A DNA stretch of 64,000 nt. It comes from Burkholderiales bacterium. Lineage in GTDB: Bacteria; Pseudomonadota; Gammaproteobacteria; Burkholderiales; JAEUOS01. The position numbers and the translations under genes were made by a program. Under the pieces are notes generated by a model, which saw nothing but the letters and a program-made list of their open reading frames with translations, did not search any database and was not told where the DNA came from. The stretch lies in NCBI GenBank assembly GCA_016790635.1, contig JAEUOR010000074.1, forward strand, positions 186,001-250,000, in the 5' to 3' direction. Below, piece by piece: positions 1 to 64,000 of the stretch (within the stretch, counting starts at the first letter, position 1; each line of letters begins with the position of its first letter).

Positions 1-522
1 CGGCGAGCCCGGGTTCGGCGGCCAGGCGCGCGCGCCCGCGTTCCATCAGCGCGTCCAGGCTCGACACCCGCGCATCTTCCAGATCCGCCAGCCCGTCCAT
101 GTCCATGACCACGATGTGACGCACATGCGGCAGCGCCGGCAGGTCCAGCAACTTGTCCAGTTGCTGGTCGTCCTCGACGATCGCGATGACGGCGGCGCTG
201 TCGTTCAGGATGTAGCCGACCTGCTCGGTCGAAGCGGTCGGGTACAGGCCCAGCGCGACACCGCCCGCGCCCTGCGTCCCCAGGTCGGCATACAGCCATT
301 CATGGCGCGTCTCGGCCAGGATCGCAACCCGGTCGCCCGCGGCCAGCCCCAGGTCGAAGAGCCCGGCGGCCACGGCAGCGGCGCGCTCCCCGTATTCGCG
401 CCAGGTGACCGACTGCCAGATGCCGTAGTCCTTGTACATCAGCGCCACCGCGTCGCCACGCCGCGCCACCGCATGCGCGAACAGCGCCGGCACGGTGCAT
501 TGACTCCAGTCGGCGGGCAGGT

Positions 523-532
<10 letters not shown>
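1..532 (-). CDS. AMP-dependent acyl-CoA synthetase, N-terminal part (gene runs off the window)
   Basis: Reading the minus strand from the ATG at 532 gives an N-terminus of the AMP-binding acyl-CoA ligase family: a GDRVAIL motif, then ETRHEWLYADLG and a YPTAST stretch, as in long-chain and aromatic acyl-CoA ligases that accompany liv-type transporters. These enzymes activate a carboxylic acid with ATP and CoA through an acyl-adenylate. Only about 177 residues are in the window, so the P-loop-like TSGTTG motif and the C-terminal lid are not seen. It overlaps the 3' end of livF by 10 bases, which fits co-transcription and suggests it activates the acid the transporter imports. The substrate cannot be told. 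Confidence 0.85.
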
Positions 533-1285
<753 letters not shown>

Positions 1286-1299
<14 letters not shown>

Positions 1300-2062
1300 G
1301 TGCGGCGCTCCCCAGATACGCTTCCTGCACCGCGACGCTGGCACGCACCTCCGCGGGCGTCCCCTCGGCCAGGCGTCGCCCCGCAGCCAGTGCCAAAACG
1401 CGGTCCGCCACGGCCGCCACCAGCTCCATGTCGTGCTCGATCAAGACCACGGTGACGCCCAGACGATCGCGGATGTCGCGAATCCAGAACGACAGGTCGC
1501 GCCTCTCCTCGGGATTCAAGCCCGACGAGGGTTCGTCCAGCAGCAGGAGGCGCGGGTCCAGCGCCAGGGCGCGGCCCAGCTCGACCACCTTCTTGACGCC
1601 GTAGGACAATCCTTGCACCGGCAGGTCGCGGTAGCGCTCGATCTCCAGGAAGCGGATCACCTCCTCGGCGCGGCGCCGGTCGGCGCGCCGCTCGTTGCGC
1701 ACCTCCCGGGTGAACAATGCCTGTTGCCAGAGGCGCACGCGGCTGTGGCGATAACGCCCCATCATGAGGTTGTCTAGCACGCTGGCGCGCTCGAAGAGGC
1801 GCAGGTTCTGGAAGGTGCGCGCCAGGCCCAGGCGTGCCACCTGGTGCGGCGGCAGGCGCGTGATGTCGCGCCCGTCGAAGACCACCCGCCCCGAGTCGGG
1901 CGTGTAGGCGCGGCTCACCAAGTTGAAGACACTGGTCTTGCCGGCGCCGTTGGGCCCGATGATGGCGAACACCGCGCCTTCCTCGACTTCGAACGACAAG
2001 CTGTCGACCGCGCGCACGCCGCCGAAGGCGAGCGCGAGTTGATCGACTTCAAGCAGGGCCAT
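1286..2062 (-). CDS. livG: Branched-chain amino acid-type ABC transporter ATP-binding protein LivG
   Basis: Second ATPase (258 aa) of the importer. Seen: Walker A GPNGAGKTS, the LivG-type signature LSYGVKK, Walker B LLLLDEPSSGLNPEE and the H-loop IEHDMELV. LivG proteins pair with LivF as a heterodimer under the LivH-LivM membrane pair. The gene starts 3 bases after the end of livM and overlaps livF, so the four transport genes form one transcription unit. Confidence 0.93.
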
Positions 2063-2065
2063 GGA

Positions 2066-3139
2066 TCACCACGTCTCGGAGCGCGCGTAGGCGCGCGTGC
2101 GCTTGAGCGAGCCCTTGCGATACCAGGGGAAGCGCGTGCAGTAATGCTTCAACTTGAACCACAGGCCCGCCAGGCCCTGCGGCTCGAAGAGGATGAAGAG
2201 CAACAGCACCAGCGCGTAGATGGCCGACTGCAGCCCGGTCTGTCCCGCCAGCGCGGCCGGCAGAGCGTCCTTGACGAACGATATCGCCTGCGGCAGGACG
2301 ATGATGAAGACGGCGCCGAACAGGATGCCGTGCAGGGTGCCGATGCCGCCGACGAAGATCACCACCAGCAGTTCGACCGACAAGCCGATGCCGAACTGGT
2401 CGGGGCTGATGAAGCGGATCGCCTGCGCGTACAGCGCGCCGCCCAAGCCGGTCAGCGCCGCCGACAGCGAAAAAGCGACCAGCTTCACGCGCGCCACCGG
2501 CACGCCCAGGCTCTGCGCGGCAATCGACGATTCGCGCACGGCGACGAATGCCTGGCCGATCGGCGAGCGCAGCAGGTTGCGCACCAGCAGCATGGCCAGC
2601 ACCGCGACGATGAGCACGACGAAGTACAGGCGGGTTCCGGAATCGATGGCCAATCCGAACACGCTCGGCCGCGGCACGTTGAGCCCCGAGGCCCCGCGGG
2701 TCACTGCGTCCCAGCGCGCGATCACCTCCTCAATGATGAAAGCGAAAGCCAGGGTCGCGATCGCCAGGTACATGCCGGACAGGCGCAGCGCCGGCAGCCC
2801 CACCACCAACCCGCTGGCGGCAGCGATGAGAGCGGCGGCAGGCAGGGCCAGGACGAAGGGCAGGCCGAGGCCTTGCAGCACGGCGCAGGCATAGGCGCCG
2901 ATGGCCATGAAGGCCGCATGGCCCAGCGATAACTGCCCGGTGTAGCCGGTCAGGAGCGCGAGCCCCAGGCCGGCGACGCAGAAGATGCCGACAAAAGTCG
3001 CCTGCGAAACCAGGTAGGGCGGCGCGATGAAGGGCAGGCCCAGGAGCGCGAGCGCGAGCAGCGCGTACCAGAAGCGCGCCAGCGGCCGCGGCAGCAGGTC
3101 GAGGTCGTGGTCGTAGTCGGTCTTCTTGACGAAATGCAT
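2066..3139 (-). CDS. livM: Branched-chain amino acid-type ABC transporter permease LivM
   Basis: Inner-membrane permease, 357 aa from the ATG at 3139. It has repeated hydrophobic segments, the GYTGQLSLGHAAFMAIGAYA motif typical of LivM, and the EAA-like region VGGIGTLHGILFGAVFIIVLPQ. The frame stays open upstream of 3139, but that part lies over livH in another frame and is not protein-like. The gene follows livH after 5 bases. The C-terminus is basic (KRTRAYARSETW), as expected for a cytoplasmic tail. Confidence 0.92.
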   Translation of the reverse strand: MHFVKKTDYDHDLDLLPRPLARFWYALLALALLGLPFIAPPYLVSQATFVGIFCVAGLGLALLTGYTGQLSLGHAAFMAIGAYACAVLQGLGLPFVLALPAAALIAAASGLVVGLPALRLSGMYLAIATLAFAFIIEEVIARWDAVTRGASGLNVPRPSVFGLAIDSGTRLYFVVLIVAVLAMLLVRNLLRSPIGQAFVAVRESSIAAQSLGVPVARVKLVAFSLSAALTGLGGALYAQAIRFISPDQFGIGLSVELLVVIFVGGIGTLHGILFGAVFIIVLPQAISFVKDALPAALAGQTGLQSAIYALVLLLFILFEPQGLAGLWFKLKHYCTRFPWYRKGSLKRTRAYARSETW

Positions 3140-3144
3140 GGCGA

Positions 3145-4017
3145 CTACACGCGTTCCTTGAGCGACACGCCGAACAATCCCTGAGGACGCAGCATCAGCA
3201 CGAGGAGCAGGACCACGTAGGCTGAGACCGCCTTGAAGCCTTCGGGCAGGTACAGGCCGGCGAACTCCTCGACCACGCCGATGATGAGCCCACCGATGAG
3301 CGCCCCGGGAATGCTGCCGAAGCCCCCAAGCACCGCCGCCGGAAACGCCTTGAGTCCGATGAAGCCGACATTGGCATGCACGAAGGCGATCGGCGCGAGC
3401 AGCACCCCGGCAACCGCGGCCACACCAGCCGCCAGACCCCAGATGAGCGAGAACATGCCGTGCACGGGAATGCCCAGCGTGCCCGCGGCGAACTGGTTCT
3501 GCGACACCGCCTGCAAGGCCACGCCGACCCGGCTGTAACGAAAGAACAGGTACAGGAGCCCCACCAGCACGAGCGTGGCCAGGATCACCGAGATACTCTC
3601 CATGGACACGACCACGCCGCCGAATTCGACCACCCGGCCGCGAAACGGCGTCTCCAGCGTGTAGGTCTGCGTGCCCCAGGCGGGCACCATGCTCGCCACC
3701 GAGCGGAGCAGGATGCCGATGGCGAAGGTCGCCAGCACGATGGTGAAGACCGGCTCGCCAATCATGCGCTTCAGGACCGCATGGTTGATGAAAGCACCCA
3801 GAAGCGCCGTGGCAACGAAGGCCAGCGGCAGCGCCTGCCACCACGAAAGGCCCAAGGCGGTCATGCAGGTGAGCGCGACAAAGCCGCCGATCATCATCAG
3901 TTCGCCCTGCGCGAAGCTGACCACCTCGGTGGCCTTGTAGATCAGGACAAAGCCCAGTGCCACCAGCCCGTAGATGCAGCCGATGGCCACGCCGTTGATC
4001 AGGGCCTGCAGGAACAT
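3145..4017 (-). CDS. livH: Branched-chain amino acid-type ABC transporter permease LivH
   Basis: 290-aa permease, the LivH partner of LivM. It begins with the characteristic stretch ALINGVAIGCIYGLVALGF, then VVSFAQGELMMIGGF, and ends with a LivH-type GGFGSIPGALIGGLIIG loop and LMLRPQGLFG. It is the first transporter gene of the unit, 25 bases after the hydrolase gene. No livK-like periplasmic binding protein gene adjoins it; either it lies left of the window, or one from elsewhere (for example 42007-43053) serves the system. Confidence 0.93.
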   Translation of the reverse strand: MFLQALINGVAIGCIYGLVALGFVLIYKATEVVSFAQGELMMIGGFVALTCMTALGLSWWQALPLAFVATALLGAFINHAVLKRMIGEPVFTIVLATFAIGILLRSVASMVPAWGTQTYTLETPFRGRVVEFGGVVVSMESISVILATLVLVGLLYLFFRYSRVGVALQAVSQNQFAAGTLGIPVHGMFSLIWGLAAGVAAVAGVLLAPIAFVHANVGFIGLKAFPAAVLGGFGSIPGALIGGLIIGVVEEFAGLYLPEGFKAVSAYVVLLLVLMLRPQGLFGVSLKERV

Positions 4018-4042
4018 TGCGCTTGAGAGCGGTGCGAGCGGG

Positions 4043-5224
4043 CTACGCGGCGTGCATGAAGCCCTTGCGGCGCAGCCAGTCCACCACGCGACCGGCCGCT
4101 TCGGCGACCTTGTCCTTTTGCCCGAAAAAGTAGTGGTTGGCGCCGCGGATCAGGTGTCGCTCGCGATCGTCATGGCGCACCGCGTCCCAGAAACGCTGCA
4201 CATGGTGCGGCGTGCAACCGTCATCGGCGCCGCATTCGAGCATCAGGACCGGCACCGAGACGCGCGCGAGCGCCGCCACGCCGTCGGCATTGCTGTGATC
4301 GAGGCTCCATTGCGACAGCCAGGAACGCAGGGTGCAAAAGCGCGCCAGCCCGGCCGGACCATCGTTGACCAGGCGCGGATCGCCCATGAAGCACCCCGGT
4401 GACTTGCGCTCGTTGGGATCGATGCTGCCATCCAGCCAGCGCGGGTCGGCCATGGTGCCGTGCACGACGAAGCAGCGCTCGAAAGACGGCCCTTCGCGGC
4501 GCCGGCCGGCGTCCAGCTCGGCCAGCGCCCAGTCCGAGATGCGTCGGTTGCGCGCCACCTGCGCAGCGCGAAACCGGGCCAGGTACTCCGCGGAATAGGG
4601 GGCGCGATGCGGGTTGGCGGGATCGTAGAGGTTGAGTTCCGGGTCGCGCTCGAAGGGTCGCGACTCGTCCATGATCGAAGGGTCGATCCATTCGGTGAGC
4701 GTGCTTGCCCGCCCGCCGTGCGCGGCCATCATCATCACGCCATCGGCGCGCTCAAGGTTCGCCTGGGTAAGGTCGGGCGGATCGCCGGCCGGGGTGGTGC
4801 GCATGCTGGGTGACTCGGCCTCGGCCTGATAAAACGCCGACAGGGCGCCGCCGCCGCTCCATCCCAGGAGGACCACGCGCTCGTAGCCCAGCTTCTCTTT
4901 CGCGTGACGCACGCAGGCGCCCAGGTCGAGCACGACCTTTTCCATGATCAGCGCCGAATCGTTGCGCGGGTAGCGGCTGTTGCAGCAGATCACCGGTACA
5001 CCGGCGCGCGCGAGGGCCGCGGGCAGCGGCAGGTACTGGGTGCCGCCGATGGGGTGCATCGAGATGACCACGGTGCCGCCGGAAACACCCTGCGGTTTCA
5101 GATGTTGGGATTCCAGCACCACCATGCCGGTCTGGCCGGCGTAGGTTTCCTTGTAAAGCGCGCGCTCCTCGAAGGCGACCAGATAGGGTTCGCGCTGGTA
5201 GGCGAACTCGGTCGGTTGTGCCAT
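4043..5224 (-). CDS. Alpha/beta hydrolase, substrate unknown
   Basis: 393 aa, cytoplasmic (no signal peptide). The nucleophile elbow is GWSGGG (serine in LLGWSGGGALSAFY), a probable acid follows in LECGADDGCTPHH, and the catalytic histidine is in GANHYFFG near the C-terminus. A large insert between elbow and acid forms a lid. The gene lies in the same direction as livHMGF, 25 bases upstream of livH, and 85 bases downstream of a VOC gene. This suggests an esterase or C-C hydrolase step on the imported compound. I do not recognise a named subfamily. Confidence 0.8.
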   Translation of the reverse strand: MAQPTEFAYQREPYLVAFEERALYKETYAGQTGMVVLESQHLKPQGVSGGTVVISMHPIGGTQYLPLPAALARAGVPVICCNSRYPRNDSALIMEKVVLDLGACVRHAKEKLGYERVVLLGWSGGGALSAFYQAEAESPSMRTTPAGDPPDLTQANLERADGVMMMAAHGGRASTLTEWIDPSIMDESRPFERDPELNLYDPANPHRAPYSAEYLARFRAAQVARNRRISDWALAELDAGRRREGPSFERCFVVHGTMADPRWLDGSIDPNERKSPGCFMGDPRLVNDGPAGLARFCTLRSWLSQWSLDHSNADGVAALARVSVPVLMLECGADDGCTPHHVQRFWDAVRHDDRERHLIRGANHYFFGQKDKVAEAAGRVVDWLRRKGFMHAA

Positions 5225-5309
5225 CTTCTCTCTCCCCTGGTGTCGTCCTGCTCTTCTTGTTGTTCTGTTCTTGACTTTCAGCGCTCGCTGCCTCGCGTCC
5301 GCGAGGCGC

Positions 5310-5903
5310 TCAGGCCGACTTGTCGGCGACCTTGAGAGGACCGACCGGCTTCAGTCTGGCGGCCTTGCGCTCACGGGTCTCCTCCGACCAGGCGCGAATA
5401 CGTTCGCGCGCGGCGGCTTTCTCATCGGCCATGATGGCTTCGTGCTGCGGCACGCGCCAGGTCAGTTCCACCTGCACCCCATTGGGGTCGTAAAAGTAGA
5501 TCGACTGGCAAAAGTGATGGTCCAGCGGCCCCAGGCAAGTGACCCCGGCTTCACGAATGCGCGCCTGGAAAGCCAGCAGGTCCTCGCGCGAATCGACTGC
5601 CATCGCGAAGTGCTGATCGAAACCCCACTTCCTGTCGAACTGCTTCGGGTCGTCCAGGTGGTCCGGCGCATCGAAGAAGGCGACGAAATCGCCGCCGGTC
5701 ATGCGAAAGAACAAGTGCATGTAGCGCTCGTGCGCATTGGTGCCCGACACTTCGTCCAAGGCCAGCGCGGCGGTCAGTTCCAGTCCGAGCACATCTTCAT
5801 AGAAGCGGCGCGTCTCCTCGGCGTCGCGGCAGCGAAACGCGAGGTGGTGCACGCTGGAAACCGCCGGCGGCTTGCCGGCAACAGGGTGGTATTGGCGAAT
5901 CAT
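5310..5903 (-). CDS. VOC family protein (glyoxalase / extradiol dioxygenase fold)
   Basis: 197 aa. SVHHLAFRCRDAEETRRFYEDVLGL is the first beta-alpha-beta module and QSIYFYDPNGVQVELTWR the last, with the metal-ligand glutamate in VELTWR and a histidine in VHHLAF. I take the ATG at 5903, not the upstream in-frame start at 5990, because an AGGAGGG ribosome site sits just before it and the fold begins there. It is related to the protein at 6692-7216, so the operon holds two VOC paralogues. Possible roles are a ring-cleavage dioxygenase-like or isomerase step. Confidence 0.83.
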   Translation of the reverse strand: MIRQYHPVAGKPPAVSSVHHLAFRCRDAEETRRFYEDVLGLELTAALALDEVSGTNAHERYMHLFFRMTGGDFVAFFDAPDHLDDPKQFDRKWGFDQHFAMAVDSREDLLAFQARIREAGVTCLGPLDHHFCQSIYFYDPNGVQVELTWRVPQHEAIMADEKAAARERIRAWSEETRERKAARLKPVGPLKVADKSA

Positions 5904-5986
5904 GGTCGATCCCTCCTGCGCAATGGCCGAAGCAGTTTGCCACGAAGCCACGCCGCGTGAGGCCAATCGATTTTTCCCGGCCTCGA

Positions 5987-6646
5987 TCAATCCCAGGCAC
6001 GCGGCGTGCGCCCGCGCGCGGCGAGGCGCTCGCCTGCCAGCGCCAGGGTCGCCGGTGCGGCCTTGGATGCGTGACCGCTGTCGAAAGGCGGTTGCGGGTC
6101 GTACTCGATGGCCAGTTGCACTGCCTTGGCGTCCTCCGTCCCGGCCAGATCGGCCAAGAGCGCAAGCCCCAGGTCGATGCCGGCCGAGACACCGGCGGCA
6201 GTGACGATGCGCCCCGAACGCACGATGCGCTCATCTGCCCGCGCTTGGGCGCCGAATTTGGCCAGCGAACCCATCACGGCCCAGTGCGTGGTCGCCGCCT
6301 GCCCCTGCAACAACCCCGCCGCGCCCAGCACCAGCGCTCCCGAACAGACCGAGGTCGTGAAGCGCGTGTGCGGGTGCACGGCGATCAGCCACTCGCGCAG
6401 CGTCGCGTCCTTCATCGCGTGCCCGGTATTGGCAGAGGACCCGGGGACGACCACCACATCCGGCCGCGGCGTCTCGGCAAAGGTATGCGTGGCACCCAGC
6501 GTGAAGGCGCCATGATCGGTCACAACCGGCCCGGCGCGCTTCCACACCAGGCGCACTTCGCAACCGGGCGCGCTGTTGAACACCTCGTACGGCCCGACCG
6601 CGTCCAGCGCCGTGAGGCCGGGATAGACGACGATGGCGATCTGCAT
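5987..6646 (-). CDS. DJ-1/PfpI family protein, isonitrile hydratase-like
   Basis: 219 aa. The N-terminus IAIVVYPGLTALDAVGPYEVF and the nucleophile elbow TSVCSGALVLGAAGLL place it in the GlxA/isonitrile-hydratase branch of DJ-1/PfpI, with the active cysteine in SVCSG. There is no AraC-type DNA-binding domain, so it is an enzyme rather than a GlxA-type regulator. Family members hydrate isonitriles to N-formamides, but many have no assigned reaction. It sits between the two VOC genes in the same operon. Confidence 0.8.
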   Translation of the reverse strand: MQIAIVVYPGLTALDAVGPYEVFNSAPGCEVRLVWKRAGPVVTDHGAFTLGATHTFAETPRPDVVVVPGSSANTGHAMKDATLREWLIAVHPHTRFTTSVCSGALVLGAAGLLQGQAATTHWAVMGSLAKFGAQARADERIVRSGRIVTAAGVSAGIDLGLALLADLAGTEDAKAVQLAIEYDPQPPFDSGHASKAAPATLALAGERLAARGRTPRAWD

Positions 6647-6691
6647 GACCGGGCTACGCGCCGGGTCGGCGCGCAGCCTCTGTCGTCGCGT

Positions 6692-7216
6692 TCAAGCCTC
6701 GTGCATCCACGCCGCGTGCTTGGGCGCGCGCTTGGTGCGCGACCACTCTTCGAGCATTTCCCACTTGACTGCCGTGGCGCGGGCGTTCTGCTCCGCGGTG
6801 CCGATGTCGCAGGCCAGCTCCAGGCGGTGGCCATTGCAGTCGAAGAAGTAGATCGACTTGAAGAGCGTGTGGTTGGTCGGCCCGACCACGTCGATGCCGG
6901 CCGCCTCCAGGCGCGCCTTGGCGGAAAGCAGGGTGTCCAGGCTATCGACTTTGAAGGCGATATGCTGCACCCAGGTCGGCGTGTTCTCGTCGCGGCCCAT
7001 CGGCGGCGAATTGGGGAGTTCGAAGAACGCCAGCACGTTGCCGTTGCCGGCATCCAGGAAGATGTGCATGTACGGGTCCGGCGCCTTGGTCGAGGGCACG
7101 TGGTCCTCGGCGAAGGCGAGCGTAAAGTCCATGTCGAGGTGCTTGCGATACCACTCGACGGTCTGTTTGGCGTCGATGCAGCGATAAGCCACGTGGTGAA
7201 AGCGTTCGATTTTCAT
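6692..7216 (-). CDS. VOC family protein (glyoxalase / extradiol dioxygenase fold)
   Basis: 174 aa from the ATG at 7216, which has a GGAGG ribosome site before it. FHHVAYRCIDAKQTVEWYRKHL and SIYFFDCNGHRLELACD are the two ends of a VOC module; the histidine of HHVAY and the glutamate of LELAC are the likely metal ligands. It is a paralogue of the 5310-5903 product. As the first gene of the minus-strand unit it probably follows the promoter in the 111-base gap shared with the divergent MFS gene. Confidence 0.83.
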   Translation of the reverse strand: MKIERFHHVAYRCIDAKQTVEWYRKHLDMDFTLAFAEDHVPSTKAPDPYMHIFLDAGNGNVLAFFELPNSPPMGRDENTPTWVQHIAFKVDSLDTLLSAKARLEAAGIDVVGPTNHTLFKSIYFFDCNGHRLELACDIGTAEQNARATAVKWEMLEEWSRTKRAPKHAAWMHEA

Positions 7217-7327
7217 GTGCCCTCCGGGGCGGCGCCCTGCGCCTTTGGCGAAAAGTGAAACGATACCACCGTGCCTGGCGACGTGCTGCCTGGCCTTACA
7301 CTGGTGAATCGACAGGAGGAATCGCGC

Positions 7328-8641
7328 ATGGCCCTGTTTTCCCAGCATCACCTGAACCCTTCGGTGAAAAAGCGCGAAGTCTTCGGCTGGGCGATGTACG
7401 ACTTCGCCAATTCGGGCTACACGACGGTGGTGCTGACGGCGGTGTTCTCGGCCTATTTTGCCGGCGTGGTCACGCAAAAGGCCGCCTGGGGTGCCTTTGC
7501 CTGGACAGCCGCGCTGTCGGTCTCTTACGCGATCGTCATGTTGACCATGCCCAGCCTGGGCGCGTTGGCCGACCTGCGCGCATCCAAGAAGCGCTTTCTG
7601 GCCGTCACCACGCTGGCCTGCGTGGTCACGACCGCCGGTTTGTCCCTGGCAGGCCCGGGCGATGTAGCGCTGGCTATCGTGCTCATCATCCTCTCCAACA
7701 CGTTCTTCAGCTATGGCGAATCGCTGACCGCGGCTTTCCTGCCCGAACTGGCGCGGCGCGATTCGCTGGGTACGGTTTCGGGCTGGGGCTGGAGCTTCGG
7801 CTACTTTGGCGGCATGCTGGCGCTGGGCCTGTCGCTGGCCTACGTGCTCTCCGCGCAAGCCAAGGGCGTGCCCGCAGCGCAGTTCGTGCCGGTGACCATG
7901 CTCATCACGGCGGTCCTCTATGCCGTGGCCGCGGTTTTCACGTTCACGCTCCTGCGCGAGCGCGCCCTGCCGGCAGCCGCCGCGTCGGGCGAGTCGGGCT
8001 TCGCCGCATCGCTCAGGCAACTCAAGGCGACGCTGGCCGAGACGCGCCGTTACCGCGACTTCGGCTGGCTCCTGGCAGCGGCAGTGTTCTACCAGGGCGG
8101 CGTGGCGGTCGCCATCACGCTGGCGGCGATCTACGCCGAACAGGTGATCGGCTTCCAGCCGGCCGAGACCATGGTGCTGATCTTTGTTCTCAACGTCGCA
8201 GCCGCCATCGGCGCGTTCGCGTTCGGCTTCTGGCAGGACGCGATCGGGCACAAGCGTGCGCTCGCGGTGACGCTTGTCGGCTGGATCGCCACCTGCATCA
8301 TCGCGGCGATCACCACGACCAAGGGTGGCTTCTGGTGGGCCGCAGCGATCGCCGGGGCCTGCATGGGTTCATCGCAATCAGCCGGCCGCGCCATGGCCGG
8401 CATGTTCGCGCCGGCCAGGCAACTGGGCGAGTTCTATGGACTCTGGACCTTCGCCACCCGTCTGGCGGCGGTGATCGGCCCGCTGACCTACGGAGCGATC
8501 ACCTGGGCCACCGGCGGCAACCAGCGCATCGCGATTCTTTCCACGGCGCTGCTTTTCGTCGTCGGGTTGGTGCTGCTGCTGCCGATCGACGTGGCGCGCG
8601 GGCGCGCGGCGGCAGAAGCAAAACCAGGTGCGGCGGACTGA
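7328..8641 (+). CDS. MFS transporter, Atg22/UMF1 type
   Basis: 437 aa, about 12 hydrophobic segments. The N-terminal stretch EVFGWAMYDFANSGYTTVV is the signature of the UMF1 group related to yeast Atg22, which in yeast exports amino acids from the vacuole; bacterial substrates are mostly unknown. The ATG at 7328 follows an AGGAGGA ribosome site. It is transcribed away from the VOC gene and converges on the esterase gene, with only 20 bases between the stops. Confidence 0.88.
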   Translation: MALFSQHHLNPSVKKREVFGWAMYDFANSGYTTVVLTAVFSAYFAGVVTQKAAWGAFAWTAALSVSYAIVMLTMPSLGALADLRASKKRFLAVTTLACVVTTAGLSLAGPGDVALAIVLIILSNTFFSYGESLTAAFLPELARRDSLGTVSGWGWSFGYFGGMLALGLSLAYVLSAQAKGVPAAQFVPVTMLITAVLYAVAAVFTFTLLRERALPAAAASGESGFAASLRQLKATLAETRRYRDFGWLLAAAVFYQGGVAVAITLAAIYAEQVIGFQPAETMVLIFVLNVAAAIGAFAFGFWQDAIGHKRALAVTLVGWIATCIIAAITTTKGGFWWAAAIAGACMGSSQSAGRAMAGMFAPARQLGEFYGLWTFATRLAAVIGPLTYGAITWATGGNQRIAILSTALLFVVGLVLLLPIDVARGRAAAEAKPGAAD

Positions 8642-8661
8642 GGACTACGTCTGTTCCGGCG

Positions 8662-9510
8662 TCAAAGCTTGGCCTGCAAAAAGCGCAGCAGCCGCGGCGC
8701 CAGGTACCCCGAATGGCTGCCTGGCTCCTCGATCGGTTCGGCGCACCAGAAGTGCGGCGCGCCGTTCACCACCACCGGACGTGCGTAGAAGCGCGCCTGC
8801 TTGAGCGCTTCGAGGAAGGCCTCGCTCTGGCTCTTGCAATCGACGATGTCGTCATGCGTGCCCCAGGCGACGAGAAACGCGGTGGTGTTGTCGCGCCCGG
8901 ACACATAGGACAAGGGTGACGCATCGAAATAGGCGCGCTTGTCGTCGATCGCGCTGACGCCCAGATGCGTCTCGGTGATCGGGTCGCGGGTGCGCGCCAG
9001 GAGGTCGTGGCGCCACTGCTGGAACAGGTCCAGCACCGCGTAGACCGGAACCGCGACCTTGACGCGGGTGGACAGCGCGCCGTGCGGATCACCGGCGTTG
9101 CCGTCCTTGAAGGCCGGATGGTCGCCGGCCAAGGCCACCATGGCAATCAGGTGCCCGCCTGCGGAATCCCCCATCAGCGCGATGCGCTCGGGGTCGATGC
9201 CCAGCGATTGCGCGTTGCCGCGCGCCCACTGTACCGCAGCGCGGATGTCGTGGAATGCCTCGGGGAAGGATTTTTTCCCCGGCGCGGAAAGCCGGTAGAG
9301 GGGCGCGAAAACCGCGTAGCCGCGCGCGGCGAGCCAGGCGCCCCAGTACTGGTAGTTGTCGGCATTGCGCGTATGCCAGGCGCCGCCGTGCACGCCGATC
9401 AATAGCGGCGCGCGCGTAGCGCCCTTGGGCAGCCACAGGTGGCCGGTCAATTTCTCTCCGCCGTGGACTGCGTACTCGACGTCGCGGCGCAACTCAAACG
9501 TGTCACTCAT
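8662..9510 (-). CDS. Alpha/beta hydrolase, hormone-sensitive lipase-like esterase
   Basis: 282 aa, no signal peptide. The oxyanion motif HGGAW, the elbow GDSAGG, an acidic residue in GTHDDIVD and the histidine in GAPHFWC give a complete catalytic triad of the BD-FAE/HSL-like group. The gene starts 3 bases after the end of serA, so it may be translated from the same message although nothing links it to serine synthesis. Substrate unknown. Confidence 0.85.
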   Translation of the reverse strand: MSDTFELRRDVEYAVHGGEKLTGHLWLPKGATRAPLLIGVHGGAWHTRNADNYQYWGAWLAARGYAVFAPLYRLSAPGKKSFPEAFHDIRAAVQWARGNAQSLGIDPERIALMGDSAGGHLIAMVALAGDHPAFKDGNAGDPHGALSTRVKVAVPVYAVLDLFQQWRHDLLARTRDPITETHLGVSAIDDKRAYFDASPLSYVSGRDNTTAFLVAWGTHDDIVDCKSQSEAFLEALKQARFYARPVVVNGAPHFWCAEPIEEPGSHSGYLAPRLLRFLQAKL

Positions 9511-9513
9511 GCT

Positions 9514-10707
9514 TCATGCTCCTTGGGAATGGACCGGCAGGTAGCGCACCGCCAGCACGCCCTTGATCGCGCCCAGCTCGTCGATGACGGCGGTGGGTAC
9601 GGCGCTGTCCACGTCCACCAGCGTGTAGGCCATCTCGCCCCGCGACTTGTTGAGCATGTTGTGAATGTTGAGCCCGGCGCGCGCCATGGCGGTGGAAATC
9701 TGCCCCAGCATGTTGGGTACGTTGGCATTGGCGATCGCCACCCGATATGGCGCCTCGCGCGGCATCGCGGTGTCGGGGAAGTTGACCGCGTTCCTGGTGT
9801 TGCCGTCCTCGAGGTAGTCGCGCAGCTGGTCGGCCACCATGGCCGCGCAGTTGTCCTCGGCCTCTTTGGTCGAAGCGCCCAGGTGGGGCAGCGCCACCAC
9901 CTGGCGATGCCCGCGCAGCTGCGGGCTCGGGAAGTCGCACACGTAGGACTTGAGGCGGTGTGACGCGAGCGCCCCCAGCACGGCGGCCTCGTCGACGATG
10001 GCCTCACGCGAGAAGTTGAGCAGGATCGCGCCTGCGCGCATGTGCTCGATGTTGGATGCCCCGATCAATCCGCGCGTGGCCGCCACCAGGGGCACGTGCA
10101 GGCTCACGAAGTGCGCGCCCTTCAACACCTCGTCGATGCTGTGCGCCTTTTTCACCTGGGACGGCAGGCTCCAGGCGGCGTCCACGGTGATTTCCGGGTC
10201 GTAGCCCAGCACGTGCATGCCCAGCTTGATGGCGGCATCGGCCACCAGGCAACCGATGCGCCCCAGTCCGATCACGCCCAGGGTGTGGCCGGCCAGTTCG
10301 AACCCGGCGAATTCCTTCTTGCCGTCCTCGACCTGGCGCTCGAACTCCTCCCCCGTGCCGGCCAGGGCGTCGGTGAAGCGCAGCGCCGGGGCCAGGTTGC
10401 GCGAGGCCATCAGCATGCCGGCCAGGACCAATTCCTTGACCGCATTGGCATTCGCGCCGGGAGCGTTGAATACCGGCACGCCGCGCTCCGAGAGCGCCTT
10501 GACCGGGATGTTGTTGGTGCCCGCGCCGGCACGGCCCACGGCCTTGACCGAGGCCGGGATGGCCATGGCGTGCATGTCCTGCGAGCGCACCATGATCGCG
10601 TCCGGGTCGGCGAGCGCCTTGCCGGTCACGTAGCGCTCGGCGGGCAGGCGCTTCAAGCCCGCCGCCGAGATCTGGTTCAAGAGCTGGATCTTGAAGGGCC
10701 TATCCAT
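9514..10707 (-). CDS. serA: D-3-phosphoglycerate dehydrogenase
   Basis: 397 aa; first step of serine synthesis, NAD-dependent oxidation of 3-phosphoglycerate. Seen: the substrate-domain motif [12 protein letters not shown], Rossmann GLGRIG, the arginine of NFSREAIVD, the histidine of [14 protein letters not shown], and a C-terminal ACT domain ([20 protein letters not shown]), the usual place for serine feedback. The length matches the short, three-domain class without an intervening domain. It overlaps serC by 8 bases. Confidence 0.93.
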
Positions 10708-11782
10708 GGCGCTTCTCGAAATCGCGCATCAGCGCCACCAGGGCCTCGACACCGGCAAGCGGCATGGCGTTGTAGATCGAGGCGCGCATGCCGCCCACCG
10801 AGCGATGGCCCTTCAGCTGCGCCATGCCGGCCGCCTCGGCGGCCTTGAGAAAGGGCGCGTCGAGCTTGTCGTCCTTGAGCGTGAAAACCACGTTCATGCG
10901 TGAACGGTCGCCCTTGGCCACCTTGTTCTGATACAGGCCGCTCGCATCGATGCAGTCGTAGAGCAGCTTGGCCTTGGCGATATTGCGCGCTTCCATGGCA
11001 GCCAGGCCACCGCCCTTCTTGAGCCACTGGAACACCAGCCCGGCCATGTAGATCGGATAGGTCGAAGGCGTGTTGTACATGGACTCGGCCTCCGACTGCG
11101 CCTTGTAGTCGAACACCCAGGGGGTGGTCGGCAAGGCCTGGCCGATCAGGTCCTCGCGCACGATCACCACCGTCAAGCCGGCAATGCCCATGTTCTTTTG
11201 CGCGCCGCCATAGATGAGGCCGAACTTGGACACATCCACCGGACGCGAGAGGATGTGCGAGGACATGTCGGACACCAGCGGCAGGTCGCCGGTCTCCGGG
11301 GTCCATTGGTATTCCAGTCCGCCGATGGTCTCGTTGCTGCAGATGTGCACATAGGCCGAATCCTTCGACAGGCGCCATTCGCTCTGCGCCGGGATCGCGG
11401 TGAAGCCGGTGGCCTTGCCCGAAGCGGCGATGTTGACGGTGCAGTACTTCTGCGCTTCCTTGATCGACTTCTTGGACCAGTCGCCGCTGTCGATGTAATC
11501 CGCCACCGTGCGACCACGCAGCAGGTTCATGGGCACGATGGCGTTCTGCGCCAGCGCGCCGCCCTGCAGGAACAGCACCTTGTAGTTGGCGGGGATCGCC
11601 ATCAGTTCGCGCAGGTCGGCCTCGGCCGCGGCAGCGATGGAGATGAACTCCTTGCCGCGATGGCTCATTTCCATGACCGACATGCCGCTGCCGCGCCAGT
11701 CGAGCAGTTCGTCAGCGGCCTGGCGCAGCACCTCCTCGGGCAGGGTGGCGGGGCCGGCGGAAAAGTTGAAGACTCGGGTCAT
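10700..11782 (-). CDS. serC: Phosphoserine aminotransferase
   Basis: 360 aa from the ATG at 11782. It converts 3-phosphohydroxypyruvate and glutamate to phosphoserine. The start [20 protein letters not shown] and the PLP-lysine motif GGAQKNMG are diagnostic, as is the C-terminal [17 protein letters not shown]. The reading frame is open far upstream, but that part opposes rtcB and is not protein-like. serC and serA form an overlapping pair. The start is 69 bases from the divergent rtcB start. Confidence 0.95.
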
Positions 11783-11851
11783 TGTTGTCTTGCCGACGAC
11801 AAAGGGGCGCGCCGGATGTGGAAAACTTGCCATTCTAAGGAAAGCGCACCC

Positions 11852-13072
<1,221 letters not shown>

Positions 13073-13162
13073 CGGTTGGAACACGTGTACGGCGGCAGTC
13101 CGTCTGTCGGCCGCAACGAGTGTTAGCCTACTGACTCCGACTCATCCGAGACAAGGCAACCC

Positions 13163-14137
13163 ATGGGCATGCTCATCGACGGCAAATGGAGCGACGCCGA
13201 CCAGGCGCCGCAGAGCGGGCGCTTCGTGCGCCCGGAGTCCCGCTTTCGCGACCGCGTCAGCGCCGACGGTTCCACGCGCTTTGCGGCCGAGCCCGGTCGC
13301 TACCACCTGTACGTCGCCTACTCGTGCCCCTGGGCGCACCGCGCCATCATCTTCCGCGCCTTGAAGGGCCTGGAGGACATGGTCTCGATGTCGGTCGCGC
13401 TGCCCAATGACCGCAGCCACGGCTGGCGCTTCGGCAACGGCTTTCCCGGCGCGACCGCCGATGAGGTCAACGGCTTCGAATACCTGCACCAAGCCTACAC
13501 GGCGGCGGATGCAGGCTACACGGGCAAGGTGACCGTGCCGACCCTGTGGGACACGAAGACCCGCACCATCGTCAACAACGAGTCCTCCGAGATCATCCGC
13601 ATGTTCAATTCGGCCTTTGACGCCCTGGGGGCGCGGCCGCTGGACCTGTACCCGCACGAACTGCGCGGCGAGATCGACGCGATCAACGAGATCGTCTATC
13701 GCGACTTGAACAACGGCGTCTACCGCGCTGGATTCGCATCCAGCCAGGACGCCTACGACGAGGCCGTGACCCGCGTATTCGGCTGCCTGGACATGCTGGA
13801 GCGGCGCCTGGCCGGACAACGCTACTTGTGCGGCGAGGCGCAGACCGAGGCCGACTGGCGGCTCTTCGTGACCCTGGTGCGCTTTGACGCGGCCTATCAC
13901 CACGTCTTCAAGTGCTCGGTGCGCCCGCTGTCGTCGTACCCGAATCTGGATGCGTACCTGTGCGACCTGTACCAGGTGCCGGGTGTCGCGCCCACCGTGC
14001 GCCTCGATCACATCGTCACGGGTTACTACAGCAACGCGCGCGCCAATCCCAATGGCATCATCCCGGCGCTGCCGGCGCTCGATTTCAACCGCCCGCATGG
14101 TCGCGCCGCGCTGGGGCGCGCACGCGACAGGGCATGA
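13163..14137 (+). CDS. Xi-class glutathione S-transferase, glutathionyl-hydroquinone reductase-like
   Basis: 324 aa. The active-site motif YSCPWAHR (cysteine near residue 55), the long N-terminal extension and the C-terminal GST domain match the YqjG/ECM4 family, which removes glutathione from S-glutathionyl-hydroquinones using a second glutathione. This suits a neighbourhood rich in aromatic oxidation. The start ATGGGCATG is preceded by a weak ribosome site. It is 13 bases upstream of the SDR gene and probably co-transcribed. Confidence 0.88.
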   Translation: MGMLIDGKWSDADQAPQSGRFVRPESRFRDRVSADGSTRFAAEPGRYHLYVAYSCPWAHRAIIFRALKGLEDMVSMSVALPNDRSHGWRFGNGFPGATADEVNGFEYLHQAYTAADAGYTGKVTVPTLWDTKTRTIVNNESSEIIRMFNSAFDALGARPLDLYPHELRGEIDAINEIVYRDLNNGVYRAGFASSQDAYDEAVTRVFGCLDMLERRLAGQRYLCGEAQTEADWRLFVTLVRFDAAYHHVFKCSVRPLSSYPNLDAYLCDLYQVPGVAPTVRLDHIVTGYYSNARANPNGIIPALPALDFNRPHGRAALGRARDRA

Positions 14138-14150
14138 CGAAAGGCAAGGC

Positions 14151-14924
14151 ATGAATCTCCATCTGGACGGCAAGGTCGCAATCGTTACCGGCGGCTCGCA
14201 AGGTATCGGCCGCGCGACCGCGGCGACGCTGGCGGCCGAAGGCGCGAGCGTGGTCATCGCCGCGCGCGGACGCGAACGGCTGGAAGAAGTGGCGGGCGCG
14301 ATCCGCGCCGCCGGCGGCAAAGTGGCGCACGTCGTGGCGGACGTGTCGCAGGCCGCCGACTGTGAACGCATCGTCGCCGCGGCGGTGCGGGAGTTCGGCC
14401 GCCTGGACATCCTCATCAACAACGCCGGCACCTCGGCCACCGGCGAGTTCCAGTCGGTCACCGACGCGGCCTGGCAGGCCGACTTCGACCTCAAGCTATT
14501 CGGCGCGATACGCCTGGCGCGCCTGGCGATCCCGCACATGCAAAAGCAGGGCGGCGGACGCATCGTCAACCTGACCAACATCGGTGCCAAGCAGCCGCGC
14601 GCCAAGAGCATGCCCACCACCGTGACACGCGCCGCCGGGCTGGCCTTCACCAAGGCACTGTCGAAGGAGTTCGCGCCGCACAACATATTGGTCAATACCG
14701 TGTGCATCGGCCTGATCCGCGCCGGCCAGCACGAATCCAAGGCGGCCAAGGCGGGCAAGGACGTCGAGGAGGTCTACGCCGGCATGGGCCGCGACATTCC
14801 GCTCGGGCGCGTCGGCCGCGCCGAAGAGGTAGCCAACGTAATCGCATTCCTCGCCTCCGAGGCCGCCAGTTACGTGACCGGCACCAGCATCAACCTGGAT
14901 GGCGGCACCTCCGGGGTCTTGTAG
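14151..14924 (+). CDS. SDR-fold protein with all four catalytic positions replaced
   Basis: 257 aa, classical short-chain dehydrogenase fold: the nucleotide motif TGGSQGIG (residues 13-20), NNAG (90-93) and a C-terminal LDGGTSG are intact, so a dinucleotide probably still binds. The catalytic Asn, Ser, Tyr and Lys are changed: by alignment to FabG-type enzymes they are K115, N143, T156 and R160 (the YxxxK motif reads TTVTR). It may be inactive, a binding protein, or an enzyme with another chemistry. It lies between the GST and an acyl-CoA dehydrogenase gene, both co-directional. Confidence 0.85.
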   Translation: MNLHLDGKVAIVTGGSQGIGRATAATLAAEGASVVIAARGRERLEEVAGAIRAAGGKVAHVVADVSQAADCERIVAAAVREFGRLDILINNAGTSATGEFQSVTDAAWQADFDLKLFGAIRLARLAIPHMQKQGGGRIVNLTNIGAKQPRAKSMPTTVTRAAGLAFTKALSKEFAPHNILVNTVCIGLIRAGQHESKAAKAGKDVEEVYAGMGRDIPLGRVGRAEEVANVIAFLASEAASYVTGTSINLDGGTSGVL

Positions 14925-14958
14925 CGGAACTGACCGCTACAGCTCCCTAGTCCCCCCG

Positions 14959-16080
14959 ATGCACACCGACCATCCCCTGGTTGACGCGGCCCGCCGCTTC
15001 GTGGCCGATTGCGTGGCCCCGCGCCTTGACGCCGGTGACCCTCCCTGGCTGGATGGCGCGCTGGCGCGTTCGGCGGCCGGGTTCGGCCTCCTGGGAATCA
15101 CCGTGCCAGCGGCATTTGGCGGCGCGGACGCCGGTTTCATGGCCAAGGCGCGTGTCTCTGAAGAGCTCTCCCGCGCTGATTTCGGCCTGGCCATGGCGCT
15201 CATCAACTCGCACAACGTCGCCGACAACCTGGCGCGCAACGCCGACCCGGAAGTCGCGCGTCGCTATGTGAGTGAAATCGTCGCCGGGCGCCTGGCGGCG
15301 TGTACCGCGCTCACAGAGCCAGGAGCCGGATCGGACTTCGCGTCCATCACCACCACCGCGCGCCAGGACGGGGGCGAATGGGTCCTGGACGGCACCAAGG
15401 CCTGGATCATCAATGCCACCCGCAGCGGCGTCGTCATCCTGTACGCGCAGACGCAGCCCGGCAGCGGCGCAGCCGGGATCGCCAGCTTTGTCGTCGATGC
15501 GTCGCGCGCGGGCTTTGTGCGCGAGGCACCGCTGACGCGCGCCCTGCCGGCGCTGGGCACCGGCGCGTTCCGCCTTGTGGGCTATCGTGCATCGGCAAAC
15601 GAGATGCTTGTGCCACCGGGCCAGGCATTTAAGCGGGCGCTCACTTCAATCAATGGCGCCCGCATCTATGTGGCGGCGATGTGCTGCGGCATGGTCGGCG
15701 CGGCGCTTGATGTGGCCATCGCGTACGGCGGTGCGCGGCACAGCTTCGGCAAGCCGCTCCTGGCGCACCAGGCGTGGCGCCATGCGCTCGCCGATGCGGC
15801 CGTCGAGTTGGAGGCCGCACGTCTGCTTGTTTACGACGCAGCGCGACGGCTCGAAAATGGCGAGGACGTGCAGGGCGGCGCCGCACGTGCCAAGGTGTTC
15901 GCCACCGGCATGGCGCAGCGCCAGCTCACTGCCCTGCTGCACGCCATGGGGGCGGCCGGGCTGTCCGACCGCCACCCGTTCCTGCGCCATCTCGAGTCGG
16001 CCCAGGCCGCCGCCTTCACCGATGGCTCGACCGAAATGCTCAAGGAGCGCATCGCCCGCGAATTCGGGAGCCAGGCATGA
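14959..16080 (+). CDS. Acyl-CoA dehydrogenase family protein
   Basis: 373 aa. FAD/substrate motifs are visible: LTEPGAGSDFASI, WVLDGTKAWIINA and the arginine region GGARHSFGKPL. At the C-terminus the usual EGTxE catalytic motif reads TDGSTEMLKERIARE, with Asp where Glu is usual. I use the ATG at 14959; an in-frame upstream start would overlap the SDR gene. The stop overlaps the next gene's start (ATGA), so the two are translationally coupled. The substrate is unknown. Confidence 0.85.
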   Translation: MHTDHPLVDAARRFVADCVAPRLDAGDPPWLDGALARSAAGFGLLGITVPAAFGGADAGFMAKARVSEELSRADFGLAMALINSHNVADNLARNADPEVARRYVSEIVAGRLAACTALTEPGAGSDFASITTTARQDGGEWVLDGTKAWIINATRSGVVILYAQTQPGSGAAGIASFVVDASRAGFVREAPLTRALPALGTGAFRLVGYRASANEMLVPPGQAFKRALTSINGARIYVAAMCCGMVGAALDVAIAYGGARHSFGKPLLAHQAWRHALADAAVELEAARLLVYDAARRLENGEDVQGGAARAKVFATGMAQRQLTALLHAMGAAGLSDRHPFLRHLESAQAAAFTDGSTEMLKERIAREFGSQA

Positions 16081-16709
16081 GCCTGCCCCCGCCCGCGCTG
16101 GATCGACCCGCGCTGATCGTGGTCGACATGCAGAATGACTTCGTGCGCAGGGGCGCGCCGCTGGAGGTGCCGGATGCACGCCTGACCCTTCCGACGCACC
16201 AGCGCCTGATTGCAGCCTTTCGCGCCGTGCCCGCGCCGGTGCTCTACACGCGCTTCATCGCCACGCCCGAGCCCAGCCTCCTCTGGAACTGGTCGCCGCA
16301 GTGCGCACCGCCGACCTCGATGTGCCGCCCTGGCGTGCGGCGACGCTACGACGACGTGCAAGGCGAACGCGATGCGGCGGATGTCGTCGATGAGATCGCA
16401 CCGCAGCCCGGCGACACCCTCATCGACAAGTACGGCTACGGCGCGTTCCACGGCACGCGCCTGTCCGACACCCTGCGCCAGCGCGGCGTGCGCACGCTCA
16501 TCATTACCGGTACGGTCACGCAAATCTGCGTCGAAGAGACCGCGCGCGAGGCCTTCCATCACGGCTTCGAGACCATCGTTGTCGCCGACGCCGTCTCGTC
16601 ATTCGCGCCGGACCTGCACGCAGCCACGCTCAAGAATTTCGCGATGAAGTTCGGCTGGGTCGAGAATGCCGATGATGTCCTTTTGCGACTGCGAACAATC
16701 GGCGCCTGA
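16077..16709 (+). CDS. Isochorismatase-like cysteine hydrolase
   Basis: 210 aa. The catalytic triad of the family is seen: Asp in LIVVDMQNDF (about residue 17), Lys in IDKYGYGAF, and Cys in TGTVTQICVEETAREAF. Relatives hydrolyse amides or carbamates (nicotinamide, N-carbamoyl compounds) or isochorismate; the sequence alone does not choose. It starts within the stop of the acyl-CoA dehydrogenase gene (ATGA overlap). Confidence 0.87.
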   Translation: MSLPPPALDRPALIVVDMQNDFVRRGAPLEVPDARLTLPTHQRLIAAFRAVPAPVLYTRFIATPEPSLLWNWSPQCAPPTSMCRPGVRRRYDDVQGERDAADVVDEIAPQPGDTLIDKYGYGAFHGTRLSDTLRQRGVRTLIITGTVTQICVEETAREAFHHGFETIVVADAVSSFAPDLHAATLKNFAMKFGWVENADDVLLRLRTIGA

Positions 16710-16755
16710 CCCACTGCGGACACGACACCTGCCACCAGGAACGGGAGACCACGAC

Positions 16756-17826
16756 ATGACCAGAACCGCATTGCAACGCTTCTGCGCCTTCCTGTACTTC
16801 GCCCTCGCCGCATCGTTCGCGGTGGCCCAAAACGCCCCCGAGCGCCGCGAGGCGACCTGGATCGCCAAGGACTTCCGCTTTCACACCGGCGAGGTCATGG
16901 CGGAATTGAAACTGCACTACACGACGCTGGGCAACCCCGCCAATCCTGCCGTGCTGATCCTGCATGGCACGACCGGCTCAGGCAGTGGACTCCTCTCGCC
17001 CGCATTCGGCAACGAGCTTTTCGGCCCCGGACAGCCGCTCGACGCTTCCCGCTATTTCGTGATCCTGCCCGACGCCATCGGCCACGGGCGCTCGAGCAAA
17101 CCCTCCGACGGGCTGCGCGCCAAGTTCCCGCGCTACAACTACGACGACATGGTCGTCGCACAGCATCGCCTGGTCACCGAGGGCCTGGGGGTCAAGCACT
17201 TGCGCCTGGTGCTGGGCAACTCGATGGGCGGCATGCATGTCTGGCAATGGGGCGTCAAATTCCCGGACATGATGGATGTGCTGGTGCCGATGGCCTCGAT
17301 GCCCACCGAGATGTCCGGGCGCAACTGGATCATGCGGCGCCTGATCATCGACTCGATCCGCAACGATCCGGAGTGGAACGGCGGCAACTATAGCCAGCAG
17401 CCCAGAAGCGCGGCGTTTGCCTCGGTCTTCTATGGCCTGGCAACCAACGGTGGCGACGAGCGGCTCTTCAAGGCCGCTCCGACCCGCGAACGTGCCGATG
17501 CCCTGCTCGACGCACGCCTCAAGGCGCGCTTCACGGCCGACGCCAACGACACGCTTTACCACTGGGATTCCTCGCGCGACTACAACCCAGCGCCGCAATT
17601 GGAGCGGATTCGCGCGACCGTGCTGGCGATCAACTCGGCGGACGACGAGCGCAATCCACCGGAACTGGGCGTCATGGATCGGGAACTGAAGCGCATCCGC
17701 GATGCGCGCCTGCTGCTGATCCCCGGCAGCGCGGACACCTTCGGCCACGGCACGACTGGCAATGCGCGCTTCTGGAAGGCGCAGGTCGAAGAGCTGCTGC
17801 GAAACGCGCCGCGCCGCGCGCCCTGA
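16756..17826 (+). CDS. Secreted MetX-like alpha/beta hydrolase
   Basis: 356 aa. The core resembles homoserine O-acetyltransferase: nucleophile elbow GNSMGGMHVWQW and histidine in DTFGHGTTGNARFW. Unlike MetX it begins with a clear signal peptide (cleavage probably after AVA, about residue 24), so it acts in the periplasm and is not a methionine enzyme. It may be a lipase or esterase. The gene is 46 bases after the isochorismatase gene; a weak ribosome site (GGGAGA) precedes the ATG at 16756. Confidence 0.85.
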   Translation: MTRTALQRFCAFLYFALAASFAVAQNAPERREATWIAKDFRFHTGEVMAELKLHYTTLGNPANPAVLILHGTTGSGSGLLSPAFGNELFGPGQPLDASRYFVILPDAIGHGRSSKPSDGLRAKFPRYNYDDMVVAQHRLVTEGLGVKHLRLVLGNSMGGMHVWQWGVKFPDMMDVLVPMASMPTEMSGRNWIMRRLIIDSIRNDPEWNGGNYSQQPRSAAFASVFYGLATNGGDERLFKAAPTRERADALLDARLKARFTADANDTLYHWDSSRDYNPAPQLERIRATVLAINSADDERNPPELGVMDRELKRIRDARLLLIPGSADTFGHGTTGNARFWKAQVEELLRNAPRRAP

Positions 17827-17952
17827 AGTCCGCCGCCCGGCGCCGCTGCGCGCCAATCCGGGACCGCCTTGAGTACGATCAAGGTTGTCAATGGGTTTGC
17901 CCGTAGAATTTGTCGGTTTCGCCCCCCGACCGACCTGCCCGGACTTAATGCC

Positions 17953-20178
<2,226 letters not shown>

Positions 20179-20185
20179 GGGCGGC

Positions 20186-21658
20186 GTGCAGGCGCCGCCC
20201 TCCGCAACCCTCGAGCATTTTGACGTCCTGATCGTCGGCGCCGGCCTGTCCGGCATCGGCGCGGCGGTGCACCTGACGCGGGAGTGCCGCGGCCGGAGTT
20301 TTGCGATTTTCGAGGGCCGCGCTGCCAGCGGCGGCACCTGGGACCTGTTTCGCTATCCGGGCATCCGCTCGGACTCGGACATGTACACGCTGGGCTACAT
20401 CTTCAAGCCGTGGAAGGAAGCCAAGGCCATCGCCGACGGGCCTTCGATCCTGAGCTACATCCGCGAGACCGCCGCCGAGTACGGCATCGATTCGCGCATC
20501 CGCTACCGGCATCGCGTCAAGCGCGCCGCCTGGTCGACTGCCGAGGCGCGCTGGACGGTCGACGCCGAGCGGGGCGACGGCAGCATCGTGCGCGTGACCT
20601 GCGGCTTTCTGTTCATGTGCGCCGGGTACTACCGCTATGAATCGGGTTACACGCCGGAATTCCCCGGGCGTGAGCGTTTCGGCGGACGCATCGTCCATCC
20701 GCAGTTGTGGCCCGAGGACATCGACTACAAGGGCAAGCGCGTGGTCGTGATCGGCAGCGGTGCCACCGCCGTCACCTTGGTCCCAGAACTGGCGCGTGAC
20801 GCAGCGCATGTGACCATGCTGCAGCGTTCCCCCACCTACGTGGTGGCGCGGCCGTCGGTCGATGCGATCGCCACGCGCTTGAAGCGCCTCTTGCCGCTCA
20901 AGGCCGCCTACTGGCTGACGCGCTGGAAGAACGTGCTTTTCGGCATGTACATCTTCAACTTGTGCCGCAAGAAGCCGCGCCTGGCCAAGGCCGGCATCAT
21001 CCAGCGGGTGCGCGAGGCGCTCGGACCCGGCTTCGACGTCGAGCGTCACTTCACGCCGCGCTACGACCCCTGGACCCAGCGCATGTGCCTGGTGCCGGAC
21101 GCCGACCTCTTCGAGTCCTTGAAGAGCGGGCGCGCGTCGGTGGTCACCGACACCATCGAAACTTTTACGGAGCGCGGCATCCGCCTGGATTCCGGTGACG
21201 AGCTGGCGGCCGACCTGATCGTCACCGCGACCGGGCTGGAACTCAACGTCCTTGGAGGCCTCTCGGTCAGCGTCGACGGACGGGACGTGGACTTCTCCAA
21301 GCTGATGGCCTACAAGGGCATGATGTACGAGGGCGTGCCCAACCTCGCCTCCGCGTCCGGCTATACCAACGCCTCGTGGACGCTCAAGGCCGACCTCACC
21401 TGCGACTACGTCTGCCGCCTCATCAACCACATGCAAAAGACCGGGGCGCGCATCTGCACCCCGCGCCAGCATGACCCCGATGTTGCGCCCATGCCGTGGG
21501 TGGACTTCTCGTCCGGTTACTTCCAGCGCGCCATGGAGCGCCTGCCCAAGCAAGGCTCCAGGTTGCCCTGGCGCCTGCACCAGAATTACATCAAGGACAT
21601 CTTCCTGTTGCGCTTCGGCAAGGTCGATGACGCAACGCTGGTGTTTTCGCGCGACTGA
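20186..21658 (+). CDS. EthA-type FAD-containing (Baeyer-Villiger) monooxygenase
   Basis: 490 aa from a GTG start at 20186. Seen: FAD motif GAGLSGIGAA, the BVMO fingerprint FGGRIVHPQLWP (F-x-G-x3-H-x3-W-P), and NADPH motif GSGATAVT. Length and order match EthA of mycobacteria (489 aa), which oxidises ketones and thioamides. It starts 7 bases after icd and is probably co-transcribed, which may matter because icd makes the NADPH it uses; that link is inference. Confidence 0.88.
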   Translation: MQAPPSATLEHFDVLIVGAGLSGIGAAVHLTRECRGRSFAIFEGRAASGGTWDLFRYPGIRSDSDMYTLGYIFKPWKEAKAIADGPSILSYIRETAAEYGIDSRIRYRHRVKRAAWSTAEARWTVDAERGDGSIVRVTCGFLFMCAGYYRYESGYTPEFPGRERFGGRIVHPQLWPEDIDYKGKRVVVIGSGATAVTLVPELARDAAHVTMLQRSPTYVVARPSVDAIATRLKRLLPLKAAYWLTRWKNVLFGMYIFNLCRKKPRLAKAGIIQRVREALGPGFDVERHFTPRYDPWTQRMCLVPDADLFESLKSGRASVVTDTIETFTERGIRLDSGDELAADLIVTATGLELNVLGGLSVSVDGRDVDFSKLMAYKGMMYEGVPNLASASGYTNASWTLKADLTCDYVCRLINHMQKTGARICTPRQHDPDVAPMPWVDFSSGYFQRAMERLPKQGSRLPWRLHQNYIKDIFLLRFGKVDDATLVFSRD

Positions 21659-21708
21659 GGATCGCCCGGTGCGAGGGACGCCGTTGCACTGACAGTCACC
21701 TGGCCAAA

Positions 21709-22530
21709 ATGAAGAGTCGGCAGTCGAATCTGACGGTGCGTGAAGTGGCGCCCGGCCGCATCCTGGCCTGGCTCGCGCTCGGCTGGCGCGACCTGACACG
21801 CGCGCCGGCCGCCAGCCTGGCGCACGGCCTTGCCATCGCCGGATTCGGCGCCTTCCTGGCCTGGTTCGCGTATGACCGTTTCTGGCTCCTGGCCGGCGCG
21901 TTCTCGGGATTCCTGGTCGTCGCCCCCCTGGTCGCCACCGGCCTTTACGCGCTCAGTCGCGCGCTGGAGCGCGGCGAAACAGCCGACTTTGCGCTCCTGG
22001 CCCGCACCTGGACGCGCTGGGGTGCCAACCGCCGCAGCGACCCGGCGAGTTACTGGTGCCTGGTGCGTTTCGGGCTGCTGCTGGCCCTTGCGGGTACGGG
22101 GTGGGTACTGGTCTCGGCCGCCTTCGTCACGCTCGCGGCGCCCCTGCCGGTGGATTCCCCGCTCGACTTCGTGCGCCACGTCGTCCTCTCGCGCGACAGC
22201 CTGGCATTCGAGGCCTGGCTGGTGCTGGGTGGCGCGCTGGCGGCGCCGATGTTCGCCTCGAGCGTGATCTCGATGCCATTGCTGCTGGACCGCCACGTGA
22301 ACGCGCTCGACGCCGTCCTGGCGAGCTGGCGCGTCGTGCTCGCCAACCCGGGCGTCATGGCGCTGTGGGCCGGCACGCTGATGCTGATCACGCTCCTGGG
22401 GTTCGCGACCTTGCTTGCGGGGCTGATCCTGGCCATCCCGCTCCTGGGCCACGCCAGCTGGCACGCCTATCGCGATCTGGTCGATGCCACCGGCCTGCCG
22501 GAGCGCATCGCCCCCGAGGCGCGTGCCTGA
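21709..22530 (+). CDS. DUF2189 integral membrane protein
   Basis: 273 aa. At least five hydrophobic segments, with the family-type start VREVAPGRILAWLALGWRDLTRAP and a C-terminal GHASWHAYRDLVD. DUF2189 (BPSS1780-like) proteins are common in beta- and alphaproteobacteria; no function is established. The stop codon shares a base with the start of the next gene (TGATG), so the two are translationally coupled. Confidence 0.85.
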   Translation: MKSRQSNLTVREVAPGRILAWLALGWRDLTRAPAASLAHGLAIAGFGAFLAWFAYDRFWLLAGAFSGFLVVAPLVATGLYALSRALERGETADFALLARTWTRWGANRRSDPASYWCLVRFGLLLALAGTGWVLVSAAFVTLAAPLPVDSPLDFVRHVVLSRDSLAFEAWLVLGGALAAPMFASSVISMPLLLDRHVNALDAVLASWRVVLANPGVMALWAGTLMLITLLGFATLLAGLILAIPLLGHASWHAYRDLVDATGLPERIAPEARA

Positions 22531-22739
22531 TGTTCGGCTACACCGAAGCGCAGATCTCGTGGTTCGGCCTCACCTTCGGGGTGGGCGCCTTCATGATCTA
22601 CATGGTCTTCATCATCGCCCAGCTGGCCTGGGAGAGCAAGGCGGGCAAGTTCGGAACCTTCGTGCTCTTCCTCGCCCTGGGCCTGGGGTTCACCGGCTTC
22701 ATCGCCAAGCAGGTGCTGCAATGGCTGCTGGAGAAATAG
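22530..22739 (+). CDS. DUF2788 small membrane protein
   Basis: 69 aa, two hydrophobic segments (FGVGAFMIYMVFIIAQLAW and FVLFLALGLGFTGFIAKQV) with a short charged loop between. The start MFGYTEAQISWFGLTFGVGA matches the DUF2788 family of small proteobacterial inner-membrane proteins of unknown role. Its ATG overlaps the DUF2189 stop. It converges on the lysR gene, 45 bases away. Confidence 0.83.
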   Translation: MFGYTEAQISWFGLTFGVGAFMIYMVFIIAQLAWESKAGKFGTFVLFLALGLGFTGFIAKQVLQWLLEK

Positions 22740-22784
22740 CTCGACGACAAGCGGATTGCGGTCCCGGCCTCGATAACCCGGCGC

Positions 22785-23714
22785 TCAGGCGAGCGGGTCA
22801 CGCAGACCCGCCGGCCCGTCAGTCCTGAAAGTCTTGGCAAGAAAGTCCACGAACGATCTGGTCTTGGGGGTCAGCCCGGCGCGCGTGGCAAAAACCACCG
22901 ACAGTTCGAGCGCTGGCCCGGCCCAGTCAGGGAGCACCGCGACCAGACGCCCGCGGGCGAGGTCGTCTTGCACCAGGGCCTCGGGGAGCTTGGCGATGCC
23001 CATTCCGGCGCGCGCGGCCTCAATGACAAAGGCCGGGTCGGAGGAAGCAAGTGTCGGCTGCAGCATCAGATCTAGCGAGTGCGGGGGGAACGACAGTCGC
23101 CACATTGCGCGACCCTCGTTCTGCTCCTCGCGCAGGACCAGCGTCGCGTGGCGCGCCAGCTCCTTCGGACTGGCCGGTGTGCCGCGACGCCCCACATAGG
23201 CCGGAGACGCATACAGTCGCCTGGTCAGGTGGCCGAGTGACCGGGCGGAGTAGCGGAGCGAAGGAAGCGGGCCGACAAAGATCGAAACATCCACCCCGCC
23301 CGCGACCGGGCTTTCGCCGATTTCGAGAGTACGCACTTCGACGCGGACTTCCGGATGGACCGCAAGATAGCGCGGCAGGGCGGGCGCAAGGAAGCGGGAG
23401 CCGAACAGCGCAGGTACCGCAACGACCAGCTTCCCGCGCGGCGCGGCGAGAAGCCTTTGCACGACGGCCTCCGCGGACTCCGCCTCGCTGCGGATGCGCG
23501 CGCAATGCTCGAGCACCAAGCGCCCCGCCTCGGTCAAGGACACGCTGCGAGTCGTACGCTCGAGCAGCCGCGCGCCGATCTGCGCCTCGAGGGCCGCGAT
23601 GTACCGGCTGACGGTCGCTTTCGGCAAGCCCAGTTCGCGCCCGGCGGCGACAAATCCCCCGTGACGCGCGACCGCCTCGAACAACAGCAGGAAATTCAGG
23701 TCGACGAGCCGCAT
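22785..23714 (-). CDS. LysR-family transcriptional regulator
   Basis: 309 aa from the ATG at 23714. The N-terminal winged helix (DLNFLLLFEAVARHGGFVAAGRELGLPKATVSRYIAALE) is typical; the rest is the effector-binding domain of the CrgA-like group, with RTTRSVSLTEAG at the hinge. A 16-base perfect palindrome sits 11 bases upstream of the start, a likely autoregulatory site. The divergent neighbour is a small secreted peptide gene at 23862, the probable target. The effector is unknown. Confidence 0.9.
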   Translation of the reverse strand: MRLVDLNFLLLFEAVARHGGFVAAGRELGLPKATVSRYIAALEAQIGARLLERTTRSVSLTEAGRLVLEHCARIRSEAESAEAVVQRLLAAPRGKLVVAVPALFGSRFLAPALPRYLAVHPEVRVEVRTLEIGESPVAGGVDVSIFVGPLPSLRYSARSLGHLTRRLYASPAYVGRRGTPASPKELARHATLVLREEQNEGRAMWRLSFPPHSLDLMLQPTLASSDPAFVIEAARAGMGIAKLPEALVQDDLARGRLVAVLPDWAGPALELSVVFATRAGLTPKTRSFVDFLAKTFRTDGPAGLRDPLA

Positions 23715-23725
23715 GGTGAACGATT

Positions 23726-23741
23726 GTTCCACGCGTGGAAC
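23726..23741. promoter_or_regulatory. 16-base palindrome in the lysR / secreted-peptide gap, probable LysR operator
   Basis: The sequence GTTCCACG followed by its exact reverse complement CGTGGAAC. It contains TTCC-N6-GGAA, a T-N(11-12)-A type spacing as in LysR binding boxes. It is 11 bases from the lysR start and 120 bases from the divergent gene start. Binding is inferred from position and symmetry only. Confidence 0.6.
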
Positions 23742-23861
23742 GATATGTCTCGGGCGCGGACTCTTGTCAACGCGCGAGCCCGTCTCAATCTTCGCACACG
23801 CCGGCGGTACGCGCGATGCGCCGCCGCCGTTTCCGACGAACCCCAACTCAGGAGAATCGAA

Positions 23862-24050
23862 ATGCTCAAGAAACTGCTTGGTGCCATCGCGATCGGTGTC
23901 GCCGCAACCGCCACTCCCGTGCTTGCCGATGGACTGCGCACCGACGAAGCATCGAACCCGACGACCTCGGAAATCGAAAAGGCCAATCCGGCCCCGTCGG
24001 ACGGTTCCGCGGAGCGCGATGCCGAAAAATCCGGCGAAGCAACCAAGTAG
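23862..24050 (+). CDS. Small secreted peptide, 62 aa, unknown function
   Basis: A good ribosome site (AGGAG, 8 bases before the ATG) and a clear signal peptide: MLKKLLGAIAIGVAATATPVLA, cleavage after LA at about residue 22. The mature part, about 40 residues, is hydrophilic and acidic (DGLRTDEASNPTTSEIEK, then NPAPSDGSAERDAEKSGEATK), low in hydrophobic residues and probably disordered. I recognise no family. It is divergent from lysR, so probably under its control. Confidence 0.7.
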   Translation: MLKKLLGAIAIGVAATATPVLADGLRTDEASNPTTSEIEKANPAPSDGSAERDAEKSGEATK

Positions 24051-24224
24051 GTTGTCCATAAGACGCGGGCGCTCGCATCACCCGCCGGCAAAGGAGCGAC
24101 TGCTCGTTGCCGAAGGATCATCATCTGACACGATCCAGTTCTCGGCGCACGTTGACCACCAGGGAACGGCCGTCGGATTACAGGCATCGACTCGCGTGCG
24201 CGAGCCCTGCCCGGGGTGAGCGAT

Positions 24225-24240
24225 GCCGCGCGAGCGCGGC
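24225..24240. other. Short GC hairpin downstream of the DUF1080 gene
   Basis: GCCGCG, a 4-base loop CGAG, then CGCGGC. It lies about 34 bases beyond the stop of the minus-strand DUF1080 gene. No run of T follows on either strand, so it is only a weak terminator candidate. The rest of 24051-24273 shows no gene. Confidence 0.3.
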
Positions 24241-24273
24241 TATTGCGACGCGCGCTCGATCCACCGCCGGCTG

Positions 24274-24891
24274 CTACAAACTGCGTATCTCGACCTTGCG
24301 CCAGATGATCGGCCCGCCAGGGGCGCCGCCGACACCCGCGCCGTATTGCAGCGCGAACGGCCCCTGCGCAAACGCGCCATGCGTCATGTCGACCACGCGC
24401 ACCCCGTTCAACGTGACGACAATGCGGTTGCCGCGCGCGACGATGTCGAAGGTGTTCCAGCGCCCGCCCGCCAGCGGCATCGGATGGTCGATAGGAGCGA
24501 AGCCGACGATCGCCCCGGTGCCGTACGTAGGATCGGGGCGCTCGTCCCAGATGTTGATCTCGTAGGAATTGTTGGCGCCGATCTGGGCGGGGTTGGCTGC
24601 ACGGATGAAGATGCCGGAGTTGGTCGTGCGCTCGGCCCAGAACTCGGCGCGCAGCCGGAAGTCCTTGTAGGAATTCTTGGAGACCAGGAAACCGCCCTTG
24701 CCACTGTCGGCGACGATCGCCCCGCCGCCGGCCCGCCAGTTGGCGTCGCCCAGGCGGTTCCAGTTTTCCAGCCCCTTGTCGCCGTCGATCAGGACAGTCC
24801 AGCCCGCATCGGGACCGGGCCGACTGACGCAGGCGGTGAGTGCGGCGACCGCAAGAAGCAGGGTGATGGCCTTGCACAAGTTCCGGATCAT
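24274..24891 (-). CDS. DUF1080 (3-keto-disaccharide hydrolase fold) lipoprotein
   Basis: 205 aa from the ATG at 24891, preceded by a strong GGAGG ribosome site. The N-terminus is a lipoprotein signal ending in the lipobox LTAC (Cys 21), so the protein is membrane-anchored. The rest is a concanavalin-like beta-sandwich with the DUF1080 pattern: WTVLIDGDKGLENWNRLGDANW, FRLRAEFWAERTTNSGIFIRA and YEINIWDE. Family members bind or cleave sugars (3-keto-glycosides), but many are uncharacterised. It lies downstream of icmF on the same strand, 175 bases away. Confidence 0.85.
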   Translation of the reverse strand: MIRNLCKAITLLLAVAALTACVSRPGPDAGWTVLIDGDKGLENWNRLGDANWRAGGGAIVADSGKGGFLVSKNSYKDFRLRAEFWAERTTNSGIFIRAANPAQIGANNSYEINIWDERPDPTYGTGAIVGFAPIDHPMPLAGGRWNTFDIVARGNRIVVTLNGVRVVDMTHGAFAQGPFALQYGAGVGGAPGGPIIWRKVEIRSL

Positions 24892-25066
24892 CGTTTCCTC
24901 CTTTGGTTTTAGGTATGAAGACGGAGACCGATTATGTACCTTGAGGAGGCCGAGCGCCTGCGCTGACGCAATGGCGCGCATCCGGTCGCGCCCGAAGCGG
25001 GCAAGGAAAGCTTTTTCGACAAACTCAACCCGCCTGCGGCCGGCGATCGCCAGCCATCCTGGCCGC

Positions 25067-28000
25067 CTACATGCTGCGCCGATACTGCCCGCCCACCTCG
25101 AAGAGCGCATTGGTGATCTGCCCCAGCGAGCACACGCGCGCCGCGTCCATCAGCACCGCGAAGACGTTGCCGTTGTCGATCACCGCCTGCTGCAGTTTCT
25201 TGAGCATCGCCGGCGCCACATCCTTGTGACGGGCGTGGAAGTCACCCAGGCGCTGCAGCTGCGACTGCTTTTCTTCCTCGGTCGAGCGGATCAGTTCGAT
25301 GGTCTGCGGAATGCTCTCGCCTGACGGATTGCGAAAGGTGTTGACGCCGATGATCGGGTAGGAGCCGTCGTGCTTCTTGTGCTCGTAATGCATCGACTGT
25401 TCCTGGATCTGCCCGCGCTGGAAGCCGGTCTCCATTGCGCCCAGCACGCCGCCGCGCTCGGAGATGGCTTCGAACTCCTTGAGCACGGCCTCCTCGACCA
25501 GGTCGGTCAGCTCCTCGATGATGAAGCTGCCCTGGTTGGGATTCTCATTCTTGCCGATGCCCCACTCGCGGTTGATGATGAGCTGGATGGCCATCGCGCG
25601 ACGCACGCTCTCCTCGGTGGGCGTGGTGATGGCCTCGTCGTAGGCGTTGGTGTGCAGGCTGTTGGTGTTGTCGTAGGTCGAGATCAGCGCCTGCAGCGTG
25701 GTGCGGATGTCGTTGAAGGCGATCTCCTGCGCGTGCAGGCTGCGCCCGGACGTCTGAGAGTGGAACTTGAGCTTCTGGCTGCGTTCGTTGCCGCCGTACT
25801 TGTTTTTGATGGTGGTGGCCCAGATGCGCCGCGCCACCCGCCCGATGACCGCGTACTCGGGGTCCATGCCGTAGGAGAAGAAGAACGACAGGTTGGGCGC
25901 GAAGTCGTCGATGTGCATGCCGCGCGCGAGATAGGCCTCGACGAAGGTAAAGCCGTTGGAAAGGGTCAGCGCCAGCTGCGAGATCGGGTTCGCGCCGGCC
26001 TCGGCAATGTGATAACCCGAGATCGACACCGAGTAGAAGTTGCGCACCTTGTGGCGCACGAAGTACTCCTGGATGTCGCCCATCACCTTCAGGCTGAACT
26101 CGGTGGAGAAGATGCAGGTGTTCTGCCCCTGGTCCTCTTTCAGGATGTCGGCCTGCACCGTGCCGCGCACGTTCTCCAGCACCCAGGCCCGCACCTTGGC
26201 GGTCTCGTCCATGGTCGGCTCGCGGCCGTTGTCGGCCTTGAACTGCTCCAGCTTCTGGTCGATCGCGGTGTTCATGAAGAACGCCAGGATGGTCGGCGCC
26301 GGGCCGTTGATGGTCATCGACACGCTGGTGTTTGGCGAGGTCAGGTCGAAACCGCCGTAGAGCACCTTCATGTCGTCCAGGGTCGCGATCGAGACGCCGG
26401 AATTGCCGACCTTGCCGTAGATGTCCGGGCGCAGGTCAGGATCGTTGCCGTAGAGGGTGACCGAGTCGAACGCTGTCGAAAGGCGCTTGGCCGGCATGTC
26501 CTTGGAGACGTGGTGAAAGCGCCGGTTGGTGCGGAACGGGTCGCCTTCGCCGGCGAACATGCGGGTGGGGTCCTCGTTCTCGCGCTTGAACGCAAACACC
26601 CCGGCGGTGAACGGAAACGAACCCGGCACGTTCTCGAGCATCAGCCAGCGCAGGCGCTCGCCGTGGTCCTCGAAGCGCGGCAGTGAAACCTTGCGCACCT
26701 TGGTGCCCGACAGCGAGGTCGAGGTCAGCGCGGTGCGCACTTCGCGGTCGCGGATTTTCACGACGTATTCGTCGCCGGCGTAGGCGCTCTGCATGTCGTC
26801 CCACTGCGCAAGCAACTTCTTCGCGTCCGGGTCCAGACGCGCCTCGCGCGCGGCAGAAAGGGCCGCCAGGCTCGCCACCTCCTCGCCGCATTCGCTGCGC
26901 AGGGTCGCATGGGCGAAGGACAGGGCCTGCGCCGCGCGCGCCAGCTGTGCTTGCGCCTTGACGTTGGCATGGTAGCCGCGCACGGTGTCGGCGATCTCTG
27001 CCAGGTAGCGCACCCGCGACGGCGGCACCACCGGGGTCTGGTTGGTCGAGGCGCGCACGCCCACGGCCGGCAGCACACCGGCCGCCAGCTTCAAGCCACG
27101 CTCGGCCAGCTTCGGCGCGATGCCATGGTACAGCGCGGTCACCCCATCGTCATTGAAACGGCTGGCCATGGTGCCGTAGACCGGCATGTCCTCGGGCGAC
27201 CTGCCGAAGAGCTCGCGGTTGCGCTGATACTGCTTGCGCACATCACGCAGCGCGTCGGCTGCCCCCTTGCGGTCGAATTTGTTAATGGCGACGAAGTCGG
27301 CGAAATCGAGCATGTCGATCTTTTCCAGCTGCGAAGCCGCACCGAATTCCGGCGTCATCACGTACAGCGACAGATCGACCAGCGGCACGATGGCCGCGTC
27401 GCCCTGGCCGATGCCCGAGGTCTCCACCAGGATCAGGTCGAACCCCGCCACCTTGCACGCGGCAATGACGTCCGGCAGCGCCTGCGATATCTCGCTGCCC
27501 GCGTCGCGCGTGGCCAGCGAGCGCATGAAGATGTTCGGGTGGCTGATCGCGTTCATTCGGATGCGATCACCCAGCAGCGCGCCGCCGGACTTGCGCCGCG
27601 ACGGATCGATCGAGATCACCGCGATCGAGAGCCGGTCCGACTGGTCCAAGCGAAAGCGGCGGATAAGTTCATCGGTAAGCGAGGACTTGCCCGCACCGCC
27701 GGTGCCGGTGATGCCCAGGGTCGGCGTCGCGATGGCCTTGGCTGCGTCCCGCATCGCATCGCGCAAGGTCGCGTCGGCACGGCCGTTCTCCAGGGCCGTG
27801 ATGATCTGCGCCAATGCGCGGCGCGCCTCGGGTGACCGGCCGCGCAGGGCATCCAGCGACTGCGGCGCGTAGGTCGACAGGTCCACGTCGCAACGCCCCA
27901 GCATGTCCCAGATCATGCCGATCAGCCCCAGCTTCTGGCCGTCCTCGGGCGAGTAGATGCGCGTGACGCCGTAGGCCTCGAGTTCGCGGATCTCGTCCGG

Positions 28001-28336
28001 CACGATCACTCCGCCGCCGCCGGCGAAGACCTTGATGTGCGCCCCGCCGCGCGCGCGCAGCAAGTCGATCATGTACTTGAAGTACTCGACATGACCTCCC
28101 TGGTAGGACGACATCGCGATGCCCTGCACGTCCTCCTGCACCGCGGCGGTGACGACCTCGTCGACGGAGCGGTTGTGGCCCAGGTGGATCACCTCCGCAC
28201 CCTGCGCCTGCAGGATGCGGCGCATGATGTTGATCGACGCGTCGTGGCCGTCGAAGAGGGATGCGGCGGTGACGAAGCGCACTTTGTGCTTGAGGCGCGG
28301 CGTATCGAGCTGCTTCTGGACGGAGAGGTCGGTCAT
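25067..28336 (-). CDS. icmF: Fused isobutyryl-CoA mutase with its own G-protein chaperone
   Basis: 1089 aa in one chain: B12-binding domain (about 20-150, with DGHDAS at 29-34 carrying the lower-ligand His31), a MeaB-like GTPase (P-loop GTGGAGKSS at about 211-219 and NKFDRKG further on), and the substrate-binding TIM-barrel mutase domain ([20 protein letters not shown]). IcmF interconverts isobutyryl-CoA and butyryl-CoA with adenosylcobalamin; some also act on isovaleryl-CoA or pivalyl-CoA. The fusion lets GTP hydrolysis gate cofactor loading. The gene stands alone, with a 22-base palindrome 111 bases upstream. Confidence 0.95.
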
Positions 28337-28446
28337 GGCGATCTCGGGTGATGACCCGCGTGGTGCGGGCTGGCATTGTAGGGCGGGCAGTGGCGGGCGC
28401 GCCCGCGGCCGACCGCAATGGCGATCGGCGGGGAAAGCAAGGCTAC

Positions 28447-28468
28447 TTGACGTTTACGTAAACGTCAA
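28447..28468. promoter_or_regulatory. Perfect 22-base palindrome upstream of icmF
   Basis: Half-site TTGACGTTTAC followed at once by its exact reverse complement. It lies between icmF (start 28336, minus) and the first cupin gene (start 28590, plus). The site resembles the MerR-family LiuR operators reported for branched-chain amino acid and acyl-CoA genes of proteobacteria, which suits an isobutyryl-CoA enzyme. The regulator gene is not in the window; the assignment is inference. Confidence 0.75.
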
Positions 28469-28589
28469 CTGAATGATGCTGCTTCTGGCACCTCCACGTC
28501 GCAGGCCGCGGGGCCGGCGGCCCGCTTTGACCCTGACCGCCGACAGCGCCTATGATTGCGCTACGACCACAACCGCCCGAGCAACCCCC

Positions 28590-29177
28590 ATGACCCACGA
28601 CTTCCGCATGTCCAGTCCGGCCCAGGATCAGCTGATGCACGGGCGCGTGGCCCGTTACGCCGACCTGGTGCCGCTGCCGGTGCAACGCGACGCCTCGATC
28701 CCGCTGCCGGCCTTGGACCTGATCTACGCCCGCAAGCTGCTGCCGGTCATCGGCCTGGTCGGCGGCGGCGACACGCCGATTTCGTCTTCCGCGCCGGTAC
28801 AGGGCGCCGCGGGCATCACCATGACCTACGCCGCGTGTCCGCCGGGACAGGGGCCGGGACTGCACACCCACAAGGCCACCTACGAGACCTTCATCGTCAT
28901 GCAGGGCGAGTTCGAGATCACCTGGGGCGATGCCGGCGAGTACCGCACGGTGCTCAAGGAGAAGGACGTGGTCTCGATCCCGCCGGGCATCAGCCGCGCA
29001 TTCCGCAACGTCGGCAGCACCGAGGCGGTGCTGCTGGTGGTGATCTCCGGCGGCGAGAACAACATGGCCGACATCCACCTGCCGGCCAAGCAGGTCGATG
29101 CGCTCAAGGCGACCTCGCCCGAACTGCTCGAGCGGGTGGTCAGCGCGGGCATGACCTACGACAAGACGACGGCCTGA
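28590..29177 (+). CDS. Cupin-domain protein, paralogue 1
   Basis: 195 aa, single cupin barrel. Motif 1 is complete: GPGLHTHKATYETFIVMQGEFE, two His and one Glu for a metal. In motif 2 (IPPGISRAFRNVG) the usual His is Arg. A conserved IYARKLLPVI stretch before the barrel is shared with the products at 30268 and 30909, so the three form a family within the window. The reaction is unknown. The start ATG at 28590 has no strong ribosome site. A large hairpin follows the stop. Confidence 0.8.
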   Translation: MTHDFRMSSPAQDQLMHGRVARYADLVPLPVQRDASIPLPALDLIYARKLLPVIGLVGGGDTPISSSAPVQGAAGITMTYAACPPGQGPGLHTHKATYETFIVMQGEFEITWGDAGEYRTVLKEKDVVSIPPGISRAFRNVGSTEAVLLVVISGGENNMADIHLPAKQVDALKATSPELLERVVSAGMTYDKTTA

Positions 29178-29181
29178 TGTA

Positions 29182-29233
29182 GTCGCGCGCGGCAGCGCAG
29201 CGCGCAACGGCCGGCTTCGCTGCCGCGCGCGAC
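29182..29233. terminator. 16-bp perfect hairpin after the first cupin gene
   Basis: GTCGCGCGCGGCAGCG at 29182-29197 is repeated as its exact reverse complement at 29218-29233, with a 20-base loop. It begins 4 bases after the stop of cupin 1. No T run follows, so it is not a textbook intrinsic terminator, but so stable a stem should end or protect the transcript and separate cupin 1 from tetR. Confidence 0.55.
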
Positions 29234-29330
29234 GCGGTCGCGTTTCCCGAAAGCGGATGTACCGGAGAATTGCCAGGATGGCGATTCTCCGGGATTGACG
29301 CGCGCCCGATCCGGGCGTAGCATTCATCTA

Positions 29331-29351
29331 AACAGTGATTAAAACAGTGTT
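29331..29351. promoter_or_regulatory. Two direct copies of AACAGTG(A/T)T upstream of tetR, probable operator
   Basis: AACAGTGAT at 29331-29339 and AACAGTGTT at 29343-29351, 12 bases apart from start to start. The second is a palindrome about its central G (AACA-G-TGTT). The pair lies 40-60 bases before the tetR ATG in an AT-richer patch, as expected for an autoregulatory site. Confidence 0.5.
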
Positions 29352-29390
29352 CAAGCGCGTCCCTGCGCACCCCATCGGCCCCCGCAGACC

Positions 29391-30134
29391 ATGGATGATC
29401 CCAGCGCCCGCATCCTCGAATCGGCAACCCGGCATTTCGCCGATCATGGTTTCGAGGACGCCTCGGTCCGCGCAATTGCCGGCGCGGCCAAGGTCAACCC
29501 GGCGCTGATCAACTACTACTTCCGTTCCAAGGATGATCTGTATCGGGAGGTCGTCGTGCATTCGGTACAGCGTCTGGCCGAAGCGCGCCTGCAGACCCTC
29601 GACCGCCTGGAGGCCGACGCCAAGGGCGCGCCCATTCCCGTCGAGGTGTTGATCGCGGCGACCGCCGGACCGATTTTCGCCGAGAGCCAGGACCCGGGCG
29701 CCGACCGGCGCGCCTATATCCGCTTCCTGGCGCGGCTCTTCACGCACCCGGGGCCGGCGACGATCGAGGTTGTGTTCGGCGGCCTGACCGAGTTGCGCTC
29801 GCGTGTCTTCGAGGCCTTGCGCCGCTCGCTGCCGCACGTGCCGCGCCGCGAACTGGCGTGGCGCTACCTGTTCCTGTCCGGCTCGGTGCATTTCACCGCC
29901 GCGCAAATCGGCTACGTCGAGGTGATTTCCGGCGGCGAGTGCGATTCCACCGACCTGGACGGCGCCTTGCCCCTGTTCATCCGCGCGCAGGCCGCGATGC
30001 TGTCTGCCCCGGCAGCGAGCGCCGGCGATCGCCGCCTGGCACGCAAGTACCAACGCCCGCCCGATCCGACGTTGAGCGCGACTGCAAAAGCGTCGGACGC
30101 CCCCCCCACCAGTCGGCGCCGACGCGCCAACTGA
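29391..30134 (+). CDS. TetR-family transcriptional regulator
   Basis: 247 aa. The N-terminal helix-turn-helix is clear (ILESATRHFADHGFEDASVRAIAGAAKVNPALINYYF, then RSKDDLYREV). The effector domain resembles the CecR/DUF1956-like group but I cannot name it. The C-terminus is long, basic and low-complexity (ends SRRRRAN). It lies among three cupin genes and probably controls them; tandem AACAGTG boxes sit upstream. Confidence 0.88.
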   Translation: MDDPSARILESATRHFADHGFEDASVRAIAGAAKVNPALINYYFRSKDDLYREVVVHSVQRLAEARLQTLDRLEADAKGAPIPVEVLIAATAGPIFAESQDPGADRRAYIRFLARLFTHPGPATIEVVFGGLTELRSRVFEALRRSLPHVPRRELAWRYLFLSGSVHFTAAQIGYVEVISGGECDSTDLDGALPLFIRAQAAMLSAPAASAGDRRLARKYQRPPDPTLSATAKASDAPPTSRRRRAN

Positions 30135-30267
30135 ACCAAAAAGCGCCCGAGGTAGACGTCATCCTGGTCCCATCGCAGCTTTCGAGCATGCCGGCGGCCT
30201 TGGGGCGCATTGCCAGGCTTTTCGAATTCGCGCAGTCAAACAGAAACGCCCGAAAGGAGCCGCACCC

Positions 30268-30837
30268 ATGACCCACCATATCCACACCCCCAGCCGCGAA
30301 GAAATGGACGCGCGCCTGGCGCGATTCGCCGCCTTGCAGCCAATGACCACCGCCAAAGACCTGGCCTGGGTGCCGCAAGGTGCCATGGATGTCGTCTTCG
30401 CACGCAAGATCATGCCCGTCATGCTCGACGACGGCGACAAGCTTTTCGGCCGGAGCGCGCCCATCATGGGCGCCGCCGGAACCACCATGTTCATCTCGAT
30501 CATGCCGCCCGGCCAGGGCCCGTGCCTGCATTCGCATACCACGACTTACGAGACCTTCATGGTGCTCGAGGGCAGCATCGAATACGACATCGGCGAGCCG
30601 TTGGCTCATCGCTACCAGCTCGAAAAATGGGACACGCTCTCGGTGCCGCCCAGCATATACCGGGCCTTTCGCAATGTCGGCGAGACTGACGCAGTGCAGC
30701 TCACCGTCATCAGTGGTCTGGTCGCGGGCAAGGATGCGGTCTCGATGCCGCAATCGGTCGATGACCAGCTCAAGCGCGAGTTCGGCGAGAAGGTCGCCGA
30801 CGCGTTTCGCAAGCTCGTGCCGATCGATCCGAAATAG
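30268..30837 (+). CDS. Cupin-domain protein, paralogue 2
   Basis: 189 aa. Motif 1 is GPCLHSHTTTYETFMVLEGSIE; motif 2 is VPPSIYRAFRNVG, again with Arg for His. The FARKIMPVML stretch and overall length match paralogues 1 and 3. An AAGGAG ribosome site precedes the ATG. The gene is 71 bases upstream of paralogue 3 and probably co-transcribed with it. Function unknown; a metal-binding enzyme or sensor acting on a small aromatic or keto acid is possible. Confidence 0.8.
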   Translation: MTHHIHTPSREEMDARLARFAALQPMTTAKDLAWVPQGAMDVVFARKIMPVMLDDGDKLFGRSAPIMGAAGTTMFISIMPPGQGPCLHSHTTTYETFMVLEGSIEYDIGEPLAHRYQLEKWDTLSVPPSIYRAFRNVGETDAVQLTVISGLVAGKDAVSMPQSVDDQLKREFGEKVADAFRKLVPIDPK

Positions 30838-30908
30838 ACCCCGGTCCCAAAGCCTTCGCGTCGCGCCTTCGCCCGGACCGAGAGCCCCACCCCACACAGG
30901 AGATTGCC

Positions 30909-31487
30909 ATGAAAACCGTGCAGATGACCCAGGAAGAAGTCGCCACTCGCACCGCCCGCTTCGACAAGTTGCAGGCGATGTCAACCTTGAAGGACAACCC
31001 GATCGTGCCGCAGGCCGCCAAGGACATCTTCCTGGCGCGCAAGATCATGCCCATCGTGCTGGAGCAGACGCAAAACGCCTTCGGCAACGCCGCGGCGATC
31101 TTTGGCGCCGCCGGATTGACCATGAACATCTCGGTGTGTCCGCCCGGGCAGGGGCCGGGGTTGCATGCGCATCACAAGACCTATGAAACCTTTTTCGTCC
31201 TGAAGGGCAGCTTCGAGTTCTATGTCAACGACGATGGCGGCCAGAAGGTAACGCTCAACCAGTGGGACACCTTCTCGGTGCCGCCTGGGGTGTGCCGCGG
31301 CTTTCGCAACACCGCCGCCGAGGACAGCGTGCTCCTGACCGTGATCACCGGTGGCGTGCACGACCGCAATGACATCAGCCTGCCGCCGTCGATCGGCCAG
31401 GCCATCGACGCCTATGGCCCCGGTGTGCTGGACGAGGTAAAGAAGATCGGCCTGACCTTCGATGCCGGGGTCGAGACCGCGGCTTGA
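30909..31487 (+). CDS. Cupin-domain protein, paralogue 3
   Basis: 192 aa. Motif 1 is GPGLHAHHKTYETFFVLKGSFE; motif 2 is VPPGVCRGFRNTA, with Arg for His as in the other two. The upstream stretch FLARKIMPIVL is shared. A GGAG ribosome site lies before the ATG. The serine hydrolase gene follows 12 bases after the stop, so the two are likely one transcript. Confidence 0.8.
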   Translation: MKTVQMTQEEVATRTARFDKLQAMSTLKDNPIVPQAAKDIFLARKIMPIVLEQTQNAFGNAAAIFGAAGLTMNISVCPPGQGPGLHAHHKTYETFFVLKGSFEFYVNDDGGQKVTLNQWDTFSVPPGVCRGFRNTAAEDSVLLTVITGGVHDRNDISLPPSIGQAIDAYGPGVLDEVKKIGLTFDAGVETAA

Positions 31488-31499
31488 GGCCGGTTGATC

Positions 31500-32633
31500 A
31501 TGACCATTCTCATCGATGGCAACTGCGACGCGCGCTTCGCGCCGGTACGCGCCGCGCTCGCGGCCAACCTGGCCGCCGGTGACGAGGTCGGTTGCGCGGT
31601 CAGCGTGACCGTGGATGGCGAGACCGTCGTCGACCTGTGGGGCGGCTACCGCGACCGCGCGCGCACCCTGCCTTGGCAGCGCCACACCATCACCGACATG
31701 AAATCGGTCGGAAAGTCGATCTTCGCGTTGACCGTGCTGCGACTGGTGGGACAGGGCCGTATCGGACTGGACCGCCCGGTGGCCGACTATTGGCAGGCCT
31801 TCGCCGCAGCGGGCAAGGAAGGCATCACGGTGCGCACTTTGCTCGCTCACCTCGCCGGACTGCCTTTTCCGGATGCAGCGCCGTTCGGCTCGCTCTACGC
31901 ACCGGGCGTGGTCGAAGCCGCGCTGGCGGCGCAAGCGCCCGAGTGGCCGCCGGGCACCCAACCCTGCTATCACTCGTTCACCTACCCGCCGCTCATGATG
32001 GCATTGATCCGCCATGCCAGCGGGAGGAGTGCGCATGAGGTGCAGCGCGACGAAATCGCCACCCCGCTTGACGCTGAGTACTGGCTGGGCCTGGAAGATC
32101 ACCAGTTCGCGCTGTGTGCCGACTTCATCGAGACTCCGGGCACGCCCAGCCTGGAAGGCATGAAGCGCAACCAGGCATCTCCCTTGTACCGCGCCTGGCG
32201 CGCCCTGCCCCGCGACGAGGACTACAACTCACCGGAGTGGCGCCGCTACGGTGCACACGGCAACGCGCGGGGCATGGCGCGCATCTACGCTGCTCTGGCC
32301 TGCGGCGGCACGCTTGACGGCTACGAGGTCGTCGACGCGGCGGTGCTCAGGGAGGCTACCCGTTGCGCCTGGGACGCCACCGAGTTCATGACCAAGCGGC
32401 ACTTCCGCATGGGCCTGGGGTTCATGCTGTCCTGCCCTCCGTTTCCCATCGGCGCCGATCGTCACGACTGTCCCAATAATTTCGGCCACCCCGGCGTCGG
32501 TGGGGCGGTCGGATTTGCCGACCCGGACCGGCGCATGAGCTTTGCCTACTGCCCCAACCGCATGTTGCCGGTGGCCGACGCCGGCCCCTATGCGACCGCG
32601 TTGATTGATGCGGTCTACCAATGCCTCCAATGA
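31500..32633 (+). CDS. Beta-lactamase-fold serine hydrolase (EstB/class C-like)
   Basis: 377 aa, no signal peptide, so a cytoplasmic esterase or amidase rather than a beta-lactamase. The SxxK motif is SVGK in MKSVGKSIFAL; the tyrosine motif is YHS in CYHSFTY; a GHPGVGG stretch stands for the HxG/KTG motif. I use the ATG at 31500; a TTG two codons earlier is possible. It follows cupin 3 closely and may act on the same compound. Confidence 0.85.
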   Translation: MTILIDGNCDARFAPVRAALAANLAAGDEVGCAVSVTVDGETVVDLWGGYRDRARTLPWQRHTITDMKSVGKSIFALTVLRLVGQGRIGLDRPVADYWQAFAAAGKEGITVRTLLAHLAGLPFPDAAPFGSLYAPGVVEAALAAQAPEWPPGTQPCYHSFTYPPLMMALIRHASGRSAHEVQRDEIATPLDAEYWLGLEDHQFALCADFIETPGTPSLEGMKRNQASPLYRAWRALPRDEDYNSPEWRRYGAHGNARGMARIYAALACGGTLDGYEVVDAAVLREATRCAWDATEFMTKRHFRMGLGFMLSCPPFPIGADRHDCPNNFGHPGVGGAVGFADPDRRMSFAYCPNRMLPVADAGPYATALIDAVYQCLQ

Positions 32634-32668
32634 CCCGTCCGCCGAATCACCTCACCAGGCCCAGGACC

Positions 32669-33640
32669 ATGACATCCCTCACCCGCCTTATCCTAGGCAC
32701 CTTGATTTCGGCAGCCTGCGCAAGCGCCCTTGCGCAAAGCTGGCCGTCGCGTCCATTGCGCATCATCACGCCCTTTGCCGCCGGTGGCGCCACCGATATC
32801 TTCGCGCGCGGCCTGGCGCAGGCCTTGCAAGGCCCACTGGGCCAGCCGGTGGTCGTGGACAATCGCCCGGGCGGAAATTTCGCAATCGGCACCGAAGCGG
32901 CCGCCAAGGCCGAGCCCGACGGCCACACGATTTTCACCGTGACCAGCTCGCATGCGGTACTCGAGGCGCTGGGGGTCAATCGCGACAAGTACCAATTGAT
33001 GCGCGACTTCGCGCCTGTGGCAGCGTTGAACCAGACCACCTGCGTACTGGTGGTCAATCCGGCCGTGTCGGCAACGTCGGTGCGTGAACTGGTGGCGCTG
33101 GCCAAGGCACGGCCGGGCCAGCTCAACTATTCCTCGACCGGCAGCGGCGGCATGCTGCACCTGGCGGGCGAACTCTTCAAGTCCTTGAGCGGCACCGACA
33201 TGACCCATGTGCCCTACAAGACTGGCGGCACCGCGCGCGTGGACCTGATGAGCGGGCGCGTGCAGCTGATGTTTGACACCCTGACCGACGCGCAGGCCAA
33301 CCTGCGTTCCGGCAAGCTGCGCGCGCTGGCCACCTGCGGCGCGAAACGCTCACCGCTCTTTCCTGACCTGCCGACCATCGCCGAAGCCGGCGTGCCCGGT
33401 TACGAGTTGCCGGTCTTGATCGGCATCATGGTTCCCAAGGCCACGCCGCGCCCGACGATCGAGCGCCTGAGCCAGGAGATCAGCCGCGCGGTGCTCTTGC
33501 CGGAGCTGCGCGACGCCTGGGCGCGCATGGGAAGCGAATCGACGGTCATGGCACCCGACGAGCTCGGCCGCGCGCTGGAAGGCGAGATCGTCAAATGGGG
33601 AAACCTGATCCGGACGGCCAGGATCGCGCTCGACCAATAG
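32669..33640 (+). CDS. Bug-family (TctC) tripartite tricarboxylate substrate-binding protein
   Basis: 323 aa. A signal peptide (cleavage after ALA, about residue 22) is followed by the family start WPSRPLRIITPFAAGGATDIFAR and the motif VDNRPGGNFAIGTE. Bug proteins bind carboxylates in the periplasm; they are very numerous in Burkholderiales and often lack linked TctA/TctB permease genes, as here. It is 35 bases after the serine hydrolase gene. The ligand may be an acid handled by this operon. Confidence 0.92.
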   Translation: MTSLTRLILGTLISAACASALAQSWPSRPLRIITPFAAGGATDIFARGLAQALQGPLGQPVVVDNRPGGNFAIGTEAAAKAEPDGHTIFTVTSSHAVLEALGVNRDKYQLMRDFAPVAALNQTTCVLVVNPAVSATSVRELVALAKARPGQLNYSSTGSGGMLHLAGELFKSLSGTDMTHVPYKTGGTARVDLMSGRVQLMFDTLTDAQANLRSGKLRALATCGAKRSPLFPDLPTIAEAGVPGYELPVLIGIMVPKATPRPTIERLSQEISRAVLLPELRDAWARMGSESTVMAPDELGRALEGEIVKWGNLIRTARIALDQ

Positions 33641-33749
33641 CGTCGGATAGCCCCGGGACGCGCCGGACGATCCGGCGCCGCAGCGCAGCATCCATCCGAG
33701 TCGCAGCGGCCTCCAAATGCCGCTAACATCCCGCCTCGGGAGGAGTTCC

Positions 33750-33965
33750 ATGTCAGAGACCAAGAAGTTTCGCGTCGCCATCGCGGCCGACCGTTGCCAG
33801 GGGCACAATCGTTGCTGCCTGGTGGCTCCTGAACTGTTCGAGTCCGACGACGACGGCAATGCCCGCGTCATCGGTGACGGCAGTGTTGCCGAGGCCCAGT
33901 TGCCCAAGGCCAAGTTGGCGGTGGCCAACTGCCCTGAGCACGCCGTGCGCCTGACCGGCGCCTGA
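33750..33965 (+). CDS. [3Fe-4S]-type ferredoxin, P450 partner
   Basis: 71 aa. Cysteines at 16 and 22 (C-x5-C in CQGHNRC) and 61 (NCPEHAV) match single-cluster ferredoxins that serve bacterial P450s; an extra Cys at 23 adjoins. An AGGAG ribosome site precedes the ATG at 33750. The P450 gene starts 18 bases after the stop, which makes the partnership nearly certain. No ferredoxin reductase gene is nearby. Confidence 0.9.
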   Translation: MSETKKFRVAIAADRCQGHNRCCLVAPELFESDDDGNARVIGDGSVAEAQLPKAKLAVANCPEHAVRLTGA

Positions 33966-33983
33966 ACCGAGGAGGCCGAACAG

Positions 33984-35180
33984 ATGGACAGCCGCCCGCC
34001 AGTCAACGACTGGACGATCGATTTCGATCACTTCGATCCCCGATGGACGGAGAACCCCTATCCGATCTGGGATGAACTGCGACAGAAGTGCCCGGTCGCG
34101 ACCTCCCAACGCTTCCAGGACGGCGCCTACTTCCCGTCGACCTACGCCGACGTGCATGCGATCGCGTACGACAGCGAGCACTTTTCCTCGCGCCGCGTGA
34201 TCGTGCGCGAGCAGAAGCTGCCGCTGATCCCCGGCCCGCCGATCACCTCTGACCCGCCCGAGCACACCCCGGCGAGGAAACTGCTCCTGCCGGCGTTCTC
34301 GCCCAAGGAGATCGCCAAATTGGAGCCGCAGGCGCGCGCGGTGTGCAATTCGCTGATCGACGCCATCGGTGATCGCAGCGAATGCGACGCGGCCACCGAG
34401 TACTCGCAGCACATCCCGGTGCGCCTGATCGCGCACATGCTGGGCGTCGACCAGAGCAATGGCGACCTGTTTCGCGACTGGATTTACCGCTCGCTGATCG
34501 AAGGCGTGCGCAACCCGGCCGCGGCGATGGCCGCGATGCACGAACAGAATGCATTCTTCAAGCAGCAGGTCGAACTGCGCCGTGCCAACCCGGGCGACGA
34601 CCTGGTCTCCTTCCTGATCAAGGCCGAGTTCAACGGGGCGCCGCTCACCGAACCGCACATCCTGGGCACGCTGCGCCTGCTGCTCATCGCCGGCATCGAC
34701 ACGACCTGGAGCGGCATCGGCGCCTCGCTCTGGCACCTGGCCACGCATCCCGAGGATCGCCGGCGCCTGGTGGCCGACCCGTCCCTCATCCCCACGGCGA
34801 TCGAGGAGTTCCTGCGCGCCTATTCGCCGGTGACCATGGCACGCGAGGTGGTCAAGGAAACCACGCTCTCCGGCTGCCCGTTCAAGCCCCTGGGCCAGGT
34901 GCTGTTGTCTTTCCCGGCGGCCAATCGCGATCCGGCGCGCTTTGCCGATGCCGACCGTGTCTTGATCGACCGCGCCGAGAATCCGCACGCGGCCTTCGGG
35001 CTGGGGCGGCATCGCTGCCTGGGCTCCAACCTGGCGCGCCTGGAAATGACCGTCGCGGTCGAGGAGTGGTTGAAGCGCTTTCCGGACTTCGAGGAGACGC
35101 GCGGCAAGAAGACCACATGGTCGGAAGGCACGGTGCGCGGCCCGCGCTCGCTGCCGGTGACCATTCTCAAGCGCGCGTAG
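33984..35180 (+). CDS. Cytochrome P450
   Basis: 398 aa, a soluble bacterial class I P450. Seen: I-helix AGIDTT (236-241), K-helix ExxR in EEFLR (275-278), and heme loop FGLGRHRCLG with the axial Cys at 345. It takes electrons from the adjoining ferredoxin. The subfamily and substrate cannot be told from the sequence alone; the neighbouring sulfatase and mobA suggest an aromatic or sterol-like compound, which is inference. Confidence 0.93.
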   Translation: MDSRPPVNDWTIDFDHFDPRWTENPYPIWDELRQKCPVATSQRFQDGAYFPSTYADVHAIAYDSEHFSSRRVIVREQKLPLIPGPPITSDPPEHTPARKLLLPAFSPKEIAKLEPQARAVCNSLIDAIGDRSECDAATEYSQHIPVRLIAHMLGVDQSNGDLFRDWIYRSLIEGVRNPAAAMAAMHEQNAFFKQQVELRRANPGDDLVSFLIKAEFNGAPLTEPHILGTLRLLLIAGIDTTWSGIGASLWHLATHPEDRRRLVADPSLIPTAIEEFLRAYSPVTMAREVVKETTLSGCPFKPLGQVLLSFPAANRDPARFADADRVLIDRAENPHAAFGLGRHRCLGSNLARLEMTVAVEEWLKRFPDFEETRGKKTTWSEGTVRGPRSLPVTILKRA

Positions 35181-35347
35181 CGAGCGTGCGCGCGGCGAAG
35201 AGACCGCCGTCGCCCTGCGCGGTGCGCCTTGCATCTTTGACGGACCCTGACACGGGCTGCCGCATACGGCTGGCGCTTGCCTCCGGAAGGGATTGATGCC
35301 CTTGCGGCCCGCGCCTCAACCATCCTTGCATGAATGGAGATGAACCC

Positions 35348-37609
35348 ATGACCGAACCTCGCTTCGGCGGCAGCATCGGGCGCACCGTCGCCGAGTCCAC
35401 GCCCTGGTGGCCCGTCGAGCCGCGCCCCCCCTCGGGCGCACCCAATGTCGTGGTGGTGGTCTTCGACGACGTGGGTTTCGCGCAGTTCGCCAATTTCGGC
35501 TCGACGCTTGCCACGCCCAACCTGGACCGCCTGGCCGCCGGCGGCCTGCGCTTCACCAATTTCCACACCACGGCCTTGTGTTCGCCCACGCGCGCCTGCA
35601 TGCTGACCGGGCGCAACCACCACGCGGTGGGCATGCGCGCGATCTCCAATTTCGACACCGGCTTTCCCAACATGCGCGGGGCGATTCCCAAGTCGGCCGC
35701 GACCTTGGCCGAGATCCTGCGCGCGACCGGCTACGGCACCTACATGGTCGGCAAGTGGCATCTGGCGCCCATGCACGAGACCGGGCCCGCCGGGCCCTTC
35801 CACAACTGGCCGCTGGCGCGCGGCTTCGACCGCTTCTACGGATTCCTGCAAGGCGAGACCGACCAGTTCCGACCCGAACTGGTGCATGACCAGCACTACA
35901 TCGACCCGCCCGCCACCCCGGAGGCGGGCTATCACGTCACCGAAGACCTGGTTGACCACGCCATCGGTTACGCGCGCGACCACGTTTCGGCTGCGCCGGA
36001 CCGTCCGTTCTTCACCTACCTGGCCTTCGGCGCCTGCCACGCGCCGCACCAGGCGCCGCAGGCCTACCTGGAAAAGTACCGCGGCCGTTTCGATGAAGGC
36101 TGGGATGTGTTCCGCGAACGCTGGTTCGCGCGCCAGAAGGAAATCGGCGTGGTGCCGCCGGACACGACCCTGCCGCCGCGCAACCCGGGAGTGAAGCCAT
36201 GGGTCGAACTCAGCGACGACGAGCGCGCCTTCGCCGCTCGCCTGATGGAAGCCTTCGCTGCGTTCCTGGAACACACCGATCACCACCTGGGCCGCTACAT
36301 CGATGCCCTCGCCGCGCTGGGACAGCTGGACAACACGCTCTTCATCGCCATGTCGGACAACGGCGCCAGCCAGGAAGGCGGGCCGACCGGGGTGCTCGAC
36401 GAGATGCGCTATTTCAACGGGCTTGCCGAAGACGTGGCCGCGGCCGTGAAGCGCCTGGACACCATCGGCGGGCCGGACAGCCATACCAACTATCCGTGGG
36501 GCTGGGCCATGGCGGGCAACACGCCGCTCAAGCGCTACAAGCAGAACACCCATGCCGGCGGCGTGCGTGACCCCTTCATCGTGCACTGGCCGGCGCGCAT
36601 CAGGGACCGAGGCGGCATCCGCCGCCAGTTCCATCACGTCTCCGACATCACGCCCACGCTCCTGGAGCTGATCGGCGTCGAAGCGCCCGCGCAGGTGGCC
36701 GGCGTCACCCAGCAGCCGATGACCGGCACCTCGATGGCCTACGCATTCGCCGACGACGCGGCCGGCGTGCCGACCAAAAAGCAGACCCAGTACTTCGAGA
36801 TGTTCGGCCACCGCGGCATCTGGCACGCCGGCTGGAAGGCAGTGTGCTACCACCGGCCCGATGCCGACTATGACACCGAGACCTGGGAGCTCTATCACGC
36901 CGATGCCGACGCCTCGGAAGCGCATGACCTGGCGGCGCAACACCCCGAGCGCCTGCGCTCCTTGATCGACCTGTGGTGGGTCGAGGCCGGCCGCAACGGC
37001 GTGCTGCCGCTCGACGACCGGCGTGGCGGCGCGCTCTTCAAGACCGCGCAGTTTCGCGGCAACACCGCGCGGCGCACACGCTTCGTCTACCACCCGCCGC
37101 TGTCACGCCACTCGGCGGACGTTGCGCCGCCTACCGGTAACCGACCCTTTGTGGTCACCGCCGAATGCACGCTGACCGGCAGCAACGGCGCCATCGTCGC
37201 GCGCGGCAGTGCCAACGGCGGCTACGTGCTCTTTGTCAAGGACGGTCACCTGGTGTTCGACTACAACTTCTTTCACACCCATACCCAGGTGCGCTCCACG
37301 CGCCCCCTGCCCAAGGGGCCGTGCACGGCCGGCGTGCGGGTGGAGCGCGAAGGCCGCAGCGGCACCGCGATCCTCATGATCGACGGGCAGGATTGCGGCA
37401 GCGTGGCGATTCCGGAAATGGCGGTCATGGTCTCCTCGACCGGCATGGACATCGGCCGCTCGATCGCGCCGGTGTGCCACGACTACGCGCCGCCGTTCGT
37501 CTTCGAGGGCGTACTCGGTCGCGTCACCTTCGAAGTGGCGGCCTCGCGCGCGCCGCAGGCCAGGAAGGAAGCGCTCGCCACGGAGCGCGTCACCCAGGGG
37601 CTGCAGTAA
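35348..37609 (+). CDS. Type I sulfatase (arylsulfatase), formylglycine-dependent
   Basis: 753 aa. The maturation motif CSPTR (Cys 78) for formylglycine, the metal aspartates in VVVFDDVGFAQF (about 40-41), and MSDNGAS are seen, with a long C-terminal domain ending in a beta-rich module, as in large AtsA-type sulfatases. No signal peptide is visible. I take the ATG at 35348, 7 bases after a GGAGA, over an in-frame ATG at 35330. It hydrolyses sulfate esters. It is 167 bases downstream of the P450 gene. Confidence 0.92.
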   Translation: MTEPRFGGSIGRTVAESTPWWPVEPRPPSGAPNVVVVVFDDVGFAQFANFGSTLATPNLDRLAAGGLRFTNFHTTALCSPTRACMLTGRNHHAVGMRAISNFDTGFPNMRGAIPKSAATLAEILRATGYGTYMVGKWHLAPMHETGPAGPFHNWPLARGFDRFYGFLQGETDQFRPELVHDQHYIDPPATPEAGYHVTEDLVDHAIGYARDHVSAAPDRPFFTYLAFGACHAPHQAPQAYLEKYRGRFDEGWDVFRERWFARQKEIGVVPPDTTLPPRNPGVKPWVELSDDERAFAARLMEAFAAFLEHTDHHLGRYIDALAALGQLDNTLFIAMSDNGASQEGGPTGVLDEMRYFNGLAEDVAAAVKRLDTIGGPDSHTNYPWGWAMAGNTPLKRYKQNTHAGGVRDPFIVHWPARIRDRGGIRRQFHHVSDITPTLLELIGVEAPAQVAGVTQQPMTGTSMAYAFADDAAGVPTKKQTQYFEMFGHRGIWHAGWKAVCYHRPDADYDTETWELYHADADASEAHDLAAQHPERLRSLIDLWWVEAGRNGVLPLDDRRGGALFKTAQFRGNTARRTRFVYHPPLSRHSADVAPPTGNRPFVVTAECTLTGSNGAIVARGSANGGYVLFVKDGHLVFDYNFFHTHTQVRSTRPLPKGPCTAGVRVEREGRSGTAILMIDGQDCGSVAIPEMAVMVSSTGMDIGRSIAPVCHDYAPPFVFEGVLGRVTFEVAASRAPQARKEALATERVTQGLQ

Positions 37610-37656
37610 GCCGCCGTCGCCGCGAAGCAGCTTGCAGCCGAGCGCGCTTGCGCAAT

Positions 37657-38133
37657 CTATCGCAGGCCTTGGCTGCGAGGTGTTGAGGGCGCCACCCTTG
37701 AGTCCGGACGCAAGTCCAGGCCCAAAGCCTTGTGCGCCAGTTTCAAAAACGCCTTGCGCTCCACGCGTGACAACTCACCGAGGATGTCCGCCTGCAGCGC
37801 CTCCACCACGGGACGGCTGGCGGCCAGCATTTTCCTGCCTGTGGAGGTCAGGGTCAGTCGCCGCGCGCGGCGATCCATTTCGCTCACGGCGCGCTCCACC
37901 AACCCCTTGCTTTCCAGCCTTTCGATGACCCCGCCGATGGTGGCACGGTCGAAGCCAATGGTGGCGGCCAGGCCGGCCTGATCGATACCGGGCGTGTCGG
38001 CGATGGCGTCAAGCGCCGCGAACTGCACCGAGGTCATGTCGAAGCCGGCGGCCTGGGTCCTGGCCTGGAAGACCTGGGTCGATTGCTGATGCAGCCGCCG
38101 GATCAGGTGTCCGGCCATTTCAGTCCTGTCCAT
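37657..38133 (-). CDS. mobR: MarR-family regulator, MobR-like
   Basis: 158 aa from the ATG at 38133. A winged helix-turn-helix (TSVQFAALDAIADTPGIDQAGLAATIGFDRATI) and DRRARRLTLTSTG wing are typical. It is divergent from a close relative of mobA. In Comamonas testosteroni the MarR protein MobR represses mobA and is released by 3-hydroxybenzoate, so the same role is likely here. A 12-base palindrome lies between the promoters of the two genes. Confidence 0.82.
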   Translation of the reverse strand: MDRTEMAGHLIRRLHQQSTQVFQARTQAAGFDMTSVQFAALDAIADTPGIDQAGLAATIGFDRATIGGVIERLESKGLVERAVSEMDRRARRLTLTSTGRKMLAASRPVVEALQADILGELSRVERKAFLKLAHKALGLDLRPDSRVAPSTPRSQGLR

Positions 38134-38190
38134 TCGGTCTCCCCGACGAACGCCGCGCTGCCGGCCAACCGGGCGTCGATTCCGGCACGC

Positions 38191-38219
38191 TTGACAATTA
38201 TAGTATGTATACATATCAT
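38191..38219 (+). promoter_or_regulatory. Sigma-70 promoter of mobA
   Basis: -35 TTGACA at 38191-38196, a 17-base spacer, and -10 TATCAT at 38214-38219. It is about 60 bases before the mobA start. The operator palindrome fills the spacer and touches the -10, so a bound repressor would block it. Confidence 0.8.
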
Positions 38220-38225
38220 AAGCAA
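38197..38225 (-). promoter_or_regulatory. Sigma-70 promoter of mobR, overlapping that of mobA
   Basis: On the minus strand: -35 TTGCTT (38225-38220), a 17-base spacer and -10 TATAAT (38202-38197). It is about 65 bases before the mobR start and overlaps the mobA promoter almost completely. Confidence 0.75.
38204..38215. promoter_or_regulatory. 12-base palindrome, probable MobR operator
   Basis: TATGTATACATA, perfectly symmetric. It lies in the spacer of both divergent promoters, so one bound MarR dimer could repress both genes at once. Function is inferred from position and from the known MobR-mobA system. Confidence 0.75.
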
Positions 38226-38279
38226 GCTTACTTAATCGCTCATCACCAGCCCGCCTCGCTGCGGGCAAGAGGAAACGTC

Positions 38280-40202
38280 ATGCAATACCACGTGAACGGC
38301 TTCAACCCGGGCGACCCGGACGTCTTTCCCGCGGCGCCCAACCCCTGGCGTTCAGGCGATGCACTGCCGCAGACGGTGGACGTGCTCATCGCCGGCTCCG
38401 GGCCGGCCGGCCTGTGCCTCGCGGCTCAGCTGGCGGGCGTGCCGCAGATCCGCACCATGCTGGTCGAGCCCAAGCTGGGGCCGATGGAAAAGGGCCAGGC
38501 CGACGGCATCAGCGTGCGCTCGATGGAGATGTTCCAGGCTTTCGGGTTCGGCGAGAAGGTGATGCGCGAGGCGGTCTGGATCAACGAAACCACGTTCTGG
38601 GCGGCTGGCGCTCAGGGCTCCCTCGATCGCGTCGCGCGCGTGCAGGACGTGCCCGACGGCATTTCAGAAATGCCGCATGTATTGCTGAACCAGGCTCGTG
38701 TGCACGACATGTTCCTGGACATCATGCGCCGCGCGCCCTCGCGCCTGGTGCCGGACCATGGGCTCAAGGTCATTGACCTGGCGATCGACCCCGCCGCGGC
38801 AGAGTACCCGGTGACCGTCACGCTCGAACACACCGCACCGGGTCGCGAAGGCCGGACGAGCACGCTGCGCGCCAACTACGTGATCGGCTGTGACGGCGCG
38901 CGCTCGAACGTGCGACGTGCGATCGGCGGCGAACTGCACGGCGACGCGGCGCACCAGGCCTGGGGCGTGATGGACGTGCTGGCCGTCACCGACTTCCCGG
39001 ACTGGCGCATGAAGTCATTCGTGCGCTCCAGGGACGACGGCATCCTGATGGTGCTGCCGCGCGAAGGCGGTCATCTGGTGCGCCTGTATGTCGAACTTGA
39101 CGCCCTGGGCGAGGACGAACGTGTCGCCGAGCGCGGCATGGGAGCGCAAGACATCATCGCCCAGGCGCAGCGCATCTTCCGGCCTTTTTCACTCGACGTG
39201 AAGGACGTGGTGTGGTGGTCGATCTACGAGATCGGCCATCGCCTCACCGACAAGTTCGACGATGTGCCCGAGGCGGAGGTGGCAACGCGCGCCCCGCGCG
39301 TCATGCTGGCCGGTGATGCCTGCCACACCCACAGTCCCAAGGCCGGGCAGGGCATGAACGTGTCGATGGGCGACACCTTCAACCTGGGCTGGAAACTGAT
39401 ATCGGTGTTGACCGGGCGCGCCGATTCGGCGCTCTTGCACACGTACTCCGGCGAGCGGCGCGCCGCTGCCAAGGGCCTGGTCGAGTTCGACCACAAGTGG
39501 GCGCGCGTGGTCGGAGGCAGCGCGGGTGAAGACATGGAGTTCGACCCCGCCACGGCCGGCCTGCCGGTGGTGGCGCGCGCCTTCATCAACAACCTGCCGT
39601 TCACCTGCGGGCTCACCATCCAGTACGAGCCCGGCCGGCTGACCGGTGCCGCCACCCACCAGCACCTGGCCACGGGCTTCGACATCGGCAAGCGCTTCCA
39701 TTCCGCACCGGTGGTGCGCCTGGCCGACGCCAAGCCCATGCATCTGGGACATTGCATCGATGCCGATGCGCGCTTCCGGCTATTCATCTTCGCACCCGCA
39801 GGCGATGCCGGCGGCGCAGGCGGCGCGGTCGCGGCGTTGTGCGACTGGCTGGAGCGTGACCCTGCTTCGCCGCGCGTGCGCCACACCGCACCGGGGGAAG
39901 ATCCGGATGCGGTGATCGACACGCGCGCGGTGTTCCAGCAGTCGTTTCGCGACCTCGACTACGCCGCCATGCCTTCGTTGCTGCGTCCGCGTGTGGGACG
40001 CCATGGCCTTTGCGACTATGAGAAGGTGTTTTGCGCCGACCTGAAAAGCGGCAACGACATCTTCGCCATGCGCGGCATCGACCGCACGGCCGGCTGCGTG
40101 GTCGTCGTGCGTCCTGATCAGTACGTGGGGCACATCCTGCCGCTCGACGCGCGCGCGGCGTTGTCCGGTTATTTCGCCGGCATTCTGCGCAAGCGGTCCT
40201 GA
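38280..40202 (+). CDS. mobA: 3-hydroxybenzoate 4-monooxygenase (FAD)
   Basis: 640 aa, matching the 639-residue Comamonas MobA whose structure is known; the start MQYHVNGFNPGDPD and several stretches (GPMEKGQADGI, RSMEMF, HSPKAGQGMN) resemble it as I remember it. Seen: FAD motif AGSGPAGL, GD motif MLAGDACHTHSPKAGQG and the thioredoxin-like C-terminal domain of phenol hydroxylases. It turns 3-hydroxybenzoate to protocatechuate with NADPH and oxygen. A GAGGAAA ribosome site precedes the ATG at 38280. Other aromatic hydroxylase substrates are possible. Confidence 0.85.
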   Translation: MQYHVNGFNPGDPDVFPAAPNPWRSGDALPQTVDVLIAGSGPAGLCLAAQLAGVPQIRTMLVEPKLGPMEKGQADGISVRSMEMFQAFGFGEKVMREAVWINETTFWAAGAQGSLDRVARVQDVPDGISEMPHVLLNQARVHDMFLDIMRRAPSRLVPDHGLKVIDLAIDPAAAEYPVTVTLEHTAPGREGRTSTLRANYVIGCDGARSNVRRAIGGELHGDAAHQAWGVMDVLAVTDFPDWRMKSFVRSRDDGILMVLPREGGHLVRLYVELDALGEDERVAERGMGAQDIIAQAQRIFRPFSLDVKDVVWWSIYEIGHRLTDKFDDVPEAEVATRAPRVMLAGDACHTHSPKAGQGMNVSMGDTFNLGWKLISVLTGRADSALLHTYSGERRAAAKGLVEFDHKWARVVGGSAGEDMEFDPATAGLPVVARAFINNLPFTCGLTIQYEPGRLTGAATHQHLATGFDIGKRFHSAPVVRLADAKPMHLGHCIDADARFRLFIFAPAGDAGGAGGAVAALCDWLERDPASPRVRHTAPGEDPDAVIDTRAVFQQSFRDLDYAAMPSLLRPRVGRHGLCDYEKVFCADLKSGNDIFAMRGIDRTAGCVVVVRPDQYVGHILPLDARAALSGYFAGILRKRS

Positions 40203-40316
40203 AGGCAGATCGGCTGCCCGTCGAGGCGACAACGAAAATCGAAGAGTCGGGTCGTTCCCACGAGCGCCGAAAGAAATGACGACGGCCGTGCCCCGCAGAC
40301 ACCCCGATGTCTCAGG

Positions 40317-40808
40317 TCAGGCGTCGCTCCAAAAACCTTCATGCGCCTTGGCCGCCTCCTCTTCCAGGCACGGCCCCACCACTTCGACACGGCGCTGCCC
40401 ACGCGCAAACACCTCCCGACAAGGCAGGGAAAACGTCGGGTTCTCCGGGTGGCTGCCGGTCAGTTCCAGCAGGCGGTGCTCCGACAAGGCATACACCACG
40501 CGCCCGATGCCGCACCAGTAGATGGCTCCGGCGCACATCGCGCAGGGCTCCGCGCTCGAGTAGAGAGTCGACCCGGCCAGGGTCTGGGTACTGGCGATGC
40601 GCGCGGCCATCTGCGCGGCGCGCAATTCGGCGTGTTGCGTCGGGTCGCCTTCAGGCGGCAAGCTGTTGTTGCCGGCCTCGGCAAGAATCTTGCCGTCGGG
40701 CGCGACCACCAGCGCGGCGAAAGGGTGTTTGCCTGCCTGACGGGATGCCAGGGACCGAGCAATCGCGCGCTCAAGAAATGTCCGGTCGGTCAGGTCGTTT
40801 TCAGACAT
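40317..40808 (-). CDS. Nucleoside/purine deaminase, guanine deaminase-like
   Basis: 163 aa, cytidine-deaminase fold. Zinc motifs: HAE in TQHAELRAAQ and PCAMC in SAEPCAMCAGAIYWCGIGRVVYA. The IYW stretch after the second motif is also found in bacterial guanine deaminases; tRNA-adenosine deaminase is less likely because a second TadA would be redundant. It is divergent from the zinc alcohol dehydrogenase gene, 90 bases away. Confidence 0.8.
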   Translation of the reverse strand: MSENDLTDRTFLERAIARSLASRQAGKHPFAALVVAPDGKILAEAGNNSLPPEGDPTQHAELRAAQMAARIASTQTLAGSTLYSSAEPCAMCAGAIYWCGIGRVVYALSEHRLLELTGSHPENPTFSLPCREVFARGQRRVEVVGPCLEEEAAKAHEGFWSDA

Positions 40809-40840
40809 GGTCGCCTTCGAAAAAAAGCGGTACCTCCGCT

Positions 40841-40855
40841 GTATGCAGGGCATAC
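40841..40855. promoter_or_regulatory. Inverted repeat GTATGC-AGG-GCATAC between deaminase and alcohol dehydrogenase genes
   Basis: Two exact 6-base arms around 3 bases, with a TACTAT (-10-like) overlapping its right arm at 40853-40858. It is about 44 bases before the alcohol dehydrogenase start. It resembles GntR-type boxes but no regulator gene adjoins it. Confidence 0.45.
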
Positions 40856-40898
40856 TATAGTGGCGCAGTTCGATTGACATGACTTGCTCGGAGACCCT

Positions 40899-41951
40899 AT
40901 GAAAGGCATCGTATTCACCGGCAGCCGCACCCTGGCCATGCAGGACTTCCCAGACCCCACGCCCGGCCCGGACGATGTGGTCATGCGCATGAAGGCTTCG
41001 GGCATGTGCGGCAGCGACCTCAAGTTCTATCGCTCCGCCCCGGGCGAAGCGCAGCGCGCGTTGGGTCTGGGCGACACCGAACCCAAGATCGCCGGTCACG
41101 AACCCTGTGGCGAAGTCGTGGCCGTCGGTGCGAACGTCAGCGCCCGCCAGGCCTGGCTGGGCCAGCGCGCCATGGTGCACCACTACCGCGGCTGCGGTGT
41201 CTGCCCGCACTGCTCGACGGGCTGGATGCAGCTTTGTGTCGATGGTGTGGCCGAGGTCTACGGTGTCACCGGCCACGGCGGCCACGCCCAGTACATCAAG
41301 GTGCCGGCCAAGACCCTGGTCACGCTGCGCGATGAACTGTCGTATGAGACCGGCGCCGCGATCGCCTGCGGCACCGGCACCGCCTGGGGTGCGCTCAAGC
41401 GCCTGGAACTCACCGGCGACCAGACCCTCGCCGTCTTCGGCCAGGGCCCGGTCGGGCTCTCGGCCACCCAGCTCGCCGCCGCCATGGGCGCGCGCGTCAT
41501 CGCGCTGGACGTGAGCCCGCAGCGCCTGGCGCGCGCCAAGGAGTTCGGTGCGGCCGAAGTCATCAATCCGGCACAGGTCGATGTCCTCAAAGCCATCAAG
41601 GAACTGACCCACGGCCTGGGAGCGCACGCGTCCATCGATGCGAGCTCCTCACCGCAGGCGCGTCGCCAGGCCGTGCAGTGCGTGCGCACCTGGGGCAAGG
41701 CCTGCTTTGTCGGCGAAGGCGGCAACGTGGATCTCGATGTCAGCCCCGACCTGCTGCGCCGCCAGGTCACGCTGATCGGCTCGTGGACCTTTTCCACCCA
41801 CGGTCAGAAGGAGTGCAACGATTTCGTTGCGGATCGCGGCATCGATGTCGATCGGCTGTTCACCCACCGCTGGAACCTGGAGCAGGCCGACGAGGCCTAC
41901 AAGCTGTTTGATCAGCAAACCGAGGGCAAGGGAGTGTTTCTGATGAATTGA
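40899..41951 (+). CDS. Zinc-dependent alcohol dehydrogenase (MDR family)
   Basis: 350 aa. The catalytic zinc residues are in GMCGSDLKF and GHEPCGEV; the four structural-zinc cysteines are in CGVCPHCSTGWMQLC; the NAD motif is GQGPVGLSATQLAA. It belongs to the group related to sorbitol and threonine dehydrogenases. I use the ATG at 40899 with a GGAG ribosome site; an in-frame TTG 15 bases upstream is less likely. The substrate is unknown. Confidence 0.9.
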   Translation: MKGIVFTGSRTLAMQDFPDPTPGPDDVVMRMKASGMCGSDLKFYRSAPGEAQRALGLGDTEPKIAGHEPCGEVVAVGANVSARQAWLGQRAMVHHYRGCGVCPHCSTGWMQLCVDGVAEVYGVTGHGGHAQYIKVPAKTLVTLRDELSYETGAAIACGTGTAWGALKRLELTGDQTLAVFGQGPVGLSATQLAAAMGARVIALDVSPQRLARAKEFGAAEVINPAQVDVLKAIKELTHGLGAHASIDASSSPQARRQAVQCVRTWGKACFVGEGGNVDLDVSPDLLRRQVTLIGSWTFSTHGQKECNDFVADRGIDVDRLFTHRWNLEQADEAYKLFDQQTEGKGVFLMN

Positions 41952-42006
41952 ATCGGTCGGGCGAGACGTACGCCCGCGGCGGTGACCCAGATGAAACGCG
42001 GTGATC

Positions 42007-43053
42007 ATGGACGATCCGCATAAACTCCTGTCTGCTATCGCACCGCCGGCCTCCGGGAACCTCGTCTTGCTCAATCGTCGCCGTTTCATCCAGGTCTTGG
42101 CGTCCGGCGCGTCTGCGCCGGCGTTGCCGGCGCTATCCCAGTCGACCGGGCGTGTCTATCGTGTGGGATGGCTCGCCGGTTCCAGCGAAATGCTCAAGGA
42201 GCCGCAAGCGCTGGCGTTCGAGCAGCGCTTGCGCGAGCTCGGGTTTGTCGAGGGACGCAACCTCGCCATCGAACGTCGCCATATCAGCGGTCGCCTCGAG
42301 GAACTTCCCGCGGCAGCTGCCGAGCTCGCCAAACTCAATTGCGATGCCCTTTTCTGCAGCGGCGCCGAAGCCTATCTGACCGCGCTCACAAAAGCCAGCC
42401 GCAACACGCCGATCGTCGTGGTGGCGGTCGACTTCGATCCGGTCGCCACCGGCTACGTCGCAAGCCTGGCGCGGCCGGGTGGCCGCGTCACGGGCATCAC
42501 GGCGATCCAGTCCGAGCTGCCCGCGAAGCGGCTCGAGATCCTGGGTGAATTGCTGCCGCGCATGACCCGGGTGGCGGCCCTCAACAATGAACAGACGGCG
42601 GCGCAACTTGAGGTGGTGCAAAGCGCCGCAAAACGTCTGGGCTTGACGGTGCATGTGGCGGACCTGAAGCGGCCGCCATTCGACTACGCGGCGGCGTTCG
42701 CAGGGATAGTGCGCGCCAAGGCCGAGGCTCTCATCGTGCTCGGCTCGGGTCTCTGGGTTCCCGCGCGGCCGCAAATCATCCGCCACGCGCTTGATGCACG
42801 CTTGCCAACCATGTTCCACCAGGCTCAATGGGTCGAGTCCGGCGGTCTCATGTCCTACGGTTTCAACTTCCCCTCGATGTGGCGCCGGGGAGCGGAAATG
42901 CTGGTCAATATCCTGCGTGGCGCCGCACCCGCCACCACGCCCATGGAACAGCCGACCACCTTTGAGATGGTCATCAATGCCAAGTTGGTCAAGGCGCTCG
43001 GCATCAAGGTTCCCCCGACGATCCTGGCGCGCGCCGATCGGGTGGTCGAGTAG
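42007..43053 (+). CDS. ABC transporter substrate-binding protein (PF04392 type)
   Basis: 348 aa from the ATG at 42007 (a GTG at 42001 is also in frame). The N-terminus has a Tat-like signal (RRRFIQVLASG). The body has the family pattern YRVGWLAGSS, FEQRLRELGFVEGRNL, DFDPVATGYVASLARPGGRVTG and AKRLEIL. Such proteins are common in Burkholderiales, often without a linked permease, as here. It is 55 bases after the alcohol dehydrogenase gene. The ligand is unknown. Confidence 0.85.
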   Translation: MDDPHKLLSAIAPPASGNLVLLNRRRFIQVLASGASAPALPALSQSTGRVYRVGWLAGSSEMLKEPQALAFEQRLRELGFVEGRNLAIERRHISGRLEELPAAAAELAKLNCDALFCSGAEAYLTALTKASRNTPIVVVAVDFDPVATGYVASLARPGGRVTGITAIQSELPAKRLEILGELLPRMTRVAALNNEQTAAQLEVVQSAAKRLGLTVHVADLKRPPFDYAAAFAGIVRAKAEALIVLGSGLWVPARPQIIRHALDARLPTMFHQAQWVESGGLMSYGFNFPSMWRRGAEMLVNILRGAAPATTPMEQPTTFEMVINAKLVKALGIKVPPTILARADRVVE

Positions 43054-43246
43054 GTAGCAATACTTCCGCGCCGCGGCGTGGACCTCTTCGGACGGCACAA
43101 GCCGCGCCCTGCCTGCCCGAACGTGAGCAACTCGTTACCTGCGTACCGCCGAAGGCGGCGCGGCTGCGGTGATTCAGTGTTCTACCAGCATGGCGCCGCA
43201 CGGAAACTGAAATCACGTGCGACCACTGACACACCACCGCCCGCGC

Positions 43247-44365
43247 TCATCCCAGCGAGGCCAGCCTCGCCAGATGATGATCCGCATCGCCAAAACGTTG
43301 CGCGATGTTGGTCAGCCGACGGAAGGTATGCGAGACCTTCATTTCCTCGGTCATCCCCATCCCGCCGTGCAGTTGCACCGACTCCTGGCTGACATGCCGG
43401 GCGGCGTCGGCGATGCGCACCTTGGCCATGGAAGCGGCGCGCATGCGTTCCTTCGGGTCGGTGGCCTGGTCGACGCGGCAGGCGGCCAGGACGGCCATGG
43501 AGCGCGCCTGCTCGCAGGAAATCACCATGTCGACCATGCGGTGCTGCAGGACCTGGAACGCGCCGATGGGCATGCCGAACTGCTTGCGCGTCTTCAGGTA
43601 CTCGAGGGTCGCGTCGCAGGCGTACTTCATCGCGCCGACGGCGTCCGCGCATAACAGCGCGGTGGCAAAGTCGAGCGCCTCGTCGATGGCCTCCTGGGCG
43701 CCGCCTTCGCTGCCCAGCAGGGCGTCGGCGCCGACTTTCACGCCGGCGAATTTGATGTCGCCGGCACGCGCGCCGTCGACGGTGCGATAGGCGTTGATGC
43801 TGACCCCGGGCGCACCGCGCTCGACCACGAAGAGGCCTGCGCCCTTGTCGGTTGCCGCCGAGACGACCAGGGAGGTCGCCAGCGGCGCCCCGACGACCAC
43901 GACCTTCTCGCCGTCGAGCTTCCAGCCGGCGCCGTCGCGGACCGCGCGGACCGCCTTGGGCGCGCTGGCATAACGACGACCACGCTCGAGGTACGCAAAG
44001 CTCATGACGGCGGTGCCGTCGATCACGCCCGGCAGGACCGCGGCCTTTTGCGCGTCGCTGCCGGTCCTGGCGACGAGGCGCCCGGCGAGCCCGAGGGTGT
44101 CAATCAAGGGTTCGACGACCAGGGCCTCACCGCAGGCCTCCATCGCGGCCATCAGGTCGACCGCGCCGCCGCCGAAGCCGCCGTCGGACTCGGCGAACGG
44201 GATCGCAGTGACGCCCAGTTCGGCGAAGGTCGCCCAGGCCTTGGCGTCGACCCCGGCCGACGAGCCGATGGCGGCCTTGCGCGCTTCGAAGTCGTATTCA
44301 TTGGCGAGGAACTTGGCAAGCGAGTCGGAGAGCTGCTGCTGCTCTTCGGTGATTTCAAAATCCAT
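43247..44365 (-). CDS. Acyl-CoA dehydrogenase, small-subunit type (PimD-like)
   Basis: 372 aa. MDFEITEEQQQLSDSLAKFLA, then a short core with LDGEKVVVVGAP and a C-terminal RTRKQFGMPIGAFQ-type helix (TRKQFGMPIGAFQVLQHRMVD). The usual WTxxG active-site loop is short and the C-terminal EGTNE motif is missing, as in the second chain of heteromeric dehydrogenases such as PimC/PimD or mycobacterial FadE pairs. The large chain is encoded immediately upstream, 16 bases away. Confidence 0.83.
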   Translation of the reverse strand: MDFEITEEQQQLSDSLAKFLANEYDFEARKAAIGSSAGVDAKAWATFAELGVTAIPFAESDGGFGGGAVDLMAAMEACGEALVVEPLIDTLGLAGRLVARTGSDAQKAAVLPGVIDGTAVMSFAYLERGRRYASAPKAVRAVRDGAGWKLDGEKVVVVGAPLATSLVVSAATDKGAGLFVVERGAPGVSINAYRTVDGARAGDIKFAGVKVGADALLGSEGGAQEAIDEALDFATALLCADAVGAMKYACDATLEYLKTRKQFGMPIGAFQVLQHRMVDMVISCEQARSMAVLAACRVDQATDPKERMRAASMAKVRIADAARHVSQESVQLHGGMGMTEEMKVSHTFRRLTNIAQRFGDADHHLARLASLG

Positions 44366-44381
44366 GACGTGATCCTTTTTT

Positions 44382-45563
44382 CTAGAGGCCCAGCGTCATC
44401 TTGGCGATGATGTTGCGCTGGATCTCGTTGGAACCTGCGTAGATGCTGGTCTTGCGATAGTTGAAGTAGCGCGGCGAGTAGCGCGAAACCACCGGGTCGA
44501 CGGCGCCGCCGTCCACGCCCGCAAAGGGCTGCGCCTGCGGGCCGACGGCCTGCATCATGAGTTCGGTGATGGCCTGCTGTATCTCGGTGCCGCGGATCTT
44601 GAGCATCGACACGTCCGCTCCCGGCGGTACGCCGGTCTTGCGCATCTTGTCCAGGAAGCGCATGGCGGTCAGCTCCAGCGCGGTGAGCTCGATCTCGACG
44701 CGCGTGACCCGGTCGCGAAAACGCGCGTCGTCCATGAGGGAGCCGCCGTCGCGCTCTTCGCGCGCCGCGACAGCCTTGAGCGAGGCGAGCTCGCGGCGCG
44801 ATGCGCCGACGCTGGCGCTGCCCATGCGCTCATGGCCGAGCAGGTACTTTGCAACCGACCAGCCCTTGTTTTCCTCGTAGACCAGGTTGGACACCGGCAC
44901 CTTGACGTCGTCGAAAAAGATCTCGTTGACTTCGTGGCCGCCGTCCATGAGGATCAGCGGACGCACGGTGATGCCCGGGGTCTTCATGTCCATCAGCAGG
45001 AAGCTGATGCCCTCCTGGCGCTTCTCGACGGTCGGGTCGGTACGCACGAGGCAGAAGATCCAGTCGCCGTAGTGGCCCAGCGTGGTCCAGATCTTCTGGC
45101 CGTTGACGACGTAGTGGTCGCCGCGGCGCACCGCGCTGGTCTTCAGTGCCGCCAGGTCGGAGCCCGCACCGGGTTCCGAATAGCCCTGCACCCAGAAGTC
45201 CTCGCCATCGCGGATGCGCGGCAGGAAGCGCTCCTTCTGCGCCGGCGTGCCGAACTTGAACAGCACCGAGGCGCACATGACCGGGCCGAAGGGCGGCAGC
45301 ATCGGCGCTCCGGCCAGGCCGAACTCCTCTTCATACAGATAGCGCTGGGTGATGTTCCAGCCCGTGCCGCCCCACTCCTTCGGCCAGTGCGGGACCGACC
45401 AGCCGCGCGCGGCCAGGATCTTGTGCCAGCGGATGTAGTCCTCGCGCGAAAGATGGCGGTAGGTGGTGACCTTGTCGCGGATATCGGCGGGCAGGTTGGC
45501 ATTGAGCCAGGCGCGCACGTCATCGCGAAAGGCGAGCTCTTCGGTCGAGTAGGTGAGGTCCAT
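44382..45563 (-). CDS. Acyl-CoA dehydrogenase, large-subunit type (PimC-like)
   Basis: 393 aa from the ATG at 45563. WAR: HWPKEWGGTGWNITQRYLYEEE, QGYSEPGAGSDLAALKTSA and VNGQKIWTTLGHYGDWIF are the family's flavin and substrate loops; the C-terminal motif is YAGSNEIQRNII, with Ala where Glu is usual, so the base may come from another helix. It pairs with the 43247 product. The group acts on dicarboxyl- or ring-bearing acyl-CoAs (pimeloyl-CoA, steroid side chains) in known cases. Confidence 0.87.
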   Translation of the reverse strand: MDLTYSTEELAFRDDVRAWLNANLPADIRDKVTTYRHLSREDYIRWHKILAARGWSVPHWPKEWGGTGWNITQRYLYEEEFGLAGAPMLPPFGPVMCASVLFKFGTPAQKERFLPRIRDGEDFWVQGYSEPGAGSDLAALKTSAVRRGDHYVVNGQKIWTTLGHYGDWIFCLVRTDPTVEKRQEGISFLLMDMKTPGITVRPLILMDGGHEVNEIFFDDVKVPVSNLVYEENKGWSVAKYLLGHERMGSASVGASRRELASLKAVAAREERDGGSLMDDARFRDRVTRVEIELTALELTAMRFLDKMRKTGVPPGADVSMLKIRGTEIQQAITELMMQAVGPQAQPFAGVDGGAVDPVVSRYSPRYFNYRKTSIYAGSNEIQRNIIAKMTLGL

Positions 45564-45646
45564 TGCTTGTCCTGATGGTTCGCGGCATCTCCGCCGAGCG
45601 CGTACTCTACAAGAGCCAACGTTGCCGGTGGCTCGGGTTCCCTGGC

Positions 45647-45676
45647 TTGACCCTGCCGCCACGCGAGGGCTAGAAT
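45647..45676 (+). promoter_or_regulatory. Sigma-70 promoter of the polysaccharide deacetylase gene
   Basis: -35 TTGACC (45647-45652), an 18-base spacer and -10 TAGAAT (45671-45676), about 90 bases before the ATG at 45767. A 10-base palindrome TGTCCGGACA follows at 45678-45687, near the expected start of transcription. Confidence 0.6.
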
Positions 45677-45766
45677 TTGTCCGGACATCTTTTCAGCCGC
45701 CGGTTTCGCGGCTGTGCCTGGCAATCTCGCGTCGCGCCACTACCCTTCACCCTCACCGCCCTGCAA

Positions 45767-46642
45767 ATGAGCAACCCTTCCTGGACCTGGCCCGACGGTG
45801 CCCGCCTGGCGCTGTCGGTGGTCGTCAACGTCGAAGAGGGCGCCGAGGCATCGATCGCGCGCGGCGACCGCGGGCCTGAACCGGTCGACGAACTGGGCAT
45901 CATGCTCAAGCGCCCGGTGCGCAACTACGGCAACGAGAGCAACTACCAGTACGGCATCAAGGCCGGCGCGCCGCGCGTCATGAAGCTCCTGGACAAGCAC
46001 GGCGTGCGCGCCACCTTCACCGCCGCCGCGGTGGCCCTGGAGGCCGCGCCGGACCTGACGCGGGCGATCGTCGCCGGCGGGCACGAGGTGTGCTCGCACG
46101 GCTACCGCTGGGTGCACCAGTACCACATGGACGAAGCGGCCGAACGCGACTTCATCCGCAAGGCCGTTGCCTCGATCAAGGCCACCACCGGCGCCGCACC
46201 GGCCGGCTGGCTGTCGCGCTACCTCTTCACGGCCAACACCCGTCGCCTCCTGCTCGAGGAGGGCTTCACGTACCACATGGACGATTTCTCGGACGATCAG
46301 CCGTTCTGGGACTCAGTCGAGACGGCGCAGGGCAGGAAGCCGATGGTCATCGTCCCCTACGCGCTGGATTCCAACGACATGAAGTTCTGGACCGACCCGG
46401 CGCTCTCGCCCGATGCCTGGCTCAAGTACGCGATCGACTCCTTCGAGTGGCTGTATGAAGAAGGCCGCGACGCGCCGCGCATGATGTCCTTTGGCGTGCA
46501 CCTGCGCATCGTCGGCAGGCCGGGTCGCATCGGCGCATTCGACCGCTTCCTGGCCCATGTGAGCGCACGGCCCGGCGTCTGGATCACCACGCGCAAGGCG
46601 ATCGCAGAACATTTCGCCAGGCAGGTTCCCGCGCCGGCCTGA
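45767..46642 (+). CDS. Polysaccharide deacetylase family protein, PuuE-like
   Basis: 291 aa, cytoplasmic. It has a NodB-type barrel with VVVNVEEGAEASIARGD at the first strand, VRATFTAAAVALE, and SHGYRW at the metal-histidine strand, the pattern of the PuuE/allantoinase-like branch rather than chitin deacetylases. Such proteins hydrolyse cyclic amides or N-acyl groups in small molecules; the exact substrate is unknown. I start at 45767; the upstream in-frame ATG at 45677 sits on the promoter. Confidence 0.8.
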   Translation: MSNPSWTWPDGARLALSVVVNVEEGAEASIARGDRGPEPVDELGIMLKRPVRNYGNESNYQYGIKAGAPRVMKLLDKHGVRATFTAAAVALEAAPDLTRAIVAGGHEVCSHGYRWVHQYHMDEAAERDFIRKAVASIKATTGAAPAGWLSRYLFTANTRRLLLEEGFTYHMDDFSDDQPFWDSVETAQGRKPMVIVPYALDSNDMKFWTDPALSPDAWLKYAIDSFEWLYEEGRDAPRMMSFGVHLRIVGRPGRIGAFDRFLAHVSARPGVWITTRKAIAEHFARQVPAPA

Positions 46643-46672
46643 CGGCGCACCTACCACCGGCCTGACGGCGCA
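46634..46672. repeat. Exact 16-base direct repeat across the deacetylase stop codon
   Basis: CCGGCCTGACGGCGCA at 46634-46649 and again at 46657-46672, period 23. The first copy contains the TGA stop of the deacetylase gene. It looks like a local tandem duplication; no role is evident. Confidence 0.6.
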
Positions 46673-46695
46673 ACCCCCATTTTTCGGAGCAAGCA

Positions 46696-47874
46696 ATGAC
46701 GGTACCTACCCCCGCGCGCGTCGTACGCGAAACCGACCCCGAGGTCGAAGCCGCCCTCCTGGAACAGATCGACCGCTGGCTCAGGAAGGATGTCGAACCG
46801 CACGTCATGAAGATGGAGCATGACGACATCTACCCGCATGACATGGTCGCGCAGATGAAGGCCTTCGGCCTTTTCGGCGCGGTCATCGACCCGCAGTACG
46901 GCGGCATGGGCCTCTCCGCCTCGACCTATGCGCGCATCGTCACGCGCATTTCGGAGGTGTGGATGTCGCTGACCGGCATCTTCAACTCCCACCTGATGAT
47001 GGCGACCTTAGTCGAGAAGTACGGCAACGACGAGCAGAAGCAGCGCCTCCTGCCGCGCATGGTCACCGGCGAGCTGCGCGGCGGACTCGGATTGACCGAA
47101 CCGGATGCCGGCACCGACCTGTCGGCGCTGAAACTCAAGGCCGAGCGCCAGGGCGACCACTACGTCGTCAACGGCACCAAGACCTGGATCTCCAATGGCA
47201 TCGAGGGCAGCGCCTTCGCGGTGCTGGCGCGCACCTCGGCCAGCGCGGACAACCCGCGCCGCGGCCTGTCGATGTTCATCATGGAGAAGGGCCCCGGATT
47301 CAGGCACTCGAAAAAACTGGAGAAACTCGGCTACAAGGGAATCGATTCGGCAGAACTGGTGTTCGAGAACTACCGCGTGCCGGCGGCCAACCGCCTGTCC
47401 GACGAGGGCCATGGCTTCTATCTTGCCGCCGGCGGGCTGGAACTGGGGCGCATCAACGTCGCTGCGCGCGGTGTTGGCATCGCCAATGCGGCGCTCAAGG
47501 AATCGGTCAAGTATTCGCAGATGCGCAAGACCTTCGGCAAGCCGATCTGCGAGCATCAGGCCATCCAGTTGAAGCTGGGCGAGATGGCCACCCGCTGCGA
47601 AGCCGCAAGGCTCCTGGTCGAGCAGGCCGCCCGCGCCTACGACCGCGGCCAGCGCTGCGACATGGAGGCCGGCATGGCCAAGTACTTCGCTTCCGAATCG
47701 GCGGTCGAGAACGCGCTGGAGTCCATGCGCATCCACGGCGGCTACGGCTATTCGACCGAGTTCCCGGTCGAGCGACTGCTGCGCGACGCCCCGCTCATGT
47801 GCATCGGCGAAGGCACCAACGAAATGCAGCGCATCATCATCGCGCGCCAGCTGATCGAGCGTAACCGCATCTGA
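46696..47874 (+). CDS. Acyl-CoA dehydrogenase
   Basis: 392 aa, with a complete family set: GLTEPDAGTDLSALK, VVNGTKTWISNG, MRKTFGKPICEHQAIQ and the catalytic GEGTNEMQR near the C-terminus, Glu retained. Medium- or short-chain type. A GGAGC ribosome site precedes the ATG. The CoA-transferase gene follows 56 bases later, so it may begin a plus-strand operon that continues to about 55838. Confidence 0.9.
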   Translation: MTVPTPARVVRETDPEVEAALLEQIDRWLRKDVEPHVMKMEHDDIYPHDMVAQMKAFGLFGAVIDPQYGGMGLSASTYARIVTRISEVWMSLTGIFNSHLMMATLVEKYGNDEQKQRLLPRMVTGELRGGLGLTEPDAGTDLSALKLKAERQGDHYVVNGTKTWISNGIEGSAFAVLARTSASADNPRRGLSMFIMEKGPGFRHSKKLEKLGYKGIDSAELVFENYRVPAANRLSDEGHGFYLAAGGLELGRINVAARGVGIANAALKESVKYSQMRKTFGKPICEHQAIQLKLGEMATRCEAARLLVEQAARAYDRGQRCDMEAGMAKYFASESAVENALESMRIHGGYGYSTEFPVERLLRDAPLMCIGEGTNEMQRIIIARQLIERNRI

Positions 47875-47930
47875 CTCGCCCGCTTCGGCGCACTCCCGTT
47901 CCGCTCACGAACAACCTGTCGGTCAAGGCA

Positions 47931-49088
47931 ATGAAACTCGCAGGCGTCAAGGTCGTCGAACTTTCGCAATTCCTGCCCGGTCCGCACCTGACCATGATGA
48001 TGGCCGATCATGGCGCCGAGGTCATCAAGGTCGAGCCCTTTTCCGGCGAGCCTGCGCGCGAACTGGGCCTCTTCGAAGGCGGGCAGTCGGTGTGGTACCG
48101 CAACACGCACCGCGGCAAGAAGAGCCTCCGGCTCAATCTCAAGGACGCGCGCGGACGGGACATCCTCCTGCGCCTGTGTGAAAACGCCGATGTGCTCGTC
48201 GAATCGTTTCGCCCGGGCGTGGTCGACCGCCTCGGCATCGGCTACGACGCCGTGGCCGCGCGCGCGCCGCAGATCATCTACGCCTCGCTGTCCGCATTCG
48301 GCCAGAAGGGTCGTTATCGCGACCGGCCGGCGCACGACATGGCCATGCAGGCCATGGCCGGCCTCCTGGACTTCAACCGCGGCCGCGACGGCAAGCCCGC
48401 CAACCCCGCGATTCCTGCAGCCGACCTGACCGGTTCCTTGATGGCCTTGTCCGGCATCCTCATGGCCCTGTTGCGGCAACGCCAGACCGGCCGCGGCGAC
48501 TACCTGGACATCTCCATGCACGACTGCCTGCTGGCGTGGACGCCCAACGTCGCCGGCCCGGTGTTCGCGGAAAACCGCGACCATGTGGTCACGCATGCGC
48601 GCAACTGGGGCGGCGCGGCCTTCTACATGATCTACGACACCGCCGACGGCAAGGAAGTCGTGCTGGCCGGCATCGAGCACAAGTTCTGCGAGAACTTTCT
48701 CAACAAGGCCGGCCGGCCCGACTTGATCCCCTTGACCCACGAGCCGCCCGGGCCGGTGCAGGAGCCGGTCAAGGCCTTCCTGCGCGAATGGTTCGGCGCA
48801 CGGACGCAGGCGCAGGCACTGGAGTGGCTGGCGGACGTCGATGTCTGCTATGCACCGCTGCGCACCCTGAAGCAAAGCATGGATGACCCGAACACGAGCG
48901 AGCGCGGCATGTTGCTCAAGGACCCCCAGGGCAACCATCACCTGGGCGTGCCGATCAAGTTTCGCCACGAGCCGGCCGCACCGCGTCTGCGCGCGCCGGA
49001 ATTGGGCGAGCATGCGCTGGAGGTATTGCAGGGTATCGGCATCGCCGCCGAGGAGGCACGGCAACTCGCCGCCGCTGGTGTCGTGTAG
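47931..49088 (+). CDS. CaiB/BaiF (type III) CoA-transferase
   Basis: 385 aa. VKVVELSQFLPGPHLTMMMADHGAEVIKVEP is the diagnostic start; the catalytic aspartate is at D198 in ISMHDCL. It moves CoA from one acid thioester to another through an Asp-anhydride. It lies between the acyl-CoA dehydrogenase and a type I-like CoA-transferase gene, 10 bases upstream of the latter. Confidence 0.92.
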   Translation: MKLAGVKVVELSQFLPGPHLTMMMADHGAEVIKVEPFSGEPARELGLFEGGQSVWYRNTHRGKKSLRLNLKDARGRDILLRLCENADVLVESFRPGVVDRLGIGYDAVAARAPQIIYASLSAFGQKGRYRDRPAHDMAMQAMAGLLDFNRGRDGKPANPAIPAADLTGSLMALSGILMALLRQRQTGRGDYLDISMHDCLLAWTPNVAGPVFAENRDHVVTHARNWGGAAFYMIYDTADGKEVVLAGIEHKFCENFLNKAGRPDLIPLTHEPPGPVQEPVKAFLREWFGARTQAQALEWLADVDVCYAPLRTLKQSMDDPNTSERGMLLKDPQGNHHLGVPIKFRHEPAAPRLRAPELGEHALEVLQGIGIAAEEARQLAAAGVV

Positions 49089-49098
49089 TCTCGGCGCG

Positions 49099-50355
49099 AT
49101 GAAACCAGCTCCCCGCGCAATCGAACCCGCCGCGCTCGACCTTCGCGAATTCATCCGCGCCGGCGACCTGATCGTCGTCGCGCAAGGACCCGCGGAGCCG
49201 ACCACGCTCACGCGCGCGCTTCTTCGCCAGATCGAGAAGATCGGCCCGGTCACCGTCTTCCTGGGTGTAACCATGGCCGACACCTTCGGTCCGGATGCGC
49301 CGGCCGAACTGCGCTTCATGGCCTATGGCGGGGTCGGGCGCAACGCGGCGTTGGCGCGCGCCGGGCGTCTCACGGTCGTGCCCTGTCACTACTCGCAGTT
49401 GCCGGCTCTTTTCGCTTCCGGCGGACTCAAGGCCGACGTGGTGCTGTCGCACGCGGCGCGCCTGGCCGATGGCAGCAGCTTCACCCTCGGCGCCACCTTC
49501 GACGGCTATGTCAGCGCTGCGGCGCGCGGCGCACGCAGCGTGCTGCTGGAAGTCAGCCCGGCCAGTCCGCGCATCGCCGGGGGCGAACTCGATGCCGACA
49601 TCCGCATCGATGCAGTCATCCCCACGGACGCGCCGCTCGTCAGCGTGGGGCCGGCGGCGGCCGGCGCGGCCGAGATGCGCATCGCCACCCACGTGGCGGG
49701 GCTGGTGGAGGACGGTGCGACGCTGCAAATGGGCATCGGCGCGCTGCCGGACGCGATCCTCACCGCACTCAAGTCGCACCGGCGCTTGGGGATGCACTCC
49801 GGGCTCTTCACCGAGACGGCGATGGAATTGGTCGATGCCGGCGCGCTGGACAACTCGATGAAGCCTTTCGATACCGGCGTGTCGACCGTCGGCATGCTGG
49901 CTGGCAGCACGGACTTTTATCGGCGCATCGACGGCGACGCGCGCCTCTACCTGCGCCCTGCGACCGTGACGCACGGCATCACCACGCTGGCGCAATTGCC
50001 CAGGTTCACCAGCCTCAATTCAGCGATCGAGGTCGATCTGACCGGCCAGGTGAATGCAGAAGTCGCCGGCGGCGCCTACATCGGCGGGTTTGGCGGACAG
50101 CTGGATTTCGTGCGCGGCGCGGCGGCGTCGCCGGGCGGAATCTCGATCATCGCGCTCCCGTCGACGACACGCGGTGACAGCGTGAGCCGCATCGCACGCA
50201 CGCTCTCCGGACCGGTGACCACCCCCTCGGCGGATGTCGACTGCGTTGTCACCGAATGGGGCGTTGCGCGCCTGAAAGGCGTACCGTTCGACGAACGCAG
50301 GAAGCGCCTGGTGGCGATCGCCCACCCGAAGTTCAGGGACGAGTTGTCGCGCTGA
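49099..50355 (+). CDS. Acetyl-CoA hydrolase/transferase-family protein lacking the usual catalytic Glu
   Basis: 418 aa from the ATG at 49099. The fold resembles 4-hydroxybutyrate CoA-transferase: MGIGALPDAILTALKSH and GGAYIGGFGGQLDFVRGA. In that enzyme the catalytic Glu lies in a GIHTEM-type stretch (E238); here the equivalent reads GMHSGLF, with Gly at about residue 235. It may have another mechanism, or be a hydrolase. It starts 10 bases after the CaiB gene. Confidence 0.82.
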   Translation: MKPAPRAIEPAALDLREFIRAGDLIVVAQGPAEPTTLTRALLRQIEKIGPVTVFLGVTMADTFGPDAPAELRFMAYGGVGRNAALARAGRLTVVPCHYSQLPALFASGGLKADVVLSHAARLADGSSFTLGATFDGYVSAAARGARSVLLEVSPASPRIAGGELDADIRIDAVIPTDAPLVSVGPAAAGAAEMRIATHVAGLVEDGATLQMGIGALPDAILTALKSHRRLGMHSGLFTETAMELVDAGALDNSMKPFDTGVSTVGMLAGSTDFYRRIDGDARLYLRPATVTHGITTLAQLPRFTSLNSAIEVDLTGQVNAEVAGGAYIGGFGGQLDFVRGAAASPGGISIIALPSTTRGDSVSRIARTLSGPVTTPSADVDCVVTEWGVARLKGVPFDERRKRLVAIAHPKFRDELSR

Positions 50356-50382
50356 CGCGCCCTCTTCGAGGAGGCAGGAAGC

Positions 50383-51402
50383 ATGAAACCGCGCGGCGTG
50401 CACCTGGTTGGCAGCGTGCCTCTGGCCGATCGTGCCGCCGTGTTCGGCTGCGTCTGCGAACATCTGGGGGAACATATCAAGCGCCTCCCCGACGGCGAGA
50501 CCGGCACGCGCACCAACTGGATCGCCTGGCAGGGCGCGGTGTTCGAAGGCATGGACACGCTCGTCGCCGAGGAGGCGGCACAGGGTTACATACGTCGCCC
50601 CAGGTTCCGCATCCGGCCGGGCGTCGATCCGACGAGCATCGCTTTCCCGCCGCTGGGCTATGCGCGCGAGGCGCTCGCGTCCTACGCCGAATTCGCGCGC
50701 GGCAAGGCGGATGGCCGCATCCCCGCGCACATGAAGTTCCTGGTGTGTCTGCCGACACCCCTGGCGCCGCTGCACTCCTATGTGGCCGCCGAATCGATGG
50801 CCGCGCTGGAAGCGCCGTATGAGCGTGCGCTCCTGGCCGAACTGTCCGCCATCGTCGCAGCGATCCCCGCGCGCGAGTTGGCCATCCAGTGGGACACCGC
50901 GATCGAGTTCGCGATCCTCGAGGGCGTGATGCCGACCTTCTACGCGTCACCGGAAGAGGACATCCTCGCACGCCTGGTGCGCTGGGGCGACGCCGTGCCC
51001 GCCGCGGTCGAGATGGGATTTCACCTCTGCTACGGCGACTCCGGGCACAGGCATTTCAAGGAGCCCGACGATACCGGCAAGCTGGTCATGGTGGCCAACC
51101 ACCTGGCGACGAAGCTTGCGCGCCGGCTCGACTGGCTGCACCTGCCGGTGCCGCGCGCACGCGACGATGACGCCTACTACGCGCCTTTGGCCGGTTTGCA
51201 CCTCGCCAGCGAGACCGAGCTCTACCTGGGACTGGTGCACCGCACCGACGGCGCCACCGGGACGACAAGGCGCATCGCGGCCGCGTCACGTGTCGTGCCG
51301 CGCTTCGGCATCGCCGCCGAGTGCGGGCTGGGGCGGCGCGATCCGGCCACGATCGCGGCGTTTCTCGCGCTGCACGCCGCGCTGGCCGACCCGCGGGCCT
51401 GA
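50383..51402 (+). CDS. MetE-like (UROD/MetE fold) zinc protein, single domain
   Basis: 339 aa. [11 protein letters not shown] and [10 protein letters not shown] begin it; likely zinc ligands, by comparison with MetE, are H214 and C216 in FHLCYGD, C314 in AECGLG, and possibly E279 in SETELYLG. It is about the length of one MetE barrel, so it lacks the duplicated N-terminal half of methionine synthase. Relatives are thiol methyltransferases or uncharacterised. It is 27 bases after the CoA-transferase gene, among thioester genes. Confidence 0.8.
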
Positions 51403-51464
51403 TTCCGCCGGGCGGCGGGCTCGGCTACACTGCGACGCCCCGAGCACTCAATACCGAACCTGCC

Positions 51465-52286
51465 ATGCCCAAGTCCTACGACCACTACACCTCGCTTGCC
51501 GTCAATCGCCACCCCGAAGGCGTGCTGGAAGTCGTCATGGGCGGCGCCAAGGTGGCGCAGGGAAAACTGGGCACCGCCGATCACGCCGGACACAAGGAAC
51601 TGGCGACCATCTGGCGCGACATCTCCGACGACCCGGATGCGCGTGTCGCCATATTGCGCGGTGCAGGCAAGGGCTTCTCGGCCGGCGGCGATTTCGGCCT
51701 GGTCACCGACATGGCCAATGATTTCAAGACCCGCACCCGCGTGTGGAAGGAAGCGCGCGATCTGGTCTACAACGTCATCAACTGCGACAAGCCGATCGTC
51801 TCGGCCATGCATGGCGCCGCGGTCGGCGCGGGCCTGGTCGCGGGGCTCCTGGCCGACATCCCGATCGCGGCCAAGAACGCGCGCATCGTCGATGGCCACA
51901 CCCGCCTGGGCGTCGCCGCCGGCGATCACGCGGCGATCATCTGGCCGCTCCTGTGCGGCATGGCCAAGGCCAAGTACTACCTGATGCTGTGCGAGCCGAT
52001 GTCGGGCGAAGAGGCCGAGCGCCTGGGGCTGGTCGCGCTGGCGGTGGAAGAGGATCAGCTGGTTGCGCGCGCCTTCGAGGTCGCCAACCGCCTCGCACGC
52101 GGTTCGCAGACCGCGATCCGCTGGACCAAGTACTCGCTCAACAACTGGCTGCGCATGATGGGCCCGACCTTCGATTCCTCGCTGGCGCTGGAATTCATGG
52201 GTTTTGCCGGGCCGGACGTGCACGAGGGCGTGGCCAGCCACAAGGAGCGCCGCGCGCCCAAGTTCGACCCGGACTGCCCGATCTGA
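51465..52286 (+). CDS. Enoyl-CoA hydratase/isomerase family protein
   Basis: 273 aa from the ATG at 51465. The oxyanion-hole motifs are FSAGGDFGL and [22 protein letters not shown]; the remainder has the crotonase fold with an unusual [14 protein letters not shown] stretch at the second acid position, as in some isomerase-like members. It adds water to, or isomerises, an enoyl-CoA. It is probably co-transcribed with the monooxygenase gene 18 bases downstream. Confidence 0.88.
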
Positions 52287-52304
52287 ATCGACACTGGCGG
52301 CTCG

Positions 52305-53957
52305 ATGAGCGAGTACTACGAGTATTTCGAATACCAGCGCCACGCGCCGCGACGCCCTGCGCTTGACGAGGCCGGCCGCGAAGCGGCGACGCACCGCGTC
52401 GCGATTGCCGGCGGCGGCCCGGTCGGCCTTGCCCTGGCACTGGGGTTGGCCAACCATGGCATCGCCTCGGTGGTGCTGGAAGCCGACGATAGCGTCTCGC
52501 ACGGCAGTCGGGCGGCGTGCATCTCGCGTCGTACCCAGGAAATTCTCGAACGCCTGGGGGTGGTGCGGCCGGTGCTGGAACGCGCGCTGCCCTGGACGGC
52601 GGGCACCAGCTACTACCGCGAGACGCCGGTATATCGGCTGGAAATGCCGATGGACGCGCGCCAGAAGTACTACCCGATGGTGAACCTCGAGCAGTGCTAC
52701 TTCGAGCAGGACCTGGTCGATGCCATCGCGCGACGCAATGATGGCCTGATCGACCTGCGCTGGCAGAGCCGCATCGCCGGCTTCGACAACGACGAGGACG
52801 GCGTGACCCTGCGCGTCTCGACTCCGGCGGGTGACTATACGACCCGTGCGGACTGGCTCGTCGCCTGCGACGGCGCGAAGAGCGTAGTGCGCCAACAGCT
52901 CGGCCTGCGCTTCACGGGATCGCAATACGAAGGCACTTACATCATCGTCGATATCCACCTGCAAAGCGCCTACCCGACCGAGCGCCGCGCCTGGTTCGAT
53001 CCGCCCTCCAACCCGGGCTCGACCATCCTCATGCACAAGCAGCCGGGCGACATCTGGCGCGTCGACTACCAGCTGCGCGACGACGAAGACCCGGTCGAGG
53101 CGGTCAAGCCCGAGCAGGTGCTGCCGCGCGTCAAGGCGCACCTCGACTGGATCGGCGAGAGCGCATCCTGGCAGCCGGTGTGGATCTCGGCCTACAAGGC
53201 CAACTGCCTGACCCTCGAGCGCTACGACCATGGACGCGTGCTCTTCGCCGGCGATGCGGCGCACCTGGTACCGATATTCGGCGTGCGCGGGCTCAACTCC
53301 GGAGTGGACGACACGCACAACCTGGCCTGGAAGCTGGCGCTGGTGGCGCGCGGCGTGGCCGGCGCGGGCCTCTTGCGCAGTTACTCCGAGGAACGCGTCT
53401 TCGCCGCGCGCGAGAACATGCGCCATGCCTCCAAGAGCACCGAGTTCATGGCGCCGCCCTCGCATGCGTTCAAGCTCATGCGCGAAGCCGCTCTGGGGCT
53501 GGCGGTGGCCGATCCGTTTTTCGCGACCCTCGTCAACCCGCGCCAGACCTCCAGCATCACCTACCCGACCTCACCTCTGGCACTGGAAGATGTCGATGCC
53601 TTCGTCGCCGGCCCGCCGCCGGGCGCGGTGCTTGCCGAGTGTCCGATCGAGCGCGACGGTCTGCCCGCCCACCTCACCGATCTCCTGGGCGCGCGCTTCA
53701 CACTGTTGTCCTTGTGCGACGCACGGCCCGATTGCGACGCGCGAGGCCTGACCGTGCCCCTGGCGCAGGTGTGGATCGCGCCCGCGCGCAATGCACTGGC
53801 AAATGCCTGGGATCGCAGCGGGCAATTGTTTCCCCTCTACGGTGCGCTGCCGCAAGCGCACTACCTGATCCGCCCCGATGGCCACGTGCTGGCGCGCTGG
53901 CACGCGCTCGATGCGGGTCGTATTTCCGCCGCCATCGCCGGTGCACTGGAAGGTTGA
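52305..53957 (+). CDS. FAD-dependent aromatic hydroxylase (PheA/TfdB/MhpA type)
   Basis: 550 aa. FAD motif [14 protein letters not shown], the DG motif [12 protein letters not shown], and the GD motif [24 protein letters not shown] are seen, with a thioredoxin-like C-terminus. This is the group that hydroxylates phenols and aromatic acids with NAD(P)H. It is 18 bases after the enoyl-CoA hydratase gene and 4 before DUF2783, the latter a frequent companion. The substrate is unknown. Confidence 0.9.
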
Positions 53958-53961
53958 CACC

Positions 53962-54147
53962 ATGCTCACGCCCGAGGAGCTCGACGAGACCTACACCCAC
54001 GCCTGCCAGACCATGACCGGACTGGGCGCCGACAAGACCGAACTGTTCCTGGCGCGCCTGTGCCTTCTGCTCATGAAGGAGGTCGGCAGCGCCGCACCCA
54101 TCCTCTGCGCGATCGACGCCACCGCACGCAGTGTGCGCGAAGGCTGA
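53962..54147 (+). CDS. DUF2783 small protein
   Basis: 61 aa: MLTPEELDETYTHACQTMTGLGADKTELFLARLCLLLM, followed by KEVGSAAPILCAIDA. This is the small helical DUF2783 family, typically next to FAD-dependent hydroxylase genes, as here (4 bases after the stop). No function is known; a small subunit or stabiliser of the hydroxylase is a reasonable guess. Confidence 0.78.
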   Translation: MLTPEELDETYTHACQTMTGLGADKTELFLARLCLLLMKEVGSAAPILCAIDATARSVREG

Positions 54148-54198
54148 TCGGCCGCGCGTACAATCGATGCAGTCCGTCCCGAGGTAGCAGGAAGCAAA

Positions 54199-54729
54199 GT
54201 GACAACAACGACCGACCCGTTCGAGTTCGTCAAGAGCCTTTGGGGCCAGATGGGCGTGCCCGGCTTTCCCGCCGCCGCCCCCGGCGCGCCGCCCATGCCG
54301 ACCTTTTCCCCCGAGGATCTGGAGCGCCGCGTGGCCGAGCTGCGCCAGGTGCGCCAATGGCTGGAAATGAACCTGGGCGTGCTCAACATGCAGATCAACG
54401 CGTTGGAAATGCAGGCAGCCACGCTGCGCGGCCTGAAAGCCACGCCAGGCGCCGACATCGTCGCGCGCGCGGCCGAGGCGATGCGTCAGGCCGCGGAAGG
54501 CTTAATGCCCTCTGGCGCCGCGACCGGGCAAGCGAGTGCGACAAGCGCAGAATCCGCTGCCGCCAAGGCCGCTGCCGCGGCGGCCGCCCCCTGGGCAGAC
54601 CCGGCTGGTTGGGTGCAGTCCCTGCAAGGCGAGTTCGTCAAGAACATGCAGGCGATGGCGCCCCCGGTCGCCACGCCGTCCCGTCAGGCCGGACCGGCCA
54701 AGAGCACGCGCAAGCGCGCGCGTCCGTGA
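54199..54729 (+). CDS. PhaM-like polyhydroxyalkanoate granule protein
   Basis: 176 aa from a GTG start. DPFEFVKSLWGQMG, FSPEDLERRVAELRQVRQWLEMNL and NMQINALEMQ correspond to the N-terminal half of Ralstonia PhaM; the C-terminus is Ala-rich and then basic (KSTRKRARP), as in PhaM's DNA-binding tail. PhaM activates the PHB synthase PhaC and ties granules to the nucleoid. It is shorter than the Ralstonia protein (263 aa). Its stop overlaps the next start. Confidence 0.8.
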   Translation: MTTTTDPFEFVKSLWGQMGVPGFPAAAPGAPPMPTFSPEDLERRVAELRQVRQWLEMNLGVLNMQINALEMQAATLRGLKATPGADIVARAAEAMRQAAEGLMPSGAATGQASATSAESAAAKAAAAAAAPWADPAGWVQSLQGEFVKNMQAMAPPVATPSRQAGPAKSTRKRARP

Positions 54730-55838
54730 GCCTCGCCTGGCAGGCAGGTCACGCTGGCGACGCCGACTGGAAAGTCGCCACCGACCGCGCTCTTTCCGCG
54801 ATCGAGCCCGGCGGCACGCTGGGCTTCCTGTATCTGACCGAAGCGTACGCGGCACATGCCGGGGCGATCCTCGCCCGGGCGCGCGAGCACACCGGCATCA
54901 AGGACTGGACCGGTTCGGTCGGCATCGGCGTGTGCGCCACGGGCGTCGAGTATTTCGACGAGCCGGGACTCACGATCCTGACCGGTTCGCTGCAGCCCGG
55001 CGCACATGCGGTCTTCTCCGGCAACCGGCGCGCACCACGCCTGGGCGACAAGTCGCAAAGTGGTGCGGATGCGGCCTTCTTCGCCGTCGTGCACGCTGAC
55101 CCGGCAACACCGGATATCGATGAACTGATCGTCGACATGGCCGGCAAGGTGTCCAGCGGCTACCTGGCCGGCGGGCTGTCGTCCTCGCGCGGCTCAACAT
55201 TGCAGATCGCCAACGAGGTCGTCAGCGGCGGGATTTCCGGCGTGGTGCTGTCCTCGGAGGTCGCGGTGGCGACGCGCCTGACCCAGGGTTGTGCGCCGCT
55301 GGGGCCGCGTCACATCGTCACGCGCTCGGATCGCAACGTCATCGCCACGCTCGACGACCGGCCGGCGCTGGACGTGATGCTGGCCGACCTGGGCTGCACT
55401 CTGGACGGGCTGCGCGCCGCGGCGCGCGATACCTTTGTCGGACTGGTGGTGGCAGGCGCCGAGGCCTCGGGCGGCGGCGAGGACTATCTGGTACGCAACC
55501 TGATCGGCATCGACCCGCAAAAGCGCCTGGTCGCCATCGGCGACGTCCCGACGGTCGGCTCGACCCTGATGTTCTGCCGGCGCGACCTGGCTTCAGCCCG
55601 CGACGACCTGGTGCGCATGATCTATGACCTGAAGGACGGGCTGACCGCACCGCCGCGCGCGGCGCTGTACCATGCCTGTGTCGGTCGTGGCGCCAGCATG
55701 TTCGGTGCCAAGGGGGTGGAACTCGCCCTGCTGCGAGAACATCTGGGTGATGTGCCACTGGCAGGCTTCTATGCCAACGGCGAGATCGCGCGCAATCGTC
55801 TGTACGGGTACACGGGGGTGCTGACGGTCTTCAAGTGA
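54726..55838 (+). CDS. FIST-domain protein
   Basis: 370 aa from a GTG that overlaps the PhaM stop (GTGA). The FIST N domain (SLAWQAGHAGDADWKVATDRALSAI) and FIST C domain (PRAALYHACVGRGASMFG) are complete. FIST domains are proposed small-ligand sensors, often linked to signalling proteins; no kinase or cyclase adjoins here. Coupling to phaM is the only contextual clue. Confidence 0.87.
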   Translation: MSLAWQAGHAGDADWKVATDRALSAIEPGGTLGFLYLTEAYAAHAGAILARAREHTGIKDWTGSVGIGVCATGVEYFDEPGLTILTGSLQPGAHAVFSGNRRAPRLGDKSQSGADAAFFAVVHADPATPDIDELIVDMAGKVSSGYLAGGLSSSRGSTLQIANEVVSGGISGVVLSSEVAVATRLTQGCAPLGPRHIVTRSDRNVIATLDDRPALDVMLADLGCTLDGLRAAARDTFVGLVVAGAEASGGGEDYLVRNLIGIDPQKRLVAIGDVPTVGSTLMFCRRDLASARDDLVRMIYDLKDGLTAPPRAALYHACVGRGASMFGAKGVELALLREHLGDVPLAGFYANGEIARNRLYGYTGVLTVFK

Positions 55839-55963
55839 GGTCCGCTGCATCCGGAAACACGTACGAAGCGTAAGGAATTCACGGCTCGGAACGACCAAAC
55901 CGGGTACATCTGCCCAAAGAGCCCGCACCCGGGGAAACAAGCAGCACAACGGAGCACAACAAA

Positions 55964-56926
55964 ATGCACGCCACGCTGGAACGTCTAGAGGACACCACCT
56001 TCCCGTCGATAGACCGGCGCGCGGTGTCGACCCTGCAGGTCAACCTGGGCTACAAGTGCAACCAGTCCTGCCTGCATTGCCACGTCAACGCCGGGCCGAC
56101 GCGCACCGAGATGATGGACCGCGCCACCATCGACTCCGTGCTGGCCTACCTTGAGGCGCGTCGTGTCGGCACGCTGGATGTAACCGGCGGGGCGCCCGAA
56201 CTCAACCCGGATTTCCGTTACTTGGTCAAACGCGCGCGCGCGCTGGGGGTCAAGGTCATGGACCGCTGCAACCTGACCATCCTCTCCGAACCCGGGCAGG
56301 AGGACCTGGCCGAGTTCCTGGCCGCGAACGCGGTCGAGATCGTCGCGTCTCTTCCCTGCTACACCGAGGAACTGGTCGATCGCCAGCGCGGCAGCGGGGT
56401 CTACGCGCGCTCGATCGACGGAATCCGGCGCTTGAACGAACTCGGCTACGCCAAGCCGGGGACAGGCCTCGTCCTGAACCTGGTCTACAACCCGCAGGGG
56501 CCCTCGCTACCTCCGCCGCAAGAGGCGCTCGAGGCAGACTACAAGCGTATCCTGGGTGATGGGTTCGGCATCGTCTTCAACCGGCTCTATACCCTGGCCA
56601 ACATGCCGATCCAGCGCTTCGGCTCGACGCTGATCTCCAAGGGCCAGTTCAACCAGTACATGGACCTTTTGCGCTCGGCACACCGTGAACAGAACCTGGA
56701 CGAGGTCATGTGCCGCTCGCTCGTCTCGGTGGACTGGCGCGGTTACCTCTACGATTGCGACTTCAACCAGATGTTGGGCCTGCCGCTGGAGGTTGCCGGC
56801 CGCAGGCGCACGCACTTGAGCGAAGTGCTCGGCACCGATCTGGACGGCAATGCCATCGTGGTGCGCGAACATTGCTACGGCTGCACCGCCGGGCAGGGCA
56901 GTTCCTGCGGCGGGGCGCTGGCCTGA
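55964..56926 (+). CDS. arsS: ArsS-type radical SAM/Cys-rich protein
   Basis: 320 aa. The cluster motif is C32-x3-C36-x2-C39 in YKCNQSCLHCHVNAGPTR; the C-terminus is Cys-rich (HCYGCTAGQGSSCGGA), typical of TIGR04167. ArsS in cyanobacteria joins a 5'-deoxyadenosyl group to dimethylarsenic in arsenosugar synthesis. Here no arsM (arsenic methyltransferase) is in the window. The gene begins a six-gene plus-strand unit; no clear promoter is visible in the 125-base gap before it. Confidence 0.87.
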   Translation: MHATLERLEDTTFPSIDRRAVSTLQVNLGYKCNQSCLHCHVNAGPTRTEMMDRATIDSVLAYLEARRVGTLDVTGGAPELNPDFRYLVKRARALGVKVMDRCNLTILSEPGQEDLAEFLAANAVEIVASLPCYTEELVDRQRGSGVYARSIDGIRRLNELGYAKPGTGLVLNLVYNPQGPSLPPPQEALEADYKRILGDGFGIVFNRLYTLANMPIQRFGSTLISKGQFNQYMDLLRSAHREQNLDEVMCRSLVSVDWRGYLYDCDFNQMLGLPLEVAGRRRTHLSEVLGTDLDGNAIVVREHCYGCTAGQGSSCGGALA

Positions 56927-56942
56927 GCCAGGCGGCACCGAC

Positions 56943-57941
56943 GTGTCCATCGACGCCACCGCAAAGCCCGGGCGCACCTGCCCGCTGGCCTACCGCTACG
57001 GTGCCGCCGCGCTCGATCGGGTGCCGGACCTGCTGGCGGACTCGCTGTATGTCGTTGGCGGCATGTACGGCAACCCTTTTGCGCTCGATGCGCTGGACCG
57101 CCTGCTCGCGCGCGAGCCCGGCGCGCAGGCGGTTTTCAACGGCGATTTCAACTGGTTCGACATCGACGACACAGGTTTCACGCGCGTCAATCGCGCGGTA
57201 TTGCGCCACCACGCGCTGCGCGGCAATGTCGAGACCGAACTGCTGGCCGACGACGCCGCCGCCGGCTGCGGCTGCGGCTATCCTGATCACGTCGGTGATG
57301 CGGATGTCGCCCGCTCCAATGCCATCATGTCCGTCCTGGCGGCCACGGCAAGGCGCCAACGAGAACTGAGCGAATCGCTGGCTGCGCTGCCGATGCATCT
57401 TGTCGCGCAGGTCGGCGATGTGCGTGTCGGCATCGTGCACGGCGATGCCGACAGCCTGGCCGGCTGGAGTTTTGGTGAAGAGTCGATCGATGCGGCCACG
57501 GTGCGCGCCATGTTCGACGCCGCGCGCGTGCGCGTCTTCGCCTCCAGCCACACCTGCCTGCCGGTAGCGCAAGTGTTCGACGCGGCCGCCGGGCGGTCGG
57601 TGCTGATCAACAACGGCGCGGCAGGCATGCCCAATTTCGCCGGCACCGACTTCGGTGTCATCACGCGTATCGCCGTGTCGCCGGCGCCGCCGTGGGCAGG
57701 CGCCCTGTACGGCACCCGCGTCGACGGCATCTTCATCGACGCGTTGCCGCTCCACTACGACAGCGCGGCGTGGCTCAAGCACTTCGACCACCTGTGGCCC
57801 GCCGGATCACCGGCGGCGCTATCCTATCGCCGCCGCATCGTCGCGGGGCCCGGTTACGCGTTCGCCAGGGCGCCGCGCGCGGGCATCGACGTATATCCGG
57901 CTTCGAGCGCTGCTTCATGCCGCGTGCCGCTGGCGGCATAG
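56943..57941 (+). CDS. Metallophosphoesterase-like protein with altered metal motifs
   Basis: 332 aa from a GTG at 56943. Calcineurin-like motifs are recognisable but changed: the first reads VGGMYGNPFALDAL (Asp and His missing), the second VFNGDFNWFD, the third RGNVETEL, then IVHGDADS, and SSHTCLP for GHxH. A CGCGYPDH stretch (about 109-115) adds two Cys. It follows arsS by 16 bases. It may be a phosphatase with another metal site, acting on the radical SAM product. Confidence 0.7.
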   Translation: MSIDATAKPGRTCPLAYRYGAAALDRVPDLLADSLYVVGGMYGNPFALDALDRLLAREPGAQAVFNGDFNWFDIDDTGFTRVNRAVLRHHALRGNVETELLADDAAAGCGCGYPDHVGDADVARSNAIMSVLAATARRQRELSESLAALPMHLVAQVGDVRVGIVHGDADSLAGWSFGEESIDAATVRAMFDAARVRVFASSHTCLPVAQVFDAAAGRSVLINNGAAGMPNFAGTDFGVITRIAVSPAPPWAGALYGTRVDGIFIDALPLHYDSAAWLKHFDHLWPAGSPAALSYRRRIVAGPGYAFARAPRAGIDVYPASSAASCRVPLAA

Positions 57942-57992
57942 ACACCGCGTAGCCCTGGCAGCATTGCGTGCCAGGGCGCGAAAAGGGTTCCC

Positions 57993-60230
57993 ATGAAAGT
58001 CGGAAAACTCGCTGTCCTCGTCGCAATCGCCATTGCCGTGGGCGCCTTTTTCGCGCTCGGCGGCCAGCGGTACCTGACCTTCGAGGCGATCAAGGCGCAG
58101 CAAGCCTCGCTGGCCGCCCAGTACGCGGCCCACCAGGGGGCGACCATCGCGGCCTTCTTTGCCGTCTATGTGCTCGTCACCGCGCTGTCGCTCCCCGGCG
58201 CGGCGCTCATGACGCTGGTGGCCGGGGCGATCTTCGGTCTGGTCGTCGGCACCATCGTGGTCTCGTTCGCCTCGTCGGTCGGCGCGACGCTGGCCTTCCT
58301 GGCCAGTCGCTTCCTGTTGCGCGACTGGGTGCAGGCCAAGTTCGGCGCACGCCTGGCCGGCATCAACCAGGGGGTCGCCAAAGAGGGCGGGTTTTATCTC
58401 TTCACACTGCGCCTGATTCCGGCCGTGCCGTTTTTCGTGATCAACCTGGCGATGGGCCTGACGCCCATGCGCACCTGGGTCTTCTATCTCGTGAGCCAGA
58501 TCGGCATGCTGGCCGGCACCATCGTCTACGTCAACGCCGGCACCCAGTTGGCCGCCATCAGTTCGTTGAAAGGCATTCTCTCGCCCGGCCTCATCGGCGC
58601 CTTTGTGCTCCTGGGCATCTTTCCCTTGATCGCCAAGAAGATCGTCGATGCGGTCAAGGCCAGGAAGGTCTACGCCAAGTGGGCCGATCGCCGGCCGGCC
58701 AGCTACGACCGCAACGTGGTGGTCATCGGCGCGGGCTCCGGCGGGCTGGTGACAGCCTATATCGCGGCCGCGGTCAAGGCCAAGGTGACACTGGTGGAAA
58801 AGCACAAGATGGGTGGAGACTGCCTGAACTTCGGCTGCGTGCCCTCCAAGGCACTGATCCGTTCGGCCAAATTTCTCTCGCACGTCAAGCGCGCCCGCGA
58901 GTTCGGCATGCAGGGCGCCGATGCGCAATTCGATTTCGCCGACGTGATGGAGCGCGTGCAAAAGATCGTCACCGCGATCGAGCCGCACGACTCCGTCGAG
59001 CGCTACACCGGACTGGGCGTCGACGTCGTGCAGGGAGAAGCGAGGATCGTCTCGCCCTGGCAGGTCGAGGTCAAGACAGCCGACGGCAAGACCAGCACGC
59101 TCAGCACCCGCAGCATCGTAATCGCCGCGGGCGCGCGTCCGCTGGTGCCGCCGATACCGGGATTGAAGGACATGAACCCGCTCACTTCCGACACGGTGTG
59201 GAACATCCGCACCCTGCCGCGGCGACTGCTGGTCCTGGGCGGCGGGCCGATCGGCTCCGAACTCACGCAGTCCTTCGCGCGCTTCGGCGCGGAAGTGACC
59301 CAGGTCGAGATGGCGCCGCGCATCATGCTGCGCGAGGACCCGGAAGTCTCCGAGATGGTCATGCGCCAGTTCCGCGCCGAGGGCATCCGGGTGCTGGTCA
59401 ACCACAAGGCGAAGGAATTCCGCGTCGAGAACGGCGAGAAAACCCTCATTGCGGAACATCAGGGCGCCGACGTCCGGATCGTCTTCGACGAGATGATCTG
59501 CGCGCTCGGACGCACGCCGAACGTCACCGGCTACGGCCTCGAGGAACTCGGCATCCCGACCACGCGCACCCGCACCGTCGAGACCAACGAGTACCTGGAG
59601 ACCCTGTACCCGAACATCTATGCCTGCGGGGATGTCGCCGGGCCCTACCAGTTCACCCACACGGCAGCGCACCAGGCCTGGTATGCCGCGGTCAACGCGC
59701 TCTTCGGCACCTTCAAGAAGTACAAGGCCGACTACTCGGTCATTCCCTGGGCCACGTTCACCGAGCCGGAAGTCGCGCGCGTGGGCTTGAACGAGCTCGA
59801 GGCGAAAGAGAAGGGCATCGCCTATACCGCACACGTCTACGGCATCGACGATCTCGACCGTGCCATTGCCGACAGCGAGGCGCACGGCATCGTCAAGGTG
59901 CTGACCGCACCGGGGTCGGACCGCATCCTCGGCGTCACGATCGCCGGCGAGCACGCCGGCGACCTGATCGCCGAGTACGTTGCCGCAATGAAGCACGGCC
60001 TGGGTCTCAACAAGATTCTTGGCACCATCCACATCTACCCCACGCTCGCGGAAGCCAACAAGTACGCTGCGGGCGTCTGGAAGCGCAGCACCGTGACGAT
60101 GGGCCAGCACGCCTTCCTCGACGCCTTCCAGACCTGGCGCCGCGGCGCCGGCGGCCTGGGCGCGGTACTGGGCAAACTCGCGGGCATGGGCGGCGACAAG
60201 CGCCCGGCCTACACCCCTGAACAACACTGA
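57993..60230 (+). CDS. VTT (TVP38/DedA-like) membrane domain fused to FAD disulfide-reductase-like domain
   Basis: 745 aa. The N-terminal 230 residues are a VTT/SNARE-associated membrane domain (GAALMTLVAGAIFGLVVGT, LRLIPAVPFFVINLAMGL). From about 240 follows a lipoamide-dehydrogenase/mercuric-reductase-like chain: VVIGAGSGG, redox pair C277-x4-C282 in GGDCLNFGCVPSKA, and a dimer domain. The usual catalytic HPT motif reads HIYPTLAE, with Tyr for His. It is a known type of natural fusion. A membrane-tied reduction of a metal- or thiol-linked substrate is likely. Confidence 0.87.
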   Translation: MKVGKLAVLVAIAIAVGAFFALGGQRYLTFEAIKAQQASLAAQYAAHQGATIAAFFAVYVLVTALSLPGAALMTLVAGAIFGLVVGTIVVSFASSVGATLAFLASRFLLRDWVQAKFGARLAGINQGVAKEGGFYLFTLRLIPAVPFFVINLAMGLTPMRTWVFYLVSQIGMLAGTIVYVNAGTQLAAISSLKGILSPGLIGAFVLLGIFPLIAKKIVDAVKARKVYAKWADRRPASYDRNVVVIGAGSGGLVTAYIAAAVKAKVTLVEKHKMGGDCLNFGCVPSKALIRSAKFLSHVKRAREFGMQGADAQFDFADVMERVQKIVTAIEPHDSVERYTGLGVDVVQGEARIVSPWQVEVKTADGKTSTLSTRSIVIAAGARPLVPPIPGLKDMNPLTSDTVWNIRTLPRRLLVLGGGPIGSELTQSFARFGAEVTQVEMAPRIMLREDPEVSEMVMRQFRAEGIRVLVNHKAKEFRVENGEKTLIAEHQGADVRIVFDEMICALGRTPNVTGYGLEELGIPTTRTRTVETNEYLETLYPNIYACGDVAGPYQFTHTAAHQAWYAAVNALFGTFKKYKADYSVIPWATFTEPEVARVGLNELEAKEKGIAYTAHVYGIDDLDRAIADSEAHGIVKVLTAPGSDRILGVTIAGEHAGDLIAEYVAAMKHGLGLNKILGTIHIYPTLAEANKYAAGVWKRSTVTMGQHAFLDAFQTWRRGAGGLGAVLGKLAGMGGDKRPAYTPEQH

Positions 60231-60273
60231 ATCTCACCTGATCGGGCCTGACGCCATTTGCCCCGGAGGATTT

Positions 60274-61092
60274 ATGCACCGACTCGCCACCTTTCTGCTC
60301 GCGCTGCTGCTGGCACCTGGCGCCTGGGCGCAATTCGATCACTCCCACAAGGCCTGGGATGCGCTCCTCAAGAAGCATGTCGTCGTGCAGGAGCAGGGCA
60401 AAGTGAGCAAGGTCCGCTACGGCGGCTTCAAGGCCGACGAGGCGGCGCTCAAGGCCTATACCGACAGCCTCTCCAAGGTGTCGGAGGCCGACTTTCGCGC
60501 CTGGTCCAAGGCGCAGCAGATGGCCTTCCTGATCAACGCCTACAACGCCTTCACGGTCGTCAAGATCCTGCAGCGCTATCCCAACCTCAAGTCGATCCGC
60601 GACTTCGGCAACGTGATCGGCAATCCGTGGAAGGACAAGTTCTTCACGCTCTTGGGCCGGGAAAGCTTCCTGGACGAGGTCGAGCACGTGATCCTGCGCA
60701 AGCCTGGCGTCTACGACGAACCGCGCGTGCACTACGCGGTCAATTGCGCCTCGATCGGTTGCCCGATGCTGCGCGAGGAGTCCTTCGTGGCGGAGCGCCT
60801 GGATGCCCAGCTCGAGGAACAGGCGCGGCGCTTCCTGTCGGACCGGTCGCGCAACCGCTTCGCCGGCGGCACGCTCGAAGTCTCCAAGATCTTCGACTGG
60901 TTCAAGGTCGACTGGCAGAGCAACTACAAGGGCATCGGCAAGGATGGAGCGCCTATCGCCTCGCGCGAGGCGTACTTCGCGCGCTACGCCAGCCTGCTTG
61001 CCGACAAGCCTGACGAACAGAAGCTGATCGCGGATGGCAAGGCGCCGATCAGGTTCCTCGACTACGACTGGGCCTTGAACGACGCGAAGTAG
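60274..61092 (+). CDS. DUF547 secreted protein
   Basis: 272 aa. Signal peptide MHRLATFLLALLLAPGAWAQ (cleavage after AWA), then the DUF547 core: QQMAFLINAYNAFTVVKILQ and VHYAVNCASIGCPMLREESF. The paired Cys in this stretch is conserved in the family. DUF547 proteins are thought to be thiol or peptide-active but none has a firm role here. It is 43 bases after the VTT fusion gene; a GGAGGA ribosome site precedes the ATG. Confidence 0.88.
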   Translation: MHRLATFLLALLLAPGAWAQFDHSHKAWDALLKKHVVVQEQGKVSKVRYGGFKADEAALKAYTDSLSKVSEADFRAWSKAQQMAFLINAYNAFTVVKILQRYPNLKSIRDFGNVIGNPWKDKFFTLLGRESFLDEVEHVILRKPGVYDEPRVHYAVNCASIGCPMLREESFVAERLDAQLEEQARRFLSDRSRNRFAGGTLEVSKIFDWFKVDWQSNYKGIGKDGAPIASREAYFARYASLLADKPDEQKLIADGKAPIRFLDYDWALNDAK

Positions 61093-61097
61093 CGTCC

Positions 61098-61772
61098 GTG
61101 CGCCTGTCCATCGTCGTGCCGGCGCTGGACGAGGCTGCCGGCATCGCCGCAGCGCTCGCGGCGCTTGCCCCCTTGCGCGAGCAGGGCGCGGAAGTCGTGG
61201 TGGCCGACGGCGGCAGCAGCGACGCGACCGCGGCGATCGCCCGCCCGCTTTGCGATCGGGTCATCGTGGCGCCGCGCGGGCGCGCCTTGCAGATGAACGC
61301 GGGCGCGGCAGCAGCCCGCGGCGACGTGCTCCTGTTCCTGCATGCCGACACGCGCCTGCCGGGCAACGCTGCGGAGGCGATCGGCCGCGCGACACGCGCC
61401 GGCGGCTTTGCCTGGGGCCGCTTCGATGTCGTGCTCGACAGCCCGCGCCCCATGCTCAAGGTCGTGGCCCGGATGATGAACCTGCGCTCGCGCGCGACCG
61501 GGATCGCTACCGGCGACCAGGGCATGTTCATGACCCGCGCCGCCTTTGCCGCCGCAGGCGGCTTCGCGCCGATCGCGCTCATGGAGGACATCGCGATGTC
61601 GCACACGCTGAAGCGACTGGCGCGCCCGGCCTGCCTGCGCGAACGCGTGCTCACATCGGCTCGGCGCTGGGAGACGCGCGGCGTGTGGCGCACCATCGCC
61701 CTCATGTGGTATCTGCGCCTGGCCTATGCGCTGGGCGCTGACCCGGCGGCGCTTGCGCGACGCTATCGCTGA
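61098..61772 (+). CDS. Glycosyltransferase family 2, TIGR04283 (arsenosugar-type)
   Basis: 224 aa from a GTG 5 bases after the DUF547 stop. LSIVVPALDEAAGI, VADGGSSDAT, GRALQMNAGAAAARGDVLLFL and HADTRLP are the family motifs, and GDQGMFMTR and MEDIAMSHTLKR follow. TIGR04283 members are the presumed sugar transferases of arsenosugar gene sets. With arsS in the same unit this is the strongest contextual evidence for such a pathway. Confidence 0.85.
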   Translation: MRLSIVVPALDEAAGIAAALAALAPLREQGAEVVVADGGSSDATAAIARPLCDRVIVAPRGRALQMNAGAAAARGDVLLFLHADTRLPGNAAEAIGRATRAGGFAWGRFDVVLDSPRPMLKVVARMMNLRSRATGIATGDQGMFMTRAAFAAAGGFAPIALMEDIAMSHTLKRLARPACLRERVLTSARRWETRGVWRTIALMWYLRLAYALGADPAALARRYR

Positions 61773-61794
61773 AGCCTCCTGCTAGCATGGCGGC

Positions 61795-62922
61795 GTGAAA
61801 AAGCTGGTGCTCATCGGCAGTGGTCTGGCGCACGCGGAAGTGCTGCGCGGCTACGCACTGGCGCCCCCGGTCAACGCCGCGGTCACCTGGGTCGAACCGA
61901 CCAGTTCGGTCGTCCACACCGACATGTTGCCCGGACTCATCGCCGGCCACTATGCGCACACGCAGTGCCACGTCGATCTCAAGCGCCTGGCCGGACGGGC
62001 GCGCATCGAGGTCTGCGAGGACCGGGTCGCGGCAATCGACACCGCGCGGCGGCGCGTGATCACGCGCGGCGGCCGCGAGTTCGAATACGACTTCGTGTCC
62101 CTGGATGTCGCCGCCGGCATGCCGGTTGCGGAAGTACCGGGACTGCGCGAGTTCGGCCTCCTGGCGCGCCCCGCCGAGCTCCTCATGCAAGGCTGGGAGC
62201 GCATCATCGAACTGGCGCGCGAAGGCGCTCTTGCCAAGCTGACCATGGTCGGCGGCGAAACCGCCGCGGTCGAGATGTTGCTGGCGATGCAGTTTCGCCT
62301 GCGCCGCGAACTGCCGCGCGAACGCTTCGACGCCTGCGGATTTTCCATCGTCACCGAGGCCGCACGCCTGCTGGCGTCGCAACCCGAGACCTTGTCGATC
62401 GCGGTAGAGCGCGTCTGCGCCGAACGCGGAGTCAGCATCCTGCGTGGCGCCCCTGCCATCGCGCTGGAACGCGACAGCGTCATTCTGGGCAATGGCGCGC
62501 GCTTAAGGAGCGACGTGACGGTCTGGGCCAGCGGCGCCCGCCCGCCGTCCTGGCCGGCCGCCAGCGGACTGGCGACGGACGCGCAAGGACTCCTCTGCAC
62601 CGACGAACGCATGCGCTCGACGGCGGACAAACGCATCTTCGCTTCAGGCGAAACCGCAAGCTCGGCCGCTCAGCCAAGCCCGCGTTCCGGTGGCGAGGCG
62701 CTGCGCCAGGGGACGGCCCTCTTCGCCGCCTTGACGCGCGCACTGGCGGGTGAAGTGCCGGATGCCTGGACGCCCGACCCGTCACCGACGACCTACGTCG
62801 GTCTGGGCGGGCGTGAAGCGTTTGCGTTACGTGGCGGTCAGGTGCGCCTCGCGCCGCGCTGGCTGCTGTGGCGCTTCAAGGACTGGACCGACCGCCGCCC
62901 CCTGCGCCTCTACCGTGGCTGA
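61795..62922 (+). CDS. Pyridine nucleotide-disulfide oxidoreductase family, SelD-N-terminal-like
   Basis: 375 aa from a GTG at 61795. VLIGSGLAHAEVLRG is the FAD site and VHTDMLPGLIAGHYAHTQCHVDL is typical of TIGR03169, found alone or fused to selenide water dikinase SelD. No CxxC redox pair is seen, so it resembles NDH-2-type flavoproteins more than disulfide reductases. It ends the arsS unit and overlaps the convergent DUF938 gene by 13 bases. Confidence 0.82.
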   Translation: MKKLVLIGSGLAHAEVLRGYALAPPVNAAVTWVEPTSSVVHTDMLPGLIAGHYAHTQCHVDLKRLAGRARIEVCEDRVAAIDTARRRVITRGGREFEYDFVSLDVAAGMPVAEVPGLREFGLLARPAELLMQGWERIIELAREGALAKLTMVGGETAAVEMLLAMQFRLRRELPRERFDACGFSIVTEAARLLASQPETLSIAVERVCAERGVSILRGAPAIALERDSVILGNGARLRSDVTVWASGARPPSWPAASGLATDAQGLLCTDERMRSTADKRIFASGETASSAAQPSPRSGGEALRQGTALFAALTRALAGEVPDAWTPDPSPTTYVGLGGREAFALRGGQVRLAPRWLLWRFKDWTDRRPLRLYRG

Positions 62923-63536
62923 CTTTCGCGGCCGGCGCGCCAGACGAGCGCGCGATTGTTAGACGGCATGGCGCGATCCTCGACGAGCCGCAACCCGCAG
63001 CCGCGCGCCAGGGTATCGACCGCCTCGAAGTCACGGATGCCCTGGTGCGCGCCGCGCGCCTTGAGCCACAGGTCGAACTCGGCATTGCTGTCGCTGGTGA
63101 AGCGGCCACCGTAGTTGAATGGGCCATAGACCACCAGCAGTGCCTGGTCGCTCAAAATCGCCGGCAATGCGCTGAAGAAGGCTTCGACTTCCTGCCAGGC
63201 CATGATGTGCAGGGTGTTGGCGGTAAAGACCGCGTCAAAGCGCGCCGCAGGCCAGACGCCATTCACATCGAGCACCAGCGGCGCCGGCGTGTTGCCGAGA
63301 GCGGCATCGTCAAGCCACAGGCGGATGCCGGCCAGGTGCTCCGCGCGCTCGCTGCATTGCCAGGTCAGGTGCGGCAGAGCGGCCGCGAAATGCACCGCGT
63401 GCTGGCCGGTGCCGCTGCCGACCTCGAGCACACGCCGCACCGCGCCGAAGTGATCGCGCAGCACCGCAAGGATCGGGTCGCGATTGCGCTCGCACGCAGG
63501 TGCGTGGGGCTTCGCCGAAGGCGTTGGAGTGTCCAT
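62910..63536 (-). CDS. DUF938 class I SAM-dependent methyltransferase
   Basis: 208 aa. The SAM motif is RVLEVGSGTGQHAVHFA; NGVWPAARFDAVFTANTLHIMAWQ and YGPFNYGGRFTSDSNAEFD are characteristic of DUF938. The acceptor is unknown. It opposes the arsS unit, and an organo-arsenic role cannot be claimed from position alone. It follows exonuclease III on the minus strand, 45 bases away. Confidence 0.87.
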   Translation of the reverse strand: MDTPTPSAKPHAPACERNRDPILAVLRDHFGAVRRVLEVGSGTGQHAVHFAAALPHLTWQCSERAEHLAGIRLWLDDAALGNTPAPLVLDVNGVWPAARFDAVFTANTLHIMAWQEVEAFFSALPAILSDQALLVVYGPFNYGGRFTSDSNAEFDLWLKARGAHQGIRDFEAVDTLARGCGLRLVEDRAMPSNNRALVWRAGRESQPR

Positions 63537-63581
63537 CCGTTTCGATCGCGGCTTCCGGCAGGTCGTCCAGTGGCACGGACC

Positions 63582-64000
63582 CTACAGGTCGTAGTCCACG
63601 ATCAGCGGCGCATGGTCGGAAAAGCGCGTGTCCTTGTACACGCTTGCGCGCCTGGCCTTGGCGGCAATGCCGGGCGTGGCGATCTGGTAATCGAGGCGCC
63701 AGCCGACGTTCTTCTCGTAGGCCGCGCCGCGATTGCTCCACCAGGTGTAAGCGGATTCGCCGGCTTCCGGGTAGAGCTTGCGATAGACATCGACAAAGCC
63801 GACCTCGTCGAACACCTTGGTGAGCCAGGCGCGCTCCTCGGGCAGGAAGCCGGAATTCTTCTGGTTGGACTTCCAGTTCTTCAGGTCGATCTCGCGGTGC
63901 GCGATGTTGAAGTCGCCGCACAGGACGACCTCGCGACCCGACTTCTTGAGCTTCTTCAGGTGCGGCAGGAACAGGTCGAGAAAACGGAACTTGGCGGCCT
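63582..64000 (-). CDS. xthA: Exonuclease III, C-terminal part (gene runs off the window)
   Basis: About 138 residues of the C-terminal half. VVLCGDFNIAHREIDLKNW, then SGFLPEERAWLTKVFDEVGFVDV, and SDHAPLIVDYDL are the typical motifs: the metal/active-site Asp-Asn pair GDFN and the catalytic SDH histidine. It is an AP endonuclease/3'-exonuclease for base-excision repair. The N-terminal part lies beyond the window. Confidence 0.92.
   Translation of the reverse strand, partial: AAKFRFLDLFLPHLKKLKKSGREVVLCGDFNIAHREIDLKNWKSNQKNSGFLPEERAWLTKVFDEVGFVDVYRKLYPEAGESAYTWWSNRGAAYEKNVGWRLDYQIATPGIAAKARRASVYKDTRFSDHAPLIVDYDL

Follow-up and report, generated by a model that had tools for sequence, protein, structure and literature searches.

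An SDR-fold protein from a Burkholderiales bacterium with a conserved K-x-T-R pattern in place of the classical tetrad and a predicted NADPH site

The stretch of 64,000 nucleotides from a Burkholderiales genome analysed in this study (the window) encodes an SDR-like protein in which the complete catalytic tetrad is replaced. The question raised by this locus is whether such a protein has decayed, has taken over a role outside redox chemistry, or is still an enzyme with a different active site. The gene is situated on the forward strand at 14151..14924 and forms an open frame of 257 codons starting from ATG with no internal stops, so that the first-pass annotation was right to describe it as free of frameshifts. 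Pfam profiles adh_short_C2 and adh_short matched the protein at 2.1e-55 and 3.8e-49, respectively, and scores of 167 and 188 bits were obtained for the classical SDR superfamily profiles (PF00106/PF13561), with cut-offs near 27. An AlphaFold2 model built from 43 family members had a mean pLDDT of 92.7 and a pTM of 0.91. This model, which matches SDR structures along its whole length, including L-sorbose reductase 3ai3 (Z 37.9, rmsd 1.7 across 257 residues), is that of a classical SDR fold. Among the best 25 NCBIfam models, none scored above its own cut-off for the window SDR, and a family-wide NCBIfam scan, with cut-offs printed for only some of the members, gave no better-placed model.

Fold, length and cofactor motifs are shared with classical SDRs such as 3ai3 and FabG, but the whole Asn-Ser-Tyr-Lys tetrad of these enzymes is replaced. 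Alignment with 18 canonical SDRs and with 60 further SDRs encoded in this genome placed K115 (14493..14495) at the position of the tetrad Asn, N143 (14577..14579) at that of Ser, T156 (14616..14618) at that of Tyr and R160 (14628..14630, all on the + strand) at that of Lys. The protein carries K-N-T-R where typical classical SDRs have N-S-Y-K, which confirms the replacement of four residues proposed at first reading. The observation named there as speaking against it, a displaced Tyr-x3-Lys pair, was searched for across the whole protein and was found nowhere. The only tyrosines present are Y209 and Y241, neither of them with Lys at +4, and just 2 of 92 homologues contain a Y-x3-K, which falls within the lid helix (position 208); the claim of replacement stands.

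For the study of conservation, a contig scan of genomes yielded 80 loci with relatives at 51-82% identity, and further ones were taken from 60 related genomes. The homologues (n = 98) come from Beta- and Alphaproteobacteria, Chloroflexota and Sorangium. Cultured carriers of the gene include Cupriavidus sp. YR651 and Zwartia hollandica. Lys115 and Arg160 are present in all 98, while position 156 is Thr in 97 and Ser in one. Codon changes counted at these positions were 11 synonymous and none nonsynonymous for K115, 34 and one for T156, and 33 and two for R160, where the two nonsynonymous steps arise only from the inferred path linking CGN with AGG codons, as every sequence has Arg. Position 143 is variable in the family (N 52, M 17, I 13, T 11, A 3, Q 1, S 1) and the true signature, as read from the alignment, is therefore K-x-T-R without this position. 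Of the four residues whose presence in homologues was to be checked, K115, T156 and R160 are retained, while N143 is no family signature. Two further residues mark the family: D111 (14481..14483, +), near K115, is Asp in 98/98 and hydrophobic or variable in canonical SDRs, and Q193 (14727..14729, +) is kept in 95/97. Together with K147, P149, P155, K168 and N248 they are invariant or nearly so in the family, and canonical SDRs differ at these positions.

The parsimony codon count on 92 sequences, a check proposed at first reading, gave an overall dN/dS of about 0.25 and indicates purifying selection; the counts are rough owing to saturated synonymous changes, but their direction is clear. Purifying selection on the replaced residues is strong and extends over at least two phyla. 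That the gene is a decaying pseudogene, or the replacement an artefact of alignment, is extremely improbable in view of the open frame, this selection, the family-wide invariance and the lack of a displaced Y-x3-K; nothing speaks for it beyond the missing tetrad itself. Decay was rejected on the selection counts at positions 115, 156 and 160 together with the family-wide invariance, and the earlier view of conservation rather than decay is well supported by the few amino-acid changes and by the 98/98 (K115, R160) and 97/98 (T156) retention. Tandem copies of the family were also observed: a Dehalococcoidia MAG encodes three in a row (L101:763-3105) with the patterns K-Q-T-R, K-T-T-R and K-T-T-R, and a betaproteobacterium (L082) carries two. 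It is possible that these form hetero-oligomers or are sub-specialised copies.

The nucleotide site, described as intact in the first-pass annotation, is indeed so. The glycine motif TGGSQGIG (T13-G20; 14187..14210, +) has G14, G18 and G20 invariant in 97/97 homologues, the NNAG motif (residues 90-93; 14418..14429, +) has N90, N91 and G93 invariant, and D64 is likewise a family-invariant cofactor-site residue. Past strand beta-2 follows an invariant arginine, R39 (14265..14267, +), the expected ligand of the 2'-phosphate of NADPH. It was found in 97/97 members of the family and in 10/10 proteins of a sister group with the pattern K-G-x-N, and in only 4/18 canonical SDRs; equivalents are present in NADPH-bound 3lf2, in AerF and in sorbose reductase. 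Since R39 is invariant, rare in canonical SDRs and shared with NADPH-bound 3lf2 and AerF, NADPH is the expected cofactor, a prediction to which the intact glycine motif also contributes.

A K-x-T-R active site is already known from the solved structure 3lf2 of the Pseudomonas aeruginosa short chain oxidoreductase Q9HYA2, released in 2010 under the title 'NADPH Bound Structure ... Containing an Atypical Cataly...'. K118, S146, T159 and R163 of Q9HYA2 (3lf1/3lf2) correspond to positions K115, N143, T156 and R160 of the window SDR, so that in both proteins Lys, Thr and Arg replace the Asn, Tyr and Lys of the tetrad; the alignment to 3lf1 was obtained via a short motif fragment and a chimeric query, and the residues quoted are those of the PDB sequence itself. 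Both proteins further share the Arg39 equivalent, a GQ signature containing Q193 (GLVESGQW in Q9HYA2, GLIRAGQH in the window SDR) and 36% identity, and the 3lf2 crystal holds NADPH. Q9HYA2 differs in having Ser146 instead of Asn at position 143 and in lacking the K147, D111 and Y209 of the window SDR. The K-x-T-R residue pattern is certainly common to Q9HYA2 and the family. Among 133 mixed SDRs, the nearest matches of Q9HYA2 all belong to the family (151 bits vs 127 for the best other protein), and FastTree placed Q9HYA2 as its sister with a local support of 0.95. Bootstrapping with 60 FastTree trees gave weaker support, recovering the family alone in 53/60, the family with Q9HYA2 in 20/60 and all Lys115 proteins together in 1/60. 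The family and Q9HYA2 may well descend from a common ancestor. We take Q9HYA2 to be of the PRK07062/NF005468 type, and its atypical residues were reportedly described by Huether and colleagues in Protein Science in 2010. The window SDR reached 204.9 bits with the NF005468 PRK07062 equivalog model, below the cut-off of 266 and thus outside the curated family. A search for PRK07062 hits above cut-off among the relatives returned none, but its positive control gave no match either, and the result carries little weight.

AerF of Microcystis aeruginosa is both the best Foldseek match (rank 1, 38% identity) and the best PDB sequence match. Its structure is known for the free protein (6jh7), for the NADPH complex (6jha) and for a complex that holds 4-hydroxyphenylpyruvate in addition to NADPH (6jhb). 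AerF takes part in aeruginosin biosynthesis, and the reaction reported for it is the reduction of a double bond and not of a carbonyl. Like the window SDR, it has Lys at the Asn position, has lost Tyr and Lys and contains K147 and P149; it binds NADPH, as is predicted for the window SDR. However, its pattern is K-G-S-N, with Gly at 143, Ser at 156 and Asn at 160, so that the two active sites differ, and it groups with the K-G-x-N proteins and not with those of K-x-T-R type; the window SDR, having N at 143 and R at 160, lacks the K-G-x-N pattern of the AerF/BacG type. The AerF group joined the family with local supports of 0.17-0.91 in single trees and in 1/60 bootstraps. A similar relation was found for NF004779 / PRK06125, one copy of which is also encoded in the genome of the window: Lys at the Asn position, the loss of the tetrad and R39 are shared, while the pattern is K-G-G-N and the window SDR scored 190 bits vs a cut-off of 261.

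Variation of the tetrad is common among the SDRs of this genome. Tyr is missing in 9 of 61 aligned proteins, with patterns including T-S-S-R, N-S-S-R, N-A-S-R, K-G-G-N and V-V-S-K, the most divergent alignments being less certain; replacement of all four residues occurs mostly where Asn has become Lys. Five further SDRs of the genome (L117, L126, L129, L130 and L146) show S-x3-R at the Tyr and Lys positions. The alignments suggest that Arg at the position of the tetrad Lys occurs in several SDR groups.

The first-pass annotation had concluded a non-dehydrogenase role from the loss of all four residues. As stated, this is not borne out, because the two closest solved relatives (3lf2 and 6jha/6jhb) bind NADPH. 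The loss of the tetrad counts against Tyr-based carbonyl or alcohol chemistry, not against redox catalysis, and a role without catalysis is less likely than that of an atypical NADPH-dependent reductase. Most probably, the window SDR belongs to the atypical K-x-T-R (Q9HYA2-type) branch of the classical SDR fold and is functional, binding NADPH and acting as a hydride-transfer enzyme. Hydride would still be transferred from NADPH. Because the Tyr-Lys acid for a carbonyl oxygen is absent, the proposed substrate is one that needs none, such as a conjugated C=C bond (enal, enone, enoyl) or an iminium. By analogy with AerF and NapW, conjugate C=C or iminium reduction would do without an acid of this kind at the centre that accepts the hydride; NapW is described in PMC8648761 as an SDR that reduces an iminium and in which Asp165 is the key residue. 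Judging from the alignment, K115, R160, D111 and Q193 would sit around the nicotinamide. Together with T156 they may form the lining of the former active site, where an anionic or carbonyl group of the substrate would be bound or polarised, and such a polar, positively charged pocket could hold a carboxylate, a thioester carbonyl or a phosphate. The proton could come from water or from another residue, e.g. the largely conserved Y209 in the lid helix.

An oxidoreductase still acting on carbonyls or alcohols, with K115 or a Thr156-Arg160-water network as acid in a rewired proton relay, would fit the intact cofactor site and the complete SDR fold, which closely resembles that of sorbose reductase 3ai3, and the invariant K115 and R160 could serve as acid and electrostatic helper. 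Thr and Arg are, however, poor general acids at neutral pH, and the tetrad-less AerF, according to the reaction reported for it, reduces a double bond rather than a carbonyl, so that we regard this chemistry as unlikely. That the family (D111, K115, K147, P155, T156, R160, Q193) represents an enzyme class with a reaction of its own, and with a Lys115/Arg160 proton relay new for SDRs, is put forward as a tentative and rather doubtful proposal. Quite improbable is a non-redox protein, be it an NADP(H)-binding sensor, a scaffold or the inactive partner subunit of another SDR. The complete loss of the classical tetrad and the tandem copies in L101 and L082 are compatible with it, as is the presence of the BbsCD heterotetramer among the structural matches, since some members of the superfamily have an inactive subunit as partner; in BbsCD one of its subunits is presumably inactive. 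No SDR partner gene consistently adjoins the family, however, and the conserved polar residues K115, D111, T156, R160 and Q193 in or near the old active site would be needless for a scaffold.

The surroundings of the gene were analysed as well. In the window, a glutathione S-transferase-like gene lies 13 bases upstream of the SDR gene, and an acyl-CoA dehydrogenase gene lies on its 3' side in the block 14959-16709, followed at approximately 16.0-16.7 kb by an apparent isochorismatase-like frame, recognized by eye and overlapping in the automatic ORF list. Region 8662-13072 encodes an alpha/beta hydrolase and a SerA-like D-2-hydroxyacid dehydrogenase, with long frames resembling SerC and RtcB by eye from the translation, and a monomeric isocitrate dehydrogenase (PF03971, 1259 bits) is located at 17869-20178. 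The arrangement in the window is not kept in relatives, and no conserved neighbour was found across 88 loci; Bug/TctC-type receptors were the commonest neighbours, but their position differed between loci, which is usual for Burkholderiales. An assignment of function from the neighbourhood was rejected, as the neighbours vary widely and no operon that would indicate a pathway is conserved. Judged by its genomic setting, the gene may belong to the peripheral catabolism of Burkholderiales-type bacteria.

The name dehydrogenase is usually given to SDRs on the strength of their fold alone. With the K-x-T-R site known from 3lf2, what the window contributes is further members and a clear signature of conservation, not a new concept. 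Active sites that are conserved but different are a reminder that SDR names based on fold can be wrong, and families such as the present one are candidates for double-bond or imine reductions that are still unassigned.

Follow-up and report, generated by a model that had tools for sequence, protein, structure and literature searches.

The divergent genes mobR and mobA in the window (the whole 64,000-nucleotide stretch of Burkholderiales DNA analyzed here) are separated by a 146-bp gap and share a common operator between them, and the landing site of the regulator looks double rather than single. An earlier note on this DNA had proposed that one MarR dimer on one palindrome shuts off both genes; the palindrome was retained in our analysis but the case for a single site was weakened, as the conserved operator comprises four half-sites, which pair up into two palindromes with a 15-bp spacing. 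A description with one dimer and one palindrome probably falls short, and a better model would be two MobR dimers bound on nearly opposite faces of the DNA. We assign a probability of roughly 0.6 to this MarR-type switch as a whole, the two dimers included, and consider its core, i.e. that MobR represses both genes here and is relieved by 3-hydroxybenzoate, very likely. The divergent pair, the MarR-family regulator, the hydroxylase, and the overlapping promoters with their shared operator together lead to the prediction that mobA is induced by 3-hydroxybenzoate and that mobR is autoregulated. The earlier biology probably holds in broad terms, subject to two corrections, a double operator (probably) and a weaker mobR promoter, and the type of switch is already known.

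The assignment of the regulator to the MarR family and its divergent orientation were borne out by the intergenic gap and by Pfam matches above cut-off (MarR_2, PF12802, E 1.7e-13; MarR, PF01047, 6.6e-11), which indicate the presence of a MarR winged-helix domain. When compared to the named regulators of NCBIfam, MobR fell below the cut-off of every one. Among solved structures, HosA was the nearest (2.5e-20), with PcaV (3.6e-12) and CouR (9.9e-11) also among the best matches. HosA ligands are aromatic acids. For PcaV and CouR, the ligands are given as protocatechuate and p-coumaroyl-CoA, respectively, in the account of PMC4737184. The ligands and target genes of all three proteins differ from those of MobR, and no orthologue is found among them. 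Orthologues of MobR align from the inner ATG (38133-38131). Two longer reading frames, one for mobR from a TTG at 38268 and one for mobA from an ATG at 38205, were rejected, as each would run through the promoters and the orthologues align from the inner starts.

The best solved relative of MobA is the Comamonas 3-hydroxybenzoate hydroxylase 2dkh, matched over the whole length (residues 1-637, E 9.2e-226), and this homology supports identifying the gene product as a 3-hydroxybenzoate hydroxylase, with the activity and the position of hydroxylation being predicted. The protein comprises FAD_binding_3 and Phe_hydrox_dim domains, and NCBIfam offers a subfamily-level name only (PRK08294, phenol 2-monooxygenase). 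Residues D75, H133, K245 and Y270 align with D75, H135, K247 and Y271 of 2dkh, which we take to have a role at the substrate. Elsewhere in the genome, contig C37 encodes adjacent protocatechuate 3,4-dioxygenase-like proteins (beta and alpha), of which the alpha model scored above its cut-off (129.5 vs 126.25) and the beta model, although the best match, below it (229.5 vs 296.4); LigB-family genes are also present. The dioxygenase-like pair may enable the host to use protocatechuate, the predicted MobA product. By eye, the neighbors of the pair at 33984-37609 look like a cytochrome P450 and an arylsulfatase.

Table 1. Coordinates of the mobR-mobA control region and its flanking genes in the window.
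Feature	Position	Strand	Basis or remark
mobR, MarR-family regulator, 158 aa, ATG 38133-38131	37657..38133	-	Pfam and orthologue alignment
mobR-mobA intergenic control region, 146 bp	38134..38279	.	Sequence
PmobA, TTGACA-17-TATCAT (TTGACA 38191-38196, TATCAT 38214-38219)	38191..38219	+	Predicted start near 38226
PmobR, TTGCTT-17-TATAAT (TTGCTT 38225-38220, TATAAT 38202-38197)	38197..38225	-	Predicted start near 38190
Composite operator, 29 bp, GTATGTATACATATCATAAGCAAGCTTAC, four alternating 7-bp half-sites	38203..38231	.	Conservation, dyad and spacing analysis
Operator site 1, perfect 12-bp palindrome TATGTATACATA	38204..38215	.	Sequence, conservation
Operator site 2, palindrome TAAGCAAGCTTA	38219..38230	.	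Conservation, spacing
mobA, FAD-dependent 3-hydroxybenzoate hydroxylase, 640 aa	38280..40202	+	Homology

The two overlapping promoters with 17-base spacers (38191-38225) and the 12-base palindrome (38204-38215) described in the earlier note were confirmed in the sequence. PmobA has 11 of 12 consensus bases and is the sole sigma-70-like match in 37500-38900, where 0.1 would be expected from shuffled sequences. PmobR has a perfect -10 hexamer and a -35 hexamer with only 3 of 6 consensus bases, and is absent from the scan list because the scan rule needs four of six. Of 2000 dinucleotide-shuffled versions of the gap, 0.05% contained a forward promoter as good, 5% a reverse one as good, and none contained both; relative to chance, the mobA promoter clearly stands out in the window sequence, and the mobR promoter, judged on that sequence alone, is borderline. 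Across 26 orthologous regions, the best mobA promoter occupied the same position relative to the operator in 24 (including L015, which scores 7/12), whereas the best mobR candidate was at the position seen in the window in only six. Two promoters had been claimed; the one for mobA stands, and the one for mobR is far weaker, with a position that is less well conserved. Given its weak -35 hexamer and its variable position, PmobR rests mainly on the perfect -10 hexamer and a conserved TA beside the operator. The proposal that the promoters share one operator region held up, the operator being conserved and overlapping the promoter of the divergent target gene.

Site 1 lies within the spacers of both promoters and shares with the PmobA -10 hexamer the first two bases of that hexamer, and site 2 covers the PmobR -35 hexamer and the predicted mobA start. 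A perfect palindrome of at least 12 bases arose in 5% of 3000 shuffles of the gap, and the 12-bp palindrome is borderline in the single sequence and secure only through conservation. Relatives were collected by several routes: a genome scan yielded 21 mobR relatives, a family search for mobA was positive in 81 of 399 genomes, an order-wide MobR search gave matches in only 4 of the 399, and a plasmid search for MobR returned 37 records, all with less than 60% identity. From the 85 mobA matches listed, 30 were used as loci and 50 further mobA starts were added, and five that were fragments or fell short of the mobA start were left out (G723, G502, G444, and two G415 pieces). The close set consisted of 29 orthologous regions (MobA above 74% identity, plus L012), which gave 26 distinct regions including the window; duplicates (L024, L038, L039) and redundant copies of the loci of the window and of G002 (L001, L025, L026, L027, L029, L034) were removed, and L016 and L022, which had no mobA match, were dropped.

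The regions were aligned without gaps on the 29-bp block, with the consensus RTATGYA TRCATAY c ATATGYA AGCATAY. As the rows were placed by their best match to the consensus, conservation inside the block is partly built in, but the contrast with the outside is still large, with a mean of 1.36 bits per column for the operator, 0.76 for the 16 bases on the mobA -35 side, and 0.22 and 0.26 outside. The median pairwise identity was likewise 72% in the operator versus 31% in the flanks, and eight columns were invariant in all 26 regions, among them those of the G/C pair in either palindrome. Out of 84 possible dyad centers (mean symmetry 0.29), the best three were 14.0 (0.84), 6.5 (0.77) and 21.5 (0.65), corresponding to the center of the block and the two flanking palindromes; site 2 is thus less symmetric than site 1 in the close orthologues. 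Bases 20 and 23 of site 2 covary (C-G 8, T-A 7, C-A 3, T-G 0, in the 18 of 26 rows with these letters; Fisher 0.004, with no correction for phylogeny or for the testing of four pairs). The 18/25 pair is A-T in the window in place of the T-A commoner elsewhere, so that the symmetry of site 2 is retained. A divergent mobR was found beside the site in 25 of the 26 close loci, the exception being L040, a short contig that shows none.

The spacing of the two palindromes was analyzed by scoring self-complementarity over 28 spacings in a motif-free manner, leaving out L021, L064, L070, L078 and loci in whose retrieved stretch no divergent mobR could be detected, and keeping L040. The 26 close regions gave 15 bp as the first of the 28 spacings (z 12.2), and 13 remote loci, whose MobR is 37-48% identical, independently gave the same optimum (z 6.1). 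An intermediate group of 13 loci (G2, MobR 55-65%) had no 15-bp peak (z 2.9), its best spacing being 31 bp (z 4.4). An offset scan ranked -15 first in the remote group; in the close group, -15 (z 3.3) and +15 (z 3.1) came behind several other offsets. Among the 13 remote loci, there are four (L062, L072, L074, L079) for which the pairs chosen by the script resemble GC-rich chance matches. The remote locus L095 has the same 29-bp layout as the window (GTATGTATACATAC T ATATGTGAGCATAT) in a 205-bp gap between divergent mobR and mobA genes, its MobR being 41% identical to that of the window, and no TTGACA was seen by eye at the corresponding place. A possible third palindrome, ATGCATGCAT, was noticed by eye in this gap, 15 bp further upstream of site 1. 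A double operator in a fixed 15-bp register may be common to MobR regulators, with two dimers on nearly opposite faces over overlapping divergent promoters uniting repression, autoregulation and promoter competition in one compact switch, and with the register having outlasted both the divergence of MobR to about 40% identity and that of the half-sites; we consider the odds of this generalization to be even.

Site 1 is the longest perfect palindrome of the gap, and in seven 29-mers from the 13 remote loci (six registers found by script, that of L072 set by eye) its mean symmetry was 5.4 of 7, compared to 3.6 for the center and 4.0 for site 2. Together with L016, in which only one good palindrome is found, this favors a model where one MobR dimer on site 1 alone represses both promoters and site 2 is kept for other reasons. 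We regard this as unlikely, as the G and C of site 2 are invariant throughout the close set, the 15-bp spacing recurs in the remote group, and site 2 lies nearly entirely outside the mobA promoter hexamers. Less probable still is a single dimer centered at 38217 on the odd 15-bp dyad TACATAT c ATAAGCA, which would contact the inner half-sites, 10 bp apart, with the outer half-sites tuning affinity. Although this central dyad is the most symmetric one in the close orthologues, it is imperfect in the window and is surpassed in symmetry by site 1 in the seven 29-mers from remote loci, and its 8/20 pair displayed no significant covariation (Fisher 0.17).

In the preferred model, two MobR dimers on the 29-bp operator would cover both promoter spacers, the mobA -10 hexamer and start, and the mobR -35 hexamer, so that bound MobR would shut off mobA and limit mobR. 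Binding of 3-hydroxybenzoate would release MobR and allow mobA to be transcribed from its strong promoter, and MobA would then convert 3-hydroxybenzoate into protocatechuate. As both promoters lie on the same DNA, polymerase would be expected to use one at a time, and the stronger mobA promoter should therefore win upon induction.

On the simplest reading, the switch in the window would follow the published MobR/mobA precedent from Comamonas testosteroni KH122-3s, i.e. repression and release by 3-hydroxybenzoate (Hiromoto et al. 2006, J Mol Biol 364:863; Yoshida et al. 2007, BBRC 362:275; cited in PMC6191541 and PMC4737184); the Comamonas MobR is described in PMC6191541 as a repressor with 3-hydroxybenzoate as ligand. 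Enzyme and regulator are homologous in the two systems, and L095, with a MobA fragment sharing 97% identity with the KH122-3s MobA, provides a close relative with divergent genes and the 29-bp layout. The systems differ in that MobA of the window is about 55-62% identical (2dkh fragments, G095) and MobR 41%, as judged via L095. An analogue of the arrangement alone is the MarR-family protein Rv2887 from Mycobacterium tuberculosis, for which PMC5526998 describes two dimers on nearly opposite faces of 30-bp DNA with 15 bp each; its site is GC-rich, in contrast to the operator of the window, and its targets differ. The mhbR-mhbT region of Burkholderia xenovorans LB400 is similar in its divergent predicted sigma-70 promoters and MarR-type palindrome but belongs to the gentisate route and has another regulator, and the genome is given in the same account as lacking mobA (PMC3572157).

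Biologically, the locus is an ordinary catabolic switch. A precise operator model for MobR-type 3-hydroxybenzoate sensors could be useful in biosensors and in finding further MobR targets; in a reporter trimmed down to this 12-bp palindrome of site 1, half of the conserved operator would be missing.

The exact 12-mer TATGTATACATA occurs at one place in the 5.57-Mb genome (approximately 90% complete), and a genome search for further MobR targets using TATGTATACATA and RTATGYATRCATAY with one mismatch allowed revealed no second exact operator. Single-mismatch matches, possibly due to chance, were found on contigs C11 (upstream of a carA-like gene, by eye), C36 and C62. In Maritimibacter (L016), no mobA match was found within the 6.4-kb locus, and the mobR-like gene has its own near-perfect site ATATGTATGCATAT (2961-2974; 6/7 pairs), centered 33 bp upstream of mobR, from which it follows that the operator site accompanies mobR. 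The similarity of the recognition-helix regions (assigned by eye) of MobR from the window (FDRATIGGVIERLE) and from L095 (FDKSTIGGVIDRLE) likewise supports that the operator belongs to MobR. Cores of the TGTATACA type are used by other regulator families too, and C36 has a TATGTATACATG site flanked by unrelated divergent genes, but a different regulator (e.g. GntR-type) binding TGTATACA-like sites here while MobR acts elsewhere is very improbable, as nearly every close locus has a divergent mobR next to the site, and the site stays with mobR in L016 even without mobA. The TATGTATACATG site on C36 (24713-24724; L033 2514-2525), which has one mismatch and is followed by TTGACT and the near-palindrome GTGTATGCACAT, is probably the operator of another regulator; the AT-rich gap in which it is situated is flanked by a fumarylacetoacetate-hydrolase-like gene on one side and glyoxalase/dioxygenase-like genes on the other (gene names assigned by eye).
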